Under the pieces are notes generated by a model. The model ran no database searches and had not been told where the DNA came from. It saw nothing but the letters and a program-made list of their open reading frames with translations. A program made the position numbers and the translations under genes. Shown here in pieces: positions 1-64,000 of a DNA stretch of 64,000 nucleotides (position 1 is the stretch's first letter; each line of letters begins with the position of its first letter). The stretch comes from Chitinophagaceae bacterium (GTDB taxonomy: Bacteria; Bacteroidota; Bacteroidia; Chitinophagales; Chitinophagaceae), in contig CANGTN010000001.1 in the NCBI GenBank assembly GCA_947456805.1, positions 1-64,000 of the forward strand, in the 5' to 3' direction.

Positions 1-234
1 GCTAAAAAATTTGCTCAATACTTATTGCGAAATGATACTGCTACTATCTGGAAATCAGAAGTAATTGATAGCTGCATGCAATTAGCCAAAGAGAAATGGG
101 TACCTCTAAAAAAACCAATCCCTGTTGCAATTGTTTATTTTACTGCTTGGGTAAATCAGGCAGGGCAATTGAATTTCAGAAAAGATATTTATAAACATGA
201 TGAAAAGCTAGCCGCTAAATTGTTTGTTCAATAA
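1..234 (+). CDS. L,D-transpeptidase, C-terminal part (5' truncated)
   Basis: The reading frame is open from the first base and ends at 232-234, giving about 77 residues of a protein that starts outside the window. The tail contains PIPVAIVYFTAW, a glycine-asparagine turn and FRKDIYKHD, which matches the C-terminal end of YcbB/LdtD-type murein L,D-transpeptidases. Those enzymes make 3-3 cross-links in periplasmic peptidoglycan. The catalytic YkuD cysteine lies upstream and cannot be seen. The family call rests on the tail motif alone. Confidence 0.72.
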   Translation, partial: AKKFAQYLLRNDTATIWKSEVIDSCMQLAKEKWVPLKKPIPVAIVYFTAWVNQAGQLNFRKDIYKHDEKLAAKLFVQ

Positions 235-278
235 TCTTTCCGAATGTTTATTTTCGTGATAACATAGAAATTTTGTTT

Positions 279-1451
279 ATGCAGATAATTGAGGTTAACA
301 ACAAAACTACTACCAACGATTTTTTAAAAGTGAATGTACTACTTAATAAGAGTAATCCATTTTATATACAGCCATTAGACAAAGACATTAATGAAGTTTT
401 TGATTCATCTAAAAATAAAAATCACAAATATGGCGAAACCAAAAGATGGATTTTAAAAGATGAAAATGGATATTTAATTGGCAGAATTGCGGCATTTATC
501 AATAAAAAATATGTCAACAAAGGCACCCAATATGCTACAGGTGGATGTGGTTTTTTTGAATGTATCAACAACCAGGATGCTGCAAATATTTTATTTGATG
601 CCGCAAAAAATTGGTTACAAAGCAATGGAATGCAAGCAATGGACGGACCCATTAATTTTGGCGACAGAGACAAATGGTGGGGATTGTTGGTGGAAGGTTT
701 TGAAGATGAGCCCGTTTATGGAATGCCGTTTAATCCCTCTTATTACGAGGTTTTATTTGAGAATTATGGCTTTAAAAACTACTATAATCAATATTGGTAT
801 AAAATGATAGTAGATGAACCTTTGCCACCAAGGTTTCAAGAAAGATTCGCAAAATTTTCTGCAAAGCCCGGCTACGAAGCAAGGCATTTGAAATTGAATG
901 AACTTGAAAAATATGCACAAGACTTTGCCACTGTTTACAATGCAGCTTGGGCACAACATGGCGAAGCAAAAGAAATAACACAGGAACAAGTTTTGAAATT
1001 ATTTAAAACCATGAAACCAATCATGGATGAACGTGTAGTATGGTTTGCTTATTATAAAGATGAACCAATTGCAATGTTTATTAATATTCCAGATATAAAC
1101 CAGTATTTTAAACACTTCAATGGCAAGTTGAATGTATTTAATAAACTCAGATTACTTTGGATGAAAAAAACTGGTCAATGTAAAAAATTAACAGGATTGG
1201 CTTTTGGCGTAGTTCCTAAATTCCAGGCATTAGGCATTGATAGTTTTTTAATTCAAGCATGCGGTAATCTTATGCAGTTTAAAGGATGGTATCACAATTA
1301 TGAAATGGGGTGGGCTGGAGACTGGAATCCCCGTATGATTAATATTTACAAAAGTTTAGGCGGTGTTCAAAACAGGCGAATGGTAACTTATCGATATATT
1401 TTTGATGCTGAAATTGAATTTGAAAGACATCCTGTAATGGAATACAACTAA
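279..1451 (+). CDS. GNAT-like acyltransferase family protein
   Basis: This is a 390-residue cytoplasmic protein. An in-frame TTG at 273 could extend it by two codons, but ATG at 279 is the natural start. The C-terminal half (about residues 230-385) has the pattern of an acyl-CoA N-acyltransferase fold, with PIAMFINIPD, LAFGVVPKFQ and a GWAGDWNPRM segment ending in a late beta strand. It resembles the YghO-like, conserved hypothetical acyltransferases common in Bacteroidota. There is no signal peptide or membrane segment. The substrate is unknown. It stands alone on the plus strand, 87 bases before dnaX. Confidence 0.7.
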   Translation: MQIIEVNNKTTTNDFLKVNVLLNKSNPFYIQPLDKDINEVFDSSKNKNHKYGETKRWILKDENGYLIGRIAAFINKKYVNKGTQYATGGCGFFECINNQDAANILFDAAKNWLQSNGMQAMDGPINFGDRDKWWGLLVEGFEDEPVYGMPFNPSYYEVLFENYGFKNYYNQYWYKMIVDEPLPPRFQERFAKFSAKPGYEARHLKLNELEKYAQDFATVYNAAWAQHGEAKEITQEQVLKLFKTMKPIMDERVVWFAYYKDEPIAMFINIPDINQYFKHFNGKLNVFNKLRLLWMKKTGQCKKLTGLAFGVVPKFQALGIDSFLIQACGNLMQFKGWYHNYEMGWAGDWNPRMINIYKSLGGVQNRRMVTYRYIFDAEIEFERHPVMEYN

Positions 1452-1538
1452 ACTGGCACGATTTTATTTACTAACAACTAAAATTTTATCTGCCGGAATT
1501 CGGTTCAAATATCTTCTATCTTCCTAAATTGCCGTCGT

Positions 1539-3383
1539 ATGGACAAATTCGTTGTTTCAGCCCGAAAATATCGCCCACAAACTTTCAATACTGTTGTGGG
1601 GCAGGCTCATATTAGTACTACTTTAAAAAATGCAATTAAGAATAATCAACTGGCACATGCATTTTTATTTTGCGGTCCTCGTGGCGTTGGAAAAACAACC
1701 TGTGCAAGGATTTTAGCCAAAACAATCAACTGCGAAAATCTACAACCCGATGGTGAAGCTTGTAACACTTGTCCGAGTTGTAAAAGTTTTAATGATGGCG
1801 GCTCACTGAATATTTTTGAATTAGATGGCGCAAGTAACAACAAGGTAGAAGACATGCATGAGGTGATTAACTCTGTAAGGGTTCAGCCATCTAGCGGTAG
1901 ATATAAAATTTATATTATTGATGAGGTTCATATGCTTACCGCAAGTGCATTTAATGCATTTCTAAAAACATTGGAAGAACCACCGCCTTATGCCATTTTC
2001 ATACTTGCAACAACAGAAAAACACAAGATTTTACCAACCATATTAAGCCGTTGTCAAATTTTTGATTTCAAAAGAATTACCACCAACGACACGGTAGAGC
2101 ATTTACAGGAAATTGTAGACAAAGAAGCAATCAAAGCCGATAAGGCATCGCTGCAAATCATTGCACAAAAAAGTGAAGGTTGCATGAGAGATGCATTGAG
2201 CATTTTGGATAAAATTGTAAGCTTTACCAATGGTGAAGTGAATTATACCAACACTTTAGAGCACCTCAATATTCTCGATCACGATTATTATTTTAAAATG
2301 CTGGAATCCTTGCAACAGCAAGATATGGCAGGTGCTATGTTGTTGTACGATGAAATCAACAGAAAAGGTTTTGAAGGAGATTTGGTGTTAAATGGATTTG
2401 CCGAATTTCTAAGAAATATTTTAGTTTGTAAAGATGAAAGAGCAGCACAATTACTCGATGTTGTAGAGGGAATGCAAAGCAAATATTTGTCTGTTTCAAA
2501 AAGTGCAAATGCCAGTTATTTAATTAGCGCATTGAATATTTTAAACGAAGCCGAAATAAATTTCAAAGTTGCACGAAATAAAAAATTACATGTAGAATTG
2601 ACTTTAATCAAACTCAATTTTTTACAACAAGCAATTGATCTTTCCCTGAGCGAAAATGGTACTGTAGTAAAAAAAAAACGAATTGATACGCCTGTAGCTG
2701 TTCGTTTTAAAGCTATCCCATCTTTTCAAATAAACAGTACTACCACACAAGAAGCGAAGTTGTATGTACAGGATACCACTGTAAAAAAAGAACATCAACC
2801 TGTTGCTAATAAAGCAATAACTACAACAGCAATGAGTCCATCAGTTGTAGCAGAACAGCCTGCAACTATTGTAAATACAGCTGCTCAACCGATTAAAAAA
2901 GTTGTTGCTTCATCCAATGGTCCAAAGAAAAATTTATTAGAACTACTCAGAGAAAAAGCCGGTGATCAATATACCGTAGAAGCTGTAAAAGAAGCAGAAT
3001 TGCTGAACATTGAAAAACTACAACAATGTTGGAACGATTATATTGCTCTGTTGCAGAACAATAACGATAAACTGAGTACGGCTGGTACTTTTAAAATAGC
3101 AAAACTGATTATTGTAGATGATATTCATTTCACCATAACCGTAAATGCACTTACACAACAAAAGTTTATAGAACAAGAAAAACTTTTACTTGCCGACCAT
3201 ATCCAAACTGCATTCAATAACCGCAATATTTCATTCTCTATTTTAGTAGAAGATACAGAAGAAAAAATGGAAATTCCGTTGCACTTAAAACTCAATAGCA
3301 GACAACGTTTTGAGCGTATTGCAGAACAATACCCCATGATAAAAGAATTAAAAGATCGTTTGAAACTTGAGGTAGATTACTAA
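1539..3383 (+). CDS. dnaX: DNA polymerase III subunit gamma/tau
   Basis: This is the clamp-loader ATPase subunit of the replicative polymerase, 614 residues long. The AAA+ domain shows Walker A GPRGVGKTT from residue 46, a zinc-binding set at Cys65, Cys75, Cys78 and Cys81, Walker B IIDEVHML at 126-133, the sensor region ILATTEKHK and an SRC arginine finger near residue 170. A low-complexity Thr/Val/Ala linker (about 375-455) precedes a C-terminal tau-like domain. No frameshift slippery site was obvious, so a separate gamma form is not claimed. The start is the ATG at 1539, which gives the canonical N-terminus VSARKYRPQTF. Confidence 0.97.
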   Translation: MDKFVVSARKYRPQTFNTVVGQAHISTTLKNAIKNNQLAHAFLFCGPRGVGKTTCARILAKTINCENLQPDGEACNTCPSCKSFNDGGSLNIFELDGASNNKVEDMHEVINSVRVQPSSGRYKIYIIDEVHMLTASAFNAFLKTLEEPPPYAIFILATTEKHKILPTILSRCQIFDFKRITTNDTVEHLQEIVDKEAIKADKASLQIIAQKSEGCMRDALSILDKIVSFTNGEVNYTNTLEHLNILDHDYYFKMLESLQQQDMAGAMLLYDEINRKGFEGDLVLNGFAEFLRNILVCKDERAAQLLDVVEGMQSKYLSVSKSANASYLISALNILNEAEINFKVARNKKLHVELTLIKLNFLQQAIDLSLSENGTVVKKKRIDTPVAVRFKAIPSFQINSTTTQEAKLYVQDTTVKKEHQPVANKAITTTAMSPSVVAEQPATIVNTAAQPIKKVVASSNGPKKNLLELLREKAGDQYTVEAVKEAELLNIEKLQQCWNDYIALLQNNNDKLSTAGTFKIAKLIIVDDIHFTITVNALTQQKFIEQEKLLLADHIQTAFNNRNISFSILVEDTEEKMEIPLHLKLNSRQRFERIAEQYPMIKELKDRLKLEVDY

Positions 3384-3461
3384 TCAGCTCCTTTTCCCAT
3401 TTTCAAATTAGTATCAATAAAAACTCGTTGTTAAAATTTAGTTGCATAAACAACTTTTATT

Positions 3462-3469
3462 TACATTTG
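3462..3469 (+). promoter_or_regulatory. Bacteroidota -7 promoter element upstream of thiolase
   Basis: TACATTTG matches the TAnnTTTG -7 consensus exactly and lies 18 bases before the thiolase start codon. A TTG triplet 17 bases upstream could serve as a weak -33 element. The implied leader is about 10-12 bases. Confidence 0.5.
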
Positions 3470-3487
3470 AGTACTAAATAAATATTT

Positions 3488-4663
3488 ATGCAAGATGCAT
3501 TGATAGTTGCAGGTTTTAGAACTGCTGTTGCCAAAAGTAAAAAAGGTGGCTTTCGTTTTTTTCGTCCCGATGATTTAGCTGTTGAAGTAATCAAAGGAAT
3601 CATGGCAACCGTTCCGCAATTAGATTATAAACGAATTGATGATGTGATTGTTGGTAATGCAGTTCCCGAAGCCGAACAAGGACTTCAATTTGGAAGAATT
3701 ATCGCAGCAAAAGCATTGGGTATTGAAGTACCCGGAATTACGATCAACAGATATTGTGCAAGCGGCTTAGAAGCAATTGCAATGGCTACTGCAAAAATTC
3801 GTACAGGCATGGCGGATTGCATTATTGCAGGGGGTACAGAAAGCATGAGTTTGGTGCCAACAGCAGGTTGGAAAACAGTTCCGTCTTATGCAATTGCAAA
3901 AGACGAGCCCGACTTTTATTTGAGCATGGGATTAACAGCCGAAGCGGTTGCGAAAGAATTCAGTATAAACAGAGCAGACCAAGATGAGTTTGCTTATCAC
4001 TCTCACCGAAAAGCAGCAATTGCCATACAAGAAGGTTATTTTAAATCGGGCATTTTACCCATTACTGTTGAAGAAACTTATTTGAATGAAAAAGGGAAAA
4101 AAGCTGTAAGAAATTATGTAGTTGATACCGATGAAGGTTTGAGAGCAGATACAACATTGGAAGGTTTATCAAAATTAAAAGCTGCCTTTGCCGTTGGCGG
4201 AAGTGTTACCGCAGGCAACAGCTCACAAACAAGTGATGGTGCGGCTTTCACCATTGTGATGAGTGAAAGGATGGTCAAAGAATTAAACCTAGAACCTATT
4301 GGAAGATTGGTGAATTGTGCAAGTGCCGGAGTGCATCCTCGTATTATGGGTATTGGACCTGTAGCAGCTATTCCCAAGGTTTTGAAACAAGCCAATATGA
4401 ATATAAATGATATTGACTTGATTGAATTAAATGAAGCCTTCGCAGCACAGGCATTGGCGGTAATCAGAGAATTAAAATTGAACAACGAAATCATCAATAT
4501 TAATGGTGGTGCCATTGCATTAGGACATCCATTAGGTTGTACCGGCGCCAAACTAACCATACAAATATTGAATGATATGAAACGCCTCCAAAAAAAATAC
4601 GGAATGGTCAGCGCTTGTGTGGGCGGCGGACAAGGTATTGCCGGAATTATTGAAAATTTATAA
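3488..4663 (+). CDS. acetyl-CoA C-acyltransferase (thiolase)
   Basis: This 391-residue thiolase catalyses thiolytic cleavage of 3-ketoacyl-CoA, or the reverse condensation. The nucleophilic Cys90 sits in NRYCASGLEA. The catalytic His347 is in GHPLGCTGAK and the second Cys377 is in CVGGGQG, so all three active-site blocks are present at normal spacing. Its length is typical of FadA/AtoB enzymes. It is monocistronic here with its own promoter-like element. No 3-hydroxyacyl-CoA dehydrogenase partner is adjacent, so assignment to fatty acid beta-oxidation rather than to the terminal step of phenylacetate degradation is open. Confidence 0.93.
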   Translation: MQDALIVAGFRTAVAKSKKGGFRFFRPDDLAVEVIKGIMATVPQLDYKRIDDVIVGNAVPEAEQGLQFGRIIAAKALGIEVPGITINRYCASGLEAIAMATAKIRTGMADCIIAGGTESMSLVPTAGWKTVPSYAIAKDEPDFYLSMGLTAEAVAKEFSINRADQDEFAYHSHRKAAIAIQEGYFKSGILPITVEETYLNEKGKKAVRNYVVDTDEGLRADTTLEGLSKLKAAFAVGGSVTAGNSSQTSDGAAFTIVMSERMVKELNLEPIGRLVNCASAGVHPRIMGIGPVAAIPKVLKQANMNINDIDLIELNEAFAAQALAVIRELKLNNEIININGGAIALGHPLGCTGAKLTIQILNDMKRLQKKYGMVSACVGGGQGIAGIIENL

Positions 4664-4695
4664 CCACAACTCCGACTTAACAATTAAATATAGTA

Positions 4696-4784
4696 GGGCG
4701 TTACCCCGTGGTGCGGGGTCGGGCTTTGCATTACAAGTCCGTTGGCTTAAAGCCATACGGGCTTTTCATTGCAATCCCTAACGC
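4696..4784. repeat. REP-like palindromic intergenic element
   Basis: This 89-base patch is far more GC-rich than its surroundings. It begins GGGCGTTACCCC and ends CCCTAACGC, so its ends carry the inverted hexamer GCGTTA/TAACGC. Inside are two hairpins: CCCCG-TGGTG-CGGGG at 4704-4718 and a longer arm pair at 4739-4760 (CCGT/ACGG flanking TGGCT/AGCCA). It lies between two convergent genes. The architecture resembles dispersed REP/RAYT-type repeats of Bacteroidota; only one copy is visible in this window. Confidence 0.55.
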
Positions 4785-4906
4785 AATACAATCTTAAAGA
4801 AAAATACGATATAAAATTATAGGTGGAATTATATGTTGGTAAAGTACATATCTCAGATTTGTTGACACTATGACGTAGTCTTAAGACTCCGCCAAGCTTT
4901 GGAATG

Positions 4907-4928
4907 ATTAAAAACTAATAAATTAGTT
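4907..4928 (-). terminator. weak intrinsic terminator after engB
   Basis: AACTAAT-AA-ATTAGTT forms a 7-bp A/T-rich stem at 4913-4928, and on the minus strand it is followed by TTTTAATC. It lies 24 bases beyond the engB stop codon. The stem is weak, so this is tentative. Confidence 0.35.
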
Positions 4929-4951
4929 GAAATTGCTTTGCTGCCAATCAT

Positions 4952-5563
4952 TTACTTAGATTGCTGAATTGCCTTTTCATTTAACTTTTGAATTAAACTC
5001 AGCACATCTTCCCTGCCTTGTTTTTTCTCGGCACTTGTAATAAAACTTTGTGGCAAAAATTGCCAGGTCTCACGCATTTTATCTAAAAATAATTTTTCAT
5101 TGCGTAGTACCACCGTTGGTTTTTCTTTATCTGCTTTTGTAAATATCAATGTAAAAGGAACTTGCCATTTATCTAATTGATTGATAAATTCAAGGTCATT
5201 TTTTTGAGGCGTATGTCGTGCATCAATCAACACAAAAACATTGACCAGATTTGGTCTTTTTCTAAGATATTGCTCGATCATTTGCTGCCAGCGGTTTCTA
5301 TCGGTTTGGCTTCGTTTTGCATAACCATAACCCGGTAAATCTACCAGATACCAACTTTCATTTACAATAAAATGATTAATCAATTGTGTTTTACCTGGCG
5401 TGCCCGATGTTTTTGCCAAGTTTTTTTGATTCACCAACATGTTTATCAAGGATGACTTTCCTACGTTGCTTCTACCAATAAAAGCATACTCCGGCTTATT
5501 GGGTTCGGGGCAAGTATCAAAACTTGGAGAGGAAATTACGTATTTGGCAGTTTTTATTTGCAT
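4952..5563 (-). CDS. engB: ribosome biogenesis GTP-binding protein YsxC/EngB
   Basis: This 203-residue TRAFAC-class GTPase is needed for late assembly of the large ribosomal subunit. It shows the G1 loop GRSNVGKSS at 30-38, the T-S-G-T-P-G-K-T G2 region at 52-59, G3 DLPG at 75-78, G4 TKAD at 142-145 and G5 SAE near 178. Its length is normal. It is the last of three leftward genes (gpmI, haem-binding protein, engB) separated by 27 and 37 bases, which suggests one transcript. Confidence 0.95.
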   Translation of the reverse strand: MQIKTAKYVISSPSFDTCPEPNKPEYAFIGRSNVGKSSLINMLVNQKNLAKTSGTPGKTQLINHFIVNESWYLVDLPGYGYAKRSQTDRNRWQQMIEQYLRKRPNLVNVFVLIDARHTPQKNDLEFINQLDKWQVPFTLIFTKADKEKPTVVLRNEKLFLDKMRETWQFLPQSFITSAEKKQGREDVLSLIQKLNEKAIQQSK

Positions 5564-5600
5564 CCTGCAAAGGTAAACAATGTAAAAAGAAACTGCGGTA

Positions 5601-6113
5601 TCAACTATTCGTTGGTTTTTTCTTTCTGATTAAACTATCCAAAGGATATGTTGCTTTCATAGTATCCATAATTGCAGTAGCCCAACCAATGATTTTATTT
5701 TGTTGTTCCGAAGTCAGTTTTGCATTTGAATGTAGCAAAGTATAACTGCTCAATGGCATTTCCTTTTCTTTAATTTGCTCAACGACTTCTTCTAATTTAT
5801 GGTATTGCTTACGCAAGCTGTAAGCACCAAATTCACTCATATTGAAATGTTTCTTGCCATCTTTAATATGATTATTCAACCACCAATCAACCGGCTGTAT
5901 GGAAGCATACCAAGGATAATTGGTATTGTTGGTATGGCAATCATTACAAGCAGTTGCAAGTATTTGCTGAACATCCTGACTAGTAGCATACTTATTGTAA
6001 ATGTGCGTTGCAGGCATTTCAGTTGATTGATTTTTTACAGGATGAATAAATTGTATAGCTACTAATACGATAAATAGAATAAGTAGTATTTTTTTAAAGA
6101 TGGTCTTTTTCAA
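5601..6113 (-). CDS. haem-binding domain protein (Haem_bd family), membrane anchored
   Basis: This 170-residue protein has a single N-terminal membrane anchor (about residues 8-24) followed by a periplasmic domain. A CxxCH c-type haem attachment motif (CNDCH) sits at residues 56-60, followed by NYPWYASIQPVDWWL and an NMSEF segment. This is the Haem_bd pattern common in Bacteroidota. A role in electron transfer or haem handling is inferred, and the partner is unknown. It lies between gpmI and engB in the same orientation, and that context does not explain it. Confidence 0.85.
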   Translation of the reverse strand: MKKTIFKKILLILFIVLVAIQFIHPVKNQSTEMPATHIYNKYATSQDVQQILATACNDCHTNNTNYPWYASIQPVDWWLNNHIKDGKKHFNMSEFGAYSLRKQYHKLEEVVEQIKEKEMPLSSYTLLHSNAKLTSEQQNKIIGWATAIMDTMKATYPLDSLIRKKKPTNS

Positions 6114-6140
6114 TTTGATTTATTTTTAGTTTAATAAGTT

Positions 6141-7661
6141 TTAACTCGTTAACACTACACCCGTCATTTCTTTGGGTATTGGCAAACCCATTGTGTTTAA
6201 AATAGTAGGTGCAATATCGCCCAGTTTTCCACTTTTCACTTCGCCTTTCCATTCTTTATCAATAACAAATAATGGAACTACATTTAGAGAGTGTTGTGTG
6301 TTAGGACTTCCATCTTCATTCAACATAAAATCGGCATTGCCATGATCGGCTGTTAAGAAAATAGTGTAGTCTTGTTTTAATGCAGCATCTACCACTCTGT
6401 GTACACAAGCATCAACTGTTTCAACAGCTTTTACAACAGCTTCAAAAACGCCTGTATGCCCTACCATATCAGCATTTGCGTAATTCAAACAAATAAAATC
6501 AGTAGTGCCTTTTTCAATTTCTGGTATCAATAAATCAGTCATTTCAATTGCACTCATTTCGGGCTTTAAATCATAAGTTGCAACTTTTGGAGATGGCACA
6601 ATAATTCTCTTTTCACCAACAAATTCTTTTTCTCTACCACCACTAAAAAAGAATGTAACATGCGGATATTTTTCAGTTTCTGCAATCCTAATTTGAGTTT
6701 TATGATTTGCAGCAAGCACTTCACCCAAAGTATTATTTAAATTATCATTCTCAAACATTACATGAATGTTTTTATAAGTTGCATCATACTCCGTAATAGT
6801 GGTATAATGTAAATTCAAAGAATGCATGTTGTACTCCGGGTAATTTTCTTGTGTAAGTACCTGTGTAATTTCACGACAACGATCTGTTCTGAAATTGAAA
6901 CACAATACCGCATCACCATCTTTTATTTTTGCATCATCTGTATTTATAGTTGAATTAATGAGAGGCATCATAAATTCATCGGTAACGCCATTTTCATAAG
7001 AAGTTTGAACTGCCTTAACAACATCACTTGAATGATTTCCTTTTGAATGGACCATTGCATCATAAGCAAGTTGCACTCTTTCCCAACGCTTGTCCCTGTC
7101 CATTGCATAATACCTGCCAGTTACTGTTGCAATTGCACCAACATGTTGTTGGGTATATGCTAATAAATCCTGTAAAAATCCTACCCCACTTTTAGGATCG
7201 CAATCTCTGCCATCTAAAAAAGCATGAATAAATACTTTTGACAAACCATTTGCTTTACAAACATCAATGATTGCTTTTACGTGATTGATGTGAGAATGCA
7301 CACCGCCATTACTTACCAAGCCAATTAAATGCAATGCTTTGTTATTTTCTTTAGTATATTGAATTGAATTTAATAAGCACGTATTTTTTGCAAATGAACC
7401 ATCACGAATTGCTACATTAATTCTTTGCAACTCCTGGTACACAATTCTTCCGGCTCCTAAATTCAAATGTCCTACTTCGCTATTGCCCATTTGGCCATCA
7501 GGCAGCCCTACAGCTTCCCCGCAAGTAACCAAAGTACTATTTGGATAAGTATGATACAATGAATTCACAAATGGCACATTTGCTTTCTGAATGGCATCGG
7601 CATTTTTAACTTTTCCCAAACCCCAACCATCCATAATGACTAAAATTACTTTCTTGTTCAT
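6141..7661 (-). CDS. gpmI: 2,3-bisphosphoglycerate-independent phosphoglycerate mutase
   Basis: This 506-residue metalloenzyme interconverts 3- and 2-phosphoglycerate in glycolysis. The metal ligand Asp11 (VIMDGWG) and the phosphorylated Ser61 in GQMGNSEVGH are intact. The later metal-binding blocks NYANADMVGHTG and LTADHGNAD near the C-terminus are also intact. The length is normal for GpmI. It is the first gene of a probable gpmI-haem protein-engB transcript and is divergent from the DUF4783 gene. Confidence 0.97.
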   Translation of the reverse strand: MNKKVILVIMDGWGLGKVKNADAIQKANVPFVNSLYHTYPNSTLVTCGEAVGLPDGQMGNSEVGHLNLGAGRIVYQELQRINVAIRDGSFAKNTCLLNSIQYTKENNKALHLIGLVSNGGVHSHINHVKAIIDVCKANGLSKVFIHAFLDGRDCDPKSGVGFLQDLLAYTQQHVGAIATVTGRYYAMDRDKRWERVQLAYDAMVHSKGNHSSDVVKAVQTSYENGVTDEFMMPLINSTINTDDAKIKDGDAVLCFNFRTDRCREITQVLTQENYPEYNMHSLNLHYTTITEYDATYKNIHVMFENDNLNNTLGEVLAANHKTQIRIAETEKYPHVTFFFSGGREKEFVGEKRIIVPSPKVATYDLKPEMSAIEMTDLLIPEIEKGTTDFICLNYANADMVGHTGVFEAVVKAVETVDACVHRVVDAALKQDYTIFLTADHGNADFMLNEDGSPNTQHSLNVVPLFVIDKEWKGEVKSGKLGDIAPTILNTMGLPIPKEMTGVVLTS

Positions 7662-7765
7662 AGAGTAAAATTAAGCTTTTTGTAAGTTTAATAAAAGCAG
7701 TTAACTTTAAGTCATCATAATCTTTTATCAGTAGATTTACTATTTAAGGTCACAATAAAACAATC

Positions 7766-8146
7766 ATGAAAAATATATTTCTGATAAGTTGTATCGCATT
7801 AATTTCATTTGCATTTAAGTTTCAGGGCAGAGCTGATGCAATCATCAACGCTTTAAAAAATGGAAATGCTGAAGAAGTTACTACTTATTTTGATGGTACA
7901 ATAGACATGAAATTACCCGAAAAAGAAGAAGTAAACCACATGGGTAAAAGTCAAGCCGCTATTGTATTTAAAACTTTTTTTGCAGACAATGCTATCAAGG
8001 GATTTGAAGTGAGTAGCCAACGTCAAATTGGAAGTACTATGTACCTGACAGGCAAATTAAAAAACAGCAGTAAAGGATTTACCATTACTATGCTGCTGCA
8101 ACAACAAGGAGGGAAAGAAGAAATAATTTCTGTAAGAATAAATTAA
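7766..8146 (+). CDS. DUF4783 family exported protein
   Basis: This 126-residue protein has an N-terminal signal-like segment (MKNIFLISCIALISFAF) and a compact alpha+beta body (ADAIINALKNGNAEEVTTYFDGTIDMKLP). That pattern matches the DUF4783 family, which has an NTF2-like fold. The function is unknown. Cys9 lies too early and in the wrong context for a convincing lipobox. The family is often found directly upstream of nadC in Bacteroidota, as here, but a terminator separates the two genes. Confidence 0.8.
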   Translation: MKNIFLISCIALISFAFKFQGRADAIINALKNGNAEEVTTYFDGTIDMKLPEKEEVNHMGKSQAAIVFKTFFADNAIKGFEVSSQRQIGSTMYLTGKLKNSSKGFTITMLLQQQGGKEEIISVRIN

Positions 8147-8170
8147 AAGCTGACAACTAACTTTGAATCG

Positions 8171-8200
8171 GGTTTCCAAATTGGAAACCTTTTTATTTTG
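8171..8200 (+). terminator. intrinsic terminator between DUF4783 gene and nadC
   Basis: GGTTTCCAA-A-TTGGAAACC is a perfect inverted repeat at 8171-8189, followed by TTTTTATTTT. It lies 24 bases after the DUF4783 stop and 20 bases before nadC. It could end the first transcript or act as an attenuator for nadC. Confidence 0.75.
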
Positions 8201-8220
8201 TATAATCAAAAATCAAAGTA

Positions 8221-9081
8221 ATGAAAAATATTGATGAACAACTGAAAGCCTTGCTAACAAATGCTTTGAACGAAGATATTGGTGATGGAGACCATAGTAC
8301 TTTAAGTTGCATTCCTTTAAATCAACAAGGAAAAGCTATTTTGAAAATTAAGCAAGATGGCATTTTAGCCGGAATGAATATTGCAGAAATGACTTTTAAA
8401 TTATTAGAACCGAACTGCACTTTTACAGCTTACAAAAGTGATGGAGAGCTGATGCAAAAAGGTGATGTAGCTTTTGAAATTGATGCTTCTATTCATACGA
8501 TATTAAAAGGAGAGCGTGTTGTTTTAAATTGTATGCAAAGAATGAGTGGCATTGCAACACTAACAAATACGTACGTACAAAAACTGAATGATTACCGTAC
8601 AAAAATTTTGGACACTAGAAAAACAACACCCAATTTCAGGTTACTTGAAAAACAAGCTGTTACTATTGGCGGAGCCGCCAATCATCGCTTTGGATTGTAT
8701 GATATGATTATGTTGAAAGACAATCACATTGATTACGCAGGCGGAATAACACAAGCCGTAAATAAAGCTTTTGAATATGTACGTTCAAATAATTTTCATT
8801 TAAAAATTGAAGTAGAAACCAGAAACTTAAATGATGTTGAAGAAGTTTGCACCAATTGCCTTGGTAAAATAGATAGAATTATGTTGGATAATTTTACGCC
8901 TGAACAAATTACAGCAGCTCTTAAAATAATTGACCAAAGAATTGAAACAGAAGCAAGCGGTGGAATTAATCTAGATACCATTGTAAATTATGCGGCTACC
9001 GGGGTTGATTATATCAGTATCGGAGGTTTAATACATCAGGCAAAGAGTTTAGATTTGAGTTTAAAAGCAGTGATCATTTAA
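8221..9081 (+). CDS. nadC: nicotinate-nucleotide pyrophosphorylase (carboxylating)
   Basis: This 286-residue enzyme converts quinolinate and PRPP to nicotinate mononucleotide in de novo NAD synthesis. Characteristic blocks are NEDIGDGDHST near residue 17, GERVVLNCMQRMSGIAT, the substrate-binding DTRKTTP near residue 136, the catalytic region MLKDNHI, and the C-terminal EASGGI and GVDYISIGGL phosphate-binding strands. Length and motif order are normal. nadA and nadB are not in the window. The SUI1 gene follows 10 bases later. Confidence 0.96.
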   Translation: MKNIDEQLKALLTNALNEDIGDGDHSTLSCIPLNQQGKAILKIKQDGILAGMNIAEMTFKLLEPNCTFTAYKSDGELMQKGDVAFEIDASIHTILKGERVVLNCMQRMSGIATLTNTYVQKLNDYRTKILDTRKTTPNFRLLEKQAVTIGGAANHRFGLYDMIMLKDNHIDYAGGITQAVNKAFEYVRSNNFHLKIEVETRNLNDVEEVCTNCLGKIDRIMLDNFTPEQITAALKIIDQRIETEASGGINLDTIVNYAATGVDYISIGGLIHQAKSLDLSLKAVII

Positions 9082-9091
9082 TACAGCAATC

Positions 9092-9439
9092 ATGAATAAA
9101 AAAATAAAGCCAATAGGTAATGCCTTTGTATTTAGCACTAACCCCGATTTTAAATTACAAGATGATGAAGCAGTACAAGAAACATTAGCTCCCAATCATC
9201 AAAAATTAAGGGTTCAGTTAGAAACAAAACACAGAGGCGGAAAAGCTGCTACAATCGTATTTGGATTTGTTGGGAGTGAGAGTGATTTAGAAACGCTAGG
9301 CAAAAAACTAAAAACATTTTGCGGTACGGGTGGCTCTACAAAAAATGGTGAAATCATTATTCAAGGAGACCAAAGAGAAAAAATTTTACAATGGTTGTTG
9401 AAGAATGATTACACCAGTTCTAAAAAAGCAGGAGGATAA
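9092..9439 (+). CDS. translation initiation factor SUI1 homologue (YciH)
   Basis: This 115-residue protein carries an SUI1/eIF1 domain over about residues 37-108. The signature LETKHRGGKAATIVFGF is followed by LGKKLKTFCGTGGSTKNGEIIIQGDQREKI. The basic N-terminal extension is short. Bacterial homologues bind the small ribosomal subunit, but their physiological role is unclear. It lies 10 bases after nadC and probably shares its transcript. Confidence 0.92.
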   Translation: MNKKIKPIGNAFVFSTNPDFKLQDDEAVQETLAPNHQKLRVQLETKHRGGKAATIVFGFVGSESDLETLGKKLKTFCGTGGSTKNGEIIIQGDQREKILQWLLKNDYTSSKKAGG

Positions 9440-9443
9440 TTTC

Positions 9444-9641
9444 TTAATCCTTAAAGTCAATTTTTTTGTGTGCTCCATCACAGAAAGGCTTATTAGCAGA
9501 AGCTCCACAACGGCATAATGCAGTTACGCCTGTTTTAATTTCTTCAGCACCATCAACATGTTTAATGGTAACAGTTGATTTTATCAAAATCGGACCCCCT
9601 GGTTTGATTTCAATATTTACAACTGGTGAATTTGTTTCCAT
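9444..9641 (-). CDS. CDGSH-type iron-sulfur protein
   Basis: This 65-residue protein ends in a CDGSH zinc-finger-like motif with Cys43, Cys45, Cys54 and His58 (CRCGASANKPFCDGAH). That is the three-Cys, one-His ligand set of a 2Fe-2S cluster. It is a minimal single-domain form with no targeting signal and is probably a small redox or iron-sulfur transfer protein. It is convergent with the SUI1 gene, with 4 bases between the stop codons and no terminator in the gap. Confidence 0.9.
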   Translation of the reverse strand: METNSPVVNIEIKPGGPILIKSTVTIKHVDGAEEIKTGVTALCRCGASANKPFCDGAHKKIDFKD

Positions 9642-9781
9642 AGTTTATTGTTTTACAAATGATTTAATAATGTGAATGTACTAAAAATTAATTTATTGAT
9701 AAATGATGCAATAACTGTTCAAAGCCATTATTACAATCAAGTACTACATTATTTGCGCTATTCAAAAAAGTATATTTTGCT

Positions 9782-9813
9782 AAAAACAAAAAGTGCCGCA
9801 AGAGCGACACTTT
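9782..9813 (-). terminator. minus-strand intrinsic terminator in the large intergenic gap
   Basis: AAAGTG-C-CGC-AAGA-GCG-A-CACTTT (9790-9813) forms a hairpin with one C/A mismatch. Read on the minus strand it is followed by TTTTTGTTTTTA, a good rho-independent signal. No minus-strand protein gene lies upstream of it. It would therefore end an unannotated transcript, or run-through from somewhere in 9814-10469. Confidence 0.55.
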
Positions 9814-9880
9814 GTATATAGATGGGTTAGTAAGTAATGGGAAATAAATTTCCCTCCACAATATTAAAAAGACTTTTCAC
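9782..9880 (-). ncRNA. candidate small RNA (structure only)
   Basis: On the minus strand this stretch holds the palindrome GGGAAA-TTTA-TTTCCC (plus coordinates 9839-9854), an unstructured linker, and then the terminator hairpin at 9790-9813 with its U-run. The order resembles a small RNA. A TATTTTTG box on the minus strand at 9973-9966 is the nearest exact -7 match, with no clear -33 partner. There is no coding potential. The evidence is weak. Confidence 0.2.
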
Positions 9881-10440
9881 TGTAACAAAAAAAAAGACAA
9901 AAAATTTTATTCACATTTTTTCTTAGATTGTGAATAGAGCCTGTTCAAAAAACATCAAACAACTACAAAAATATATTTTAAATCTACAAAATAATGGAAG
10001 AAGTAAAAACAAAAAATTCATCTGAAAATACTATGAATAAAGGGTTTCAGCGCATGTCAATTATTTTATAAAATGAAAAATAAAATTATCTATACAGCGC
10101 CTTACAAGAAAAAAAAGAAAATTTTTAGCAGGAAAAAGAAAAGATGTTTTTTGAATTTTCCTGCGATTTCAAAAAATACAAATGAAAATGTAAGTACTTT
10201 AATGAAAAGTTGACAAAAAATAAAATGATAAATAAGCACAAAAATAATTTTCAAATTCTAAAGCAACTCTCATAACCACAAATAAATAAACTGTAATTCA
10301 ATTTAGCTTAAAGTACTGCTAATATTATATTTCAGCAGTTAATGTATTCGACAATGTAAATAGAATTAAAACACAATCATTGTTTTATTTTTTGTCTTTG
10401 ATTTTTTCTAAAATAATCTAGCTGCAAATATTTCCCAATT
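9880..10440. other. A-rich non-coding stretch
   Basis: This is part of an 828-base gap (9642-10469) that is strongly A-rich on the plus strand. I found no convincing gene. A 25-codon frame at 9994-10071 and a 9-bp stem (GCAGGAAAA/TTTTCCTGC) at 10128-10164 are the only structures. The hairpin loop is 19 bases and no T-run follows. It may hold decayed sequence or a long leader for lpxD. Confidence 0.4.
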
Positions 10441-10447
10441 ACAATAC

Positions 10448-10455
10448 TACATTTG
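10448..10455 (+). promoter_or_regulatory. -7 promoter element of lpxD
   Basis: TACATTTG is an exact TAnnTTTG match 14 bases before the lpxD start codon. No good -33 TTTG is visible at the usual spacing. Confidence 0.45.
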
Positions 10456-10469
10456 CTAAAACAACAATC

Positions 10470-11417
10470 ATGAATTTCCCATCACCGATAGCCATACAAT
10501 GGATTGCTAATTTAATAGATGCAGAAATTGTAGGAGATGCAGATTCCCTTACCACAGGTATCAACGAAATACACAAAGTAGAAACGGGAGATTTATGTTT
10601 TGTAGATCATCCCAAGTATTATAGCAAGTGTCTTGAAAGCGATGCAACTTTTATCATTATTAATACAAAAGATGTAACGATACCATCAGGCAAAACAATA
10701 TTAGTTGTTGCTGAACCCTTTGAAGCATATTTAAAAATAGTTCAGCATTTTCGCCCTTTTGTCCATCAATCAAATAGCATTAGTAATACATCATCAATTG
10801 GCGAAGGAAGTTATATTATGCCAAACACATTTATTGGCAATCATGTAAAAATTGGAAAGAATTGTTTGATTCACCCAAATGTTTCAATTTTAGATTACAG
10901 TGAAATTGGAGATAATGTTGTGATACAATCTGGCAGTGTAATTGGCAGCGATGCATTTTATTACAACACAAAAAAAACAAGAGCAGTATGGTATAAAAAA
11001 ATGGTGAGCTGCGGAAAAGTAATTATACAAGACGATGTTGAAATTGGTGCAGGTTGTACTATCGACAGAGGTGTTACAGCCTCTACAATCATTGGCAGTG
11101 GCACTAAAATGGATAACATGGTACATATTGGTCATGATACCGTTGTTGGAAAAAATTGTTTGTTTGCCGCACAAGTTGGTATTGCTGGAGCTACTATAAT
11201 TGAAGATGGTGTAACGCTATGGGGACAAGTAGGTGTGAGCAAAACATTAACGATTGGCGCAAATGCAGTAGTATTGGCACAAAGCGGAGTCCCTTCATCC
11301 TTAAAAGGCGGGAAAGTATATTTTGGATATCCTGCCGAAGATGCTTCTATTAAAAGAAGAGAATTGGTTTGGATAAAACGTATTCCTGAGTTATGGAAAA
11401 AAGTAATGGAATCATAA
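10470..11417 (+). CDS. lpxD: UDP-3-O-acylglucosamine N-acyltransferase (LpxD-type)
   Basis: This 315-residue acyltransferase acts in lipid A synthesis by adding the N-linked hydroxyacyl chain to UDP-3-O-acylglucosamine. An N-terminal uridine-binding domain (about 1-100) is followed by a left-handed beta helix of hexapeptide repeats (about 105-290). DNMVHIGHD places His222 at the position of the catalytic histidine of E. coli LpxD. It is slightly shorter than the usual 335-345 residues. The neighbours lpxC and fabZ are absent, so a second LpxD-like paralogue elsewhere in the genome is possible. Confidence 0.85.
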   Translation: MNFPSPIAIQWIANLIDAEIVGDADSLTTGINEIHKVETGDLCFVDHPKYYSKCLESDATFIIINTKDVTIPSGKTILVVAEPFEAYLKIVQHFRPFVHQSNSISNTSSIGEGSYIMPNTFIGNHVKIGKNCLIHPNVSILDYSEIGDNVVIQSGSVIGSDAFYYNTKKTRAVWYKKMVSCGKVIIQDDVEIGAGCTIDRGVTASTIIGSGTKMDNMVHIGHDTVVGKNCLFAAQVGIAGATIIEDGVTLWGQVGVSKTLTIGANAVVLAQSGVPSSLKGGKVYFGYPAEDASIKRRELVWIKRIPELWKKVMES

Positions 11418-12392
11418 TTAGAGCTGATGCTTCAACTTCAATTCTATACAAATTCTGCTGATTGATTCTTGTAAAGGCGTATAAAAAAAGTCTGGTAAAA
11501 ACTTTCTAAGCTTGGTATTATCGAAACTAACTTTTGCCTGAGCAGTTTTTGCTGTTTCTTTTGTCAATAATGGTTCAACCCCTGTAATGATAGATTTCAT
11601 TGCCTCCCAGCGCCATACAATTGCAGCAATCAATGGTGTAACTTTTTTATAAGGAGGCTTTTTATTAAATCCGGATGCAATCAGCGTAAATAGATTTTTA
11701 TAAGTAGCATTGTCACCACTCAGTATAAAACGTTGTGCACTGATATCACTTTCCATTAATAACAGCATTGCCCTCACTACATCTTGCACATCAACAAATC
11801 CGGTCGTTCCTTCTGTGAACCAGGGGAATTCATGATACGCAGATTTAAAAATTTCGGAAGAACCTTTATTCCAATCGCCACTTCCTAAAATAATACTTGG
11901 ATTTACAATTACAGCATTCAAACCCTCGCCAATGCCACGCCAAACTTCCATTTCAGCCAGATACTTGGTCTTGCCATATTCGCTATTACTTGTTTCTTCA
12001 GACCAATTCATTGTTTCATCAATTGCATTTCCTTCTCTGATTCTACCGAGTGCTGCAACAGAACTTACAAATAAAAGTTTGTGAACATTGGCTTCTATAC
12101 AGGCATTAACAATATTGGCTGTTCCTTGAATATTGGTTTGATGTAACTGCTCTTTTTTCTTGGGATTGAATGATACTATTGCTGCACAATGATATACTTG
12201 TGTTATGCCTTTCATTGCGTTTTCCAAAGCAACCACATCCAAAATATCAACCTGTACCCATTCTATATTTTCATGGCTATTAGCTACCGGTAATGTATTA
12301 CAATATAAAGCTCTCACCTTATTTTCTTGTTGTTGTAATTGCTTTAGCAAATGAGAACCAACTAATCCGCTAGCGCCGGTAACTAAAATCAT
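11418..12392 (-). CDS. NAD-dependent epimerase/dehydratase (extended SDR)
   Basis: This 324-residue protein has an N-terminal Rossmann motif GASGLVGSHL at 6-15 and YGKTK near residue 180 as the catalytic Tyr-Lys pair. An upstream SSVAALG strand supplies the Ser. It resembles dihydroflavonol-4-reductase/3-beta-HSD-like extended SDRs that act on nucleotide sugars or small carbonyl compounds. The substrate cannot be read from sequence. It is the last gene of the leftward SCO-fur-SDR run, 35 bases after fur. Its stop codon directly abuts that of lpxD. Confidence 0.85.
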   Translation of the reverse strand: MILVTGASGLVGSHLLKQLQQQENKVRALYCNTLPVANSHENIEWVQVDILDVVALENAMKGITQVYHCAAIVSFNPKKKEQLHQTNIQGTANIVNACIEANVHKLLFVSSVAALGRIREGNAIDETMNWSEETSNSEYGKTKYLAEMEVWRGIGEGLNAVIVNPSIILGSGDWNKGSSEIFKSAYHEFPWFTEGTTGFVDVQDVVRAMLLLMESDISAQRFILSGDNATYKNLFTLIASGFNKKPPYKKVTPLIAAIVWRWEAMKSIITGVEPLLTKETAKTAQAKVSFDNTKLRKFLPDFFYTPLQESISRICIELKLKHQL

Positions 12393-12427
12393 GAAAAGTA
12401 TATTAATTGTACAAGATAAAAATTGAA

Positions 12428-12844
12428 TTAATTACAACGATTACAAATGCCACTCACAACAACATCGCGGCGTTTTGGTGCAAACCCTTTTGGTAATTTT
12501 AATTCCGGAATGGTAATATGATCTATACAAATAGTGATATTACAGGCATCACAAATGAAATGAATATGGTTGTCGTGATGATGTCCCTGCTCGCATTCAT
12601 CTTTACACAATGCATATAAAACAGAGTTATCGGCAGTTGGTATTGTATGAATAATTCCTTTATCTACAAAAGTTTGCAGCGTTCTATAAATAGTAACCCT
12701 GTCAAATTGTTCTCCGGTATTTTTTTCAATATCTGCATGAGCCAATGCCCCAATATTTGCTAAAAACAAATCAAGAATTTTTTTTCTGCTTTCAGTAACA
12801 CTAAGATGGTTATGTTTTAATATTTCAAGTGATGCACCTTTCAT
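12428..12844 (-). CDS. Fur family metalloregulator
   Basis: This 138-residue repressor has an N-terminal winged helix (about 10-80) with the recognition stretch FDRVTIYRTLQTF. Its C-terminal dimerisation and metal-binding region has an EQGHHHDNHIHF histidine cluster at about 85-96. Structural zinc pairs are Cys98/Cys101 and Cys134/Cys137. The metal could be iron, zinc or another; the presence of a MerC-domain gene and SCO favours a Zur-like or thiophilic-metal role, which is inference. It lies 6 bases downstream of the SCO gene. Confidence 0.92.
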   Translation of the reverse strand: MKGASLEILKHNHLSVTESRKKILDLFLANIGALAHADIEKNTGEQFDRVTIYRTLQTFVDKGIIHTIPTADNSVLYALCKDECEQGHHHDNHIHFICDACNITICIDHITIPELKLPKGFAPKRRDVVVSGICNRCN

Positions 12845-12850
12845 ACTTAA

Positions 12851-13501
12851 TTAGTTGAACATATTATTTGAAAAGTTTTTGCCTATTGCTTTTTCCTCTA
12901 ATAAACTTTTAATATCTTTTTTAAGTTTCTTTAATTCATCTTCTTTCAATCCATCATATACCTGACCTCTTACAATTCCCTGTTTATCTACCAAAGCAAA
13001 AAATTGAGAATGCATAAAATCATCGTTAATATTTGCAACCTGATTTTTAGGATCATCAATTCCGTAACTAAACCTAGCCATATTGTATAAACTGTCTTTT
13101 CTGCCTGTCAAGAAAACCCATTTTCTCGTATCAACCTGCATAGAATCTGCAAAGCGTTTGATCCTCGCTACAGAATCTTGTTTGGGATTACAGGTGTGTG
13201 ACAATATTAAAAAATTAGATTCATCTTTATATGCCTCATAAACTTTTTTCATGTTGTTATTCATTCTAGGACAAATACTTGGACATGTGGTAAAAAAATA
13301 TTCCACAACACATACTTTTCCTTTGATGTCATCATTAGAAAATACCACTCCATCTTGACTGAAAAACGAAAATGCCTGTACGTTGCCACGCTTAGGCAAA
13401 TAACTCTGATTAAAAGTATCGGTATACTTAGCAAGCATTGCCCAAAATGCCAAAACTAATACTGCAAAAAAACCTAGGTAAAAAAGTAATTTCTTATTCA
13501 T
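12851..13501 (-). CDS. SCO1/SenC family copper chaperone
   Basis: This 216-residue protein has one N-terminal membrane anchor (about 5-23) and a periplasmic thioredoxin-like domain. The copper-binding CxxxC is Cys73-PSI-Cys77, and the conserved His164 lies in DDFMHSQFF, so all three ligands are present. SCO proteins help assemble the CuA centre of cytochrome oxidase. It is the first gene of the leftward SCO-fur-SDR transcript. Oxidase structural genes are not in the window; ctaA lies about 11 kb away. Confidence 0.93.
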   Translation of the reverse strand: MNKKLLFYLGFFAVLVLAFWAMLAKYTDTFNQSYLPKRGNVQAFSFFSQDGVVFSNDDIKGKVCVVEYFFTTCPSICPRMNNNMKKVYEAYKDESNFLILSHTCNPKQDSVARIKRFADSMQVDTRKWVFLTGRKDSLYNMARFSYGIDDPKNQVANINDDFMHSQFFALVDKQGIVRGQVYDGLKEDELKKLKKDIKSLLEEKAIGKNFSNNMFN

Positions 13502-13512
13502 AATTATAATAA

Positions 13513-13520
13513 CAAAAATA
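13513..13520 (-). promoter_or_regulatory. -7 promoter element of the SCO-fur operon
   Basis: Read on the minus strand this is TATTTTTG, an exact TAnnTTTG match 11 bases before the SCO start codon. Transcription would start only a few bases upstream of the ATG. Confidence 0.45.
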
Positions 13521-13558
13521 CAATAGCTTTAGTTGATATTGGTATGAAGAGAAAAATT

Positions 13559-13588
13559 TTTGCAACAAAATTGCAATTATTATATTTG
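13559..13588 (+). promoter_or_regulatory. merC promoter overlapped by TTGCAA repeats (candidate metal operator)
   Basis: TTTG at 13559-13562 and TATATTTG at 13581-13588 form a -33/-7 pair with an 18-base spacer. Between them lies TTGCAA-CAAAA-TTGCAA (13560-13576). Each half is itself palindromic, and a third TTGCA follows at 13586. A repressor bound there would cover the promoter. The divergent fur-family gene is the obvious candidate regulator, but this is inferred from position only. Confidence 0.45.
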
Positions 13589-13596
13589 CATACTTT

Positions 13597-13989
13597 ATGA
13601 AATTCAAAATAAACTGGGATGCTTTAGGTATTGTTACTTCCGTGGCTTGTGCTATTCATTGTGCTGTTTTGCCGCTGTTGATAAGCAGTTTACCATTATT
13701 TGGCATCAATATTATTGATAATGTTTACTTTGAATATTTCATGATAATCATTGCTTTTGTAATAGGCATTTATTCGTTGTATCATGGATTTAAAAAACAC
13801 CACCACAGCTATTTTCCACTCAGTATTTTCAGTATTGGATTTGTATTGCTGTTTGCAAAACAATACTGGCATAATCAACAAGTTTGGTTATTAATCCCCG
13901 CTGTAATACTTATCATTGCTGCACATTTCATCAACTTTCGTTTTTGCAGAATACACAACCATGCTCATAAAGAAGACTGCAATCATTAA
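13597..13989 (+). CDS. MerC domain membrane protein
   Basis: This 130-residue protein has four predicted membrane segments. MerC-type cysteines and histidine lie in the first helix (CAIHC at residues 18-22), and the C-terminal tail is His/Cys-rich (CRIHNHAHKEDCNH). MerC proteins move mercuric or other soft metal ions, but many Bacteroidota homologues lie outside mercury operons and probably handle zinc or copper. No merA or merR is present. The gene is divergent from SCO-fur across a 95-base shared control region. Confidence 0.88.
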   Translation: MKFKINWDALGIVTSVACAIHCAVLPLLISSLPLFGINIIDNVYFEYFMIIIAFVIGIYSLYHGFKKHHHSYFPLSIFSIGFVLLFAKQYWHNQQVWLLIPAVILIIAAHFINFRFCRIHNHAHKEDCNH

Positions 13990-14066
13990 TCGGATTTGAA
14001 TTTGGATTAGAGTGATAATTTTTAATTTGAATTGAAATAATTTGATTGAGTTTATTATCTTCAAGC

Positions 14067-15164
14067 ATGCAAAAAAATAAATATCTCCAATATTTCAATT
14101 TATTTTCTTTGTTCGATACCAAAAGAACAAAAGATCTGTTTCAGGTAAACCCAACATTAACTGTTGAGAGAAAAGAAGCGGAAAAAATTGCTATAGAAGT
14201 ATTTGATTTTACATCAGATACAATAGAAAATCATTCTGTTTCTGATATTAAACTATGTTCTTCATTTAAAGAGAATGGACATATTACCTGGATTAATATT
14301 GATGGCATTCGCAAAGCAGATATAGAAGCTATTTGCAAAGATTATAACATACATTACCTGATTGCAGAAGACATTTTAAGTGTTGGTCAGAGAGCAAAAA
14401 TGGACGAGATAGATACTATTTTATTTTGTCTTTTAAACATGCTTTATTTTAATGAAAAGACCGGTGATGTTGAGCAAGAACAAATCAGCATCATACTTTC
14501 AAAAGACACGGTTATCTCATTCCAGGAGGATGCTGAAAGAGATGTATTTAAAAGCTTAAGAGAAAAGCTAAAAATTACCAATAGCAAACTTAGACAAAGC
14601 GGTGCCGATTATTTATGTTATTCTATGTTGGATATGATTGTAGATCATTATTTTATTGTAATGGAAAAGCTAGGTGAGAGAATTGAATTACTGGAAGAAA
14701 AAATTATTCGCAACAGTAATAAAAGAACATTAGCTGAGATTAATGATTTGCGAAAAGAAATGATAATCTTAAAAAGAAATGTAGCACCTGTAAGAGATTT
14801 GATTAACGGCTTTATCAGGAGTGATAGTCCCATAATTAATGCAAAAACAAATAAGTATTTTAAAGATGTTCATGACCATATTGTACAAGCGAATGAATTT
14901 GCTGAGAACTACAGAGATATGATGATGAATTTGCAAGATCTATATTTAAGCAATGTTAATTTGAAAATGAATGAAGTAATGAAAGTGATGACAATTACAA
15001 CTTGTCTTCTTGCACCGGCAACTGTAATTGGCGGTATTTTCGGAATGAATTTCGAAGTGATTCCTATTGCACACCAAGCATATGGATTTTATATAGCTAT
15101 TGGACTAATGTTGATTTTCCCATTGTTGATGGTATATTTTTTTAAAAAGCGTGGTTGGTTTTAA
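14067..15164 (+). CDS. corA: CorA family magnesium/cobalt transporter
   Basis: This 365-residue protein (ATG at 14067; an upstream in-frame TTG at 14046 is less likely) has a long cytoplasmic funnel domain. Two C-terminal membrane helices follow, with the selectivity motif GMNF in GGIFGMNFEVIP between them. The last residues are basic (FFKKRGWF), as is usual for CorA. It forms a pentameric divalent-cation channel in the inner membrane. It stands alone, and no Mg-sensing leader was recognised. Confidence 0.94.
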   Translation: MQKNKYLQYFNLFSLFDTKRTKDLFQVNPTLTVERKEAEKIAIEVFDFTSDTIENHSVSDIKLCSSFKENGHITWINIDGIRKADIEAICKDYNIHYLIAEDILSVGQRAKMDEIDTILFCLLNMLYFNEKTGDVEQEQISIILSKDTVISFQEDAERDVFKSLREKLKITNSKLRQSGADYLCYSMLDMIVDHYFIVMEKLGERIELLEEKIIRNSNKRTLAEINDLRKEMIILKRNVAPVRDLINGFIRSDSPIINAKTNKYFKDVHDHIVQANEFAENYRDMMMNLQDLYLSNVNLKMNEVMKVMTITTCLLAPATVIGGIFGMNFEVIPIAHQAYGFYIAIGLMLIFPLLMVYFFKKRGWF

Positions 15165-15244
15165 TTGCATTTACTGTCACTATCAAAAGTTTTCATTTTA
15201 GTAAATGATTTTATTTTGAATGCTTCAATCACTAATTTGGCAGC

Positions 15245-15964
15245 ATGGCAATACAATTCAAAAAAAGTATGCAACAAGTTTGGCGATTTATCAAAAAAGC
15301 AATCATTGTAATGTTTGTTTCATCCTTATTGTACATCATTGTATGCAAATGGGTAATGCCGCCGATAACTATCACACAAATCAGTAACTCATTTAGTTAT
15401 GGTTTAAAAAGAGATTTTATCAGTTACGATGCAATGGGCTACAACATAAAGCTAGCAGCTATTGCAAGCGAAGACCAATTGTTTCCCGACCACAATGGAT
15501 TTGATTGGGATGCAATTGAAAAAAGTTTCAAACCAAGAAAAACCAAGAAGAATAAAAAATCTAAAATTCCTTTAGGTGGGGGTGCAAGTACAATATCTCA
15601 ACAAACCGCAAAGAACATTTTCTTGTGGCAAGGTGGTGGCGTGATTAGAAAAATTCCTGAATTTTATTTTACACAAATGATTGAATGGATTTGGGGAAAG
15701 CAAAGAATTTTAGAGGTTTACCTAAATAGTATTGAAATGGGGCCTGGCATTTTTGGTATTGAAGCAGCTGCTCAAAATTATTTTCATAAGCCGGCAAAAA
15801 AACTAAACCGCTCAGAAGCTGCAATGATTATTGCTTGTTTGCCAAACCCTAAAAAATTTACTGTTGTGCCAATGAGTAATAGGGTTTCATGGCGTTACGC
15901 TCAAATAGTGCATCAAATGGCTTTGATAGAAGATGATGAAGATTTATTGGCTATCATAAAATAA
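15245..15964 (+). CDS. mtgA: monofunctional peptidoglycan glycosyltransferase
   Basis: This 239-residue GT51 enzyme polymerises lipid II into glycan strands. It has one N-terminal membrane anchor (about 19-37). The catalytic Glu76 lies in AIASEDQLFPDHNGFDW, followed by GASTISQQTAKN and RILEVYLNSIEMG with the second catalytic Glu. No transpeptidase domain follows, so this is the monofunctional form. A basic KPRKTKKNKKSK insert precedes the GGGAS block. A bidirectional terminator separates it from convergent typA. Confidence 0.95.
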   Translation: MAIQFKKSMQQVWRFIKKAIIVMFVSSLLYIIVCKWVMPPITITQISNSFSYGLKRDFISYDAMGYNIKLAAIASEDQLFPDHNGFDWDAIEKSFKPRKTKKNKKSKIPLGGGASTISQQTAKNIFLWQGGGVIRKIPEFYFTQMIEWIWGKQRILEVYLNSIEMGPGIFGIEAAAQNYFHKPAKKLNRSEAAMIIACLPNPKKFTVVPMSNRVSWRYAQIVHQMALIEDDEDLLAIIK

Positions 15965-15987
15965 TTGTAAAAGTTTATGGTATAAAA

Positions 15988-16019
15988 AATGCCCTGTAAC
16001 GCAATATTACAGGGCATTT
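15988..16019. terminator. bidirectional terminator between mtgA and typA
   Basis: AAATGCCCTGTAA-CGCAATA-TTACAGGGCATTT forms a stem of about 12 base pairs flanked by A-runs and T-rich sequence on both sides. It serves the two convergent genes. Confidence 0.85.
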
Positions 16020-16036
16020 ATATTTTGAAAAATAAA

Positions 16037-17848
16037 TTAAGCTACTTCTGCTTTCATGCTTTTGCTTATTTTATTTCTTTCATTTTCATCCAATACAGTT
16101 TTACGCATTCTGATATTTTTAGGCGTAACCTCAATACACTCATCTTGTTGAATATACTCCATACACTCTTCCAGTGTGAATTGTGTTTTTGGAGTGATAC
16201 GAACGCTGTCGTCACTTCCACTTGCACGGTGATTGGTTAGTTTTTTCTCTTCTACCGCATTCACATTTAAATCTCCCGGCTTAATGTGTTCAGCAATAAT
16301 TTGTCCTACATACACCTCTTCTCTTGGCTCAATAAAGAAAGTTCCTCTGTCTTGTAATTTATCAATAGAATAAGCAGTTGTAGTGCCGCCAAATTTAGAA
16401 ATCAACACCCCATTATTTCTTCCGGGAATAGGACCCTTCCATGGTTTGTATTCATTAAAGCGATGAGCCATTACAGCTTCGCCAGCAGTACCTGTAAGCA
16501 TTTGAGAACGTAAACCAATTAATCCACGAGAAGGAATATCAAACTCTAAGTGTTGCATTTCTCCTTTACTTTCCATTACCAACATTTCACCTTTACGTTG
16601 CGTAACCAAGTCAATAACTTTACCGCTAAACTCACTTGGTACATCAACTACCAATATTTCGAAAGGCTCATGTTTTTTACCGTTAATTTCTTTAACTAAA
16701 ACTTGAGGATTTCCAACAGTTAATTCATACCCTTCTCTGCGCATAGTTTCAACCAAAACACCAAGGTGTAAAATACCACGACCGAATACTAAAAAACTAT
16801 CCGCACTGTCAGTATCCTCTACTCTTAGCGCAAGATTTTTTTCTGTTTCTTTCATCAATCTGTCACGTAAGTGACGAGAAGTTACAAACTTTCCATCTTT
16901 CCCAAAAAAAGGTGAGTTGTTGATGCTGAAAGTCATGCTCATTGTTGGTTCATCTACACTAATAATTGGCAATGCATCCGGAAATTCTGCATCACAAATT
17001 GTATCACCAATTCCAAAATCTTCCAAACCTACAACAGCACACAAATCGCCGCAAAGTACTTCTGTAACACGACGTTTGCCCATTCCTTCAAATACATACA
17101 ATTCTTTAACACGACTTTTCTTAATACTACCATCAGCTTGCACCAGTGCAATTGGCTGAGTCTCTTTAATGCTACCACGTGTCACTTTCCCAATAGCAAT
17201 TCTTCCTAAGAAAGAAGAATAATCTAATGAAGTAATTTGCATTTGCAAAGTTCCTTCGTCAACTGTTGGAGGAGGTACATATTTAACAATACCATCCATT
17301 AATGGTAAAATATCTTCCGACTGAGTAAGGCTATCATTGAACCAACCATTTTTTCCACTACCATAGAAAGTAGGGAAATCCAATTGCTCTTCAGTTGCAT
17401 CTAAATTAAAAAACAGCTCAAAAACTGCATCATGCACTTCATCAGGACGGCAGTTTGGTTTATCAACTTTATTTATAACAACGATTGGCTTTAACTTAAG
17501 TTGTAATGCTTTTTGTAACACAAAACGAGTTTGAGGCATAGGACCTTCAAATGCATCAACCAATAAAATAACCCCATCAGCCATTTTCAATACACGTTCA
17601 ACTTCACCACCAAAGTCACTATGTCCTGGTGTATCAATTACATTGATTTTAATGTCTTTATAAGTAACAGCGGCGTTTTTAGAAAAGATAGTGATCCCAC
17701 GTTCTTTTTCCAAATCATTGCTGTCCATGATTAATTCACCTGTTTCCTGATTGTCACGAAAAACTTTTGTTGCATGTAAAATTCTGTCTACCAGAGTTGT
17801 TTTGCCATGATCTACGTGAGCAATAATGGCAATGTTGCGTATTTCCAT
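16037..17848 (-). CDS. typA: translational GTPase TypA/BipA
   Basis: This 603-residue ribosome-binding GTPase of the EF-G class is involved in ribosome assembly and stress growth. It shows G1 AHVDHGKTT at 10-18, G2 RGITI, G3 [11 protein letters not shown] and G4 NKVD. The EF-G-like domains III and V follow, then the TypA-specific C-terminal domain ending in [10 protein letters not shown]. Length and start are canonical. It is monocistronic with its own promoter element about 75 bases upstream. Confidence 0.97.
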
Positions 17849-17921
17849 AAAATGAGATATTGAATTGCGAATAACCGGAATAGGAACACCCTACTAAAAC
17901 TATCAGCTTTTAAATTTTGTG

Positions 17922-17929
17922 CAAAAGTA
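17922..17929 (-). promoter_or_regulatory. -7 promoter element of typA
   Basis: The minus strand reads TACTTTTG, an exact TAnnTTTG match 73 bases before the typA start codon. No clear -33 partner is visible. Confidence 0.4.
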
Positions 17930-18023
17930 AGGGTTTGTAGCGGAGAGGCAAGTCTATTTAGCTTTGTTTACGATTTTATCATACAACTTTGTGCTTTTGT
18001 TATTCTTTCTACAACGATTCTTT

Positions 18024-18392
18024 ATGAAAAAAATGATGCGTATTGCTTTGATAGGATTTTATCTGTTTGCAGGTATCAACCACTTTATCAATGCCGATTT
18101 TTACAAACCCTTATTGCCATTGTATTTGAGAGAGTGGAGTATTACCATCAATTTTATTTCGGGCATTACCGAAATTACACTTGGACTATTAATGTTATTT
18201 TCAACTACAAGAAAATTAGCGTCTTATGGAATTATTGCAATGCTGATTGCATTTATTCCAGCACATATTTTTATGATTGAACAAGGAACTTTTTTATTGG
18301 GAAGTTTTGAAATGACTCCAATGATTGGTTGGGTAAGATTGCTAATCGTACATCCTTTACTAATTTATTGGGCATGGAGTTGCAGGCATTGA
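18024..18392 (+). CDS. DoxX-like small membrane protein
   Basis: This 122-residue protein has four predicted membrane helices. It begins MKKMMRIALIGFYLFAGINHFINADFY, which resembles the first helix of the DoxX-like/YozB group. The frame is open upstream to a TTG at 17964, but ATG at 18024 gives the usual short charged start. The function in this family is not settled. It is alone, between divergent typA and the hydrolase gene. Confidence 0.75.
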   Translation: MKKMMRIALIGFYLFAGINHFINADFYKPLLPLYLREWSITINFISGITEITLGLLMLFSTTRKLASYGIIAMLIAFIPAHIFMIEQGTFLLGSFEMTPMIGWVRLLIVHPLLIYWAWSCRH

Positions 18393-18465
18393 AATTAAAT
18401 TTCGGCTGATTGATTATATTGATACCACAAAAAATATTTTTCATAGTTTTATCAAAATAAAAAAT

Positions 18466-19467
18466 ATGCGTTGGATAAAAAGAATTGCAATTGTGTTTGG
18501 AATTTTAGCAATAGTATACTTGTTAGGTCCTTCACCGGCAAAACCAAAATATAGTTTGGAAATGCCACAAATTTCTGCAACAGGAATTGAGCTGGAAAAA
18601 TATGTTGCAGCAAATGAAAACAATCATCACTTGCGTGCCAACAACGAAGCAAGAATTGTTTGGGCAAATGATACATTAAAACAACCAACAGAATACGCCA
18701 TTGTTTATTTGCACGGATTCAGCGCAAGCCAGGAAGAAGGTAATCCCGTTCACAGAACGATTGCACAAAAATTTGGTTGCAATTTATATTTAAGCCGACT
18801 TGCAGAACATGGTATTGACACTTCAGAACAACTATTGAATTTAACTCCTGAAAATTATTGGGAAAGTGCAAAAGTTGCTTTGGCTATTGGAAAAAAATTG
18901 GGGAAAAAAGTTATATTAATGACCACAAGCACCGGCGGAACACAAGCATTACAATTGGCAGCAGCTTTCCCAAATGATATTGCCGCATTGTTGTTGTATT
19001 CGCCCAATATTGCCATCAATGATCCCAATGCATGGTTATTAAATAATCCATGGGGATTACAAATTGCACGTTTGGTAAAAGGTGGAAAGTATAATAATCC
19101 AAATGATGAAACTCCGATTTACAAACAATACTGGAACAAGCCTTATCGTCTGGAAGCCATTGTAGCACTGGAAGAAATGCTGGAAACAACGATGAATAAA
19201 GAGACTTTTAAAAAAGTTAATCAACCAACTTTATTGCTTTACTATTATAAAGACGAAACTCATCAGGATGCAGTAGTAAAAGTAAGTGCCATGAAAAAAA
19301 TGTTTGAAGAAATTAGCACCCCAGCTTCTCTCAAGAAAGAAATACCAATGCCACTTACAGAGAATCATGTTTTGGCAAGCCCAATTAAAAGTAAAGATGT
19401 TGCCGGAGTAATTAAAGAAACAGAAAAATTTTTAGTAGATGTAATGGGAATGAAAATAAAACAATAA
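18466..19467 (+). CDS. membrane-anchored alpha/beta hydrolase
   Basis: This 333-residue protein has an N-terminal anchor or signal segment (about 5-21) and an alpha/beta hydrolase fold. HGFSASQEE follows the first core strand and supplies the oxyanion hole. The nucleophile elbow is T153-T-S155-T-G157, a variant of GxSxG with Thr in the first position. A late ENHVLASP supplies the catalytic His. It resembles carboxylesterase/lysophospholipase-like hydrolases; the substrate is unknown. Confidence 0.82.
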   Translation: MRWIKRIAIVFGILAIVYLLGPSPAKPKYSLEMPQISATGIELEKYVAANENNHHLRANNEARIVWANDTLKQPTEYAIVYLHGFSASQEEGNPVHRTIAQKFGCNLYLSRLAEHGIDTSEQLLNLTPENYWESAKVALAIGKKLGKKVILMTTSTGGTQALQLAAAFPNDIAALLLYSPNIAINDPNAWLLNNPWGLQIARLVKGGKYNNPNDETPIYKQYWNKPYRLEAIVALEEMLETTMNKETFKKVNQPTLLLYYYKDETHQDAVVKVSAMKKMFEEISTPASLKKEIPMPLTENHVLASPIKSKDVAGVIKETEKFLVDVMGMKIKQ

Positions 19468-19545
19468 AATATAACCCTAATATCTATTAATATTTTCGCA
19501 GAAAATAAATTCGTAATTTACCCCCTTAAATAAAAACGATTGATT

Positions 19546-20595
19546 ATGCCACGCAGCAAAATAGCAGGTATTGGTATGTATGTACCTAAAAATATTGTAA
19601 CGAATAACGATCTGTCAAAATACATGGAAACAAGTGATGCCTGGATACAGGAAAGAACGGGCATCAAAGAAAGAAGGTTTGCACACAGAACAGAAGAAAC
19701 AACAACTACAATGGGCGTTGAGGCTGCAACTATTGCAATTGAAAGAGCAGGCATTACACCACAGGATATTGATTTTATCATTTTTGCAACACTAAGTCCT
19801 GATTACTATTTTCCGGGATGTGGTGTGTTGTTACAACGTGCCATGAAGATGAAAGAAATTGGAGCATTAGATATCAGAAATCAATGCAGTGGATTTGTAT
19901 ATGCAATAAGTGTTGCAGATCAATTTATAAAAACTGGTATGTACAAAAACATTCTTGTGGTGGGAAGCGAGAAACATAGTTTTGGGTTAGACTTTAGTAC
20001 CCGTGGCAGAAATGTTAGTGTTATTTTTGGAGATGGTGCAGGTGCAGTTGTTTTACAACCTACGGAAAATACAAATCAAGGAATTTTATCTACACATTTA
20101 CATAGTGATGGAGAAGCTGCAGAAATTTTAGCAATGTATAATCCGGGAACACATGCCAATCATTGGGCAAATAAAAACTATGCAACATTTCCTGAAGCAG
20201 AAATTGGTGAAATGTTTATGAGCCATGACATGATTGACAATGCCGAAAATTTTCCATACATGGATGGACCTAGTGTATTTAAAAAAGCGATTGTAAAATT
20301 TCCTGAAGTTATCATGGAATCGCTACAGGCAAATGGCTTACAAACAAGTGATATCAATATGTTGATACCTCATCAAGCTAATTTACGCATCAGCCAATTT
20401 GTACAACAAAAATTGGGATTGAGTGATAATCAGGTTCACAACAATATTCAAAAATATGGTAACACAACGGCTGCAAGTGTACCTATTGCTTTATGTGAAG
20501 CATGGGAAGAAGGAAAAATTAAAGAAGGTGATTTGGTTTGTTTAGCTGCTTTTGGTAGTGGCTTTACCTGGGCAAGTGCATTGTTGAGATGGTAA
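19546..20595 (+). CDS. 3-oxoacyl-ACP synthase III family protein (FabH-like)
   Basis: This 349-residue KAS III-type condensing enzyme has Cys114 in RNQCSGF, His in PHQANLRI and Asn in KYGNTTAAS. These are the Cys-His-Asn triad. It is longer than typical FabH (about 320), with an insert around GTHANHWANKNYATFPEAE. It may therefore make a specialised ketoacyl product rather than initiate fatty acid synthesis. The start is ATG at 19546, two codons inside the open frame. No other fab genes adjoin it. Confidence 0.88.
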   Translation: MPRSKIAGIGMYVPKNIVTNNDLSKYMETSDAWIQERTGIKERRFAHRTEETTTTMGVEAATIAIERAGITPQDIDFIIFATLSPDYYFPGCGVLLQRAMKMKEIGALDIRNQCSGFVYAISVADQFIKTGMYKNILVVGSEKHSFGLDFSTRGRNVSVIFGDGAGAVVLQPTENTNQGILSTHLHSDGEAAEILAMYNPGTHANHWANKNYATFPEAEIGEMFMSHDMIDNAENFPYMDGPSVFKKAIVKFPEVIMESLQANGLQTSDINMLIPHQANLRISQFVQQKLGLSDNQVHNNIQKYGNTTAASVPIALCEAWEEGKIKEGDLVCLAAFGSGFTWASALLRW

Positions 20596-20619
20596 TTTTT
20601 TGGAACTTAAAAATAATAA

Positions 20620-21057
20620 ATGATGAAAAATATTTTTTTATTAGTATTCCTTTTTTTTAGCACTATTCTACGGTCACAGGAAGAGATTGAACCAATAATT
20701 ATTTGTGCACAAGGAACTGCTTTGAAAGCAAGTGTTATGAAAGATAATATTGCAAATGTTTTAACACTTGATTCCGATAAAAAAGAGGGGAAATTATTGA
20801 TTGAAAACAAAAATATTTATAATGAAAAAAAATGGATTAGAAAGTATATGCTAATGACGGAACAGGATGAAGAATTAGCTATCAACTTTACAAGTAAATT
20901 AGTGGGAACAAGTTTTGTTTTACTAAAAGATGTATTTAAAAAAACTAAAAAAAACAAAATTTATAATCTATATACAATTGCCACACCAGCTGATCCTGAA
21001 GAAGCTGCTTATGTAAAAATGAGAAGATTTTTACTTTGTAAAGTGGTAATAAAATAA
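20620..21057 (+). CDS. secreted hypothetical protein
   Basis: This 145-residue protein has a clear signal peptide (MMKNIFLLVFLFFSTILRSQ, cleavage likely before EEIEPI). The mature part is short, beta-rich and basic (KKTKKNKIYNLYTIATPADPEEAAYVKMRRF). I do not recognise a domain. ATG codons at 20620 and 20623 are both possible starts. It lies 24 bases after the FabH-like gene and 4 bases before the lipid kinase, so it may be cotranscribed with them. Confidence 0.7.
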   Translation: MMKNIFLLVFLFFSTILRSQEEIEPIIICAQGTALKASVMKDNIANVLTLDSDKKEGKLLIENKNIYNEKKWIRKYMLMTEQDEELAINFTSKLVGTSFVLLKDVFKKTKKNKIYNLYTIATPADPEEAAYVKMRRFLLCKVVIK

Positions 21058-21061
21058 TTGT

Positions 21062-21961
21062 ATGAACCAAAAAATTGCTTATTTAATTAATCCTATTTCC
21101 GGTACAAAAGGGAAAGAAAAAATAAAAGCTTTAATAGAATCTGAAACAAAAAAAGAACAAATTCCTTTTGAAATTTTAGCCACGAATGCTGAAGCAAATT
21201 ATGATTTTGTAAAAGATAAAATTGCAAATGAAGGATTTACACACATTATTGTTGTGGGTGGAGATGGGACAGTAAATCAGGTTATTAATGTACTTCGATT
21301 TGAGCCTGTCATTTTTGGCATTATTCCTATGGGAAGTGGCAATGGGCTTGCAAGGGCTGCAGGGATTTCAATGAAGCCTAAAAAAGCATTGGCACAAATT
21401 TTTCATGGATCATCAAAAAAAACTGATGCATTTTTAATCAATGGACAATTTTCCTGCGTATTAAGCGGACTTGGATTTGATGCAAAAGTGGCTTATGAAT
21501 TTAGCACCAAAAATGCAAGAGGATTATTTACCTATACTACACAAGGTCTCATTGAATTTTTTAAAACACAACCTTATCAGTTTGAAGTAAGCATAAATGG
21601 TTTTTCATTTTTTACAGATGCGTTTTTTATCAGTATTGCTAATTGTAATCAGTTTGGTAATAATGTTACAATTGCTCCAAAAGCAAGCTTACAAGATGGA
21701 TTATTAGATGTAGTGATTGTTCAAAAAATGAGCAAAAGCTTATTGCCATTTGCTGTGTTGAAACAGATAAGGGGCAACAATATTTTACAAGAACAGGTAA
21801 ACCAAATTACCAAAAACAATATCCTTTATTTTCAAACGCCACAATTAAAAATTAAGAATTTAAAATATGCCCCCTTGCATATTGATGGAGAGCCTAAAGA
21901 GACTTCAAGTGAATTTACAATTGAAGTAATTAAAGGCTGCTTTGATTTAGTTCAATCTTAA
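21062..21961 (+). CDS. diacylglycerol kinase family lipid kinase (YegS-like)
   Basis: This 299-residue enzyme has the nucleotide-binding GGDGTVNQV at about 65-73, preceded by LINPISGTKGKEK, and then GIIPMGSGNGLARAAG. These are the three conserved blocks of the DAGK catalytic domain. A C-terminal beta-sandwich with LHIDGEP completes the YegS/BmrU fold. It probably phosphorylates a membrane lipid such as diacylglycerol at the inner leaflet. It starts 4 bases after the small secreted protein gene. Confidence 0.93.
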   Translation: MNQKIAYLINPISGTKGKEKIKALIESETKKEQIPFEILATNAEANYDFVKDKIANEGFTHIIVVGGDGTVNQVINVLRFEPVIFGIIPMGSGNGLARAAGISMKPKKALAQIFHGSSKKTDAFLINGQFSCVLSGLGFDAKVAYEFSTKNARGLFTYTTQGLIEFFKTQPYQFEVSINGFSFFTDAFFISIANCNQFGNNVTIAPKASLQDGLLDVVIVQKMSKSLLPFAVLKQIRGNNILQEQVNQITKNNILYFQTPQLKIKNLKYAPLHIDGEPKETSSEFTIEVIKGCFDLVQS

Positions 21962-21963
21962 AA

Positions 21964-24198
21964 TTATTTTGGGGTATTTTCTATTTTTATCAAATCATTG
22001 GTAGCCTGTTGATTAATATCATTTTTAAGCGCAATTGCAATTTCTTTTTTTTCTCTTGCAGTTAAATGAAAACTCAAACTTGCTGCTGCCTCCTTATTTG
22101 TTGGTATATATTGAAAATTAATTTTTACTAATTTATCCCTGTAATTTTTACTAAAGTAATCAAGTTGATCATTTTGAGAATAGTCTTGAAGTTTATACCA
22201 ATTATTTTGTAATAAAAAAGCCGGTTTTGTAAATAAATCAATCAAACTTTTTTGCTCTAATGGTTTTTCCCAATCACCAATTGTTCTGTCTCTGATTTGT
22301 ATAATGACAATTTTGCTTGTATTTTCCTGTAACCAATTTTTAAACACCTCAATAAATCTGAGTGTATTTTCTTGTCCAAAATTATCCCTCAAACCTGCAT
22401 CCATCAAATCAATAACAGGACTAGTTGGGAGGAGTGCATTGGGTAATATATATGGGAAAGTAGCATTAATGCGAAGTGCTGATGTTACCTTTACTTCCAG
22501 TGGATTTTGTTTTGCAAAAAATGAATTAAAATCAATGGCATCAGGATCTTGAGATGCAATACCATTCTTAATTGTTGGTGCACGCATCAAAAATCTTACC
22601 GGCTGCGAACAAAGAATCATTTTACGACCATCACGAGTTATAACAGAGTTATAAAACATTGTGGGCATTAGTGCTGTTTCTTCCGAAACTCTATCTGCGT
22701 CTATATTTCTATCCAATAATCCATGCGTGTTTGCATTTAATTTTTGTTCAAATGCATAGGCCCTGTCTTTTACATAATTATTATTGCCTACCTTAAACTT
22801 TTGAACCGGCGCAATAATATCTCTTGCAACAAAAGAAGAAAAAATTGGATTCAACAAATCTCTGCTGATATCTTCTAAATAAGTTGCAGACTGCAAATTA
22901 ATTGTATCCTTATTTAATTTTTTAAGATACAATGCTCTATAATATGCAGCACCTAACATACCTCCTGATGCTCCGTTAATGAACATTGTTTTAGACATCA
23001 ATTTTCCATTCATCAAACTATCAATATATTGCAAAGTACGAAAAGTGAACGTAGCACTTCTTATACCACCGCCACTGGTATTGATAATATAAAAAACCGG
23101 CTTAACCTCATTCTGTCTAGCTTTCCAAGCATTTAATCTACCAATAAATTTTAGTTTATCCATTTCTATAGAAGAATCATTGGCTAATGCGATTATTGAT
23201 TCTTTACTATAAACAGGTTTATCTTTTAATTCAGTTGTGTATTCCAAACCAAAAAATTTAGTTCTTGGATCTATAATTTCATGCTCATATAAAATATTAA
23301 ACAGTAGGTAAATTAATCCAATTACCGGTAGACTCCAGTTTTTTAAGAACACAGAAAATGCGCCAACTACTGCAATAATTAAAGCAAAAAGAATTGTAAT
23401 GCTGGCAGCAGCGGGTATTTGAGACAATCGTGTATCTGAGGTATAACCAATTCCAATTAAAAATAAAAAAGCAATAAAATATGCAATGACAGCAGAAAAG
23501 TGATGACGCTTAAAAATGGTATCTAAAAAATCTTGTGCATAATGTCTTACATCCCGGGGTTTTCGTAATGCAAGTCTTGCAGTGAAAAACCAATCAACTC
23601 GTATCTTATATTTTTCAGTAGTAAGAACATTGATTTTAATATTATCCAAATATTGTTTATTGGCATTTTTTATCGTGTTGCTCATGGTGCTGTAAATAGT
23701 TTTATCAACACTAAAAAAATAAACAAAAGCAATAAATATGGCTAGAAAAAAGCCGCCTAAAAATCCAATGATTAACCATACAATATCAGCAGTACTCATC
23801 AACTCCCGATAAGTATCAAAATAAATTAGTTCTGAAAAATAGTTTACTAAAAAAATAAGCGGCAATATCCCATTGTTAATACAATACTTTAAAAAAGGCT
23901 GAGCCGTAGTAGCTAAAAACTGGAATTCTCTGTGATGTAAAATAAAAGTGGTAATGTTCCAGCTCATGATAAATATTCCAATTGCCAATCCTACAAATGC
24001 TGCACTCAATAAGTTAACATTATTAAAATATTCAGGTGCAAGGAAAAGGGAATTCGCACCAAATTTTTCCAGAAAATGACCATTGATTGTTGCAAACAAT
24101 ACATACCAAAAAATCAAAAATGTTTGATATTTTCTAAAGTGTAAAAAGAATAGTTGAACAGGCATTGAATACCAAAAGCCAACTAAATATTTCTTCAT
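21964..24198 (-). CDS. multi-pass membrane patatin-like phospholipase
   Basis: This 744-residue protein combines an N-terminal membrane region of about seven helices (residues 25-305) with a C-terminal patatin domain. The oxyanion motif SGGGIR is at 375-380, the nucleophile elbow G409-A-S411-G-G413 follows, and the catalytic Asp lies in DAGLRDNFG near residue 605, so Ser-Asp dyad catalysis is expected. It probably cleaves membrane lipids. Patatins with such a large membrane part are less common than soluble ones. It is convergent with the lipid kinase, with 2 bases between stops. Confidence 0.85.
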   Translation of the reverse strand: MKKYLVGFWYSMPVQLFFLHFRKYQTFLIFWYVLFATINGHFLEKFGANSLFLAPEYFNNVNLLSAAFVGLAIGIFIMSWNITTFILHHREFQFLATTAQPFLKYCINNGILPLIFLVNYFSELIYFDTYRELMSTADIVWLIIGFLGGFFLAIFIAFVYFFSVDKTIYSTMSNTIKNANKQYLDNIKINVLTTEKYKIRVDWFFTARLALRKPRDVRHYAQDFLDTIFKRHHFSAVIAYFIAFLFLIGIGYTSDTRLSQIPAAASITILFALIIAVVGAFSVFLKNWSLPVIGLIYLLFNILYEHEIIDPRTKFFGLEYTTELKDKPVYSKESIIALANDSSIEMDKLKFIGRLNAWKARQNEVKPVFYIINTSGGGIRSATFTFRTLQYIDSLMNGKLMSKTMFINGASGGMLGAAYYRALYLKKLNKDTINLQSATYLEDISRDLLNPIFSSFVARDIIAPVQKFKVGNNNYVKDRAYAFEQKLNANTHGLLDRNIDADRVSEETALMPTMFYNSVITRDGRKMILCSQPVRFLMRAPTIKNGIASQDPDAIDFNSFFAKQNPLEVKVTSALRINATFPYILPNALLPTSPVIDLMDAGLRDNFGQENTLRFIEVFKNWLQENTSKIVIIQIRDRTIGDWEKPLEQKSLIDLFTKPAFLLQNNWYKLQDYSQNDQLDYFSKNYRDKLVKINFQYIPTNKEAAASLSFHLTAREKKEIAIALKNDINQQATNDLIKIENTPK

Positions 24199-24305
24199 CT
24201 TGATATTTTATTTGTAGTATTTACAACCCATAAGTAAGACAATAAACCACAGGAATAGTTGCTTGATTTAATTTGTAAATTAACCCATCTCAATTCAATT
24301 TCAAA

Positions 24306-25217
24306 TTACTGAAATTTCAATCTAAATGCAAACAAATTAATGATTAAAATACTGGAAAACAATAAATGCAGTGGCTGAGCAATTGCAGGAACATTCACAT
24401 AATTCATCAACACACCCAAAAATATCAAGACTCCCACAAGTATTAAATTCAATAAAGCAAATTTTGATTGTTGTACATTCATTTTACTTTTAAAAAATAT
24501 ACTAACAACAGTTGCAAGAATTACTAAACTAAATGACCGATGAATTTTAAAAAAAATATCCAACTGATCAATCCAAAGTTCTCTTTGTGTATAGTTCAAC
24601 GATTTTGCAACAATATCTATTTGCTCCCTTACCTCTGTACCCAATACAATCTGAAGTATCAGCAAAATCAATGCTAATGAAGTTAATTTTTTCAAAGTTG
24701 CATGTTTTACTTTTTCTCTATCTCGTACCAAATAAATAATATACACAGGTATTGCGGCAATCAATAATGCTACCAGCATGTGTGTAGTAATTTTTACTAC
24801 TGCCAAATTTGCATCAACTACCCTCTTTCCCAACCAACCCTGAAACCCAACTGCAATAACCAATGCAAGGCTCCATAAAAAAACAGAACGTTTCGTATAG
24901 AAAAATTTACGAAAACTCCAAACAGAATGAATCAAAATAAAAATACCTAATAATGCTCCCAACAAACGATTGATATATTCTATCCAGGTATGATATACAT
25001 TAAACGTATGGTCAATATCCTGTTGTTTTAAATACTTTTCAAAATCAGGTGGTAATTGATTTGCAGTTGTTGGCGGTATCCATTTACCAAAACATTTTGG
25101 CCAATCCGGGCATCCCATTCCACTTTGCGTCATTCGAACAACGCCACCTGCAATGATTACCAAAAAAACCATCACAACTAAAAATTGGGTATATCTGATA
25201 TATGCTAAGTCCTTCAT
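24306..25217 (-). CDS. ctaA: haem A synthase (COX15/CtaA family)
   Basis: This 303-residue protein has about eight membrane helices and converts haem O to haem A for cytochrome oxidase. The signature GGVVRMTQSGMGCPDWPKCFG is split here across residues 24-44. The extracytoplasmic His of YHTWIEYINRLLG and later HMLVALLIA, KIHR and QPLHLLF supply haem ligands. ATG at 25217 is preferred over an in-frame TTG seven codons upstream. It is a single gene; ctaB and oxidase subunits are not adjacent. Confidence 0.93.
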   Translation of the reverse strand: MKDLAYIRYTQFLVVMVFLVIIAGGVVRMTQSGMGCPDWPKCFGKWIPPTTANQLPPDFEKYLKQQDIDHTFNVYHTWIEYINRLLGALLGIFILIHSVWSFRKFFYTKRSVFLWSLALVIAVGFQGWLGKRVVDANLAVVKITTHMLVALLIAAIPVYIIYLVRDREKVKHATLKKLTSLALILLILQIVLGTEVREQIDIVAKSLNYTQRELWIDQLDIFFKIHRSFSLVILATVVSIFFKSKMNVQQSKFALLNLILVGVLIFLGVLMNYVNVPAIAQPLHLLFSSILIINLFAFRLKFQ

Positions 25218-25235
25218 CTTAAAAAATTTGATATG

Positions 25236-25243
25236 CAAAAGTA
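25236..25243 (-). promoter_or_regulatory. -7 promoter element of ctaA
   Basis: The minus strand reads TACTTTTG, an exact TAnnTTTG match 18 bases before the ctaA ATG. The implied leader is about 10 bases. Confidence 0.45.
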
Positions 25244-25291
25244 AGTTGGTACAACAGGAAGAATGATATTTGATTAAAAGAAATTGAAACC

Positions 25292-25879
25292 TTGTTAGAA
25301 AACTTTTATCAAAATAAACTTATTGAAGCCGGTTGTGATGAAGCGGGTCGTGGTTGTTATGCCGGACCTGTTTTTGCAGCGGCAGTTATTTTACCTAAAA
25401 AACTTTATCATCCTTTACTCAATGATAGTAAACAAGTAAAAGAAAAAGACAGAAATGAATTGAGATTATTTATTGAAAAAAAAGCGATTGCTTTTGCAGT
25501 TGCAAAAGTTGATAATGATGAAATTGACAGAATTAATATATTAAAAGCAAGCATTAAAGCCATGCATTTGGCGATAGACCAATTAAAAAAAGTTCCTGAA
25601 TTGTTAATTATCGATGGTAACCGTTTTACAACTTATCAAAATATTCCACATCATTGCATTATAAAAGGTGATGGAAAATATGCTTCAATAGCTGCTGCAA
25701 GTATTCTTGCAAAAACATACAGAGATGCGTATATGCTTAATTTGCATCAATCTTTTCCAATGTATAGTTGGGATAAAAACAAAGGTTATGGAACATTAAT
25801 CCATCGAAATGCAATTGCAGAATTTGGTATTACCAAATATCATCGTAAATCATTTAATATTTTTTCAGAGAATAATTAA
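25292..25879 (+). CDS. rnhB: ribonuclease HII
   Basis: This 195-residue endonuclease removes RNA from RNA-DNA hybrids and misincorporated ribonucleotides. The metal-binding residues are visible as DEAGRG (Asp16, Glu17), LLIIDGN (Asp108) and KTYRD (Asp145). The only reasonable start is TTG at 25292, since no ATG lies near the conserved N-terminus. The next block, NDSKQVKEKDRNEL, is canonical. It is divergent from ctaA and convergent with the YciO-type gene. Confidence 0.94.
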   Translation: MLENFYQNKLIEAGCDEAGRGCYAGPVFAAAVILPKKLYHPLLNDSKQVKEKDRNELRLFIEKKAIAFAVAKVDNDEIDRINILKASIKAMHLAIDQLKKVPELLIIDGNRFTTYQNIPHHCIIKGDGKYASIAAASILAKTYRDAYMLNLHQSFPMYSWDKNKGYGTLIHRNAIAEFGITKYHRKSFNIFSENN

Positions 25880-25890
25880 TTACAAAATTT

Positions 25891-26499
25891 TTACTCATCC
25901 CAAATTCCCAATCCTTCTCTGATGACACTATATTCATCATGAATACAATCAATAATTGTTGAAGGAATCATTCCACCTATACCGCCATCAACAACAATAT
26001 CTACAAGATGTTTAAATTTTTCATAGATGATTTCCGGATCTGTATACTCTTCTACCATTTCACCGGGAAGTGAGGCTGATAAAATAGGATGCCCTAATTC
26101 TTGAACAATTGTTTTTGCAATTAAGTTATCTGGAATTCTTAGTCCAATTGAATTTTTTTTATTGTTCAAAATTTTAGGGACCTCTTTACTTGCAGGTAAA
26201 ATAAATGTATAAGGTCCGGGTAAATATTTTTTTAATAATCTGTAAACAGGTGTTGAGATACTTTTGGTGTATTTGCTTAAATCACTCAAATCATTACAAA
26301 TAAAGCTTAGCTGTGCTTTTTGCGGATCTACATTTTTAATTTTTGCTACTCTTTCAATTGCTTTGTGTTGAAAAATATCGCAACCCAAACCATAAATAGT
26401 ATCTGTTGGATAGATAATTATACCGCCATTTAATAAGCAATCAATTACAATTTTAATATTCCTCGTATTTGGATTATTGATATTAATAGGTAACAACAT
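25891..26499 (-). CDS. YrdC/Sua5 superfamily protein, YciO type
   Basis: This 202-residue protein has the YrdC domain start GGIIIYPTDTIYGLGCD and then CNDLSDLSKY, GPYTFILPASKEVP, GLRIP, LSASLPG and TTIID-like blocks. The pattern fits the YciO branch better than TsaC/Sua5: the KxR region reads KNVDPQKAQ and the late SxN is replaced by SLPG. Family knowledge suggests threonylcarbamoyl-AMP synthase activity is uncertain in this branch. A terminator lies 36 bases upstream of its start. Confidence 0.82.
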   Translation of the reverse strand: MLLPININNPNTRNIKIVIDCLLNGGIIIYPTDTIYGLGCDIFQHKAIERVAKIKNVDPQKAQLSFICNDLSDLSKYTKSISTPVYRLLKKYLPGPYTFILPASKEVPKILNNKKNSIGLRIPDNLIAKTIVQELGHPILSASLPGEMVEEYTDPEIIYEKFKHLVDIVVDGGIGGMIPSTIIDCIHDEYSVIREGLGIWDE

Positions 26500-26534
26500 C
26501 TAATGAAATTACAACAATTTCTCGGGTGGATTAG

Positions 26535-26567
26535 ATAAAAAAAGGGCAGCTCCCCCAAGCTGCCCTT
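26535..26567 (-). terminator. strong minus-strand intrinsic terminator upstream of the YciO-type gene
   Basis: AAGGGCAGCT-CCCCCA-AGCTGCCCTT forms a 10-bp GC-rich stem (26542-26567). On the minus strand it is followed by seven T residues. It ends a transcript from the korB side, 240 bases after the korB stop, or attenuates transcription into the YciO-type gene. Confidence 0.8.
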
Positions 26568-26650
26568 GAATAACACCCCAAAGTGAATACCACAGCAATT
26601 AAAAAAAAGCTGTTTTAGCACATAACCAATTAGAACCAACTTATTGGTTA
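26535..26650 (-). ncRNA. candidate small RNA or structured 3' leader
   Basis: Upstream of the terminator the minus strand holds a stem TAACCAAT/ATTGGTTA (plus coordinates about 26624-26650) and a second short stem ACAGC/GCTGT. A GATTTTTG box, one mismatch from the -7 consensus, precedes them near 26659. The 306-base gap 26500-26805 has no protein gene I can support. An sRNA is possible, but so is a long korB 3' untranslated region. Confidence 0.25.
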
Positions 26651-26805
26651 AGGTGCAAAAATCTAATCAGAATTAATACTAAAACAGAGTGAAAAAAAGT
26701 AAAAAAGAAGTGATCTTTTTTTTGGTAAAGTCAATTTAATATATTATATGTTTTTTATTTAATTTTAATGAATAACACTCATTGAATGTTTTAATTGAAT
26801 GGATA

Positions 26806-27843
26806 TTAAACAATTTCCCAAACTTCTTTTCCTCGAAGTAGTTTGTCTAAATTCCCTTTGCCTTTTGTAGCAATTGTTTCATCAATTTGCATTGCCATAA
26901 CATCTTCATAACAAGGCCTTTCTGTTTGAAAAAATACACCAAAAGGTCTTGGAAAATGACCTTGAGATTTGGTGTCATCAAACATCCTTGTCAATATTTG
27001 AGCTTTATAAAAATCATGTTCATCGTGTATCCACAAATCATCTGCATTTACACCCTCAGACAAATTAACAACAACCGGCCTTAACCCTTCAATTTTAATT
27101 CCTTTATCCTGATTTGCTCCAAAAATTAACGGCTTGCCATGTTCTAGGAACAAGGCTTCATCTGCCTTAGTACTTTTTTCTGTATATACTTCAAAAGCAC
27201 CATCATTGAAAATATTGCAATTTTGATAAATTTCTACAAATGAAGAACCTTTGTGTTGGTGACTTCTTGCAAGTATCATTTGTAAATGTTTGGGATCTCT
27301 GTCCATACTTCTAGCAATAAAAGTAGCATCTGCACCTAATGCCAGTGCCAATGGATTAAAGGGATGATCGATGCTTCCCATTGGGGTACTTTTTGTTACT
27401 TTATTTTCTTCAGATGTTGGAGAATATTGTCCTTTGGTTAATCCATAAATTTGATTATTGAATACCAATAAATTCACATCAAAATTTCTGCGTAATAGGT
27501 GAATGGTATGATTTCCACCAATGCTCATGCTATCTCCGTCACCACTTACAATCCAAATACTCAGTTCAGGTCTGCTTGCTTTTAAGCCGCTGGCAATAGC
27601 AGTAGCACGCCCATGAATACTATGCATACCATACGTATTCATATAATAAGGAAAACGGGAACTACAACCAATTCCACTGATGATTACAATGTTTTCTTTA
27701 GGCACACCAATTCCAGGCATAATTTTTTGAACCTGTGCCAAAATGGAATAATCTCCACAACCCGGACACCAACGTACTTCCTGATCAGTTGCAAAGTCTT
27801 TGGCAGTTAGCGTTATAGGTGTTGTAGTAGTTGACATGCTCAT
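26806..27843 (-). CDS. korB: 2-oxoacid:ferredoxin oxidoreductase, beta subunit
   Basis: This roughly 345-residue subunit binds thiamine diphosphate and catalyses CoA-dependent oxidative decarboxylation of a 2-oxoacid such as 2-oxoglutarate. The zinc or cluster-like CPGCGDYS lies at residues 26-33. The ThDP motif GDGDSMSIGGNH is followed by NNQIYGLTKGQ. ATG at 27843 (or 27837) is chosen over a distal TTG. The alpha subunit is not adjacent on either side; a carboxymuconolactone decarboxylase-like gene takes the expected upstream position. Confidence 0.9.
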   Translation of the reverse strand: MSMSTTTTPITLTAKDFATDQEVRWCPGCGDYSILAQVQKIMPGIGVPKENIVIISGIGCSSRFPYYMNTYGMHSIHGRATAIASGLKASRPELSIWIVSGDGDSMSIGGNHTIHLLRRNFDVNLLVFNNQIYGLTKGQYSPTSEENKVTKSTPMGSIDHPFNPLALALGADATFIARSMDRDPKHLQMILARSHQHKGSSFVEIYQNCNIFNDGAFEVYTEKSTKADEALFLEHGKPLIFGANQDKGIKIEGLRPVVVNLSEGVNADDLWIHDEHDFYKAQILTRMFDDTKSQGHFPRPFGVFFQTERPCYEDVMAMQIDETIATKGKGNLDKLLRGKEVWEIV

Positions 27844-27905
27844 AAAAAAATTTTCAAAATAAATCAATCAACCCAAAAATGAATGGTTAATTAAGAAGAA
27901 TGTTA

Positions 27906-27913
27906 CAAAAATA
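27906..27913 (-). promoter_or_regulatory. -7 promoter element of korB
   Basis: The minus strand reads TATTTTTG, an exact TAnnTTTG match 62 bases before the korB ATG. It supports transcription of korB separately from the upstream AhpD-like gene. Confidence 0.4.
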
Positions 27914-27958
27914 GAAAACTTAATCGGTATAAGTGGTTAAATATAGCATTTCAAATTC

Positions 27959-28306
27959 CTAATTCGATTTTATTAATTCTTCCCAATACTCTGCAGCCCT
28001 GCGTGTATGTGGTATTACAATTGTTCCGCCTACAATATTAGCTACTGCAAAAATTTCATAAATCTGTTCTGTGGTAACACCAAGTTCATAGCTTTTTCCC
28101 AAGTGATATTTAATACAATCATCGCAACGCAATACCATACTTGCAACCAAGCCCAACATTTCCTTTGTTTTTTTATCTATCGCCCCTTCATCGTAAGTGT
28201 TGGTATCCAAATTCCACAAACGCTTCATAACTAAATTATCTTTACTTAAAATCACTTCGTTCATTTTTGTACGATAATCATTAAACTCCTGAACTAGTTC
28301 ACTCAT
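27959..28306 (-). CDS. carboxymuconolactone decarboxylase (AhpD-like) family protein
   Basis: This 115-residue protein begins at ATG 28306, nine codons inside the open frame. It has the all-helical AhpD fold with the redox motif CDDCIKYHLGKSYELG, a CxxC followed by His three residues after the second Cys. IVGGTIVIPHTRRAAEYWEEL closes the domain. Homologues reduce peroxidase partners or act on lactones, and the role here is unknown. It lies upstream of korB in the same direction, with an internal promoter between them. Confidence 0.88.
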   Translation of the reverse strand: MSELVQEFNDYRTKMNEVILSKDNLVMKRLWNLDTNTYDEGAIDKKTKEMLGLVASMVLRCDDCIKYHLGKSYELGVTTEQIYEIFAVANIVGGTIVIPHTRRAAEYWEELIKSN

Positions 28307-28422
28307 AATGTATATTTTTTGTAAAGTTAACAAGCGAATTTGTTTTTTGTTGATACCTGAACTTTAAAATGTATTGAAGACAATTAAATTCACTTAAGAA
28401 TTCATTTTATAAAAAAATTAAA

Positions 28423-28458
28423 CTAACAAAATCTTTCTTTTCAGCAAACGTTTGTTAG
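28423..28458. promoter_or_regulatory. PaaR-like operator at the paaR promoter
   Basis: CAAACGTTTGTTAG at 28445-28458 fits the PaaR-type pseudopalindrome CNAACGNNCGTTNG with one mismatch. A wider inverted repeat, CTAACAAA (28423-28430) and TTTGTTAG (28451-28458), encloses it. The site sits immediately upstream of the -7 box at 28461, which suits autorepression. The consensus is recalled from the Thermus PaaR literature; binding here is inferred. Confidence 0.6.
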
Positions 28459-28460
28459 TG

Positions 28461-28468
28461 TATTTTTG
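28461..28468 (+). promoter_or_regulatory. -7 promoter element of the TetR (paaR) gene
   Basis: TATTTTTG is an exact TAnnTTTG match ending 5 bases before the start codon. A weak TTTC -33 lies 19 bases upstream at 28438-28441. Transcription would begin at or next to the ATG, implying a leaderless message. Confidence 0.5.
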
Positions 28469-28473
28469 TACCT

Positions 28474-29064
28474 ATGGGAAGAATTAAAACAAACAATAAT
28501 GCTAGCCGAAAAGATATTATTTTACAAAAGGCTGCAATTCTTTTTAAAGAAAAAGGATTTAAAGCTGCGAGTATGCGAGAACTTGCAGAAGTAGTGGGTG
28601 TAGAAGCCGCAAGTTTGTACAACCATATTAAAAGTAAAAATGAATTACTACACGAAATCTGTTTTAATGTTGCCAACAAATTCAACGAAAAACTTGAGCA
28701 GATTGAATCAACAGATTTATCTGCACTTCAAAAAACAGAAGAATTATTGCGGTTTCATATCAACAGTATGGTGCAAAATTTTGATGAAGTGTTTGTAAGC
28801 GACAGAGAATGGAAGTATTTATCTGAACCTTATCTATCAAATTTTCAAACACAACGTCGTACGTATCGTAAACGCTTTGCAGCAATTATAGAAGATGGTA
28901 TCAAGAAAAAAGAAATAAAAAAAATTGATGCTACAACAGCCGTACTCATTATGCTTCATGCAATTAGTGGAATCGAAAGCTGGCACAGAAGCAAACAAAA
29001 AATCAGCGGCGCAGAATTAGAAGAAAATATGATTGCCATTTTGGTAGGGGGATTAAAAAAATAA
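28474..29064 (+). CDS. paaR: TetR/AcrR family regulator, probable PaaR
   Basis: This 196-residue protein has an N-terminal TetR DNA-binding domain with its helix-turn-helix at about 33-52 (SMRELAEVVGVEAASLYNHIKSK). A helical ligand-binding domain follows. Its position at the head of a phenylacetate cluster and the matching inverted repeats at its own promoter and before paaA make it the likely repressor. Phenylacetyl-CoA is the expected inducer by family knowledge. The gene name is an inference from context. Confidence 0.8.
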   Translation: MGRIKTNNNASRKDIILQKAAILFKEKGFKAASMRELAEVVGVEAASLYNHIKSKNELLHEICFNVANKFNEKLEQIESTDLSALQKTEELLRFHINSMVQNFDEVFVSDREWKYLSEPYLSNFQTQRRTYRKRFAAIIEDGIKKKEIKKIDATTAVLIMLHAISGIESWHRSKQKISGAELEENMIAILVGGLKK

Positions 29065-29096
29065 TTTTTAGGTAAGCGAATTACAACAATACTTTT

Positions 29097-30170
29097 ATGT
29101 CTGTACATTTTTATCCACTGACTATTGAGCAAATTACAAAAGAAACAAGCGATTGTGTTTCCATTACATTAATTATCCCTGAACATTTAAAAAATATTTT
29201 TTTCTATAAGCAGGGTCAATATATCACTATCAAAACAATCATTGAAGATGCTGAGGTTAGGCGTAGTTATTCATTGTGTTCATCCCCATTAGACAATGAA
29301 TTTAAAATTGCTGTTAAAAAGGTCGAAGGTGGTTTGTTCTCATCATTTGCAAATGATGTACTAAAGGCAGGAGATATTTTGGAAGCAATGCCACCAATGG
29401 GAAAATTTTATACAACGCTAAATGCCACAAACAAAAAAGAATATGTTGGCTTTGCAGCCGGAAGTGGTATTACACCAATGTTATCAATCATTAAAACTAC
29501 TTTGCAAACAGAGCCCAATAGTTCGTTTTCATTGATATATGGTAATAAAAATAGCACCTCCATCATTTTTAAAGAACAGCTTGAAGCATTGAAAAACAAG
29601 CATCTTAGCCGTTTTCAATTAATCCATATTTTAAGCAGGGAGAAAACTGATGCCGATATCAATTATGGTAGAATTGATCATTTCAAATGCAATCGTTTAT
29701 TTGAAAATTTGCTGAATATTAATTCAGATGAATTTTTTATTTGTGGCCCGGAAGAAATGATTTTTTCGGTAAAAGATTTTTTAGAAGGCAGAATGGTTGA
29801 TGAAAATAAAATTCATTTCGAACTTTTTACTTCAGCACAGACTCGTACCTCAAAAAGTAGCAATCAAGTTGCGATAGACAATTCTCCAAAAAGCAATATC
29901 ATTGTTAAAGTAGATGGCAGAACTTTTGATTTTGATTTAGCATTTAAAGGAGATAATATTTTAGACGCTGCATTACAAAAAGGAGCTGATTTACCTTATG
30001 CCTGTAAAGGTGGCGTTTGTTGCACTTGTAAAGCTAAATTATTGGAAGGTGCAGTAAGTATGGATGTGAGCTGGGGTTTGGAAAAAGAAGAAATTGAACA
30101 AGGTTTTATCCTCACCTGTCAGGCACATCCTACAACAGATAAAGTAGTAGTTGATTTTGATGTCAAATAA
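29097..30170 (+). CDS. paaE: phenylacetyl-CoA 1,2-epoxidase, reductase subunit
   Basis: This 357-residue subunit passes electrons from NADPH through FAD and a 2Fe-2S cluster to the PaaA diiron site. The FAD-binding RSYSL is at 56-60, the nucleotide-binding GSGITP at 122-127 and CGPEEM at 216-221. The C-terminal plant-type ferredoxin has Cys303, Cys308, Cys311 and Cys341. Length and domain order are standard. It lies 32 bases after paaR and ahead of paaA, not at the end of the ABCDE run as in E. coli. Confidence 0.94.
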   Translation: MSVHFYPLTIEQITKETSDCVSITLIIPEHLKNIFFYKQGQYITIKTIIEDAEVRRSYSLCSSPLDNEFKIAVKKVEGGLFSSFANDVLKAGDILEAMPPMGKFYTTLNATNKKEYVGFAAGSGITPMLSIIKTTLQTEPNSSFSLIYGNKNSTSIIFKEQLEALKNKHLSRFQLIHILSREKTDADINYGRIDHFKCNRLFENLLNINSDEFFICGPEEMIFSVKDFLEGRMVDENKIHFELFTSAQTRTSKSSNQVAIDNSPKSNIIVKVDGRTFDFDLAFKGDNILDAALQKGADLPYACKGGVCCTCKAKLLEGAVSMDVSWGLEKEEIEQGFILTCQAHPTTDKVVVDFDVK

Positions 30171-30193
30171 TAAAAAATGTTTTGACTTATTAA

Positions 30194-30209
30194 ACTAACA
30201 GCCGTTAGT
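30194..30209. promoter_or_regulatory. PaaR-like operator upstream of paaA
   Basis: ACTAAC-AGCC-GTTAGT is a 16-base inverted repeat. Its core CTAACAGCCGTTAG matches CNAACGNNCGTTNG with one mismatch. It lies 9-17 bases before two candidate -7 boxes, so bound repressor would block the paaA promoter. It shares the GTTAG half-site with the operator at paaR. Confidence 0.65.
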
Positions 30210-30217
30210 GTTGTTAA

Positions 30218-30233
30218 TAATTTTGTACTTTTG
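30218..30233 (+). promoter_or_regulatory. tandem -7 elements of the paaA operon
   Basis: TAATTTTG (30218-30225) and TACTTTTG (30226-30233) are adjacent exact TAnnTTTG matches, 20-27 bases before the paaA start codon. They indicate an internal promoter that separates paaA onward from paaR-paaE. Confidence 0.5.
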
Positions 30234-30252
30234 ACTTTATAAATTTGTTATT

Positions 30253-31200
30253 ATGCAGATTCAAGATTTTGAAAAAATATTTCAAGGTAAAATTGATACT
30301 GAAATAAAAATTGAACCTAAAGACTGGATGCCCGATGCTTACAGAAAAACTAATGTAAGGCAAATCAGTCAGCATGCACACAGTGAAGTGGTGGGAATGT
30401 TGCCTGAGGGGAATTGGATAAGCAGAGCACCATCATTAAAACGTAAAGCTATTTTATTGGCAAAGGTTCAAGATGAAGCGGGGCATGGATTGTACCTCTA
30501 TTCTGCTGCAGAAACTTTGGGTGTTAGCAGAGATGAAATGATTGAACAATTGTTAACAGGCAAAGCAAAATATTCATCCATTTTTAACTATCCAACACTT
30601 ACCTGGGCAGATATGGGTGCAGTAGGCTGGCTGGTAGATGGTGCTGCAATCTTAAACCAGGTGATGCTTTGCAGAACTTCTTATGGTCCTTATGCAAGAG
30701 CAATGGTTCGAATTTGTAAAGAAGAAAGTTTTCACCAACGACAGGGTTTTGAAATATTATTGGTATTAAGCAAAGGAACACCTGAGCAAAAAGCAATGTG
30801 TCAGGATGCAATCAATCGTTGGTGGTGGCCCAGTTTAATGATGTTTGGACCAAAAGATACTGAGAGTACGAATAGTGATCAAAGCATGAAATGGAAAATC
30901 AAACGCAAAACAAATGATGAACTCAGACAACAATTTGTAGATATGGTGGTAGGTCAGATTAAAGTATTGGGAATGACATTACCAGATGCAGACTTGAAAT
31001 GGAATGAAGAACGCAATCACTATGATTTTGGCGAAATCGACTGGAATGAATTTTGGGCAGTAGTAAAAGGAAATGGCCCTTGTAATAAAGAAAGATTAGA
31101 TGCAAGAAACAAAGCACATGCAGAAGGAGCTTGGGTTAGAGAAGCTGCGATGGCTTACGCTGAAAAGAAATCAAAAAAATTAGAGAGGAAGGTAGCTTGA
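30253..31200 (+). CDS. paaA: phenylacetyl-CoA 1,2-epoxidase, catalytic subunit A
   Basis: This 315-residue diiron oxygenase subunit epoxidises the aromatic ring of phenylacetyl-CoA. Carboxylate and histidine ligands are seen as HSE (Glu45), DEAGH (Glu75, His78) and KEESFH (Glu158, His161). The N-terminal [22 protein letters not shown] block is typical. It is the first gene behind a promoter with a PaaR-like operator, and paaB follows 45 bases later. Confidence 0.97.
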
Positions 31201-31245
31201 TAAAAGATTAATACAATATTTTAAATACAATACAAGTTTCAAATA

Positions 31246-31605
31246 ATGAATAATCTAATTATTAAACAATACTACGGAGATTACGGGGAAATAGAAACAG
31301 GTGCTGCATCAACAACTTCTGCTGAAACCGGCTGGCCTTTATGGGAAGTTTTTATCAGAAGCAAACAAGGATTGGATCACAAACATGCGGGTAGCTTACA
31401 TGCTGCTGATGCACAAATGGCAATTGAAAACGCAAGAGATGTTTATACCAGAAGAATGGAAGGTGTGAGTATTTGGGTAGTAGAGAGTAAACACATTACA
31501 GCAAGCAATCCTGATGAAGCAGGTGAATTGTATGAACCCGCAATAGATAAAGTATATCGACATCCAACATTTTATGATTTACCCGATGAGGTTGGGCATA
31601 TGTAA
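31246..31605 (+). CDS. paaB: phenylacetyl-CoA epoxidase subunit B
   Basis: This 119-residue non-catalytic subunit is needed for assembly of the epoxidase complex. The conserved core WPLWEVFIRSKQGLDHKHAGSLHAADAQMAIENARDVYTRR is present, and WVVESKHITAS follows. The N-terminal part is slightly longer than in E. coli PaaB. The next gene is not paaC but a nucleotidyltransferase 50 bases downstream, which breaks the usual paaABCD order. Confidence 0.95.
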   Translation: MNNLIIKQYYGDYGEIETGAASTTSAETGWPLWEVFIRSKQGLDHKHAGSLHAADAQMAIENARDVYTRRMEGVSIWVVESKHITASNPDEAGELYEPAIDKVYRHPTFYDLPDEVGHM

Positions 31606-31655
31606 AATGGTAATGCTGTTTTAACAGACAGCATAATTAAAAGAATTAGATTTGA

Positions 31656-31949
31656 ATGATGAATTATTTAGAAACAATCAAACATGAGCTCGAAATTTTA
31701 AAACCTGAATTAACAACTAAATTCTATGTTGATACAATTGGGTTATTTGGTTCAGTAATTCGTAAAGATTTTTCTGATAAAAGTGATATTGATATCATTG
31801 TAAATTTTAGCAGACCTGTAGGTATTGAGTTTATTGATTTAGCCAATTTTTTAGAATTGAAATTTCACAGAAAAATTGATTTAATTTCAAAAAAAGGAAT
31901 TAAAGCAAATTACTTTGCTGAGATAGAAAAGGATATAATTTATGTCTAA
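31656..31949 (+). CDS. MNT-type nucleotidyltransferase antitoxin (MntA-like)
   Basis: This 97-residue minimal nucleotidyltransferase has the motif G32-S33-V-I-R-K-D-F with the metal-binding pair Asp44 and Asp46 in SDIDIIV and a third Asp75 in KIDLI. The catalytic set is therefore complete. MntA-type antitoxins inactivate their HEPN partner by attaching AMP groups to a tyrosine. The start is ATG at 31656 or 31659. It overlaps the HEPN gene by 8 bases, the usual coupling in such modules. Confidence 0.9.
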   Translation: MMNYLETIKHELEILKPELTTKFYVDTIGLFGSVIRKDFSDKSDIDIIVNFSRPVGIEFIDLANFLELKFHRKIDLISKKGIKANYFAEIEKDIIYV

Positions 31950-32286
31950 AAGAAATACACCATTGCTTTTAATAAATGATATCCTCGAAAGTGGAGAAAA
32001 AATTTTACGTTACACTTCAGGAATGACATTTGAAACATTTATCATTAATGATATAACAATTGATGCCGTAATAAGAAATTTTGAAATCATAGGCGAAGCT
32101 GCAAACAGACTTTCAGATGAGTTCAAAGATCAAAATACGCATATTGACTGGCATAGAATAAGAGGCTTCAGAAACAGAATTGTTCATGATTATGCCGGAA
32201 TTGACTTTGAAATTGTTTGGACAATAAAAGAAACCTTTCTTCCTGAAATGCTCAACCAAATAAAAAGTATTCAAATGTTTGAATAA
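31942..32286 (+). CDS. HEPN domain ribonuclease toxin (HepT-like, DUF86)
   Basis: This 114-residue all-helical protein carries the HEPN ribonuclease motif Rx4-6H as R77-N78-R-I-V-H82, followed by D83 and Tyr84. The order RNRIVHDY is diagnostic of HepT. Tyr84 is the expected AMPylation site. The upstream block ITIDAVIRNFEIIGEAANRL is also typical. Together with the overlapping MNT gene it forms a HEPN/MNT toxin-antitoxin pair. It lies between paaB and paaC, on the same strand, with 40 bases to paaC. Confidence 0.92.
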   Translation: MSKRNTPLLLINDILESGEKILRYTSGMTFETFIINDITIDAVIRNFEIIGEAANRLSDEFKDQNTHIDWHRIRGFRNRIVHDYAGIDFEIVWTIKETFLPEMLNQIKSIQMFE

Positions 32287-32326
32287 ATAATAAAGGATAG
32301 AATTTTACTGAACTAGACCAATAAAA

Positions 32327-33064
32327 ATGACAGATTACTTACTACATCTTGCTGATACAACATTAATACTCTCACAAAGAAATAGTGAATGGTGTGGTCA
32401 CGGACCAATCTTAGAACAAGATATTGCAATAACGAATATTTCATTAGACTTATTAGGTCAATCAAGAAATTTTTACCAATATGCTGCTGAATTAATCAGC
32501 CAAAAAAATGGAAATACTGTAACAGAAGATTCTTTGGCGTATTTGCGTGATCCAAGTGAATTTAAAAATGTATTACTGGCAGAATTACCAAGAGGTGATT
32601 GGGCAAATACCATTTTGAGACAATATTTATTCAGTGAATTTCAATTTATTTTATTTGAACAATTAAAGAATCATTCAGATACTCAGATAGCAGCAATTGC
32701 GGCAAAAGGCATCAAAGAAACCACCTACCATATTCGATGGAGTAAAGAATGGGTGATTCGTTTGGGCGATGGTACAGCAGAAAGTCATGACAGAATAAAA
32801 GCTGCCTTATCCACACTTTGGGCTTATACAGATGAATTATTTATTCCTGCTGAATATGAAGTAAATCTGGGAATTGATTTTGATATCATGAAAAAAATAT
32901 GGCTTGAAAAAGTGATTGCTGTTTTTGAAGAAGCTACCTTATCAATACCCGAAAATATTGTGATGCAAACCGGAGGAAAAAATGGATTGCATACTTCAGA
33001 ACTTAAATTAATATTGACTGAAATGCAACAATTGCAAAGAACTTATCCCGGAGCGGAATGGTAA
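32327..33064 (+). CDS. paaC: phenylacetyl-CoA epoxidase subunit C
   Basis: This 245-residue structural subunit has a ferritin-like fold related to PaaA. Characteristic blocks are LGLADTTL-like LHLADTTLILSQRNSEW, HGPILEQDIAITNISLDLLGQ, LPRGDWANTILRQ and KETTYHIRWSKEW. It pairs with PaaA to stabilise the catalytic core. Its last 7 bases overlap paaD, which indicates translational coupling. The upstream toxin-antitoxin pair separates it from paaA and paaB. Confidence 0.95.
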   Translation: MTDYLLHLADTTLILSQRNSEWCGHGPILEQDIAITNISLDLLGQSRNFYQYAAELISQKNGNTVTEDSLAYLRDPSEFKNVLLAELPRGDWANTILRQYLFSEFQFILFEQLKNHSDTQIAAIAAKGIKETTYHIRWSKEWVIRLGDGTAESHDRIKAALSTLWAYTDELFIPAEYEVNLGIDFDIMKKIWLEKVIAVFEEATLSIPENIVMQTGGKNGLHTSELKLILTEMQQLQRTYPGAEW

Positions 33065-33540
33065 ACAACAACACTATATCAAAGGAAAAAATCTGGGAAA
33101 TACTTGGTACAGTAACCGACCCTGAAGTTCCGGTATTAACCATATTAGATTTAGGAATTGTAAGAGATGTTGTTGTAACAAATGAAACTGTTGAAGTGGT
33201 GATTACCCCAACGTATACCGGCTGCCCGGCAATGGATATGATAAGCATGAATATCAGAATAGCATTGGCTGAACACAAGATTAATAATGTAAAAATCACC
33301 TCTGTTTTATCCCCTGCATGGACAACAGATTGGATGAGTGAAGCCGGCAAACAGAAACTGAAAACATACGGAATAGCAGCCCCCAATAAAAATTTTGAAA
33401 TACCCGAAGATGGCGTTGAATGTCCTTTGTGTAACTCAATAAACACAAGGCTTATCAGCCAATTTGGAAGTACTGCCTGCAAAGCATTGTATCAATGCAA
33501 TGATTGCAAAGAACCTTTCGATTATTTTAAATGTCATTAA
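33058..33540 (+). CDS. paaD: phenylacetate degradation maturation protein PaaD
   Basis: This 160-residue protein has an N-terminal MIP18/DUF59 domain (DPEVPVLTILDLGIVRDV and TPTYTGCPAMDMI with a conserved Cys). A C-terminal zinc-ribbon-like region follows (CPLCNS, CKALYQCNDCK, FKCH). It is thought to support cofactor insertion or maturation of the epoxidase. The ATG overlaps the end of paaC within ATGGTAA. Confidence 0.95.
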   Translation: MVNNNTISKEKIWEILGTVTDPEVPVLTILDLGIVRDVVVTNETVEVVITPTYTGCPAMDMISMNIRIALAEHKINNVKITSVLSPAWTTDWMSEAGKQKLKTYGIAAPNKNFEIPEDGVECPLCNSINTRLISQFGSTACKALYQCNDCKEPFDYFKCH

Positions 33541-33565
33541 CTTTCATTTTCATAAATACACCATT

Positions 33566-34342
33566 ATGTCTTCGATCCATTTTGAAATAAAAGATGCAGT
33601 TGCATACATTACTTTAAACCGACCTGAAAAATTTAATTCGTTTAACAGATCAATGGCATTGGAATTACAAGCTTTTTTAGACCAATGTAATACTGATAAT
33701 AATATCCGTGCAGTGTATTTAACAGGAAATGGAAAAGCATTTTGTGCTGGTCAAGATTTGGGAGAATTGATTGGAGAAAATGCACCCGGCTTCGAACAAA
33801 TTTTAAGTGAGCATTACAATCCAATCATTACAAAAATAAGATCTATTAATAAGCCTGTGATAGCTGCTGTTAATGGCGTTGCAGCGGGCGCAGGAGCCAA
33901 TATTGCTTTGGCTTGTGATATTGTAGTTGCCACTTCGTCTGCTACATTTATTCAAGCGTTTTCTAAAATTGGATTGATACCCGATAGTGGTGGCACTTTT
34001 GTTTTACCAAGATTAATTGGATTGCAAAAAGCAACTGCATTGATGATGCTTGGAGAAAAAGTAACTGCAACAGAAGCTGAAAAAATAGGCATGATTTATA
34101 AAGTATTTGATGATGCTGAATTTGATGTGGAAAGTAAAAAAATTGTACGCACTTTAGCAGCAATGCCAACATTGGGCTTGGCTTATACCAAACAAGCGTT
34201 GAATGCTTCTATGCACAATAATTTAGAGCAGCAATTACAACTGGAAGATACTTTACAATACAAAGCTGCACATACCAAAGATTATGCAGAAGGTGTAGCG
34301 GCATTTTTAGAAAAACGAACTGCAAATTTTATTGGTGAGTAG
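33566..34342 (+). CDS. paaG: 2-(1,2-epoxy-1,2-dihydrophenyl)acetyl-CoA isomerase (PaaG-type crotonase)
   Basis: This 258-residue crotonase-fold enzyme isomerises the ring epoxide to an oxepin. It has the CoA-binding and oxyanion blocks FCAGQDLGE and NGVAAGAGANIALACD. The catalytic Asp140 is in SKIGLIPDSGGTF, the position used by PaaG isomerases rather than by hydratases with two Glu. ATG at 33566 is chosen; the open frame extends back into paaD. It lies 25 bases after paaD. Confidence 0.92.
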   Translation: MSSIHFEIKDAVAYITLNRPEKFNSFNRSMALELQAFLDQCNTDNNIRAVYLTGNGKAFCAGQDLGELIGENAPGFEQILSEHYNPIITKIRSINKPVIAAVNGVAAGAGANIALACDIVVATSSATFIQAFSKIGLIPDSGGTFVLPRLIGLQKATALMMLGEKVTATEAEKIGMIYKVFDDAEFDVESKKIVRTLAAMPTLGLAYTKQALNASMHNNLEQQLQLEDTLQYKAAHTKDYAEGVAAFLEKRTANFIGE

Positions 34343-34399
34343 TTGAAAAATAGTTCTCAAGTCAATCCGACAATCCAATAATCATATCAATTAAAAAAC

Positions 34400-34816
34400 A
34401 TGACACCAACACCACAAGCAGTTGTAACACAAATGATGAAAGATGATCTATTCTCTCAATGGTTGGGTATTTCTGTAATAGAAATTAGTGAAGGTTACAG
34501 TAAAATTGAAATGACTGTAAGACCAGAAATGATGAATGGATTAGGGATTGTACACGGAGGTATTGCATTTAGTTTGGCAGATAGTTGTTTTGCATTTGCC
34601 TGCAACAACAGAAATAATTTATCGGTTGCATTAGACACAAGTATCAACTTTACAAAACCCGTGCATGTTGGTGATGTGTTGATTGCTGAAGCAAAAGAAT
34701 TACATAATGGAAGATGTACAGGATTATACCATATTACAATTACCAATCAGGAAAACATGGTAGTGGCTTTGTTTAAAGGAACTTGTTTTAGAACAAATAA
34801 AAAGTTGATTGATTAA
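34400..34816 (+). CDS. paaI: hydroxyphenylacetyl-CoA thioesterase PaaI
   Basis: This 138-residue hotdog-fold thioesterase has the signature GLGIVHGGIAFSLADSCFAFACN, with His52-Gly-Gly and Asp61 lining the active site. Family members release CoA from dead-end hydroxylated or seven-membered-ring intermediates. The fold and length match PaaI. It lies 57 bases after paaG and is followed by paaY. Confidence 0.92.
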   Translation: MTPTPQAVVTQMMKDDLFSQWLGISVIEISEGYSKIEMTVRPEMMNGLGIVHGGIAFSLADSCFAFACNNRNNLSVALDTSINFTKPVHVGDVLIAEAKELHNGRCTGLYHITITNQENMVVALFKGTCFRTNKKLID

Positions 34817-34880
34817 TTTTTTGCTAAGGCTTTGAACCAAAATAGCTAAAACATAATTTCAATAAAATACCGATACTAAT

Positions 34881-35471
34881 ATGATTTATGCTTTTAATAA
34901 TTTCATTCCCGTAATTCATGAATCTTCATTTATTCATCCACAGGCTGCTGTTACGGGAAATGTAGTGATTGGTAAAAATGTTTATGTTGGTCCGGGTGCT
35001 GCGATACGTGGCGATTGGGGACAAATTATTATTGAAGATGGTTGTAATGTTCAGGAAAACTGCACGCTGCATATGTTTCCGGGGAAGATGGTTGTTTTAA
35101 AAGAAGCTGCACATATTGGTCATGGTGCTATCATTCATGGTGCAATAATTGGAAAAAATTGTTTGATAGGGATGAATGCAGTTGTAATGGATAATGTAAT
35201 ATTGGGAGATGAATGTATTGTTGGGGCATTGTCATTTTTAAACGCCGATGAACAATTTGAAGCAAGAAGTTTAATTGTTGGAAACCCCGCTAAAAAAATA
35301 AAAGACGTTAGCGATGAAATGATTTACTGGAAATCGGAAGGAACCAAGTTGTACCAACAATTACCCAAAGCAATGTTTGAAACCTGGATTGAAACTGAAC
35401 CATTAAGAACAATCCCAGATAATTTTAAATTACAGGACTCAGGTTATAAAACTTGGAATGAAAGTAAATAG
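34881..35471 (+). CDS. paaY: hexapeptide-repeat protein PaaY
   Basis: This 196-residue protein has a left-handed beta-helix of hexapeptide repeats (about 18-135), including VIGKNVYVGPGAAIRGD and HIGHGAIIHGAIIGKN. A C-terminal helical arm follows. It belongs to the gamma-carbonic-anhydrase-like group; histidines in LHMF, HIGHG and HG could bind metal. PaaY is a thioesterase-like accessory of the phenylacetate pathway. It is the last gene of the cluster. Confidence 0.9.
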   Translation: MIYAFNNFIPVIHESSFIHPQAAVTGNVVIGKNVYVGPGAAIRGDWGQIIIEDGCNVQENCTLHMFPGKMVVLKEAAHIGHGAIIHGAIIGKNCLIGMNAVVMDNVILGDECIVGALSFLNADEQFEARSLIVGNPAKKIKDVSDEMIYWKSEGTKLYQQLPKAMFETWIETEPLRTIPDNFKLQDSGYKTWNESK

Positions 35472-35585
35472 CTGTATTGATAATTAAAAAAATTATTCCC
35501 ATTCTGCTGAATAAAATTACAACTGTACAAATGTGCGACGCAACAACAGTTTCAACAAAGTAGCTACAGCCAATAAACAAAAATA

Positions 35586-36623
35586 TTACAACGGGCAGTT
35601 TTCGTGATAGTTGATTAATTCAATTGGTGCACGTTCTATTTCGATGCCATCGTAATGTGCAAACACTTCATCCAGTACAGATAAAACTTCTTCCATTTCG
35701 CTGATGGTAACGAGCCTTCCTCTGAACTCTTTTATATTGGGTAAACCGCGCAAATAATTGGCATAATGACGGCGCATTTCAAAGATGCCCACTTTAGGTC
35801 CTTTCCATTCTACAGATTTTATTAAATGCTTTTTACAAACTGCTATACGCCCTGAAAGTGTTGGTGCTGCTAGTTCTTCACCGGTTTGCAAGAAATGTTT
35901 GATCTCTCTGAAAATCCATGGATAACCTATTGCTGCCCTTCCAATCATGATGCCATCTACGCCATAACGTTCTTTGTATAATTTTGCTTTTTGCGGACTA
36001 TCAATATCTCCATTTCCAAAAATTGGGATTTGTATGCGAGGGTTATTTTTTACTTTGGCAATTAAACTCCAATCGGCTTCGCCCTTGTACATTTGACTTC
36101 TTGTTCGACCATGAATTGCCAATGCTTTAATGCCCACATCTTGTAATCGTTCGGCAACTTCTTCAATATTTTTAGTGCTATCGTCCCAGCCCAATCTAGT
36201 TTTTACTGTAACCGGAAGTTTGGTGCTTTTTACAACAGACTCTGTTAAACGAACCATCAAATCAATATCTTTTAAAACGCCTGCGCCGGCACCTTTCAGG
36301 GCTACTTTTTTTACGGGGCATCCAAAATTAATATCCAACAAATCGGGGTTGGTTACTTCTACAATTTTTGCCGCCATTGAAAGGCTGTCTTCATCACCAC
36401 CAAAAATTTGGATACCGATGGGGCGTTCATAATCAAAAATGTCTAGCTTTTTTCTACTCTTGATGGCATCACGAATCAAGCCTTCGCTGCTGATAAATTC
36501 TGTATACATTAAATCTGCGCCATTGTCTTTACACACAGCCCTGAAAGGCGGATCACTTACATCTTCCATAGGTGCTAATAAAAGCGGGAAATCGGGCAAT
36601 TGTATTGAATCTATTGTAACCAT
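35586..36623 (-). CDS. dusB: tRNA-dihydrouridine synthase (DusB type)
   Basis: This 345-residue flavoenzyme reduces uridines in the tRNA D-loop. The N-terminal LLLAPMEDVSDPPFR, the catalytic Cys102 in NFGCPVKKV, VKTRLGW and IHGRTRSQMYKGEADW are all present. GRAAIGYPWIF closes the FMN barrel. The length is normal. It is convergent with paaY and alone on its strand. Confidence 0.95.
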   Translation of the reverse strand: MVTIDSIQLPDFPLLLAPMEDVSDPPFRAVCKDNGADLMYTEFISSEGLIRDAIKSRKKLDIFDYERPIGIQIFGGDEDSLSMAAKIVEVTNPDLLDINFGCPVKKVALKGAGAGVLKDIDLMVRLTESVVKSTKLPVTVKTRLGWDDSTKNIEEVAERLQDVGIKALAIHGRTRSQMYKGEADWSLIAKVKNNPRIQIPIFGNGDIDSPQKAKLYKERYGVDGIMIGRAAIGYPWIFREIKHFLQTGEELAAPTLSGRIAVCKKHLIKSVEWKGPKVGIFEMRRHYANYLRGLPNIKEFRGRLVTISEMEEVLSVLDEVFAHYDGIEIERAPIELINYHENCPL

Positions 36624-36763
36624 ATTTTTTGGGTTGAACGAAAATGATGCGAAAATAAATTTTGCTTTACTGAATATTATTTACCAACGGCATACAGTAC
36701 TTAACGCATCTTCATTATCTTAGCTTGCAAATTTACAAGCTTCTCAAACAATTAAACCATATC

Positions 36764-37837
36764 ATGCAATTAGACAATATTTTTTTAAGTACAAATGCGC
36801 TTGCTGAAAAGCCAAAAATGAAATATATAGCACAGTTAGGGTTGTTACTAGGTTTTGTGGGTTTGGCTTTTATGGTGGCAGGAATAGTACAAATTGGCGT
36901 AGCTTTTAACTTGTTACCCAAAAACATTTCTTTTGACCAAATGGGTAGTGAAATGATGAAAGCCATGGAAAAGCCTGAGAATGCCAATACCATGCGTTGG
37001 TTGCAACTAGTAAGTGCCGGAATCATGTTTTTTGTTCCTACTGTTTTGTGGTCATTAATCATTAGCCACAATTCGTTTAAATTTTTAGGATTCAACAGCA
37101 AATTCAATGCGAAGCAAATCGCTTTTGTAATTGGTATTTCCATTTTTGCATTGATACTGAGTGGTGCTTTGGGTGAATTGAATCAAATGATTCCAATTTC
37201 CAAACAATGGGCTGCAAAATTTAAGGAAATGGAAAATGCTTATGTCGATCAGGTAATGAGCATTGCACGGATGAATAATGTTGCAGAATATTTATTTGTA
37301 TTAGTGGTAATTGGTTTTGCCCCTGCACTGTTTGAAGAAGTTTTATTCAGAGGTGGCTTACAACAATTATTAACGAATTGGAGCAAAAAGCCTTTGCTTG
37401 CAATCATTGTTACGAGCATAATTTTTAGTGCAATACACATGAGTTATTATGGCTTTTTGCCAAGGTTTGCATTGGGAGTGATGTTGGGTTTAATTTATTA
37501 TTATGGCAAAAATATCTGGCTGAATATTCTGATGCATTTATTGAATAATGGCATTTCTGTTACGATAATGTTTTTAACAAGCAAAGGCGGCAAACCTTCT
37601 CAAGAGATTATGGATAGCACCTTTCCTATTTACTATGGCATTGTACCACTAATTGCAATCATATTTTTTATGAGCCGATTTAAAAAAGAAAGTGAAGCAC
37701 TTGCTCCGGAAAATACTTTTGTTTATTTGAAAAAAGAAGAGGATCCTTTTGCAGAAAGAATGCCCGCAAATGATGATCAATCCAACGATTCAATTAATAA
37801 TACTTTAAACGATGGCGCTGAACAAACAAGTATTTAA
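36764..37837 (+). CDS. CPBP family intramembrane metalloprotease
   Basis: This 357-residue protein has about eight membrane helices and the CPBP (Abi) motifs EEVLFRGGLQ, HMSYYGFLPRFALG and HLLNN. These carry the Glu-Glu, Arg and two His residues of the intramembrane glutamic/metal protease site. ATG at 36764 follows a TTG-initiated open frame. The last 26 bases overlap cdsA, which suggests translational coupling. The hydrophilic tail is rich in Asp, Asn and Glu. Confidence 0.9.
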   Translation: MQLDNIFLSTNALAEKPKMKYIAQLGLLLGFVGLAFMVAGIVQIGVAFNLLPKNISFDQMGSEMMKAMEKPENANTMRWLQLVSAGIMFFVPTVLWSLIISHNSFKFLGFNSKFNAKQIAFVIGISIFALILSGALGELNQMIPISKQWAAKFKEMENAYVDQVMSIARMNNVAEYLFVLVVIGFAPALFEEVLFRGGLQQLLTNWSKKPLLAIIVTSIIFSAIHMSYYGFLPRFALGVMLGLIYYYGKNIWLNILMHLLNNGISVTIMFLTSKGGKPSQEIMDSTFPIYYGIVPLIAIIFFMSRFKKESEALAPENTFVYLKKEEDPFAERMPANDDQSNDSINNTLNDGAEQTSI

Positions 37838-38705
37838 ACAACGTGCAACTACTGCCATTGTTTTCGTAGTAATCATGTTGGCGGGTTTATTGATTAACCA
37901 ATGGACATTCTTTTTATTATTTTCCTTGATACATTTTGGATGCTGGATGGAATACCTGAAAATGGTTGGGCTTATTGATAAAGAATATACATACATCAAT
38001 CCATTTCACAAATACGGCGTGATGATTGCGGGTTTTAGTTTTATGCTGTGGATGTTGAATGACACTTATTCTTTTGCCGGTTTTCAATTACAAGAAATGG
38101 GTTGGTGGGCATTGGTTACATTTGCTTTGGTATTACCAATGAGCGAAATATTATTAAGCAAAAAAAACAATCCGAGGATAATGGGTTATTCGTTTATTGG
38201 CTTATTGTATATTTCTTTAAGCTGGGGATTGATGATGGATTTAAGAAATAAAGGACTGTATTTGAGTGCTGCAAAAACGGGTTGGTGGGATGCAGGCGTT
38301 TTTCTTCCGTTGATTGTTATTGGATGTATGTGGGTAAATGATACAATGGCTTATTTAGTTGGATCATTCATTGGCAAAACGCCTTTATCAAAAATTTCAC
38401 CTAAAAAAACTTGGGAAGGAACGATTGGTGGAATCATACTTTGTGTCATCATCATGGGATATGTTGGAAGCAAATATGTTGATGTTAGTTTTCCCATGCA
38501 AGGTTTTCATTGGTATATTATAGCTACTTTATGTGCTATCACAGGAACAACAGGTGACTTATTGGAAAGTAAGCTGAAACGAATGGCAGGCGTGAAAGAT
38601 AGCGGTTCAATAATGCCGGGACATGGTGGATTTTTAGACCGGTTTGATTCTCTAATATTGACAACACCAATAGTTTGGTTGTATATAAAATTGTTTGTAG
38701 AGTAG
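37812..38705 (+). CDS. cdsA: phosphatidate cytidylyltransferase
   Basis: This 297-residue, eight-helix membrane enzyme makes CDP-diacylglycerol from phosphatidate and CTP. The C-terminal signature SKLKRMAGVKDSGSIMPGHGG followed by FLDRFDS is complete. It overlaps the CPBP gene upstream and precedes psd, so two steps of phosphatidylethanolamine synthesis are close together; the intervening pssA is not here. Confidence 0.96.
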   Translation: MALNKQVFKQRATTAIVFVVIMLAGLLINQWTFFLLFSLIHFGCWMEYLKMVGLIDKEYTYINPFHKYGVMIAGFSFMLWMLNDTYSFAGFQLQEMGWWALVTFALVLPMSEILLSKKNNPRIMGYSFIGLLYISLSWGLMMDLRNKGLYLSAAKTGWWDAGVFLPLIVIGCMWVNDTMAYLVGSFIGKTPLSKISPKKTWEGTIGGIILCVIIMGYVGSKYVDVSFPMQGFHWYIIATLCAITGTTGDLLESKLKRMAGVKDSGSIMPGHGGFLDRFDSLILTTPIVWLYIKLFVE

Positions 38706-38877
38706 TTTAGGTAGTTTGTAAAGTATAGATAGTTTAGTTAGTTAACAGATTAATCATAGTACCCTTTATCAAACAACAAACAACACATTACAATTTTTAT
38801 TCGATATAAGCTTATTGCAATGATTATCTGATGAAACAATGCATCCACAAAAAATATTTCCTTTGGCTTATCCGTAT

Positions 38878-38885
38878 TACATTTG
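38878..38885 (+). promoter_or_regulatory. -7 promoter element of psd
   Basis: TACATTTG is an exact TAnnTTTG match 18 bases before the psd ATG. It suggests psd is transcribed separately from cdsA across a 198-base gap. Confidence 0.5.
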
Positions 38886-38903
38886 CTGAATAAACATTTA
38901 CAC

Positions 38904-39563
38904 ATGACTGTTCATAGAGAAGGTTTTCAAACTATTGGAATAACTGCCTTAATTTTTGGTATCTTAAACGTTGTTTCATTTTATTTTTTAAGTGAATGTT
39001 GCCCATGGTTGGCTTTGGTAATTTTTCTGGTGAGTTTGTTTTTTCTGCTTTTCATTATTTCTTTTTTCAGAATTCCCAATCGTGTATTAACGATCGATGA
39101 TAACAAAATTATTTGCCCTGCAGATGGTAAAGTAGTTGTGATAGAGGAAACAGTTGATGTAGAATATTTTAAAGACAAGCGTATTCAGGTAAGCATATTT
39201 ATGAGCCCGGCTAATGTGCATGTGAATAGAAATCCGATGAGCGGAAATGTAATTTATAATCAATACCACAAAGGGAAATATTTGGTAGCATGGCACCCAA
39301 AAAGCTCTACTGAAAATGAGCGTTGGAGCGTGGTAGTTGAAAATAGTCACGGTACAATTTTATACAAACAAATTGCCGGTGCTTTGGCAAAAAGAATTTG
39401 TAATTATACACATGTAGGTGAGCAAGTAAAACAAGGTAATGAATATGGATTTATTAAATTCGGAAGCAGGGTTGATATTTTATTACCTTTAGGTACAAAA
39501 GTAAATGTACAACTGAATGAAGTAGTGAAAGGAGGAGTTACTGTTTTGGCTAGCTGGAGCTAA
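38904..39563 (+). CDS. psd: phosphatidylserine decarboxylase (short form)
   Basis: This 219-residue proenzyme has two N-terminal hydrophobic segments and the motifs FRIPNR, ICPADGKVVV, VSIFMSPANVHVNR and FGSRVDILLP. Self-cleavage at Gly187-Ser188 would give a pyruvoyl alpha subunit of 32 residues. The GSR form instead of LGST is typical of this short group. It makes phosphatidylethanolamine. ATG at 38904 is preferred to an upstream TTG. Confidence 0.94.
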   Translation: MTVHREGFQTIGITALIFGILNVVSFYFLSECCPWLALVIFLVSLFFLLFIISFFRIPNRVLTIDDNKIICPADGKVVVIEETVDVEYFKDKRIQVSIFMSPANVHVNRNPMSGNVIYNQYHKGKYLVAWHPKSSTENERWSVVVENSHGTILYKQIAGALAKRICNYTHVGEQVKQGNEYGFIKFGSRVDILLPLGTKVNVQLNEVVKGGVTVLASWS

Positions 39564-39658
39564 ATTAAAAATTTTAACAAAAGGGTATTTTTATTTTGAG
39601 TTGAAAAAACTATTTTTACAACCAATACATTTTTAAAAATCTAAAACAAGTAAGTATT

Positions 39659-39856
39659 ATGAAAAAGATTCTAATTTTAGCTACAGCAGCTTTTTTATTT
39701 AGTGGTGTAGCATTTGCAGGTGGTGGTGAAAAAAAGAAATGTGCAAAAGGTAAAGAATGTTGCAAAAAAGATAAGGAAGCAAAAGATTGTGGTTCTAAAG
39801 AAAAAACTACAACTGCTACTCCTAAAACTGCTGCTCCTGCTACCAAAAAAGCGTAA
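39659..39856 (+). CDS. small secreted Lys/Cys-rich protein
   Basis: This 65-residue protein has a clean signal peptide (MKKILILATAAFLFSGVAFA, cleavage before GGG). The mature part is only about 45 residues: KKKCAKGKECCKKDKEAKDC followed by a Thr/Ala/Pro-rich tail. The four cysteines suggest metal binding or disulfides. I recognise no family. It has its own terminator downstream, so it is probably a real, separately transcribed gene. Confidence 0.7.
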   Translation: MKKILILATAAFLFSGVAFAGGGEKKKCAKGKECCKKDKEAKDCGSKEKTTTATPKTAAPATKKA

Positions 39857-39880
39857 GGATAAAAAATTAATCAGAAAAAG

Positions 39881-39906
39881 CTGGTGCTTTAGGCATCAGT
39901 TTTTTT
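39881..39906 (+). terminator. intrinsic terminator after the small secreted protein
   Basis: CTGGTGC-TTTAG-GCATCAG forms a 7-bp stem with one G-T pair at 39881-39899. Seven T residues follow. Confidence 0.75.
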
Positions 39907-39984
39907 ATGCCTGTACTTTTTAAAACCCAATTTCTTAAACCAACATTATCATGAAATGTACATTTTTTAAAAGTTGATTAGTAG

Positions 39985-39992
39985 TACATTTG
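39985..39992 (+). promoter_or_regulatory. -7 promoter element of fabG
   Basis: TACATTTG is an exact TAnnTTTG match 20 bases before the fabG ATG. Confidence 0.45.
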
Positions 39993-40012
39993 TCGGCAAC
40001 AAAAACAAGCTT

Positions 40013-40768
40013 ATGAAACTTCTTTCCGGAAAAACATCTATTGTTACAGGTGCGGCACGTGGTATCGGTGCAGCAATCGCTATTAAATTGGCTGAACAAG
40101 GAAGCAATATTGCTTTCAGCTACATCAGTGACAACAGCAAAGAAAAAGCCTTGGCATTAGAAGCTGAATTAACTGCTTTAGGCGTTAAAGCAAAAGCTTA
40201 TCAGAGCAATGCAGCTGATTTTGCACAATGCGAAACTTTTGTAAATGATGTTTTAAAAGAATTTGGTACTATAGATATTTGTGTAAATAATGCCGGCATC
40301 AGTAAAGATAATTTATTGCTCCGCATGACTGCCGAACAATGGGATGAAGTAATGGATGTAAACCTGAAAAGTGTTTTCAATATGACCAAGCAGGTAATAC
40401 GCCCAATGATGAAAGCAAAACAAGGCAGTATCATAAACATGAGCAGCATTATTGGAATTCGCGGTAATGCCGGACAAAGCAGTTATGCTGCTAGTAAAGC
40501 GGGTATCATTGGATTTACAAAAAGTATTGCACATGAATTGGGAAGCAGAAATATTCGTTGCAATGCTATTGCCCCTGGATTTATTGAAACCGATATGACG
40601 CATTATTTACAAGATAGTGATGCATCTGCAGAGTTTCTTAAAAAAATTCCTTTGGGCCGATTTGGTAAAGCCGAAGAAATTGCAAATACTACCTTATTCC
40701 TTGCAAGTGATTTGAGTAGCTACATTACCGGACAAGTATTAAGTGCTTGTGGTGGATTGAATATTTAG
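40013..40768 (+). CDS. fabG: 3-oxoacyl-ACP reductase (FabG)
   Basis: This 251-residue classical SDR has TGAARGIG at 12-19, NNAG at 92-95 and the catalytic Ser145, Tyr158 and Lys162. It reduces 3-ketoacyl-ACP with NADPH in fatty acid elongation. ATG at 40013 gives the standard start KLLSGKTSIVTG. It is monocistronic, with a promoter element and a terminator of its own, and no other fab gene is adjacent. A related SDR role cannot be fully excluded. Confidence 0.93.
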   Translation: MKLLSGKTSIVTGAARGIGAAIAIKLAEQGSNIAFSYISDNSKEKALALEAELTALGVKAKAYQSNAADFAQCETFVNDVLKEFGTIDICVNNAGISKDNLLLRMTAEQWDEVMDVNLKSVFNMTKQVIRPMMKAKQGSIINMSSIIGIRGNAGQSSYAASKAGIIGFTKSIAHELGSRNIRCNAIAPGFIETDMTHYLQDSDASAEFLKKIPLGRFGKAEEIANTTLFLASDLSSYITGQVLSACGGLNI

Positions 40769-40790
40769 TTTTATTAACAAAAGAATTTAA

Positions 40791-40821
40791 AAAAGTCATC
40801 TGATGTCAGATGGCTTTTTTT
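40791..40821 (+). terminator. intrinsic terminator after fabG
   Basis: AGTCATCTGA-TG-TCAGATGGCT forms a roughly 9-bp stem. It is preceded by an A-run and followed by seven T residues. Confidence 0.8.
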
Positions 40822-40887
40822 GTGCTATTTATTTGAGGTAACAACAAATTCAATACAAGCCCTTTACTATTATCTTTACAAATAGAA

Positions 40888-42333
40888 ATGACAAATATTT
40901 CAGATAAATATGACATGGTAATCGGGCTGGAAATTCATGCTCAATTACAAACACATACAAAATTATTTTGTGGTGATAGTATTGCTTTTGGTGCAGCACC
41001 AAATACACATATTAGTCCAATTACCTTAGGGCATCCTGGATCATTGCCAAAGACCAATAAAGTTGCAGTTGCATATGCCATAAAAATGGGTTTGGCTTGT
41101 AATTCTACTATTAAAAGAGATAATTATTTTGCACGGAAAAATTATTTTTATCCTGATTTACCAAAAGGCTACCAAATATCACAACACACAACTCCTATTT
41201 GTGTAGGTGGATTTGTAACAATCAACACATCTGCAGGACAAAAAAAAATTGAACTGAACAGAATACACATGGAAGAAGATGCAGGTAAAAGCATGCATGA
41301 TTTAGATGAACAATTTACTTGCATTGATTTGAATAGAGCCGGAACACCATTAATTGAAATTGTTACAGAACCTTGTATCCACAGCAGTGAAGAGGCATTT
41401 GAGTATGTAAGTGAAGTAAGAAGACTAGTTCAATGGATTGGTATTTGTGACGGTAATATGGAACAGGGAAGTTTGCGTTGCGATGCCAATATTTCTATAC
41501 GCCTAAAAGGTGCAACTACTTTAGGTACAAAAGTTGAAGTAAAGAATTTAAACTCCATACGTAATGTAAAAAAAGCAATTGAATTTGAAGTACAACGAAT
41601 GATTGAGATTGTCGAAAAAGGAGGAATAATCACACAACAAACAAGAAGTTTTGATGCATCTGATGACACGACCTTTGCAATACGTGATAAAGAAGATGCA
41701 AATGATTACAGATATTTTGCCGACCCCGATTTAGCTCCTTTTCATTTAACAGAATTATTTATTGAAAATATCAGAAAAGACTTACCTGCATTGCCTTTAC
41801 AGATGATACAAGAATTTCAAGAATCATTTGGGTTAACAATTTATGACGCAAACAATTTATGTGCTGATAAAGCAACTGCTGATTATTTTTTAGAGGTATC
41901 CAAATATTCAGTTCATTATAAAGCTATTGCCAATTGGATGCTAGGACCTATTAAGCAACAATTAAATGTATCCGCAAAAGACTTTTCTACATTACTATTA
42001 TTACCTCAAACTCTGGCAGAATTGATTGCAATTGTTGAGGAAGGAAAAGTAAATTTTTCCGTTGCATCTTCAAAAATATTACCCGAATTAATGAATGGCA
42101 ATATTAGTCCATTAGCAATTGCTGAAGCGATGAATTTATTACAAGTAAGTGACACCAAAGAGCTGGAAAGCTGGATTGATGAGGCTTTGGAAGGCATACC
42201 AGATAAAGTAGCTGAATATAAAAAAGGCAAAAAGGGATTGATTGGCTTATTTGTTGGTGAAGTAAAAAAAATTAGCAAAGGCAAAGCAGATCCTAAAATG
42301 GTAACTGCTTTATTACAAGAAAAATTAAAATAA
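40888..42333 (+). CDS. gatB: Asp-tRNA(Asn)/Glu-tRNA(Gln) amidotransferase subunit B
   Basis: This 481-residue subunit of the GatCAB complex activates mischarged tRNA for transamidation. Conserved blocks are VIGLEIHAQLQT, RKNYFYPDLPKGYQISQ, HMEEDAGKS, DLNRAGTPLIEIVTEP and KVEVKNLNSIRN. The C-terminal YqeY-like tail is GLIGLFVGEVKKISKGKADPKMV. gatA and gatC are not in the window. The TlpA-like gene starts 4 bases after its stop. Confidence 0.96.
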   Translation: MTNISDKYDMVIGLEIHAQLQTHTKLFCGDSIAFGAAPNTHISPITLGHPGSLPKTNKVAVAYAIKMGLACNSTIKRDNYFARKNYFYPDLPKGYQISQHTTPICVGGFVTINTSAGQKKIELNRIHMEEDAGKSMHDLDEQFTCIDLNRAGTPLIEIVTEPCIHSSEEAFEYVSEVRRLVQWIGICDGNMEQGSLRCDANISIRLKGATTLGTKVEVKNLNSIRNVKKAIEFEVQRMIEIVEKGGIITQQTRSFDASDDTTFAIRDKEDANDYRYFADPDLAPFHLTELFIENIRKDLPALPLQMIQEFQESFGLTIYDANNLCADKATADYFLEVSKYSVHYKAIANWMLGPIKQQLNVSAKDFSTLLLLPQTLAELIAIVEEGKVNFSVASSKILPELMNGNISPLAIAEAMNLLQVSDTKELESWIDEALEGIPDKVAEYKKGKKGLIGLFVGEVKKISKGKADPKMVTALLQEKLK

Positions 42334-42337
42334 TTTT

Positions 42338-43444
42338 ATGAAAAAAACAATCATTGTTGCCGGTTTATTTTTAATAATTAGTTCGTGTAAAGAAAAATCA
42401 AATGGTGTATTTACAGTTGCAGGAACCATCAAAAATGCGCCGAGTGATAAAGTGTATTTAAAAGAACTTCCTTTTGGTGGCGCTAACCCAATAGTAGTAG
42501 ATAGTGCCACTTTACAAAATGGGAAATTTGAGCTTAATACAAATACTTTAGAAGAAGGATTGTATAGTATTGGATTTGAAACATTTCCCAATGCTGTATT
42601 GCTGATAAATGATGCTAAAAAAATTGAAGTAAATCTTGATTTCAATAACTTCAAGAGTTATGAAACAAAGGGCTCTAAAGCCACCACTGCATTGCACGAA
42701 TTATTTTCTGGCTATGAAAAAAATTATAACAATTTGGAAGAAAAAATTATGTGCTTAGATTCTTTACAAGAGAAAAAAGCTGGTGATAGTTTGGTAACAA
42801 TTGCACGTATACAAAAGAATAAAGAGAAAGAACAATTAAATAAATTGTTGATTAATTTCATTAATAACACTGAAAGTCCGGCTGCTTGTTTGCAAGCTTT
42901 GGCAATGGCTACAAGAACGATGGAAATGGATGAGTTGAGTGCCATCATTGAAAAGTCAGTAACAAAATTTAGCAGCTATGGTAACATCAAAAAATTACAA
43001 CAAATCATTATTGGCAAGCAATACCCTTTACTAGGGAAACAAGCACCTGCTTTTGCTCTAGGATCTCCAACCAATGATACGATAGCCTTAAGTAGTTTTA
43101 AAGGCAAATATGTATTGGTTGACTTTTGGGCAAGCTGGTGTGCACCATGTCGGGCAGAAAATCCCAATGTAGTTGCAATGTACCATAAATACAAAGACAA
43201 AAATTTTACAGTTTTGGGTGTGTCATTGGACAGAGATGTGAAAGCATGGACAGAAGCAATAAAAAAAGACAGCCTTACATGGACACATGTAAGCGATTTA
43301 AAACAATGGGAATCACCATTGGTTAGTTTGTATCAATTTGATGGAATACCATTTAATGTATTAATTGACCCAACCGGAAAAATAATTGCTTCAGGTTTAA
43401 GAGAGGAAGTATTGGATAAGAAATTGAGCGAGGTGTTGAGGTAA
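42338..43444 (+). CDS. TlpA-like thiol-disulfide lipoprotein with DUF4369-type N-domain
   Basis: This 368-residue protein has a lipoprotein signal (ISSC, Cys17). An N-terminal beta-domain (about 24-110) of DUF4369 type is followed by a helical linker. A C-terminal thioredoxin domain has W267-C268-A-P-C271 and cis-Pro in DGIPFNVLID. It is probably a periplasmic or outer-membrane-anchored disulfide reductase. It follows gatB by 4 bases, which suggests cotranscription without an obvious functional link. Confidence 0.92.
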   Translation: MKKTIIVAGLFLIISSCKEKSNGVFTVAGTIKNAPSDKVYLKELPFGGANPIVVDSATLQNGKFELNTNTLEEGLYSIGFETFPNAVLLINDAKKIEVNLDFNNFKSYETKGSKATTALHELFSGYEKNYNNLEEKIMCLDSLQEKKAGDSLVTIARIQKNKEKEQLNKLLINFINNTESPAACLQALAMATRTMEMDELSAIIEKSVTKFSSYGNIKKLQQIIIGKQYPLLGKQAPAFALGSPTNDTIALSSFKGKYVLVDFWASWCAPCRAENPNVVAMYHKYKDKNFTVLGVSLDRDVKAWTEAIKKDSLTWTHVSDLKQWESPLVSLYQFDGIPFNVLIDPTGKIIASGLREEVLDKKLSEVLR

Positions 43445-43562
43445 TGAAGTAATAAAATAGAACAGTTTTCGAAATTTCAACCAAAGCTATGCACACAAAG
43501 AATTCTAGCATTTTTTAGCCTACACGTTGTCCATTAACCCGATATTTGTATTACATAAACAG

Positions 43563-43597
43563 AAAAAGGTTTCAACTTAATAGATTGAAACCTTTTT
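43563..43597. terminator. bidirectional terminator between tlpA-like and fasciclin genes
   Basis: AAAAAGGTTTCAA and TTGAAACCTTTTT form a 13-bp stem with a 9-base loop. A- and T-runs at the ends allow termination on both strands. It serves the TlpA-like gene on the plus strand and the first SusC/D operon on the minus strand. Confidence 0.85.
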
Positions 43598-43703
43598 CTG
43601 TTTTTTATAGTATTATTTTCTAGTACATTATTCTTATTTTGACAATTTAGCCAATAAATAATCTAAATTATCTGTTTTGTAATAGTCTTAGAGACTATAA
43701 GAA

Positions 43704-44720
43704 TTAAGGCAATAGAACTCGATTTACTATATGAAGCACATTTGGTTGACCTGTTGAGATTGCGCTTCTGTATAATAAGTCCGGTGTTACTACACCTGAT
43801 TGATTTGTACCATTACCATCACCTCTAAAAGTAGGTACAATTCCTGTTAATGTGGAAGTAATGTTACTTCCCGTTTGTAGTGATGGATAAGTTGTTGTTC
43901 TGAAATCACAAGAAAACAATCTACCTGCTGTTGTTGTTGCAGATGTTGCTGGAATTACATGTAATCTCAGTATGTTGGTAAGTGTTGTAATATTAGCAGC
44001 ATTTATTGCAGCAACATCCGGAAAGCCTGCAGCTATAAAAGCAGCATTGTTTGGTGCTAATAAAGTAACGGATGATGTCAACCCATTTAACGCAGCTGTT
44101 AATCCTGTTCTATCTAATGCAGCTTGTAATAAACTTAGGCTTGGATTTGCTGTAAGTGTGGCAGTAAGATTTCCAGGAACAGGAGCCAAAATTCCATTGA
44201 TAATATGGAACAACCCATTATTCGACAATATATCTGTTTTTAACACTTTGTCACCATTAAAATATGTCCCTAAAATAGCAGCTGGTTGTACAATTGAAGA
44301 ATTAGCAACGTAGCTTGACGTATAAATAAAATCCCTATTGATATTGTTATATGGTGCATTTGGGCCAGGCAATAAACTTAATGCTGATGTACGTCCTGGT
44401 ATTATATGATTTCTCAAAAAAGCCCTCAAAGCATCCTTATTCATACTAGCAACACTTGCAGAAGTAATACCAGCTGCATTAAGAGCAGAATCTGTAGGTG
44501 CTAATATTGTATATTGACCTAGATAGCTAAAAGTTGTGTCCATTCCAGCTGCTCTGATTGCTGAAGCAAAAATATTTAAACCTGATTTCTGAGCGGTTGT
44601 TACAATATTATCTGTAATTCCTGCAGGATATAGAACATTATTTTCTCTTTTATCACAACTAGTGAGACCTAAATAAAAGGCAAAAGTAGTTATGATGTAT
44701 AATAGTTTTTGTGATTTCAT
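43704..44720 (-). CDS. fasciclin (FAS1) domain lipoprotein, two repeats
   Basis: This 338-residue protein has a lipobox ending at Cys22 (GLTSC). Two FAS1 domains lie at about 37-180 and 185-338. Each has the YTILAPTDSA/VTLLAPNNAAF strand and an H-x-I-P block (NHIIPG, LHVIPA), and each ends near GLFHIINGILAP or NVLHIVNRVLLP. FAS1 domains mediate adhesion to proteins or polysaccharides. It ends the first SusC/D operon, so it may sit on the cell surface with that receptor. Confidence 0.93.
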   Translation of the reverse strand: MKSQKLLYIITTFAFYLGLTSCDKRENNVLYPAGITDNIVTTAQKSGLNIFASAIRAAGMDTTFSYLGQYTILAPTDSALNAAGITSASVASMNKDALRAFLRNHIIPGRTSALSLLPGPNAPYNNINRDFIYTSSYVANSSIVQPAAILGTYFNGDKVLKTDILSNNGLFHIINGILAPVPGNLTATLTANPSLSLLQAALDRTGLTAALNGLTSSVTLLAPNNAAFIAAGFPDVAAINAANITTLTNILRLHVIPATSATTTAGRLFSCDFRTTTYPSLQTGSNITSTLTGIVPTFRGDGNGTNQSGVVTPDLLYRSAISTGQPNVLHIVNRVLLP

Positions 44721-44784
44721 TGTATTTATTTTATTAATATTAGTAATTATTTAAAACCCACAAACAAGATGGATTTTAAATATA

Positions 44785-45345
44785 TTATAGTTGTGATATT
44801 GACCAACCAATAAATTGGAAATTTTCACTCACTGGTATACTATTATTTCCTCTCAATTGAAAAACTACTGTAACAGGTATTGTACTTGATACACCAGGGT
44901 TACGAACAACCCATCTACAGAATCCAAAACTAGAATTTGCAGGTATTGTTACTGTACGATCAATTAACTGAAAATGTGCACCCGGAGTTGTGGATGAACC
45001 CTCTATACCGGTAGTGAATGTTGAATTAACCCCCATAGTAAATGTTTGAGGTGTTGATTGCTGAGGACCAACTAAGTTAATTCTCATTCTAATAGTATCT
45101 ACTGTTGCTCTAGTCAAAAGTGGATCAATCCCACCGTAAGAATTTGGTGAATTGTACACCCCTCTTCCTGGTTCTCCCGGAACCCTTGTGAAAAGAGTAA
45201 ATGGATATCCACTTGTTCTTGCATTAAAAGATGCCCAATCAATTTCAACTAGTGTTCCTTTGAACAATATGTCGTCATTTTTAACACATCCTGTTAGAGA
45301 CGTGATTAATGGAATAAGTAATAAATATTTAAATAATTTTTTCAT
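44785..45345 (-). CDS. surface lipoprotein of the first SusC/D operon, unknown family
   Basis: This 186-residue protein has a lipobox LTGC with Cys20. The mature part is beta-rich with a PxTFTMGVNST segment and repeated NxxxPVTVVFQLRGN strands. It resembles the small immunoglobulin-like lipoproteins (DUF4843/DUF1735-like) that follow SusD genes, but I cannot assign a family firmly. It lies 24 bases after susD and 64 bases before the fasciclin gene, and is probably an accessory ligand-binding protein. Confidence 0.7.
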   Translation of the reverse strand: MKKLFKYLLLIPLITSLTGCVKNDDILFKGTLVEIDWASFNARTSGYPFTLFTRVPGEPGRGVYNSPNSYGGIDPLLTRATVDTIRMRINLVGPQQSTPQTFTMGVNSTFTTGIEGSSTTPGAHFQLIDRTVTIPANSSFGFCRWVVRNPGVSSTIPVTVVFQLRGNNSIPVSENFQFIGWSISQL

Positions 45346-45369
45346 ATATGTTATTTTTATTGGTATATT

Positions 45370-46917
45370 TTAGTAGCCGAAATTTTGAATCATATTAGGG
45401 TTGTTGTCTAATTCTCTTTGTGGCAAAGCAGGTAGCAATCTAAAATCTGTATATATAATTTTAGTACTTAAGCCAGTACCAGTTAAGCCATTTGTTCTCT
45501 TAAAGTCAAACCATCTGAATCCTTCCATAGCAAATTCTAATCTACGTTGACGTAAAGTCTCATTAATTATCGCTGTTGATGTAGTCAAAGATGCATCTGC
45601 AGTTGCTTGAGATGTTGTATAAGACAGGTAACGATTTTGTTTCAGTAAAACAAGATCAGCTGCGGCTTGTGTAAGATTAAAATTAGTGTTTGTTGATCCA
45701 TCCCTGTTAGTAGCGTTTGCTCTTGCTTCGGCACGTGTTAATAATACTTCAGAAACTCTAATAAGAGGTATATTATCTAAATTTGGAAAGCCATTTTTAC
45801 CGATAAATTTCGTACATTCAATACGAGCTGTACCTCTAGCTGTTGACCCTGTCTCAAACAGAATATTCCTTGCATCATCTGTTCTGCTTGAAAAGGCACC
45901 GCCACTTCCATTTGCAGCGATTCCTGCAAATCCTAGTTGTTGTAATAGAGTGGTTGTTGAAACTAAGTCACCAAAGCCTTGAACAATAGCTGTATTTCCT
46001 CTATCCCTTAAGGTAGTGTATGTAGTTTGTAAACTTTCGTTAACACCCAAATTTTCTGTCTGGTTGGCAAATCTTATTTCGAATAAAGATTCTGGATGTA
46101 CTTGAGAAGTCCAACTTCCTACATAATTTGCTGCAGATGATAGGCGTGATCCAAAAGTTGTAAGAACCAAATTACTCATATTTACAGCTCTTGTGTAATC
46201 TCTGTTGTAAAGAGCAACACGGGCATACAACGCTTGAGCAGCAGCCAAGCTAGCAGTTGCTGGTGCTAAACTAGCTGGATTGGTTAGTTTAACGATTGCT
46301 GAGTCTAAATCTCTATAAATTCGACTATACATAGAATCAACTGTTGGTCTTGCTGGTGTATTAGCTAAAGCACCGTCTGTAGTTAGTGGTGTATTCAAAA
46401 TAATAGGCAATCCCCCTCTATCTTGACCAGCAACTCCTAATCCAGGTTCATAGCAATAAACCCTTGCTAAATCATGGTACATTAAAGCTCTTAAAAAAAG
46501 CAGCTGTCCTTCCCAATTATTTCTTTCAGCAGTAGTAACAGCAGGTACCAGTTGTAGTTTTGGTATAGCGGATAAGATGTTATTTATTTCAGCAATTGCA
46601 TAATAACAAACTTGATAACTTCCAAAATGAGCACCAGCAACATTTGCTGCTTCGTTGACTAACCTACCAGATTTATTAGTTGCAAACCCATTTTCACTAA
46701 GTGCTTCAGCTACAGCTAGCATGTCTCTACCATAGTATCTTAGGTTTTTTAGTCTAGAATAAACACCGGTAATTGCGGCATTCACATTGTCTCTACTTGA
46801 AAATGCCGTTTCCGTTAAAATAGATTGCCTTGGCTCTATTTCAATTTGCTTGGCACAACTAGTAAATAATAGTATAGCTAAAGCAAAGAATGAAAAATAA
46901 TTTAATTTGTATTTCAT
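45370..46917 (-). CDS. SusD/RagB family nutrient-binding lipoprotein (first pair)
   Basis: This 515-residue protein has a lipoprotein signal (LLFTSC, Cys21) and the RagB/SusD pattern. The N-terminal TETAFSSRDNVNAAITGVYSRL and the tetratricopeptide-like SLAAAQALYARVALYNRDY are seen. The C-terminal ETLRQRRLEFAMEGFRWFDFKR is typical. SusD proteins form the lid over a SusC pore. The partner SusC gene lies 20 bases upstream. The ligand is unknown; no glycan-degrading enzyme is adjacent. Confidence 0.95.
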   Translation of the reverse strand: MKYKLNYFSFFALAILLFTSCAKQIEIEPRQSILTETAFSSRDNVNAAITGVYSRLKNLRYYGRDMLAVAEALSENGFATNKSGRLVNEAANVAGAHFGSYQVCYYAIAEINNILSAIPKLQLVPAVTTAERNNWEGQLLFLRALMYHDLARVYCYEPGLGVAGQDRGGLPIILNTPLTTDGALANTPARPTVDSMYSRIYRDLDSAIVKLTNPASLAPATASLAAAQALYARVALYNRDYTRAVNMSNLVLTTFGSRLSSAANYVGSWTSQVHPESLFEIRFANQTENLGVNESLQTTYTTLRDRGNTAIVQGFGDLVSTTTLLQQLGFAGIAANGSGGAFSSRTDDARNILFETGSTARGTARIECTKFIGKNGFPNLDNIPLIRVSEVLLTRAEARANATNRDGSTNTNFNLTQAAADLVLLKQNRYLSYTTSQATADASLTTSTAIINETLRQRRLEFAMEGFRWFDFKRTNGLTGTGLSTKIIYTDFRLLPALPQRELDNNPNMIQNFGY

Positions 46918-46937
46918 TTTATTTAATATTTATAATG

Positions 46938-49900
46938 TTAAAATCCAATTTGTAAGCCCACATTAATATTCTTTGTTTGAGGAATTATACCGGTTGTAGT
47001 TCCAGCAAACTCTGGATCATAACCTAACCAATCTGACACTGTGAATAAATTTTGACCTTGTACATAAAATACTGCAGAACTTATTTTTGTCTTAGTTAAA
47101 AAGGCAGACGGGAAAGTGTAAGAGAAGCGAATGTCTCTCAACCTAATATAATCTGCCTTGCGCCACAATCTGCTACTACCAGTTACATGGTTCACTCCGC
47201 CTGGTTCAGCTCCAGTATCAAAAGTTCTAGGAACAGAGGTTAAATCACCTGGTTTTGTCCATCTTGCATCATAAATTGATTTAAGAGTATTAAAGGTTCT
47301 ATTTCCATTTTCCATCATAAAGTTAACTTGACCATCAGTTGCTAATCTGCCAAACTCATAAGTAAATAAGAAATCTAATCCAAAGCCTTTATAGCTCAGT
47401 TGGCTACCTAAACCTCCAAAATAGTCGGGTTCTTGATCACCTATGTATCTTCTATCCCTATTTTGAGGGATGTAAGTAACATTATTGAAAGTATCTAAAT
47501 ACATTGGTCGACCAGTTGCAGCATTTACACCTTGATATGACTGTGTAAATACACTATTTATAGACCTTCCAATACGCACCGAAGGATCTCCAGGTAAAAA
47601 TTCATTCCCGCCGTATAATTTGCTTATTTTATTGTATAAGAAAGTAAAGTTAAAGTTAGCTACCCAACGGAAAGCACCCTCTTTTCTTGGTTTTACAATT
47701 TCAACATTAGTTGCAAATTCAATACCTTTTATATCAATTTCACCAACATTTTGCGAAAAACTACCTGTACCATTCAACCAAGTTACAGGTTGTCCTAGTA
47801 AAGCATTTTGTGTTTTTCTATTAAACAATTCCAATGAACCACTTACACGATTCTTAAAAAATCCGTAATCAATACCTAGATTTAAAGTTTGGTTAACTTC
47901 CCAAGTTAAATTTGGATTTGCTAACCCGCCATAATTAATACCTGCAAAGCCATTGTATTGAGCGCCTGAAGTATAAAGACTTAATGCATCAAAATTACCT
48001 ATCTGATCTTGTCCTGTTCTACCGAAAGATCCTCTTAATCTTAATTGAGATATTACACTATTACCGCGTAAAAAGTTTTCTTTATCTAAATTCCAACTTG
48101 CGATAATACCTCCGAAAGTACCAAATTTACTATTTGCTCCAAAACGAGATGAACCATCGTTTCTAGCATTGATAGTTATTAAGTATTTACCATCATAGTT
48201 AAAATTAAATCTAGATATTACCCCTGCCCTTTTATATCCAGTATAAAATTCTCCAACTGATTCAGGGGTAGCAGCTGCATTAATTGTTACAAAGTTGGAA
48301 GATGGAAAACCAATCCCGGTAGCAGATATTGATTCATTGATATCTTTTCTAAATTCATATCCAACTAATCCATCAAATTTTAATTTTTTAGTAATGTTTG
48401 TGTTGAAATTTAACGTATGTGTCGTTAGTATGTTTGTGTTCCAATTGCTTTGAACCGAACCTCTACCTCTAACGCCTAAACCATCATTAGTTCTTGGATC
48501 TCTGTATTGCTTACCTTGAACCAAACGATAATCAATACTGGCAAAGCCTCTGTAGGTAAGCCAGTTAGTCATTTTATAATCAAGTGTTAAAGCTGACACC
48601 AATTGATTTGTTCTTTGGTATCCACTATTGAAATCATTAACTGCTACTATATTTTGATTAAGAATACCAGCAAGTGCTTGATTAGGAGGCAAACCAAAAT
48701 ATGTACCATTTGCTTGGTATATTGGGTTAACCGGTAGAATTAGTGGTGAAGAAAAAGCCGGACTTCCTAAAAAAGACCCATCGGTTGAAAAAGGAATTTG
48801 TTGATCAAAACTACTTAAGTTTAATTTGAGTCCTAATGATATTTTATTATTAATTTTATGATTTAAATCGCTACTTAAACCATATCTTTTAAAGTCAACT
48901 TTCTTGAAAATGGTACTTTGATTAGTAACATTAGCACTCATATAAAACTGGGTTTTATCATTGCCACCAGATAAGGAGAAATCAATGTTTTGGATTGTAC
49001 CAGTTTGTAGTGCAGCATCCTGCCAATCGTAGTTAGGTAGCCCATTAATCATGGAATCTACTTGTCTCTGATTAAACAAGGAAGTTACAGCACCATAACT
49101 TCTTCCTGTAGCGGCTGATAGTTCTCCCAGTGCCCAACGTTGAGACTCTAAAAAAGGATATGCTATACCAGCACTCCTTGCTTGAGGAGACCATCTATTA
49201 AAGTCTGCCTCGGCTCTAGAATTTACATACTCTTGGCTTGTTAACATGTCGAACTTCTTCAAGGCTGTAGTATAACCATTTGTAACATTAAGTGAAAATT
49301 TGGTTTTTCCACCTTTCCCTTTTTTAGTTGTAATAATTACGACACCATTTGCAGCTTGGGAACCATAAATTGACGCACTAGCAGCATCTTTTAATATGTC
49401 AATACTTTCAATATCATTTGGATTCAAGAAAGCTAATGGATTATTCTGTGTAAATGAACCATCTATTCTATTATTTAATTGAACTCCATCAACTATGTAA
49501 AGCGGTTGTAAGCCAGCATTAAATGAACCAGTACCTCTTATACGTACATTAATCGCACCACCCGGGATACCATTATTTGATTGCACCAAAACCCCTGCAG
49601 CTCTTCCTTGCAAAGCTCTATCAACTGAAACATTGGGCAAATTTTGGATCTCTTTTCCTTTCACTGAAGCTATAGCACCACCCTCGTCTCGTTTTTTTCG
49701 AGCCTGATAACCCACAACAACAATTTCTTCTAAGGGGTCCTCTTTTTTGATTAATCGAACATTTACACTATTTGTAGTTGAAATATCAAACTCAACTGTT
49801 TCAGACCCAACAAAGGCGATTACAATCTTTTTCGTTTCAGTTGGTACTGAAATACTAAAAGCTCCATCAACATTTGTTAAACCACCAATTTTTGTGCCTT

Positions 49901-50036
49901 TAGCAGTAACAGAAGCACCTTCAACTGGTTTTCCTCGGTCATCTAATACCTTACCTGTAATGGTTCGGCTGTTTTGTGCCCATAATTGACTTATCGTCAA
50001 TAAGAAACACCATGTAAGCATCATAATTTTTCTCAT
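46938..50036 (-). CDS. SusC/RagA family TonB-dependent receptor (first pair)
   Basis: This 1032-residue outer-membrane transporter starts at ATG 50036, with signal peptide MRKIMMLTWCFLLTISQLWAQ; the frame is open 11 codons further. A carboxypeptidase-like regulatory domain (about 22-95) precedes the TonB box EEIVVVGY. The plug contains RALQGRAAGV, IRIRGT-like VRIRGTGSF and LYIVDGVQL. The 22-strand barrel ends in NINVGLQIGF. With the following SusD it imports large ligands using TonB energy. Confidence 0.95.
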   Translation of the reverse strand: MRKIMMLTWCFLLTISQLWAQNSRTITGKVLDDRGKPVEGASVTAKGTKIGGLTNVDGAFSISVPTETKKIVIAFVGSETVEFDISTTNSVNVRLIKKEDPLEEIVVVGYQARKKRDEGGAIASVKGKEIQNLPNVSVDRALQGRAAGVLVQSNNGIPGGAINVRIRGTGSFNAGLQPLYIVDGVQLNNRIDGSFTQNNPLAFLNPNDIESIDILKDAASASIYGSQAANGVVIITTKKGKGGKTKFSLNVTNGYTTALKKFDMLTSQEYVNSRAEADFNRWSPQARSAGIAYPFLESQRWALGELSAATGRSYGAVTSLFNQRQVDSMINGLPNYDWQDAALQTGTIQNIDFSLSGGNDKTQFYMSANVTNQSTIFKKVDFKRYGLSSDLNHKINNKISLGLKLNLSSFDQQIPFSTDGSFLGSPAFSSPLILPVNPIYQANGTYFGLPPNQALAGILNQNIVAVNDFNSGYQRTNQLVSALTLDYKMTNWLTYRGFASIDYRLVQGKQYRDPRTNDGLGVRGRGSVQSNWNTNILTTHTLNFNTNITKKLKFDGLVGYEFRKDINESISATGIGFPSSNFVTINAAATPESVGEFYTGYKRAGVISRFNFNYDGKYLITINARNDGSSRFGANSKFGTFGGIIASWNLDKENFLRGNSVISQLRLRGSFGRTGQDQIGNFDALSLYTSGAQYNGFAGINYGGLANPNLTWEVNQTLNLGIDYGFFKNRVSGSLELFNRKTQNALLGQPVTWLNGTGSFSQNVGEIDIKGIEFATNVEIVKPRKEGAFRWVANFNFTFLYNKISKLYGGNEFLPGDPSVRIGRSINSVFTQSYQGVNAATGRPMYLDTFNNVTYIPQNRDRRYIGDQEPDYFGGLGSQLSYKGFGLDFLFTYEFGRLATDGQVNFMMENGNRTFNTLKSIYDARWTKPGDLTSVPRTFDTGAEPGGVNHVTGSSRLWRKADYIRLRDIRFSYTFPSAFLTKTKISSAVFYVQGQNLFTVSDWLGYDPEFAGTTTGIIPQTKNINVGLQIGF

Positions 50037-50795
50037 AATCTCAGGATTTTTTAATTTTTCAAGCGGCAATATACATTGAAAGGTTAAATAAAGAAATTTA
50101 TTTTTACTTAAATATAACTAATAGGAATAAATTTTTGCTAGTTTAAACTAATTGGTTGTTTAAGTTCCAGCTATATATAGATACAAGAAAAAAATATTAC
50201 CTAGGCTAAGTGGCAAAAATATTTATTATTTGATTAAACCAGTATTAAATTATTATTCAATAAAGATGGGCAGAGATATGCTATTTTAGTTGCTCTCCAA
50301 GTATAAGTTGTTGATAAAGACCAAAGTGAACTGTGATTCAAATTTAATGAGATTAGCTTACATTAGAAGAAAAATGGGTTATCCCATTGCAGAAAATATG
50401 AATACAGATGAATTATTAATTTTTAAAAGGTTTCATCAAAATAAGAAACTGGTATATTCTTATTATAGAGAACTTCCAAATTAGAACAGCAGTCGCTTAA
50501 TATTATCTATTGAAAATAACATAACTATTAGTATTACGGGCAAAAAGGCACTATTAAAACTGATTGACCCAAAGGATGAACAGAAAATTGAAAGATGATA
50601 TTGTTGTGTAACAAGGCTGCTACCTTCAAAGCGGCAAACTTTAGAATGGTTATAAGAGCCATTGCATTATACAATAAAAACTACCACATATACTACTGAA
50701 TACAAAAATGCCAGATTACGTAAATTCAAAAAAAATCCCGGCTACCTGATGTAACCGGGAATTATTTAAAAGTTATCAACTTTCAACTAAGTAAC
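50037..50795. other. gene-poor gap between the two SusC/D systems
   Basis: No convincing intact gene lies here. A 64-codon frame at 50290-50484 (45 codons from the ATG at 50347) has no recognisable domain. Around 50520-50745 short frames read like decayed protein: one ends KKALLKLIDPKDEQKIER, and another reads AANFRMVIRAIALYNK, which faintly recalls the tail of an IS3-type transposase. The gap also holds the terminator of the second SusC/D operon at 50727-50760. Confidence 0.4.
50727..50760 (-). terminator. intrinsic terminator of the second SusC/D operon
   Basis: CCCGG and CCGGG arms (50737-50741 and 50755-50759, extended by A/T pairs) enclose a 13-base loop. On the minus strand they are followed by ATTTTTTTT. 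It lies 36 bases after the susD stop. Confidence 0.75.
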
Positions 50796-52229
50796 TTAGT
50801 TATTTTGTGTCATTAAACTATTGTATAGCATTTCAGATGCCGGTATTGGCCAAACATATTGAACTGTAGTAGGTGCAACTGCTGCTAAACTTCCCTTTGC
50901 AGGAAAAGCAATATTTTGTCTGAGAATATCTAAACTTCTAATGCCTTCTCCCAAAAATTCAATTCTCCTTTCATTCAAAATAGCATTGATTAAATCTGTA
51001 TTGGTTGCAGGAGCAAAAGTTGTTGTTGCATCAGAACGCTGGCGAACTGCATTTAATAATGCTACTGCTCTGGCATCTACAGCAGTAGTAGAAGTTCTAG
51101 CAATTGCCTCAGCTAAATTGAGCATTACTTCAGAGTAACGAATGATAGGTACATAATTATTTAAATCGTCATTAAACTTGCTGTATCTAAAAGGTGCTGC
51201 TGTATTTACAACCAAAGCCCTTCTTGCATCTGTTGCTTTCCAAGCTGCATCTGCAAAAATGCCGGTAGGATTTAATGCAAATTCAGCATTATGGTACAAT
51301 GCTAAACCATTTTGTGTACCAGGAGAATTTAAATTAGTCATTGGTAAACTAAAGACAGATTCAGTGGTATTGTATGTACGAAACGTAGTTAAAAAAGCAG
51401 TATTCAATCTATGTGGCACACCTGTTGCTGCTTGAAATGGAGCAGATGTTGAAACTATTTTATTAGCTTCAGCTATCACATCCGACCACCTATTCATATG
51501 CATATATACCCTTGATTTCATTGCAATAGCAGCATTTCTATGCGCTCTTACTACATTGCTATCACTGGTTCCGCTATAAGTTAGTGGTAAATTTGTTTCA
51601 GCATAATTTAAATCATCTAATATTGAGTTGTACACTACTGCAACTGTGCTTCTTGCCAATGCTGCTCCTGATGATCCGGTTGCGGCAGATAACCTCAAAG
51701 GAATTCCGGGACTTGCCCCTGCATCTGCATTAAAAGGTCTTCTTCCATAGAAATTTAACAAATAAAAATTAGAAATCGCTCTACAAAATCTTGCTTCGCC
51801 TCTATACCTGTTTGCGGTACTTGCAGGAATAACATTTGAGTTTTCATCAAGGCCTTGTAACAATACATTTGCTCTATTTATTGCAGAATATGCCGCGGAC
51901 CACTGACCTTCTACTTGATTGTCTGTAGATATAAGGGTAAAATTCCAAGCTCCGACTGCTGTAACGCCGTTACCAGTTACATTTACCCAGTCCTCGCCTC
52001 TTACATCATTGTACACAATAGTTCTACCTCCCAAAAAATTTCCATTTTTTACTTGAGAGTAAACTCCAAATACTTGTTGTAAAATTCTGTCAGGACTGCT
52101 AAATGCACTTGCGTCTGATAAAACAGTTTGTGGAATAGGATCTAATAATTCTTTTTGACAGGATGTAAAAGTTGCAATCACTAATAATAGTGCTACTATT
52201 GCGAATTTGTTTTTAATATATTGTTTCAT
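50796..52229 (-). CDS. SusD/RagB family nutrient-binding lipoprotein (second pair)
   Basis: This 477-residue protein has a lipobox ending at Cys24 (FTSC). The N-terminal SDASAFSSPDRILQQVFGVYSQVK and the C-terminal AILNERRIEFLGEGIRSLDILRQ are SusD signatures. RYSEVMLNLAEA lies before the last block. It is shorter than the first SusD and only distantly similar. It lies 21 bases after its SusC partner and ends the operon. Confidence 0.94.
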   Translation of the reverse strand: MKQYIKNKFAIVALLLVIATFTSCQKELLDPIPQTVLSDASAFSSPDRILQQVFGVYSQVKNGNFLGGRTIVYNDVRGEDWVNVTGNGVTAVGAWNFTLISTDNQVEGQWSAAYSAINRANVLLQGLDENSNVIPASTANRYRGEARFCRAISNFYLLNFYGRRPFNADAGASPGIPLRLSAATGSSGAALARSTVAVVYNSILDDLNYAETNLPLTYSGTSDSNVVRAHRNAAIAMKSRVYMHMNRWSDVIAEANKIVSTSAPFQAATGVPHRLNTAFLTTFRTYNTTESVFSLPMTNLNSPGTQNGLALYHNAEFALNPTGIFADAAWKATDARRALVVNTAAPFRYSKFNDDLNNYVPIIRYSEVMLNLAEAIARTSTTAVDARAVALLNAVRQRSDATTTFAPATNTDLINAILNERRIEFLGEGIRSLDILRQNIAFPAKGSLAAVAPTTVQYVWPIPASEMLYNSLMTQNN

Positions 52230-52250
52230 ACTTTATTATATTTATTTTTA

Positions 52251-55200
52251 TTAAAAAGTTACATTCAAACCAACATTAATTGTTCTTGCCTGACCAATAG
52301 TATTCCTATCTACACCCGGTGTTAATCCACTAGCTCCGTTTACAGATATTTCCGGATCGGCACCAGGATAGTTTGTTATTACAAATGGATTAAATGCTTG
52401 TACATAAAAACGTGCTGCGCTTAATTTAACTTTTTCTGCAACTTTTTTAGGTATTGAATATCCTAAAGTAATAGATCTGAACTTTACGAAATCTGCATTA
52501 TACAAATTAGCATCCATTGGTATTGCTGACCCGTTAGAGATGTTATCATTGAAAACTACTTTCGGAATATTGGTAACATCCCCAGGCTTCTGCCAACGAT
52601 TTAATACATCTGTTGTATTATTCCAAAAACGTTGATCTAACAGACCCGCTCTTGAACCAAAATATACAGAATTTCCAAAACTGTAATATATATCTATACC
52701 TAAATCAAACTCTTTGTAAGAAAATGAATTATTGAATCCACCATATACAGTTGGTAAAGCATTACCAGCTATATAACCATCTTTAGACAAGTCAATTGCA
52801 GGTGCAACAGATCCGTCTCTAAACCTCCAACGCTGAGCAGCAGTAGGATTGGAAAAATCAAACAGCACCTCTTGCCCTGCAGCGTTAACAAATACCCTTC
52901 TGCCTGTGGTAGGGTCTACACCATTTGTTCTCACTAAAAAGAAACTACCTAGCTGATAACCAACTTTAGTAATATTTGTACGCTCCAATTGAGTAGTGCC
53001 TACAATTTCAGGAACACCCTGAGCTAGAGCAGTTACTTCATTTTTTTGTGTTGTTAAATTAAAATTCATATTCCAAGAAAAATCTTTTTTCTCTATGATT
53101 GTTGCATTGATTGCCAACTCAATCCCCTTGTTGTACATCGATGCTGCATTTGCTGAAATAGTATTTCCTGGAATACCCAAAGACGGTGGAGTAGGCACAT
53201 CAATTACTAAATCTGTAAGATTTGTTTTGTAATAGCCAATTTCAATATTAACCTTGTTTTTTAAAATAGCAAAGCTTGCGCCGATGTCAAGTTTTTCACT
53301 TTTTTCCCACTGTAAGTCTCTATTTCCTGCTTGAGAGAAAAATAAGGTTGGATTACCAAGTCCATATTGGCTTGAACCAAAAGTAGATAAAGAAGCAAAG
53401 TTCCCAACGCTAGAAACACTACCAACCTCTCCATAACTAGCACGTAGTTTAAAATTATTAAACCATTTACTTAAGTTAGAATTCTGCCAAAATTTTTCTT
53501 GCGAAATTGTATAACCTAATGAAGCTCCGGCAAACGTACCATATTTTTTATCTGGTGCAAATGCCGAATATCCATCTCTACGAATATTCGCCGAGAAATA
53601 GTATTTGTTACTAAAGTTATAATTCAATCTTCCAAAATAAGACAGTATATAATTTTCTGTAATTACGTTACCTACTGGAGCATTATTAATGGTAAAATTC
53701 CCTTGAAACTCATTGAAAAAGTTATCAGATAAGCCTGAGCGGCTTCCGCCCCAACGATCTGTTTTCACACTTTGTTCTTCGTGTCCAATTAAAACATCGA
53801 AATTATGTTTGTCTGCAACTTTAAAATCATAACTCAAAGTATTTTGAAAATTGCTTATGTTATATTTCCCAATTACATTAAATGCCAAACCATCATCGGT
53901 TGTAGCTGATGTTTGTATGCCATCCCCATGTAATGCGTTATAAAATGTTTTATCTTCTCCTATTTGATAATTTACACCATATTGGGTTCTAAAGTACAAA
54001 CCTTTGTACAACTTGATTTCTGCATTTAGATTGGCTGTTATTTGATCTATCTGAGAACTTATAATATTCAAATCTCTAACCATTACCGGATTTACAAAAC
54101 CCGAATTGGTTAAGTTACTGTTTCTTCCAATTTGATTGAAATTGTTTCGAAGTACCGGATCATCAATACCAATGATATTGTACCTTCCATCAGCTGCATA
54201 GGGTGATACATTGGGTGCCGTAACAAATGCCAATCTTGCTGAACCTGCTGTTGCAAATGGAGTTCCAGGTATTGATCCTGTGCTTGGAGAAAATGTTGTT
54301 CCCCTACTATAATTAAAATTTCCTCCCAATTTCAAGAAACTATTTGCTTTATGTTCAATATTCATTCTCATTTGTTTCCTCTCAAACGTATTGGTTTGAA
54401 GAATTCCTTCTTGTTTATTATAGTTTGCACTGAAATAATATTTGGTTGACTCGTTTGCTCCTGATATACTTAAATTATGATTTTGTTGACGGCCAGTTTG
54501 ATAAATATAATCACTCCACTTTGTATCAACAGGTTGACCATTAATAGTTGAAGCGAAAAATAATGGCGCTCCGGCAGGTTGACCACTACTATTTACGTTT
54601 GCCTGATTTAAGTTTAACAAAGCTTCATTTTTGATGGAAATATACTGTTGAGCATTCAATACTTCAAAAATATTGAATGGTGATGTCCAACCAGTATTTA
54701 CATCATATGTAACTTTTGCTTTACCTTGTTTTCCCTTTTTTGTTGTAATTAGCATTACACCATTTGAGGCACGGCTACCATAGATTGCCGTTGCTGCTGC
54801 ATCTTTTAATATTTGTATATCTTCAATATCACCTGGATTTAATGTAGCCAAGGCATTGTTTGCAGAAATGTTTGTAGAAAAATCGCCTTGGAATGTTGGT
54901 ACACCATCAATTACAATTAAAGGCTGCGTACTTCCGGTAATTGAATTAGCTCCTCTAATTCTAATAATTGCCGGATTATTTAAAACACCATTTGGTAAAC
55001 TTACATTCACACCCGCCGCTTTTCCTGAAAGAGCTTGATCAAAACTTTGAACTGGTATGTCCTTTATTTTGTCACCTTTAATAGTTACTACAGCGCTAGT
55101 AACATCTTTTTTCTTTTGTGTTCCGTAACCAACTACCACTACATCTTGTAAACTTTCTAAAGAAGATGATAGTGCAACGGCAACTTCACTTTTGCCTTGA

Positions 55201-55451
55201 ATACTAACTTCTGCAGTATTATAGTTTAACGAAGAGATTAAGATGGTTTTTGCTGTGGCAGGCACAGATAATGTAAAATTACCGCCGATATCAGTTGTTG
55301 AGCCTGAAACACTTCCTTTAACAACAACAGAAGCATTTGGAATTGGTATACCTTTTTCATCGGCAACCCTGCCTTTAATAGTTCGGTTTTGTGCCCAAAG
55401 TTGACTTATCGCCATCAGAAAGCAAAGTGAGAGGGTCATGATTTTTCTCAT
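52251..55451 (-). CDS. SusC/RagA family TonB-dependent receptor (second pair)
   Basis: This 1066-residue transporter begins with a signal peptide, MRKIMTLSLCFLMAISQLWAQ, nearly the same as in the first SusC. A carboxypeptidase-like domain (about 22-95) is followed by the TonB box QDVVVVGYGTQKKKDVTSAV. The plug has QALSGKAAGVNV, IRIRGANSITGST, LIVIDGVP and SRASNGVMLITTKKG. The barrel ends in INVGLNVTF. All parts needed for TonB-driven import are present. The ligand is unknown. Confidence 0.95.
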   Translation of the reverse strand: MRKIMTLSLCFLMAISQLWAQNRTIKGRVADEKGIPIPNASVVVKGSVSGSTTDIGGNFTLSVPATAKTILISSLNYNTAEVSIQGKSEVAVALSSSLESLQDVVVVGYGTQKKKDVTSAVVTIKGDKIKDIPVQSFDQALSGKAAGVNVSLPNGVLNNPAIIRIRGANSITGSTQPLIVIDGVPTFQGDFSTNISANNALATLNPGDIEDIQILKDAAATAIYGSRASNGVMLITTKKGKQGKAKVTYDVNTGWTSPFNIFEVLNAQQYISIKNEALLNLNQANVNSSGQPAGAPLFFASTINGQPVDTKWSDYIYQTGRQQNHNLSISGANESTKYYFSANYNKQEGILQTNTFERKQMRMNIEHKANSFLKLGGNFNYSRGTTFSPSTGSIPGTPFATAGSARLAFVTAPNVSPYAADGRYNIIGIDDPVLRNNFNQIGRNSNLTNSGFVNPVMVRDLNIISSQIDQITANLNAEIKLYKGLYFRTQYGVNYQIGEDKTFYNALHGDGIQTSATTDDGLAFNVIGKYNISNFQNTLSYDFKVADKHNFDVLIGHEEQSVKTDRWGGSRSGLSDNFFNEFQGNFTINNAPVGNVITENYILSYFGRLNYNFSNKYYFSANIRRDGYSAFAPDKKYGTFAGASLGYTISQEKFWQNSNLSKWFNNFKLRASYGEVGSVSSVGNFASLSTFGSSQYGLGNPTLFFSQAGNRDLQWEKSEKLDIGASFAILKNKVNIEIGYYKTNLTDLVIDVPTPPSLGIPGNTISANAASMYNKGIELAINATIIEKKDFSWNMNFNLTTQKNEVTALAQGVPEIVGTTQLERTNITKVGYQLGSFFLVRTNGVDPTTGRRVFVNAAGQEVLFDFSNPTAAQRWRFRDGSVAPAIDLSKDGYIAGNALPTVYGGFNNSFSYKEFDLGIDIYYSFGNSVYFGSRAGLLDQRFWNNTTDVLNRWQKPGDVTNIPKVVFNDNISNGSAIPMDANLYNADFVKFRSITLGYSIPKKVAEKVKLSAARFYVQAFNPFVITNYPGADPEISVNGASGLTPGVDRNTIGQARTINVGLNVTF

Positions 55452-55478
55452 AATTTCGGTAGTTTAAAGTTTTCAGTG

Positions 55479-55509
55479 TAAATATAATGTTAAATAAGAC
55501 AAATCCAAA
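55479..55509 (-). promoter_or_regulatory. promoter of the second SusC/D operon
   Basis: On the minus strand TTTG (55509-55506) is followed after 19 bases by TATATTTA (55486-55479). This is a -33/-7 pair with one mismatch in the -7 box. It lies 28 bases before the susC start codon. Confidence 0.5.
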
Positions 55510-55576
55510 TCAAATTTCGCTGCAACTATAAAAAAGTACTAAAACTCCTTGAATTTGAATTGGACATCTACTAGGA

Positions 55577-57922
55577 TTAATTGTAAGTATTTGCTTTATT
55601 CTTTTTCGAAAACCCCAAAATCAACACAGGCAACAACACCAGATTTGTTATTGTGCCCACAACTAATGTTAAAGAAGTAAGCCAACCCAATGATTTGGTT
55701 CCTCCAAAATCGCTGAAGCAAAAAATCACAAAGCCAGCAATTAAAACCATCGATGTATAAATAATACTAATGCCCGTATGTTGTATAGTTTGTATTAAAG
55801 TTTGTTTTACCTGATAGTTGTAATGTGGCAATTCTTGTTTGTAATTGATTAAAAACCGAATCGTAACATCAATTACAATTCCCAATGCCACACTAAATAC
55901 CAAAACTGTTGAAGGTGTTAATGCAACACCCATCCAACCCATAAGCCCGGCTGTAAATACCAAGGGAAGTAAATTTGGTATCAGTGAACAAAACAATATT
56001 CTTACCGAACGAAATAAATACAGCATACATAAGGTAATCAGCAAAAAAGCATACAAAATGCTTTCTTTTAATCCTTTAATAATAAAGCTACTGCCTTCTA
56101 AAAATGTAACACTACTTCCTGTAAACGTTACTTTATATGCAGCAGTATCAAATATTTCACCCGATTTTTTTTCAAACTCCTGTAATAAAATTGGCAATTG
56201 CACACTCCCAATATCTTTCATGTTTACACTGATGCGTGCTACTTGTCGGTTACTGTCAATGAATCCTTTGAGCAAGCTTCCAGGACTTTGATTTTTTTCA
56301 GAAGCACTGCTTTCTTCTTTTTTTGTTTTTAAATAAGGAGCTAAAAAAGCCAAATCTCCTTCATAAGGAACGGTATAGCTTGCACTGTCTCCATCATAGA
56401 AGGCTTGTTTGGCAAATTTCAATCCTTCCACAAAACTCAATGGTCTGCCGGTTTCACTTTTATTTGAAATAAATACAGATAACTCATCCATTTTATTGAT
56501 TGCTGTAGTATTACGTAGTAGGCCATTTTTCTTTTTGGTATCTACAATGATTTCTAAAGGCATAATGCCGTCAAAATTTTTCTCAAACCATTTAAGGTCG
56601 GTATAAATTTTATCGCTTTTTGGTAAATCATCTACAATAAACCCTTCACTTTTTAATTTAAATAACCCTACAATAGCAATAGTAGAAGCAATGATTGCAA
56701 TGCCATAAACCCAGATTTTGTGATTGAATACCCATCGTTCAATTTTTGCCAATAATTTTTCTATCGTCTTATTTTCTAAATAATGTACATGTCTGTTTTT
56801 GGGTTCGGGTAAATAACTTAATACTGCTGGAATAAAAATTAAAGAGATAACAAACAAGAGCATAATATTAATACCCGCGACTGCCCCAAACTCTTTTAAT
56901 AAAGCACTTCTTGTAAGCGCAAATACAGCAAAACCAATAGCTGCAGCAATATTGCAAAACAATGTTACAATACCCATTCTGCCTACCATTGTAATCAATG
57001 CAAGCTGTTTGTCTTGCTTCTCTTTATAGGCAGTATGGTATTTGTTTAAAAAATAAATACAATTGGGTACACCAATTACAACTACCAAAGGAGGGATTAA
57101 AGCAGTCAGTAAAGTAATTTTATAACCCAATAAAACAATTGTCCCCAAACAACATACAACACCTGCCATTACTACAAACAAACTAATAGCAGTTGCACTT
57201 AGCGAACGGAAAAAAAGCAACAATGTAACTGCAGATAATACAATAGAACCAATTAAAAACCAGTTCATCTCTTGTTTGATTCTATTACCAATTGTTGTTC
57301 TGATGTAAGGCAAACCACTTAATACACAAGTTAGTTTTGTATTTTTTTCAAACTTTTTTATTTGAGTTAATACATCATTAATCAAACGTGTACGACTTTT
57401 ACTGTTAATGCTGTCTTTATTCAATTGTACACCTAATAAATAAGCATGTGTATCAGGGTTATACAATAGTGTTTTATAAAAAGGCAAATTTTCAAAAATC
57501 ATTCTAGCGCTATCTAATTCTTGCTGTTGAGCGTATGAATATGAAAATATTTTTTGGGGTACTAATTTTTCACCAACAGAATCTTTTACCAAAGTAACTG
57601 CCTCGGGAATGCTCAAAACATTTTGAACACCATTTACCTTTTTTAAATCTTGGTGGAGTGCTGCAACTTCGTTAAAAATTGTTGTTGTATAAAAATCTTT
57701 TGTTTCAATACCAATGACCATGGTACTTCCATCTTCGCCAAATTTTTCTTTGAAATTTTTATAATCTTGATACTTTGGATTATCTGTAGGAATTGCTCTG
57801 GTAAACTCATAACTCAACTGCACCTTTGATGCTTGATAACCCATGAAAACAGTAGCAGATATTACGAATATCAAAAGCGGCAAACGATTTTTTAAAATAA
57901 AGGCTCCAAGTTTGTACCACAT
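55577..57922 (-). CDS. MMPL/RND family transporter
   Basis: This 781-residue membrane protein has twelve predicted helices in two similar halves, with large periplasmic loops after helices 1 and 7. GVPNCIYFLNKYHTAYKEK and the sterol-sensing-domain-like GIVIDVTIRFLINYKQEL are equivalent loop motifs of the two halves. The layout fits the MMPL/hopanoid-transporter branch rather than tripartite efflux pumps. Substrates are likely lipids, by inference. It is downstream of the PAP2-like gene on the same strand. Confidence 0.9.
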   Translation of the reverse strand: MWYKLGAFILKNRLPLLIFVISATVFMGYQASKVQLSYEFTRAIPTDNPKYQDYKNFKEKFGEDGSTMVIGIETKDFYTTTIFNEVAALHQDLKKVNGVQNVLSIPEAVTLVKDSVGEKLVPQKIFSYSYAQQQELDSARMIFENLPFYKTLLYNPDTHAYLLGVQLNKDSINSKSRTRLINDVLTQIKKFEKNTKLTCVLSGLPYIRTTIGNRIKQEMNWFLIGSIVLSAVTLLLFFRSLSATAISLFVVMAGVVCCLGTIVLLGYKITLLTALIPPLVVVIGVPNCIYFLNKYHTAYKEKQDKQLALITMVGRMGIVTLFCNIAAAIGFAVFALTRSALLKEFGAVAGINIMLLFVISLIFIPAVLSYLPEPKNRHVHYLENKTIEKLLAKIERWVFNHKIWVYGIAIIASTIAIVGLFKLKSEGFIVDDLPKSDKIYTDLKWFEKNFDGIMPLEIIVDTKKKNGLLRNTTAINKMDELSVFISNKSETGRPLSFVEGLKFAKQAFYDGDSASYTVPYEGDLAFLAPYLKTKKEESSASEKNQSPGSLLKGFIDSNRQVARISVNMKDIGSVQLPILLQEFEKKSGEIFDTAAYKVTFTGSSVTFLEGSSFIIKGLKESILYAFLLITLCMLYLFRSVRILFCSLIPNLLPLVFTAGLMGWMGVALTPSTVLVFSVALGIVIDVTIRFLINYKQELPHYNYQVKQTLIQTIQHTGISIIYTSMVLIAGFVIFCFSDFGGTKSLGWLTSLTLVVGTITNLVLLPVLILGFSKKNKANTYN

Positions 57923-58053
57923 AAGTTGTGTAAAAATTGAATGGGATTAAGGCATTGAAGTGCCTGTGAAATAACTGCAAAGAAAAGCTTATTGAAGGTT
58001 AGTTGATAGTTATTAATTATTGTATGATGAAAGTTATAAGGTTCCGACAGTCA

Positions 58054-58707
58054 TTACATCATAACCCAATAACCTAATAACTGACAAAAAAAGCCCAAAG
58101 CAATGCCACCGTACATTTCAGTACTGGTATGAGAACCAGCAATGAACCGGCTTGTACCCACTATTCCTGTGAGTAATGTAACTATTGTAATAGGAAGGCC
58201 AAGACCTTCATTGTAATAAAATGAAAATAATAAGATAGCACCCAACGCACCACCCATTGCGATGCCATGCAGACTAATTTTGATATAGTTATTTATTACC
58301 ACTCCTATTGATGTTGCAGCACAAATGCCGAAGAAAAAAAACTGCAATACTTTTGGTTGATCTTTAAAATTGCGACTTAAATAAAACATCCACCAATAAA
58401 AAAACATTGTGATAAAAAAAGGGATGATTCTTTCTTTTTGAGTTTTTAAAAAAATGCTATCTACAAATTTCAAGCGCCACAATAAAAAAACTGAAATTGC
58501 AGGAAAGAATGCAGTCATCCAAAATACACTAAACACACGAAGTTTCAATTGATACACTTCTATTCCAGGAAATTCATACGGAAATACTGAAATCAAAAAC
58601 CAAAACACATAAGTTGGAATAAACAAAGGATGAAAAATATAGGAAATAATTTTGGCAAAAAAGAGTAATAATTTATTGGGTTGATAAGGCGTGATCGTTT
58701 GATTCAT
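58054..58707 (-). CDS. PAP2-like membrane protein with incomplete phosphatase motif
   Basis: This 217-residue protein has about six membrane helices. KISLHGIAMGG and SRFIAGSHTSTEMYGG resemble the second and third PAP2 phosphatase motifs. The usual PSGH is SLHG, and the last motif is SR-x5-H-x3-E with Glu for Asp. The first motif KxxxxxxRP appears only as KTQKERIIP. Activity on lipid phosphates is therefore uncertain. It lies 21 bases after rpoN. Confidence 0.72.
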   Translation of the reverse strand: MNQTITPYQPNKLLLFFAKIISYIFHPLFIPTYVFWFLISVFPYEFPGIEVYQLKLRVFSVFWMTAFFPAISVFLLWRLKFVDSIFLKTQKERIIPFFITMFFYWWMFYLSRNFKDQPKVLQFFFFGICAATSIGVVINNYIKISLHGIAMGGALGAILLFSFYYNEGLGLPITIVTLLTGIVGTSRFIAGSHTSTEMYGGIALGFFCQLLGYWVMM

Positions 58708-58728
58708 TACCGAAAAATTGATTTTATT

Positions 58729-60213
58729 TTAAAACTCTTTCCTCAACCTTGCTACAGGTAAATTAAGTTGCTCTCTATATTTAGCTACAGTTCTGCGTGC
58801 AATATTATAGCCTTTTTCATTGAGCATGTCAGTTAATGTTTCATCAGCTAATGGATGGTGTTTATCTTCTCCTTCAATAATATCACTCAATATTTTTTTT
58901 ACTTCACGAGTACTTACTTCTTCGCCTAAATCTGTAGTAAGACTTTCGCTGAAAAAATATTTTAATCGATAAGTCCCAAACTCAGTTTGAACAAACTTAC
59001 TATTGGCTACACGGCTTACTGTACTGATGTCTTGGCCCGTCACCTCCGCAATGTCTTTTAAAATCATTGGACGCAACTCAGTTTCATCACCAGTAGTAAA
59101 AAATGCTTCCTGATGTTTCATAATGGCGTGCATGGTATTGTATAAAGTTGCCTGACGTTGTTTGATCATATCAATAAACCATTTTGCACTATCAATTTTT
59201 TGTTTGATGAACATCACTGCATCTTTCTGTCTTTTGTCTTTTTTACTGCCTTTATCATATTCCTTCAACATATCTTTATAACCTTCGCTGATACGCAAAT
59301 CGGGAGCATTTTTGCTATTAAGTGTCAATTCTAAAATTCCTGCATTATTCAAAATAAAAAAGTCGGGTAAAATATAACTCTCAGCTTTATTAATTTCGCC
59401 AACATGCCCGCCCGGCTTGGGGTTTAGCTTAATAATCTGCTGTATCACTTCCCTTAGATTTTCGTCAGATAAATCAAGGGCATGCTGAATTTTTTGGTAA
59501 TGTTTTTTGGTAAATTCTTCAAAATATTTATTCAATACTTTTATAGCAAGTTGTACATTTTTATCGTTCGTTTTTTTTCGTTTTAACTGCAGTAGCAAAC
59601 ATTCTTTTAAGTCTCTTGCACAAATTCCTGCCGGATCAAAATGTTGGATTTGCTTTATCAAAGCCTCTATTTCTTTTTCATTGGTAATTATATTTTGTCT
59701 GAAAGCCAAATCATCTACAATACTGCTTAATTCTCTGCGCAAATAACCATCATCATCTAAGCTGCCAACTATTTGTTCGGCTACTTTAAATCTTTGTTCA
59801 TCCAAATCAAGCATCCCCAATTGATTGATTAACATTTCATGAAAACTAGCTTCATTTTTGATAGGCAATACTTTTTTTTCGTCTAATTCAGGGTAATTTT
59901 CATCCTTCATTCTATAATCCGCAATTTCATCATCACTATCATTTACATACTCGGTAATATCAATATTTTCATATTCTTCTTCGCTGCCTTCCAGTGGCTG
60001 ATCATCGATAGTTTCAAAATCATCTTTCAATTCATCTATAAATTCATCACCATCATCTTCCTGACCTTGTTCCAACGCCGGATTTTCTTCGAGTTCTTCT
60101 TTAATGCGTTCTTCCAGATTAGCAGTAGGAACCTGCAACAGCTTCATTAACTGAATTTGTTGAGGGGATAATTTTTGTAAAAATTTCTGTTGTAATGTCT
60201 GACTTAAACTCAT
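58729..60213 (-). CDS. rpoN: RNA polymerase sigma-54 factor
   Basis: This 494-residue sigma factor directs transcription from -24/-12 promoters with activator proteins. The N-terminal glutamine-rich region I reads LQQKFLQKLSPQQIQLMKLLQVP. An acidic stretch follows (about 50-110). The core-binding domain and the helix-turn-helix ITGQDISTVSRVANSKFVQT precede the C-terminal RpoN box ARRTVAKYREQLNLP. All regions are present. It heads a leftward rpoN, PAP2-like, MMPL run. No sigma-54 activator is in the window. Confidence 0.96.
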   Translation of the reverse strand: MSLSQTLQQKFLQKLSPQQIQLMKLLQVPTANLEERIKEELEENPALEQGQEDDGDEFIDELKDDFETIDDQPLEGSEEEYENIDITEYVNDSDDEIADYRMKDENYPELDEKKVLPIKNEASFHEMLINQLGMLDLDEQRFKVAEQIVGSLDDDGYLRRELSSIVDDLAFRQNIITNEKEIEALIKQIQHFDPAGICARDLKECLLLQLKRKKTNDKNVQLAIKVLNKYFEEFTKKHYQKIQHALDLSDENLREVIQQIIKLNPKPGGHVGEINKAESYILPDFFILNNAGILELTLNSKNAPDLRISEGYKDMLKEYDKGSKKDKRQKDAVMFIKQKIDSAKWFIDMIKQRQATLYNTMHAIMKHQEAFFTTGDETELRPMILKDIAEVTGQDISTVSRVANSKFVQTEFGTYRLKYFFSESLTTDLGEEVSTREVKKILSDIIEGEDKHHPLADETLTDMLNEKGYNIARRTVAKYREQLNLPVARLRKEF

Positions 60214-60408
60214 CTATTTATCACTAATATTTTGATTGAATTAAAGCTATTTCTGCAAATGGAAGTTTCTATCTATTCGTTTTTTTAATTAAAATTTTAC
60301 AACAACCATTGCAGATATCACTCAATTTTATTTCTTTACACAATCTACAAAAAATTATTAAATAATCAATTGCTTATTTTTACATGCAAACCTAAAAAAA
60401 TAATTGAA

Positions 60409-60684
60409 TTGAAACCGAATTGTTTGATAGCAATTTTATGTATTTGCTGCTTCAGTTCAGCGAATGCACAACTGCCTGCAGATAGTTTGCAATACCAGCT
60501 AAAAAGAACATTGTATGACAAAAAACTTCTTATAAAAAATACAATTCCGCCAAGCTTTTACGCTGATAAGTTGGGATTCTTTTGTAAAGAAGAATTGAAG
60601 TTGGAAAAAAAGATAAAAATTCCATTTCGGTTTAGATTGGGCAGCCTGAATTATGTTAATCAACTAGAAGGAAAACGATACTAA
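60409..60684 (+). CDS. small secreted hypothetical protein
   Basis: This protein of about 91 residues uses TTG at 60409 as its likely start. That gives a signal peptide (KPNCLIAILCICCFSSANA, cleavage before QLPADS). The open frame extends to another TTG at 60370, and there is no ATG. The mature part ends KKIKIPFRFRLGSLNYVNQLEGKRY, a pattern I associate with a conserved Chitinophagaceae hypothetical family. The function is unknown. Its stop codon directly abuts the stop of the relic on the other strand. Confidence 0.6.
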   Translation: MKPNCLIAILCICCFSSANAQLPADSLQYQLKRTLYDKKLLIKNTIPPSFYADKLGFFCKEELKLEKKIKIPFRFRLGSLNYVNQLEGKRY

Positions 60685-60837
60685 TTATTTCCAGACACAC
60701 AGCAAGGGGGTGTACCCTCTTACCAAAAAATTGTAGCGCCTGTTTGAACTGTCAAGATAAGCCCCTCGCTTTGTATAAATAGCAATAGCACCGCCATTTG
60801 TAGGACCTCCTTCTCCCGGTCTGAAAACTTTAATCAT
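60685..60837 (-). pseudogene. C-terminal relic of a TonB-plug/MG2-type outer-membrane protein
   Basis: A 50-codon minus-strand frame runs from an ATG at 60837 to a stop at 60687-60685. It contains VFRPGEGGPTNGGAIAIYTKRG and then LDSSNRRYNFLVRGYTPL. The GGAIAIYTKRG block is the end of a TonB-dependent receptor plug domain as seen in large Bacteroidota carboxypeptidase-like/MG2 proteins. Only the C-terminal end survives. Upstream (60838-61050) is A/T-rich with no matching frame, so the rest was deleted. It is too short to be a working protein. Confidence 0.55.
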
Positions 60838-61054
60838 TGCAACAACTTAATTAAATTGTACTTTATTGAATTCAACAATCAAAGAATCGGTAGCATTAAC
60901 TGATTGTTGTAATATAAAAACAAAGAAAAAAACAAAGTTGTTTTATCATGCAATAAAAGTAATGTAGTAAATATAAAAATAATAAATACTGATAATAATA
61001 ATTGACAAATTAATTAAGACGCTTCAAAATAAACCACAAACAAGGCATACTGCT

Positions 61055-61062
61055 TACTTTTG
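61055..61062 (+). promoter_or_regulatory. -7 promoter element of the glycosyltransferase gene
   Basis: TACTTTTG is an exact TAnnTTTG match ending 6 bases before the ATG. Transcription would begin at or just before the start codon. Confidence 0.5.
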
Positions 61063-61068
61063 TTAATT

Positions 61069-62196
61069 ATGCGTATTGCAGTAAATACAAGGTTTTTACA
61101 AAAAAACAAATTAGAAGGTTATGGCTATTACATTCATGAGCTGATGCAACGTATTACCATCAATCATCCTGAGCATCAGTTTTTATTTTTATTTGATCGA
61201 GAATTTGATGATTCTTTTATTTATAATACAAATATTACTGCAAAGGTTATTGGTCCGAAAGCTAGACACCCATTAAGTTTCAGGTATTGGTATGATATAC
61301 AATTTACAAGAGCTGCAAAAAAATTTAAGGCTGATGTTATTATAAGTTTGGATGGATTTTGTAGCCTCACCAGCAAAATTCCACAAATACTGGCAGTGCA
61401 TGATTTAGCTTATCTGCATTATCCTGATTTTATACCATGGTATCATTTATGGTTTTATAGATTGCACCAGAAAAAATTTTTACTAAAAGCCAAACACATT
61501 GTTACTGTAAGTGAATTCAGTAAACAAGATATCATCAGCAACTTTAAAATACCGATAAATACAATTAGTGTTATTGCCAATGGTGTAAGAAATAATTTTA
61601 AACCTCTTTCTTATGAGCAAAAGGACAATATAAAAAATGAATATACGCTTGGCAATGAATATTTTTTGGCAGTTGGTGGCATTCATCCAAGAAAAAATAT
61701 CATGCAATTGCTGAAAAGTTTTTCTCAATTTAAAAAATGGCAACAAAGCAATATGAAACTGGTTATTGCCGGTAGGCTAGCATGGCAATATGAAACATTT
61801 ATAGAAAAACTGAAATCATTTAAATACAGAAATGATGTGGTGCTAACAGGCTATATCAACGATAGTACTTTAGCAGATTTAATGGGCAGTGCGTATGCCT
61901 TAGTTTATCCATCATTATTTGAAGGATTTGGAGTTCCAATAATTGAGGCAATGCAAAGCGGAACCCCTGTTATTACAAGCAATACAAGCAGTATGCCCGA
62001 AGTTGGTTGTGATGCTGTTTTGTATGCAAACCCAAATGATGTTGATGATTTGGCAAAACAAATGATGTTGATATACAAAGACGAAAAATTAAGAACTGCA
62101 TTGATTGAAAAAGGGTTGGTTCGAGCAAAAGAGTTTTCTTGGGATGTGTCTGCAGTAAAACTTTGGGAATTAATTGAAATCATCGCAAAAAAATAA
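61069..62196 (+). CDS. glycosyltransferase family 4 protein
   Basis: This 375-residue GT-B enzyme has an N-terminal acceptor domain (MRIAVNTRFLQKNKLEGYGYY, later AVHDLAYLHYPDF) and a C-terminal donor domain. YFLAVGGIHPRKN starts the donor domain, and the E-x7-E motif EGFGVPIIEAM lies near residue 290, followed by GTPVITSNTSSMPEV. It is a retaining transferase that uses a nucleotide sugar, probably for lipopolysaccharide or another surface glycan. No other glycan gene is adjacent. ATG at 61069 is chosen. Confidence 0.92.
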   Translation: MRIAVNTRFLQKNKLEGYGYYIHELMQRITINHPEHQFLFLFDREFDDSFIYNTNITAKVIGPKARHPLSFRYWYDIQFTRAAKKFKADVIISLDGFCSLTSKIPQILAVHDLAYLHYPDFIPWYHLWFYRLHQKKFLLKAKHIVTVSEFSKQDIISNFKIPINTISVIANGVRNNFKPLSYEQKDNIKNEYTLGNEYFLAVGGIHPRKNIMQLLKSFSQFKKWQQSNMKLVIAGRLAWQYETFIEKLKSFKYRNDVVLTGYINDSTLADLMGSAYALVYPSLFEGFGVPIIEAMQSGTPVITSNTSSMPEVGCDAVLYANPNDVDDLAKQMMLIYKDEKLRTALIEKGLVRAKEFSWDVSAVKLWELIEIIAKK

Positions 62197-62248
62197 TCTC
62201 ACTTACATTTGCGAAATAATAAATTTTTCACAGAAAGTATAAAATATA

Positions 62249-62596
62249 ATGCACCAATCAACAATTAAAATAGACGTTCATTTAGACAACGAAAAAGTAC
62301 CTGAACAAATCAATTGGTCTGCTGACAACAGTAGTGCCGATAGTTTACAAAAAGCAAAAGCAATGATGGTTTCATTTTGGGATGGAGCAGATAAAAGTGC
62401 TTTGCGTATTGACTTGTGGACGAAAGACATGATGGTTGATGAAATGGCTGATTTCTTCTATCAAACATTGATGGGTATGGCAGATAGTTACAACAGAGCC
62501 ACGCACAATACTGAAATGGTAAATGATTTGAAAAAATTTGCCAAAGACTTTTATCAGAAATTTAAAGACCAGCAATTAAAAGAAAACAAAGCTTAA
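62249..62596 (+). CDS. gldC: gliding motility protein GldC
   Basis: This 115-residue soluble protein has the GldC pattern: beta-strand DVHLDNEKVPEQINWSADNS, then AKAMMVSFWDGADKSALRIDLWTKDMMVDEMADFFYQTLMGMAD. Length and motif order match the family known from Flavobacterium gliding genetics. GldC is accessory to the gliding/type IX secretion machinery. Presence of gldC alone does not show that the organism glides. It lies 52 bases after the glycosyltransferase gene. Confidence 0.92.
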   Translation: MHQSTIKIDVHLDNEKVPEQINWSADNSSADSLQKAKAMMVSFWDGADKSALRIDLWTKDMMVDEMADFFYQTLMGMADSYNRATHNTEMVNDLKKFAKDFYQKFKDQQLKENKA

Positions 62597-62632
62597 TTAC
62601 AGATTACGTTTAAATAGTTAAATTTTATTATT

Positions 62633-63088
62633 ATGAATTTAGAAACACAAATAATGGCTGAAATGAAAGATGCCATGAAATCAAAGAATGAAGCCGCTTT
62701 ACGTGGATTAAGGGCGATTAAAGCAGAAATTATAAAAGCAAAAACGGATCCTGGTGCAAATGGAGTAATTACAGAAGAAGGAGAATTAAAATTGTTGCAG
62801 AAATTGGTAAAACAAAGAAAAGACAGCTTGGAAATTTTTACACAACAAAACCGTGCAGACCTTGCAGTAAAAGAACAAGAAGAAATTGCAATCATAGAAA
62901 AGTTTTTGCCCAAACAAATGAGTGAGGCTGAGCTGATTGAAAGTTTAAAAATAATTATTGCAGAAGTGGGTGCAGTTTCAGCTGCAGATTTGGGGAAAGT
63001 AATGGGAGTAGCAAGCAAACAATTAGCAGGTAAAGCAGATGGCAAAGCGATCAGTGCAGCTGTTAAACAATTATTGACTAACGCATAA
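62633..63088 (+). CDS. GatB/YqeY domain protein
   Basis: This 151-residue helical protein has the YqeY layout: ETQIMAEMKDAMKSKNEAALRGLRAIKAEI, KLVKQRKDSLEIF, EEIAIIEKFLPKQMSEAEL, and AADLGKVMGVASKQLAGKADGKAISAAVKQLL. The domain also forms the tail of GatB and is thought to interact with tRNA. The role of the stand-alone form is unclear. It lies between gldC and the CvpA gene with short gaps and is probably cotranscribed. Confidence 0.95.
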   Translation: MNLETQIMAEMKDAMKSKNEAALRGLRAIKAEIIKAKTDPGANGVITEEGELKLLQKLVKQRKDSLEIFTQQNRADLAVKEQEEIAIIEKFLPKQMSEAELIESLKIIIAEVGAVSAADLGKVMGVASKQLAGKADGKAISAAVKQLLTNA

Positions 63089-63099
63089 TTATAGTAGCT

Positions 63100-63636
63100 A
63101 TGATGATTGATGCACTTTTTATAATGCTATTATTTATTGCTGCCATCAAAGGTTATAGCCGTGGGCTTATTGTTGCATTGTTTTCTTTTTTAGCAATCAT
63201 AATTGGGTTAATTGCTGCCATGAAGCTAAGTGCTGTAGTAGCTAATTATTTAGAAAATAGTGCTCATGTAAATGGTAAATGGTTACCAATACTTTCATTT
63301 TCATTGGTAATGTTCGTGGTAATTTTACTGGTGAAATGGGGAGGAAAAATAATTGAAAAAATTGCCCAAATTGCCTTGATGGGTTGGGCAAATAAACTTG
63401 CCGGAATTGTGTTATATGCTGCATTGTACACAACTATTCTGAGCATTATACTTTTTTTTGCCGAGAAAATACAATTACTGCAATCCGAAACTATCAGTGC
63501 ATCTAAATGTTATTGGTTTATACAACCATGGGCACCCAAAATTATAGATGGCCTTGGAATGGTTATTCCAACATTCAAAGGATTGTTTGTTCAGCTAGAC
63601 CATTTCTTTACTGTTATTGCAACCAAATCAAAATAA
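63100..63636 (+). CDS. CvpA family membrane protein
   Basis: This 178-residue protein has four predicted membrane helices with the CvpA pattern: IDALFIMLLFIAAIKGYSRGLIVALFSFLAIIIGL, then a basic turn and GWANKLAGIVLYAALYTTILSI. Family members are linked to colicin V production, purine-related growth and envelope integrity, without a settled activity. It follows the YqeY gene by 11 bases, which indicates one transcript. Confidence 0.92.
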   Translation: MMIDALFIMLLFIAAIKGYSRGLIVALFSFLAIIIGLIAAMKLSAVVANYLENSAHVNGKWLPILSFSLVMFVVILLVKWGGKIIEKIAQIALMGWANKLAGIVLYAALYTTILSIILFFAEKIQLLQSETISASKCYWFIQPWAPKIIDGLGMVIPTFKGLFVQLDHFFTVIATKSK

Positions 63637-63853
63637 AAAAACAAGAAAAAAGATCAGTTATATTTTTTTCATTAAAATAAAAAATCAACGAATAAGTTTT
63701 AAACCGAAATAAACTTAATCAGTAACAATAAAAAGAATATCTTAGCCAACGTTCACATTAATCTTAAGTAAACAAAAAGCATAGGATTGTGAATTATACT
63801 GAATTTTCCTTTTATTTGTAACCAAGTCAAAACAGCCTTATTAAGTAAAGCGA

Positions 63854-64000
63854 ATGAATTACGAAATTAAAGAAACCGATAAGTTTAAATATTTAGAAGA
63901 GGGTGAGGGTGAGCCCTTGATGTTACTGCATGGGTTGTTTGGTGCATTGAGTAATTTTGCTGATTTAGTAGAGCATTTCAGAAAAACCCATAAAGTAATT
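63854..64000 (+). CDS. alpha/beta hydrolase, N-terminal part (3' truncated)
   Basis: ATG at 63854 opens a frame of 49 codons that runs off the window. The sequence FKYLEEGEGEPLMLLHGLFGALSNF has the first core strand and the HG-x-F/L oxyanion-hole motif of alpha/beta-fold hydrolases. The nucleophile lies outside the window. The substrate cannot be inferred. Confidence 0.8.
   Translation, partial: MNYEIKETDKFKYLEEGEGEPLMLLHGLFGALSNFADLVEHFRKTHKVI

Follow-up and report, generated by a model that had tools for sequence, protein, structure and literature searches.

The MerC promoter and its operator

The locus lies in a 64,000-nucleotide stretch of DNA from a Chitinophagaceae bacterium, referred to here as the window, and features a gene for a MerC-domain membrane protein to which a SCO gene and a Fur-family gene are both divergent. 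The two divergent genes had been proposed by the sequence-only reading, and the gene layout of the window and the Pfam matches confirm them. The features are:

12428-12844, minus strand: Fur-family regulator (PF01475), 138 aa, predicted Zur; 42.6 bits, cut-off 23.1
12851-13501, minus strand: SCO1/SenC-family protein (PF02630), 216 aa; 84 bits, cut-off 22.8
13513-13520, minus strand: candidate -7 element TATTTTTG of the SCO-regulator promoter, from the sequence and from relatives
13559-13562, plus strand: -33 element TTTG of the MerC promoter, from the sequence; overlapped by the left operator half
13560-13576, no strand: operator TTGCAACAAAATTGCAA, present in the window sequence and conserved in relatives
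13561-13575: 7-1-7 core TGCAACA-A-AATTGCA, 15 bp, inside the operator
13581-13588, plus strand: -7 element TATATTTG of the MerC promoter, from the sequence and the TAnnTTTG spacing in relatives
13597-13989, plus strand: MerC-domain membrane protein (PF03203), 130 aa, by Pfam match; candidate zinc importer

The MerC-domain protein scores 88.8 bits against PF03203, which is above the cut-off of 27.6, and its start codon is the ATG at 13597. The TTTG and TATATTTG elements upstream of it fit the -33/-7 promoter type of Bacteroidota. The TTGCAA-CAAAA-TTGCAA repeat that had been noted in the sequence is real, and as TTGCAACAAAATTGCAA it fills the gap between the -33 and -7 boxes at the MerC promoter, its left half overlapping the -33 element. 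Its spacing had been regarded as unlike that of a 7-1-7 box, which is incorrect, as TGCAACA-A-AATTGCA is a 15-bp sequence in the 7-1-7 frame. The consensus box, read as TGCAACn-n-nGTTGCA, is a 7-1-7 palindrome of the Fur-family form. A third TTGCA (13586-13590) had also been counted as part of the operator; it was rejected as a third half-site, belonging to the end of the -7 element and being unconserved as an operator half. In relatives, TAnnTTTG starts 21-23 nt past the first operator base in 61 of 74 loci, and none is in range in 8.

On the SCO side, TATTTTTG is 48 bp away from the operator centre and falls outside the operator. A candidate -7 element read towards SCO is located 44-62 bp off the box centre in 52 of 65 cases, therefore the SCO core promoter is left uncovered by the box. 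Twelve regulator loci have no MerC in view, some of them on contigs that end close by, and a box with at most two mismatches was found in two of these, L150 and L033, in both cases before SCO. Because the box is mostly missing where MerC is missing, it appears to serve MerC first, and it seems to do so ahead of SCO and the regulator gene.

A gene for a CorA-family transporter (14046-15164; TIGR00383, 270.8 bits) directly follows MerC in the window, and the same order is found in the related genome G005. The protein is also matched by the ZntB model, below its cut-off. In the other relatives of the first set described below, no tblastn match to the CorA-family gene was found after MerC.

Conservation and abundance of the box

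The regulator was detected in 40 of 59 related genomes. A first set of 30 regulator loci was retrieved, 25 with MerC and 5 with no MerC in view, and the box is present before MerC in all 25, with 0, 1 and 2 mismatches of 14 in 5, 9 and 11 loci, respectively. A second set, which shares some species with the first, consists of the best 80 loci listed from named genomes (Ferruginibacter, Sediminibacterium, Niastella, Segetibacter and others). A divergent MerC gene is found in 73 of these best 80 loci and the box is found in 73/73, with no mismatch of 14 in 15 loci, one in 44, and two in 14. The best of 20 shuffles per locus has two mismatches in 4 loci, three in 33, four in 34, and five in 2. The box centre is located 23-43 bp upstream of the aligned MerC start. 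The consensus of the box is TTGCAAC-N3-GTTGCAA, and seven positions are invariant in 74 loci, namely GCA and the next C but one in the left half and TGC in the right half, while the flanks of the box are variable.

Matches to MerC occur in 45 of 148 genomes of the phylum, and 30 of these phylum-wide loci were retrieved. All four that belong to Chitinophagaceae have the box with 0-2 mismatches. Two loci from another family of the same class feature related boxes, ATGCAACAATATTGCTT with 4 mismatches and ATGCAACTTTATTGCAT with 3, and the latter has a Fur-family gene nearby that is 39% identical. One of the 24 other loci lacks a tblastn match to the MerC of the window, and 22 of the remaining 23 distant loci have no box within 3 mismatches, L232 being the sole one that does. 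A Fur-family gene is located near the distant MerC locus L243, where the box was not found. The proposal that the operator is lineage-specific thus holds in a loose sense: the box extends across the family and nothing close to it is present in 22 of 23 more distant MerC loci, but two genomes from a second family of the class have related boxes. Palindromes resembling ATGCAA-N5-TTGCAA are also located upstream of MerC in L232, L240 and L244, from another class of the phylum (ATGCAAGCTGTTTGCAA, ATGCGAATCGCTTGCAA and ATGCAAATGATTTGCAT), and these are possibly a diverged form of the same box.

The number of motif copies in the window and in the genome is at the chance level. TTGCAA occurs 75 times in the window against 72.3 expected from shuffles, and TTGCAA-N5-TTGCAA pairs with at most two mismatches occur 15 times against 17.1 expected. 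The 2.4 Mb genome contains 2, 24 and 305 consensus sites at up to one, two and three mismatches, and simulated sequence gives 2.7, 35 and 312.5. A reversed-pattern control was dropped because its half-site contains CpG, and an everted repeat was used in its place. Relatives contain this control as often as the box at up to one mismatch, and in the window's genome the strand-counts are 11 for the control and 8 for the box; therefore, counts by themselves carry no signal. What is above chance is the conservation of the box at an exact place before MerC and its position before zinc genes in relatives.

Genes behind the box and the Fur-family regulator

A genome search for the exact N5 motif near metal genes had been suggested. 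The exact motif was rejected as a regulon marker, as its other three sites in the genome have no metal gene; by sequence reading, one is at the beginning of a short-chain-dehydrogenase-like gene, another is part of a hairpin upstream of an mnmE-like gene, and the third precedes an RNA-methyltransferase-like gene. The consensus adds the operon of a ZnuD-like receptor. All 24 genome sites with at most two consensus mismatches were inspected, and those of MerC and the ZnuD-like receptor operon alone are in promoter position before a metal gene, while most of the others are within reading frames. The second target, TTGCAACATAGTTACAT on a different contig (G000:C17:37100-37116), overlaps a TATATTTG element, and its centre is about 14 bp upstream of a frame for a small exported Cys/His protein of 117 aa, for which the TTG start is uncertain. 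This frame is followed by a TonB receptor that is cut off by the contig end and whose best solved relative is ZnuD (4.2e-21). A site at the start of an ispG-like gene was left as probable chance (L213:18-2927, G000:C9); that gene follows a class D beta-lactamase-like gene, both named by sequence reading.

In relatives, 20 test sites were chosen by site symmetry among the matches listed, before the genes were inspected and with the known MerC-regulator loci excluded. The 20 control places were everted repeats, either exact or matched on both strands, and the two sets came from overlapping, not identical, genomes. A gene for MerC, a ZigA-like COG0523 protein, a ZnuD-like receptor or an ABC permease starting within 900 bp downstream was scored. 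Such a gene lies behind 10/20 test sites and 0/20 control sites (Fisher 0.0004), and behind 6/16 and 0/20 when the four loci that supplied reference proteins are removed (Fisher 0.004); in L116, one of those six, the site is inside a reading frame. The other ten test loci are before different genes or within frames; the genes following three of these sites encode small exported proteins or are peptidase-like or ABC-like.

COG0523 orthologues were found in 7 of 44 genomes, the window's genome having none, and a site with at most two mismatches lies upstream of the gene in 5 of the 7 and is missing in 2. With 571.5 bits, the G011 COG0523 protein falls just below the cut-off of 600 for the zinc chaperone ZigA. 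For the receptors of G011, G016 and the window's genome, the best-matching relative with a solved structure is ZnuD. Among 12 related receptors in 11 genomes, five have a site with at most two mismatches within 700 bp upstream, one has 3 mismatches, and six have at least 4, the closest relative G005 being among these six. The G011 cluster features three boxes and encodes SCO, a second MerC, an ABC ATPase with an FtsX-type permease, an alkaline phosphatase, the COG0523 protein, the receptor, and two small exported Cys/His proteins. In G023, two boxes are located between MerC and COG0523 on one side and an ABC ATPase, a permease and a 154-aa protein on the other. The stretches L103:3774-6032 and L098:3749-6200 have an ABC ATPase, a His-rich FtsX-type permease and a small exported protein adjoining boxes and MerC/COG0523.

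The cases that speak most plainly for zinc are those of G020 and G010. In G020 the box TTGCAACTAAGTTTCAA is directly upstream of an operon that encodes a 389-aa protein of no known family, together with a ZnuA-family protein (PF01297, 191.8 bits) and a permease of the ZnuB type (PF00950, 141.5 bits). In NCBIfam, however, this ZnuA scores almost equally for the zinc protein AztC (93.3) and the manganese protein MntC (92.1), all below cut-off. In G010, which has no MerC at its three Fur-family loci, the variant box CGCAACAGAGTTGCA separates a ZIP gene (PF02535, 81.6 bits) from a divergent Fur-family gene that has no Cys at the Cys79 position described below. A second Fur-family gene of G010 has YALC at the Cys79 place and faces COG0523, with two weaker sites of 2 and 3 mismatches between them. 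The six ZIP genes of the family outside G010 (G013, G015, G017, G019, G022 and G025) have no box with at most two mismatches in the 6-kb stretches searched.

These gene kinds agree with the targets of Zur, which include ZnuABC, ZIP (zupT), COG0523 proteins and TonB-dependent receptors according to the available text of a review (PMC6103462). The Zur regulons of other phyla in that text are alike in having a Fur-family regulator, a palindromic 7-1-7 box and these target kinds, whereas here the box is TGCAACNNNGTTGCA, MerC is the most constant target, and the regulator gene is in line with SCO. The term 'Bacteroid' was not found in the text of the review. For P. aeruginosa, the portion of PMC4542158 at hand reports a Zur site before PA4063-PA4066, an ABC set that comprises small periplasmic proteins and a permease of the lipoprotein-release type, and another before the ZnuD-type receptor PA0781. 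The ABC sets of G023, L103 and L098 are similar in kind to PA4063-PA4066, the likeness being one of gene kinds alone, and MerC is not mentioned for the Pseudomonas system in that portion.

The regulator encoded at 12428-12844 is the sole match in a PF01475 search of the genome. Its AlphaFold2 model has a mean pLDDT of 82.7, its Foldseek matches are Fur-family structures, and the modelled fold fits the Fur, Zur and PerR kinds alike. Among solved structures, its closest relatives are M. tuberculosis FurB/Zur, followed by a mixture of Fur, Zur and PerR proteins; therefore, the metal is not decided by either sequence or fold neighbours. The protein scores 34.5 bits for the E. coli-type Zur equivalog PRK11639 (NF008646), below the cut-off of 167, and is therefore not placed in that family. 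It is also below the cut-offs of the NCBIfam iron Fur equivalogs, with 24.4 of 146 and 21.5 of 220 bits.

At the residue level (positions numbered without Met1), 26/26 regulators have His65, Cys79 and His88, which align with His77, Cys88 and His96 of E. coli Zur; these three are described as ligands of its zinc sensor site, Cys88 being the most conserved site-B residue among Zur proteins (PMC4219657, available text). The Zur sensor site is described as having two N, one O and one S ligand (PMC6103462, available text), and the regulator matches three of the four E. coli Zur sensor ligands, the oxygen ligand E111 having no clear partner. Two CXXC pairs, C97/C100 and C133/C136, are also invariant in 26/26 and align with C103, C106, C143 and C146, the structural Zn(Cys)4 site of E. 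coli Zur. For Cys76 of M. tuberculosis FurB, a profile alignment pairs Cys83 and a single-sequence alignment pairs Cys79. A sensor site consisting of D71, C79, H92 and H94 was abandoned in favour of the E. coli Zur alignment.

Taken with the conservation of the box and its gene company, these sequence comparisons suggest that the repeat is the operator of the neighbouring Fur-family protein (12428-12844), a Zur, and stands at the head of a zinc-starvation regulon (probability about 0.87). The earlier proposal of a metal operator over the MerC promoter is thereby upheld, with the neighbouring Fur-family protein as its most likely reader. When zinc is ample, a zinc-loaded Zur dimer would sit between and over the two promoter elements, on TGCAACNNNGTTGCA, and would block RNA polymerase from the MerC promoter, zinc probably being the co-repressor. 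When zinc is scarce, the dimer would release the box and MerC would be produced. The same box would define a zinc-starvation regulon, which in the window's genome may comprise MerC and the operon of the small exported Cys/His protein and ZnuD-like receptor, and in relatives may add ZnuA/ZnuB-type, ZIP, ZigA-like COG0523 and further MerC genes.

It is unlikely that the regulator instead senses iron or haem, as a Fur or a Har-like protein, with the box as the Fur box of the lineage. An iron regulator might be expected of the only Fur-family match in a genome, the fold and sequence neighbours include Fur and PerR, and the best score of the G010 Fur-family gene facing ZIP is to Bacillus Fur, below cut-off. 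Har of P. gingivalis, another Fur-family protein of Bacteroidota with two CXXC pairs that bind structural zinc, binds hemin and is reported as hemin-responsive in the accessible part of PMC4222909; it is likened to the regulator here by Fur family and CXXC pairs only. However, the genes behind the box are of the zinc type, and the sensor-site Cys, a mark of Zur in the available text of PMC4219657, is kept in 26/26 regulators.

A real operator that is bound by a regulator other than the adjacent Fur-family protein is quite improbable. Adjacency alone is not binding, and among the 12 regulator loci with no MerC in view, L150 and L033 are the only ones with the box at up to two mismatches. However, absence of the box where MerC is absent fits a box that serves MerC, not SCO and the regulator gene. 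The box also has the Fur-family 7-1-7 form, adjoins the regulator in all examined MerC loci, and in G010 stands by two other Fur-family genes.

The sequence-only reading had favoured a soft-metal and copper module, in which the box answers copper, mercury or a similar metal and governs export and copper delivery. In its favour are the mercury-derived name of MerC and the role of SCO proteins as copper chaperones. The MerC and SCO genes remain together in both sets of relatives and again in the G011 cluster, and one test site (L112, below) precedes a small Cys-rich protein and an RND-pump-like gene. Against this, the box in relatives precedes ZnuA/ZnuB-type, ZIP, ZigA-like and ZnuD-like genes, which points to zinc starvation, and no recognised copper gene was found among the reference matches behind the test sites. 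The copper receptor OprC also scores far below ZnuD, the best solved relative of the receptors, for two of them. A copper or soft-metal role is thus very improbable, and the question arises of what SCO does so consistently beside a regulator of the zinc type. Chance repeats in an AT-rich promoter would suit the counts in window and genome, but are refuted by the conservation at one position in 73/73 loci (from the best 80 listed) with variable flanks.

The test site in L112 (L112:2938-3289, G017), box-like in sequence, is followed by a gene for a small exported Cys-rich protein and by an RND-pump-like gene, the latter named by sequence reading, and represents either a metal link of another kind or chance. 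In G001 there are three identical box-like matches (L222:2900-2916), and the two inspected ones are within a 291-aa transposase-like frame; they are therefore insertion-element copies and not regulatory sites.

MerC as a candidate zinc importer

The distribution of MerC was compared with that of ZIP and ZnuB in 27 genomes of the family, of which 20 have MerC at the regulator locus and 7 have none there; absence was scored at that locus, and genome-wide for G013 and G022. A ZIP match over the cut-off is found in 1 of the 20 genomes with MerC and in 6 of the 7 without it at the locus (Fisher 0.00016). Ten of the 20 belong to one genus, and kinship was handled by counting genera, which gives 1/11 with MerC and 6/7 without (Fisher 0.0025). 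A clear ZnuB-type match is found in one of the 20 MerC genomes, G020, and weak ABC-3 matches near 21 bits in two of the seven without MerC at the locus, G010 and G013. Thus 18/20 MerC genomes have neither ZIP over the cut-off nor a clear ZnuB, the exceptions being G017 (ZIP) and G020 (ZnuB). Two of the 20 are incomplete, G004 at 80% and G020 at 72%. No match to ZIP or to ZnuB was found in the window's genome.

This pattern makes MerC a candidate zinc importer. It might even be the main inner-membrane zinc importer of most Chitinophagaceae, switched by Zur and replacing ZIP and ZnuABC, a tentative proposal to which somewhat less than even odds are given. If true, the mercury-derived family name would cover an importer for zinc starvation, perhaps partnered with the adjoining SCO protein. 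The window protein is like the MerC of mercury resistance in its PF03203 match over the cut-off and differs in standing under a predicted zinc repressor; neither merA nor merR was recognised among the window genes scanned.

No Zur box of Chitinophagaceae and no MerC under Zur was found in the open-licence literature among the matches listed, and neither is described in the available text of PMC6103462, PMC2770081, PMC4222909, PMC11960050, PMC4542158, PMC9976891 and PMC4219657. The box would provide a defined Zur site and a first regulon for a large Bacteroidota family for which none is named in the available review text or among the literature matches listed. It also raises the question of how zinc crosses the inner membrane in bacteria without ZIP or ZnuB matches, concrete candidates for zinc entry being MerC and the small exported Cys/His proteins encoded ahead of ZnuD-like receptors.

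Small exported His/Cys-rich proteins with a C-terminal (R/K)GPP or similar ending recur behind the box, usually before a TonB receptor. They are encoded at L220:623-976, L214:3686-4057, L098:9009-9338 and 9476-9820, and L105:2791-3111, and in L276, L277 and L285. Those scanned have no Pfam or NCBIfam matches, and they are possibly a family of periplasmic zinc-binding partners.
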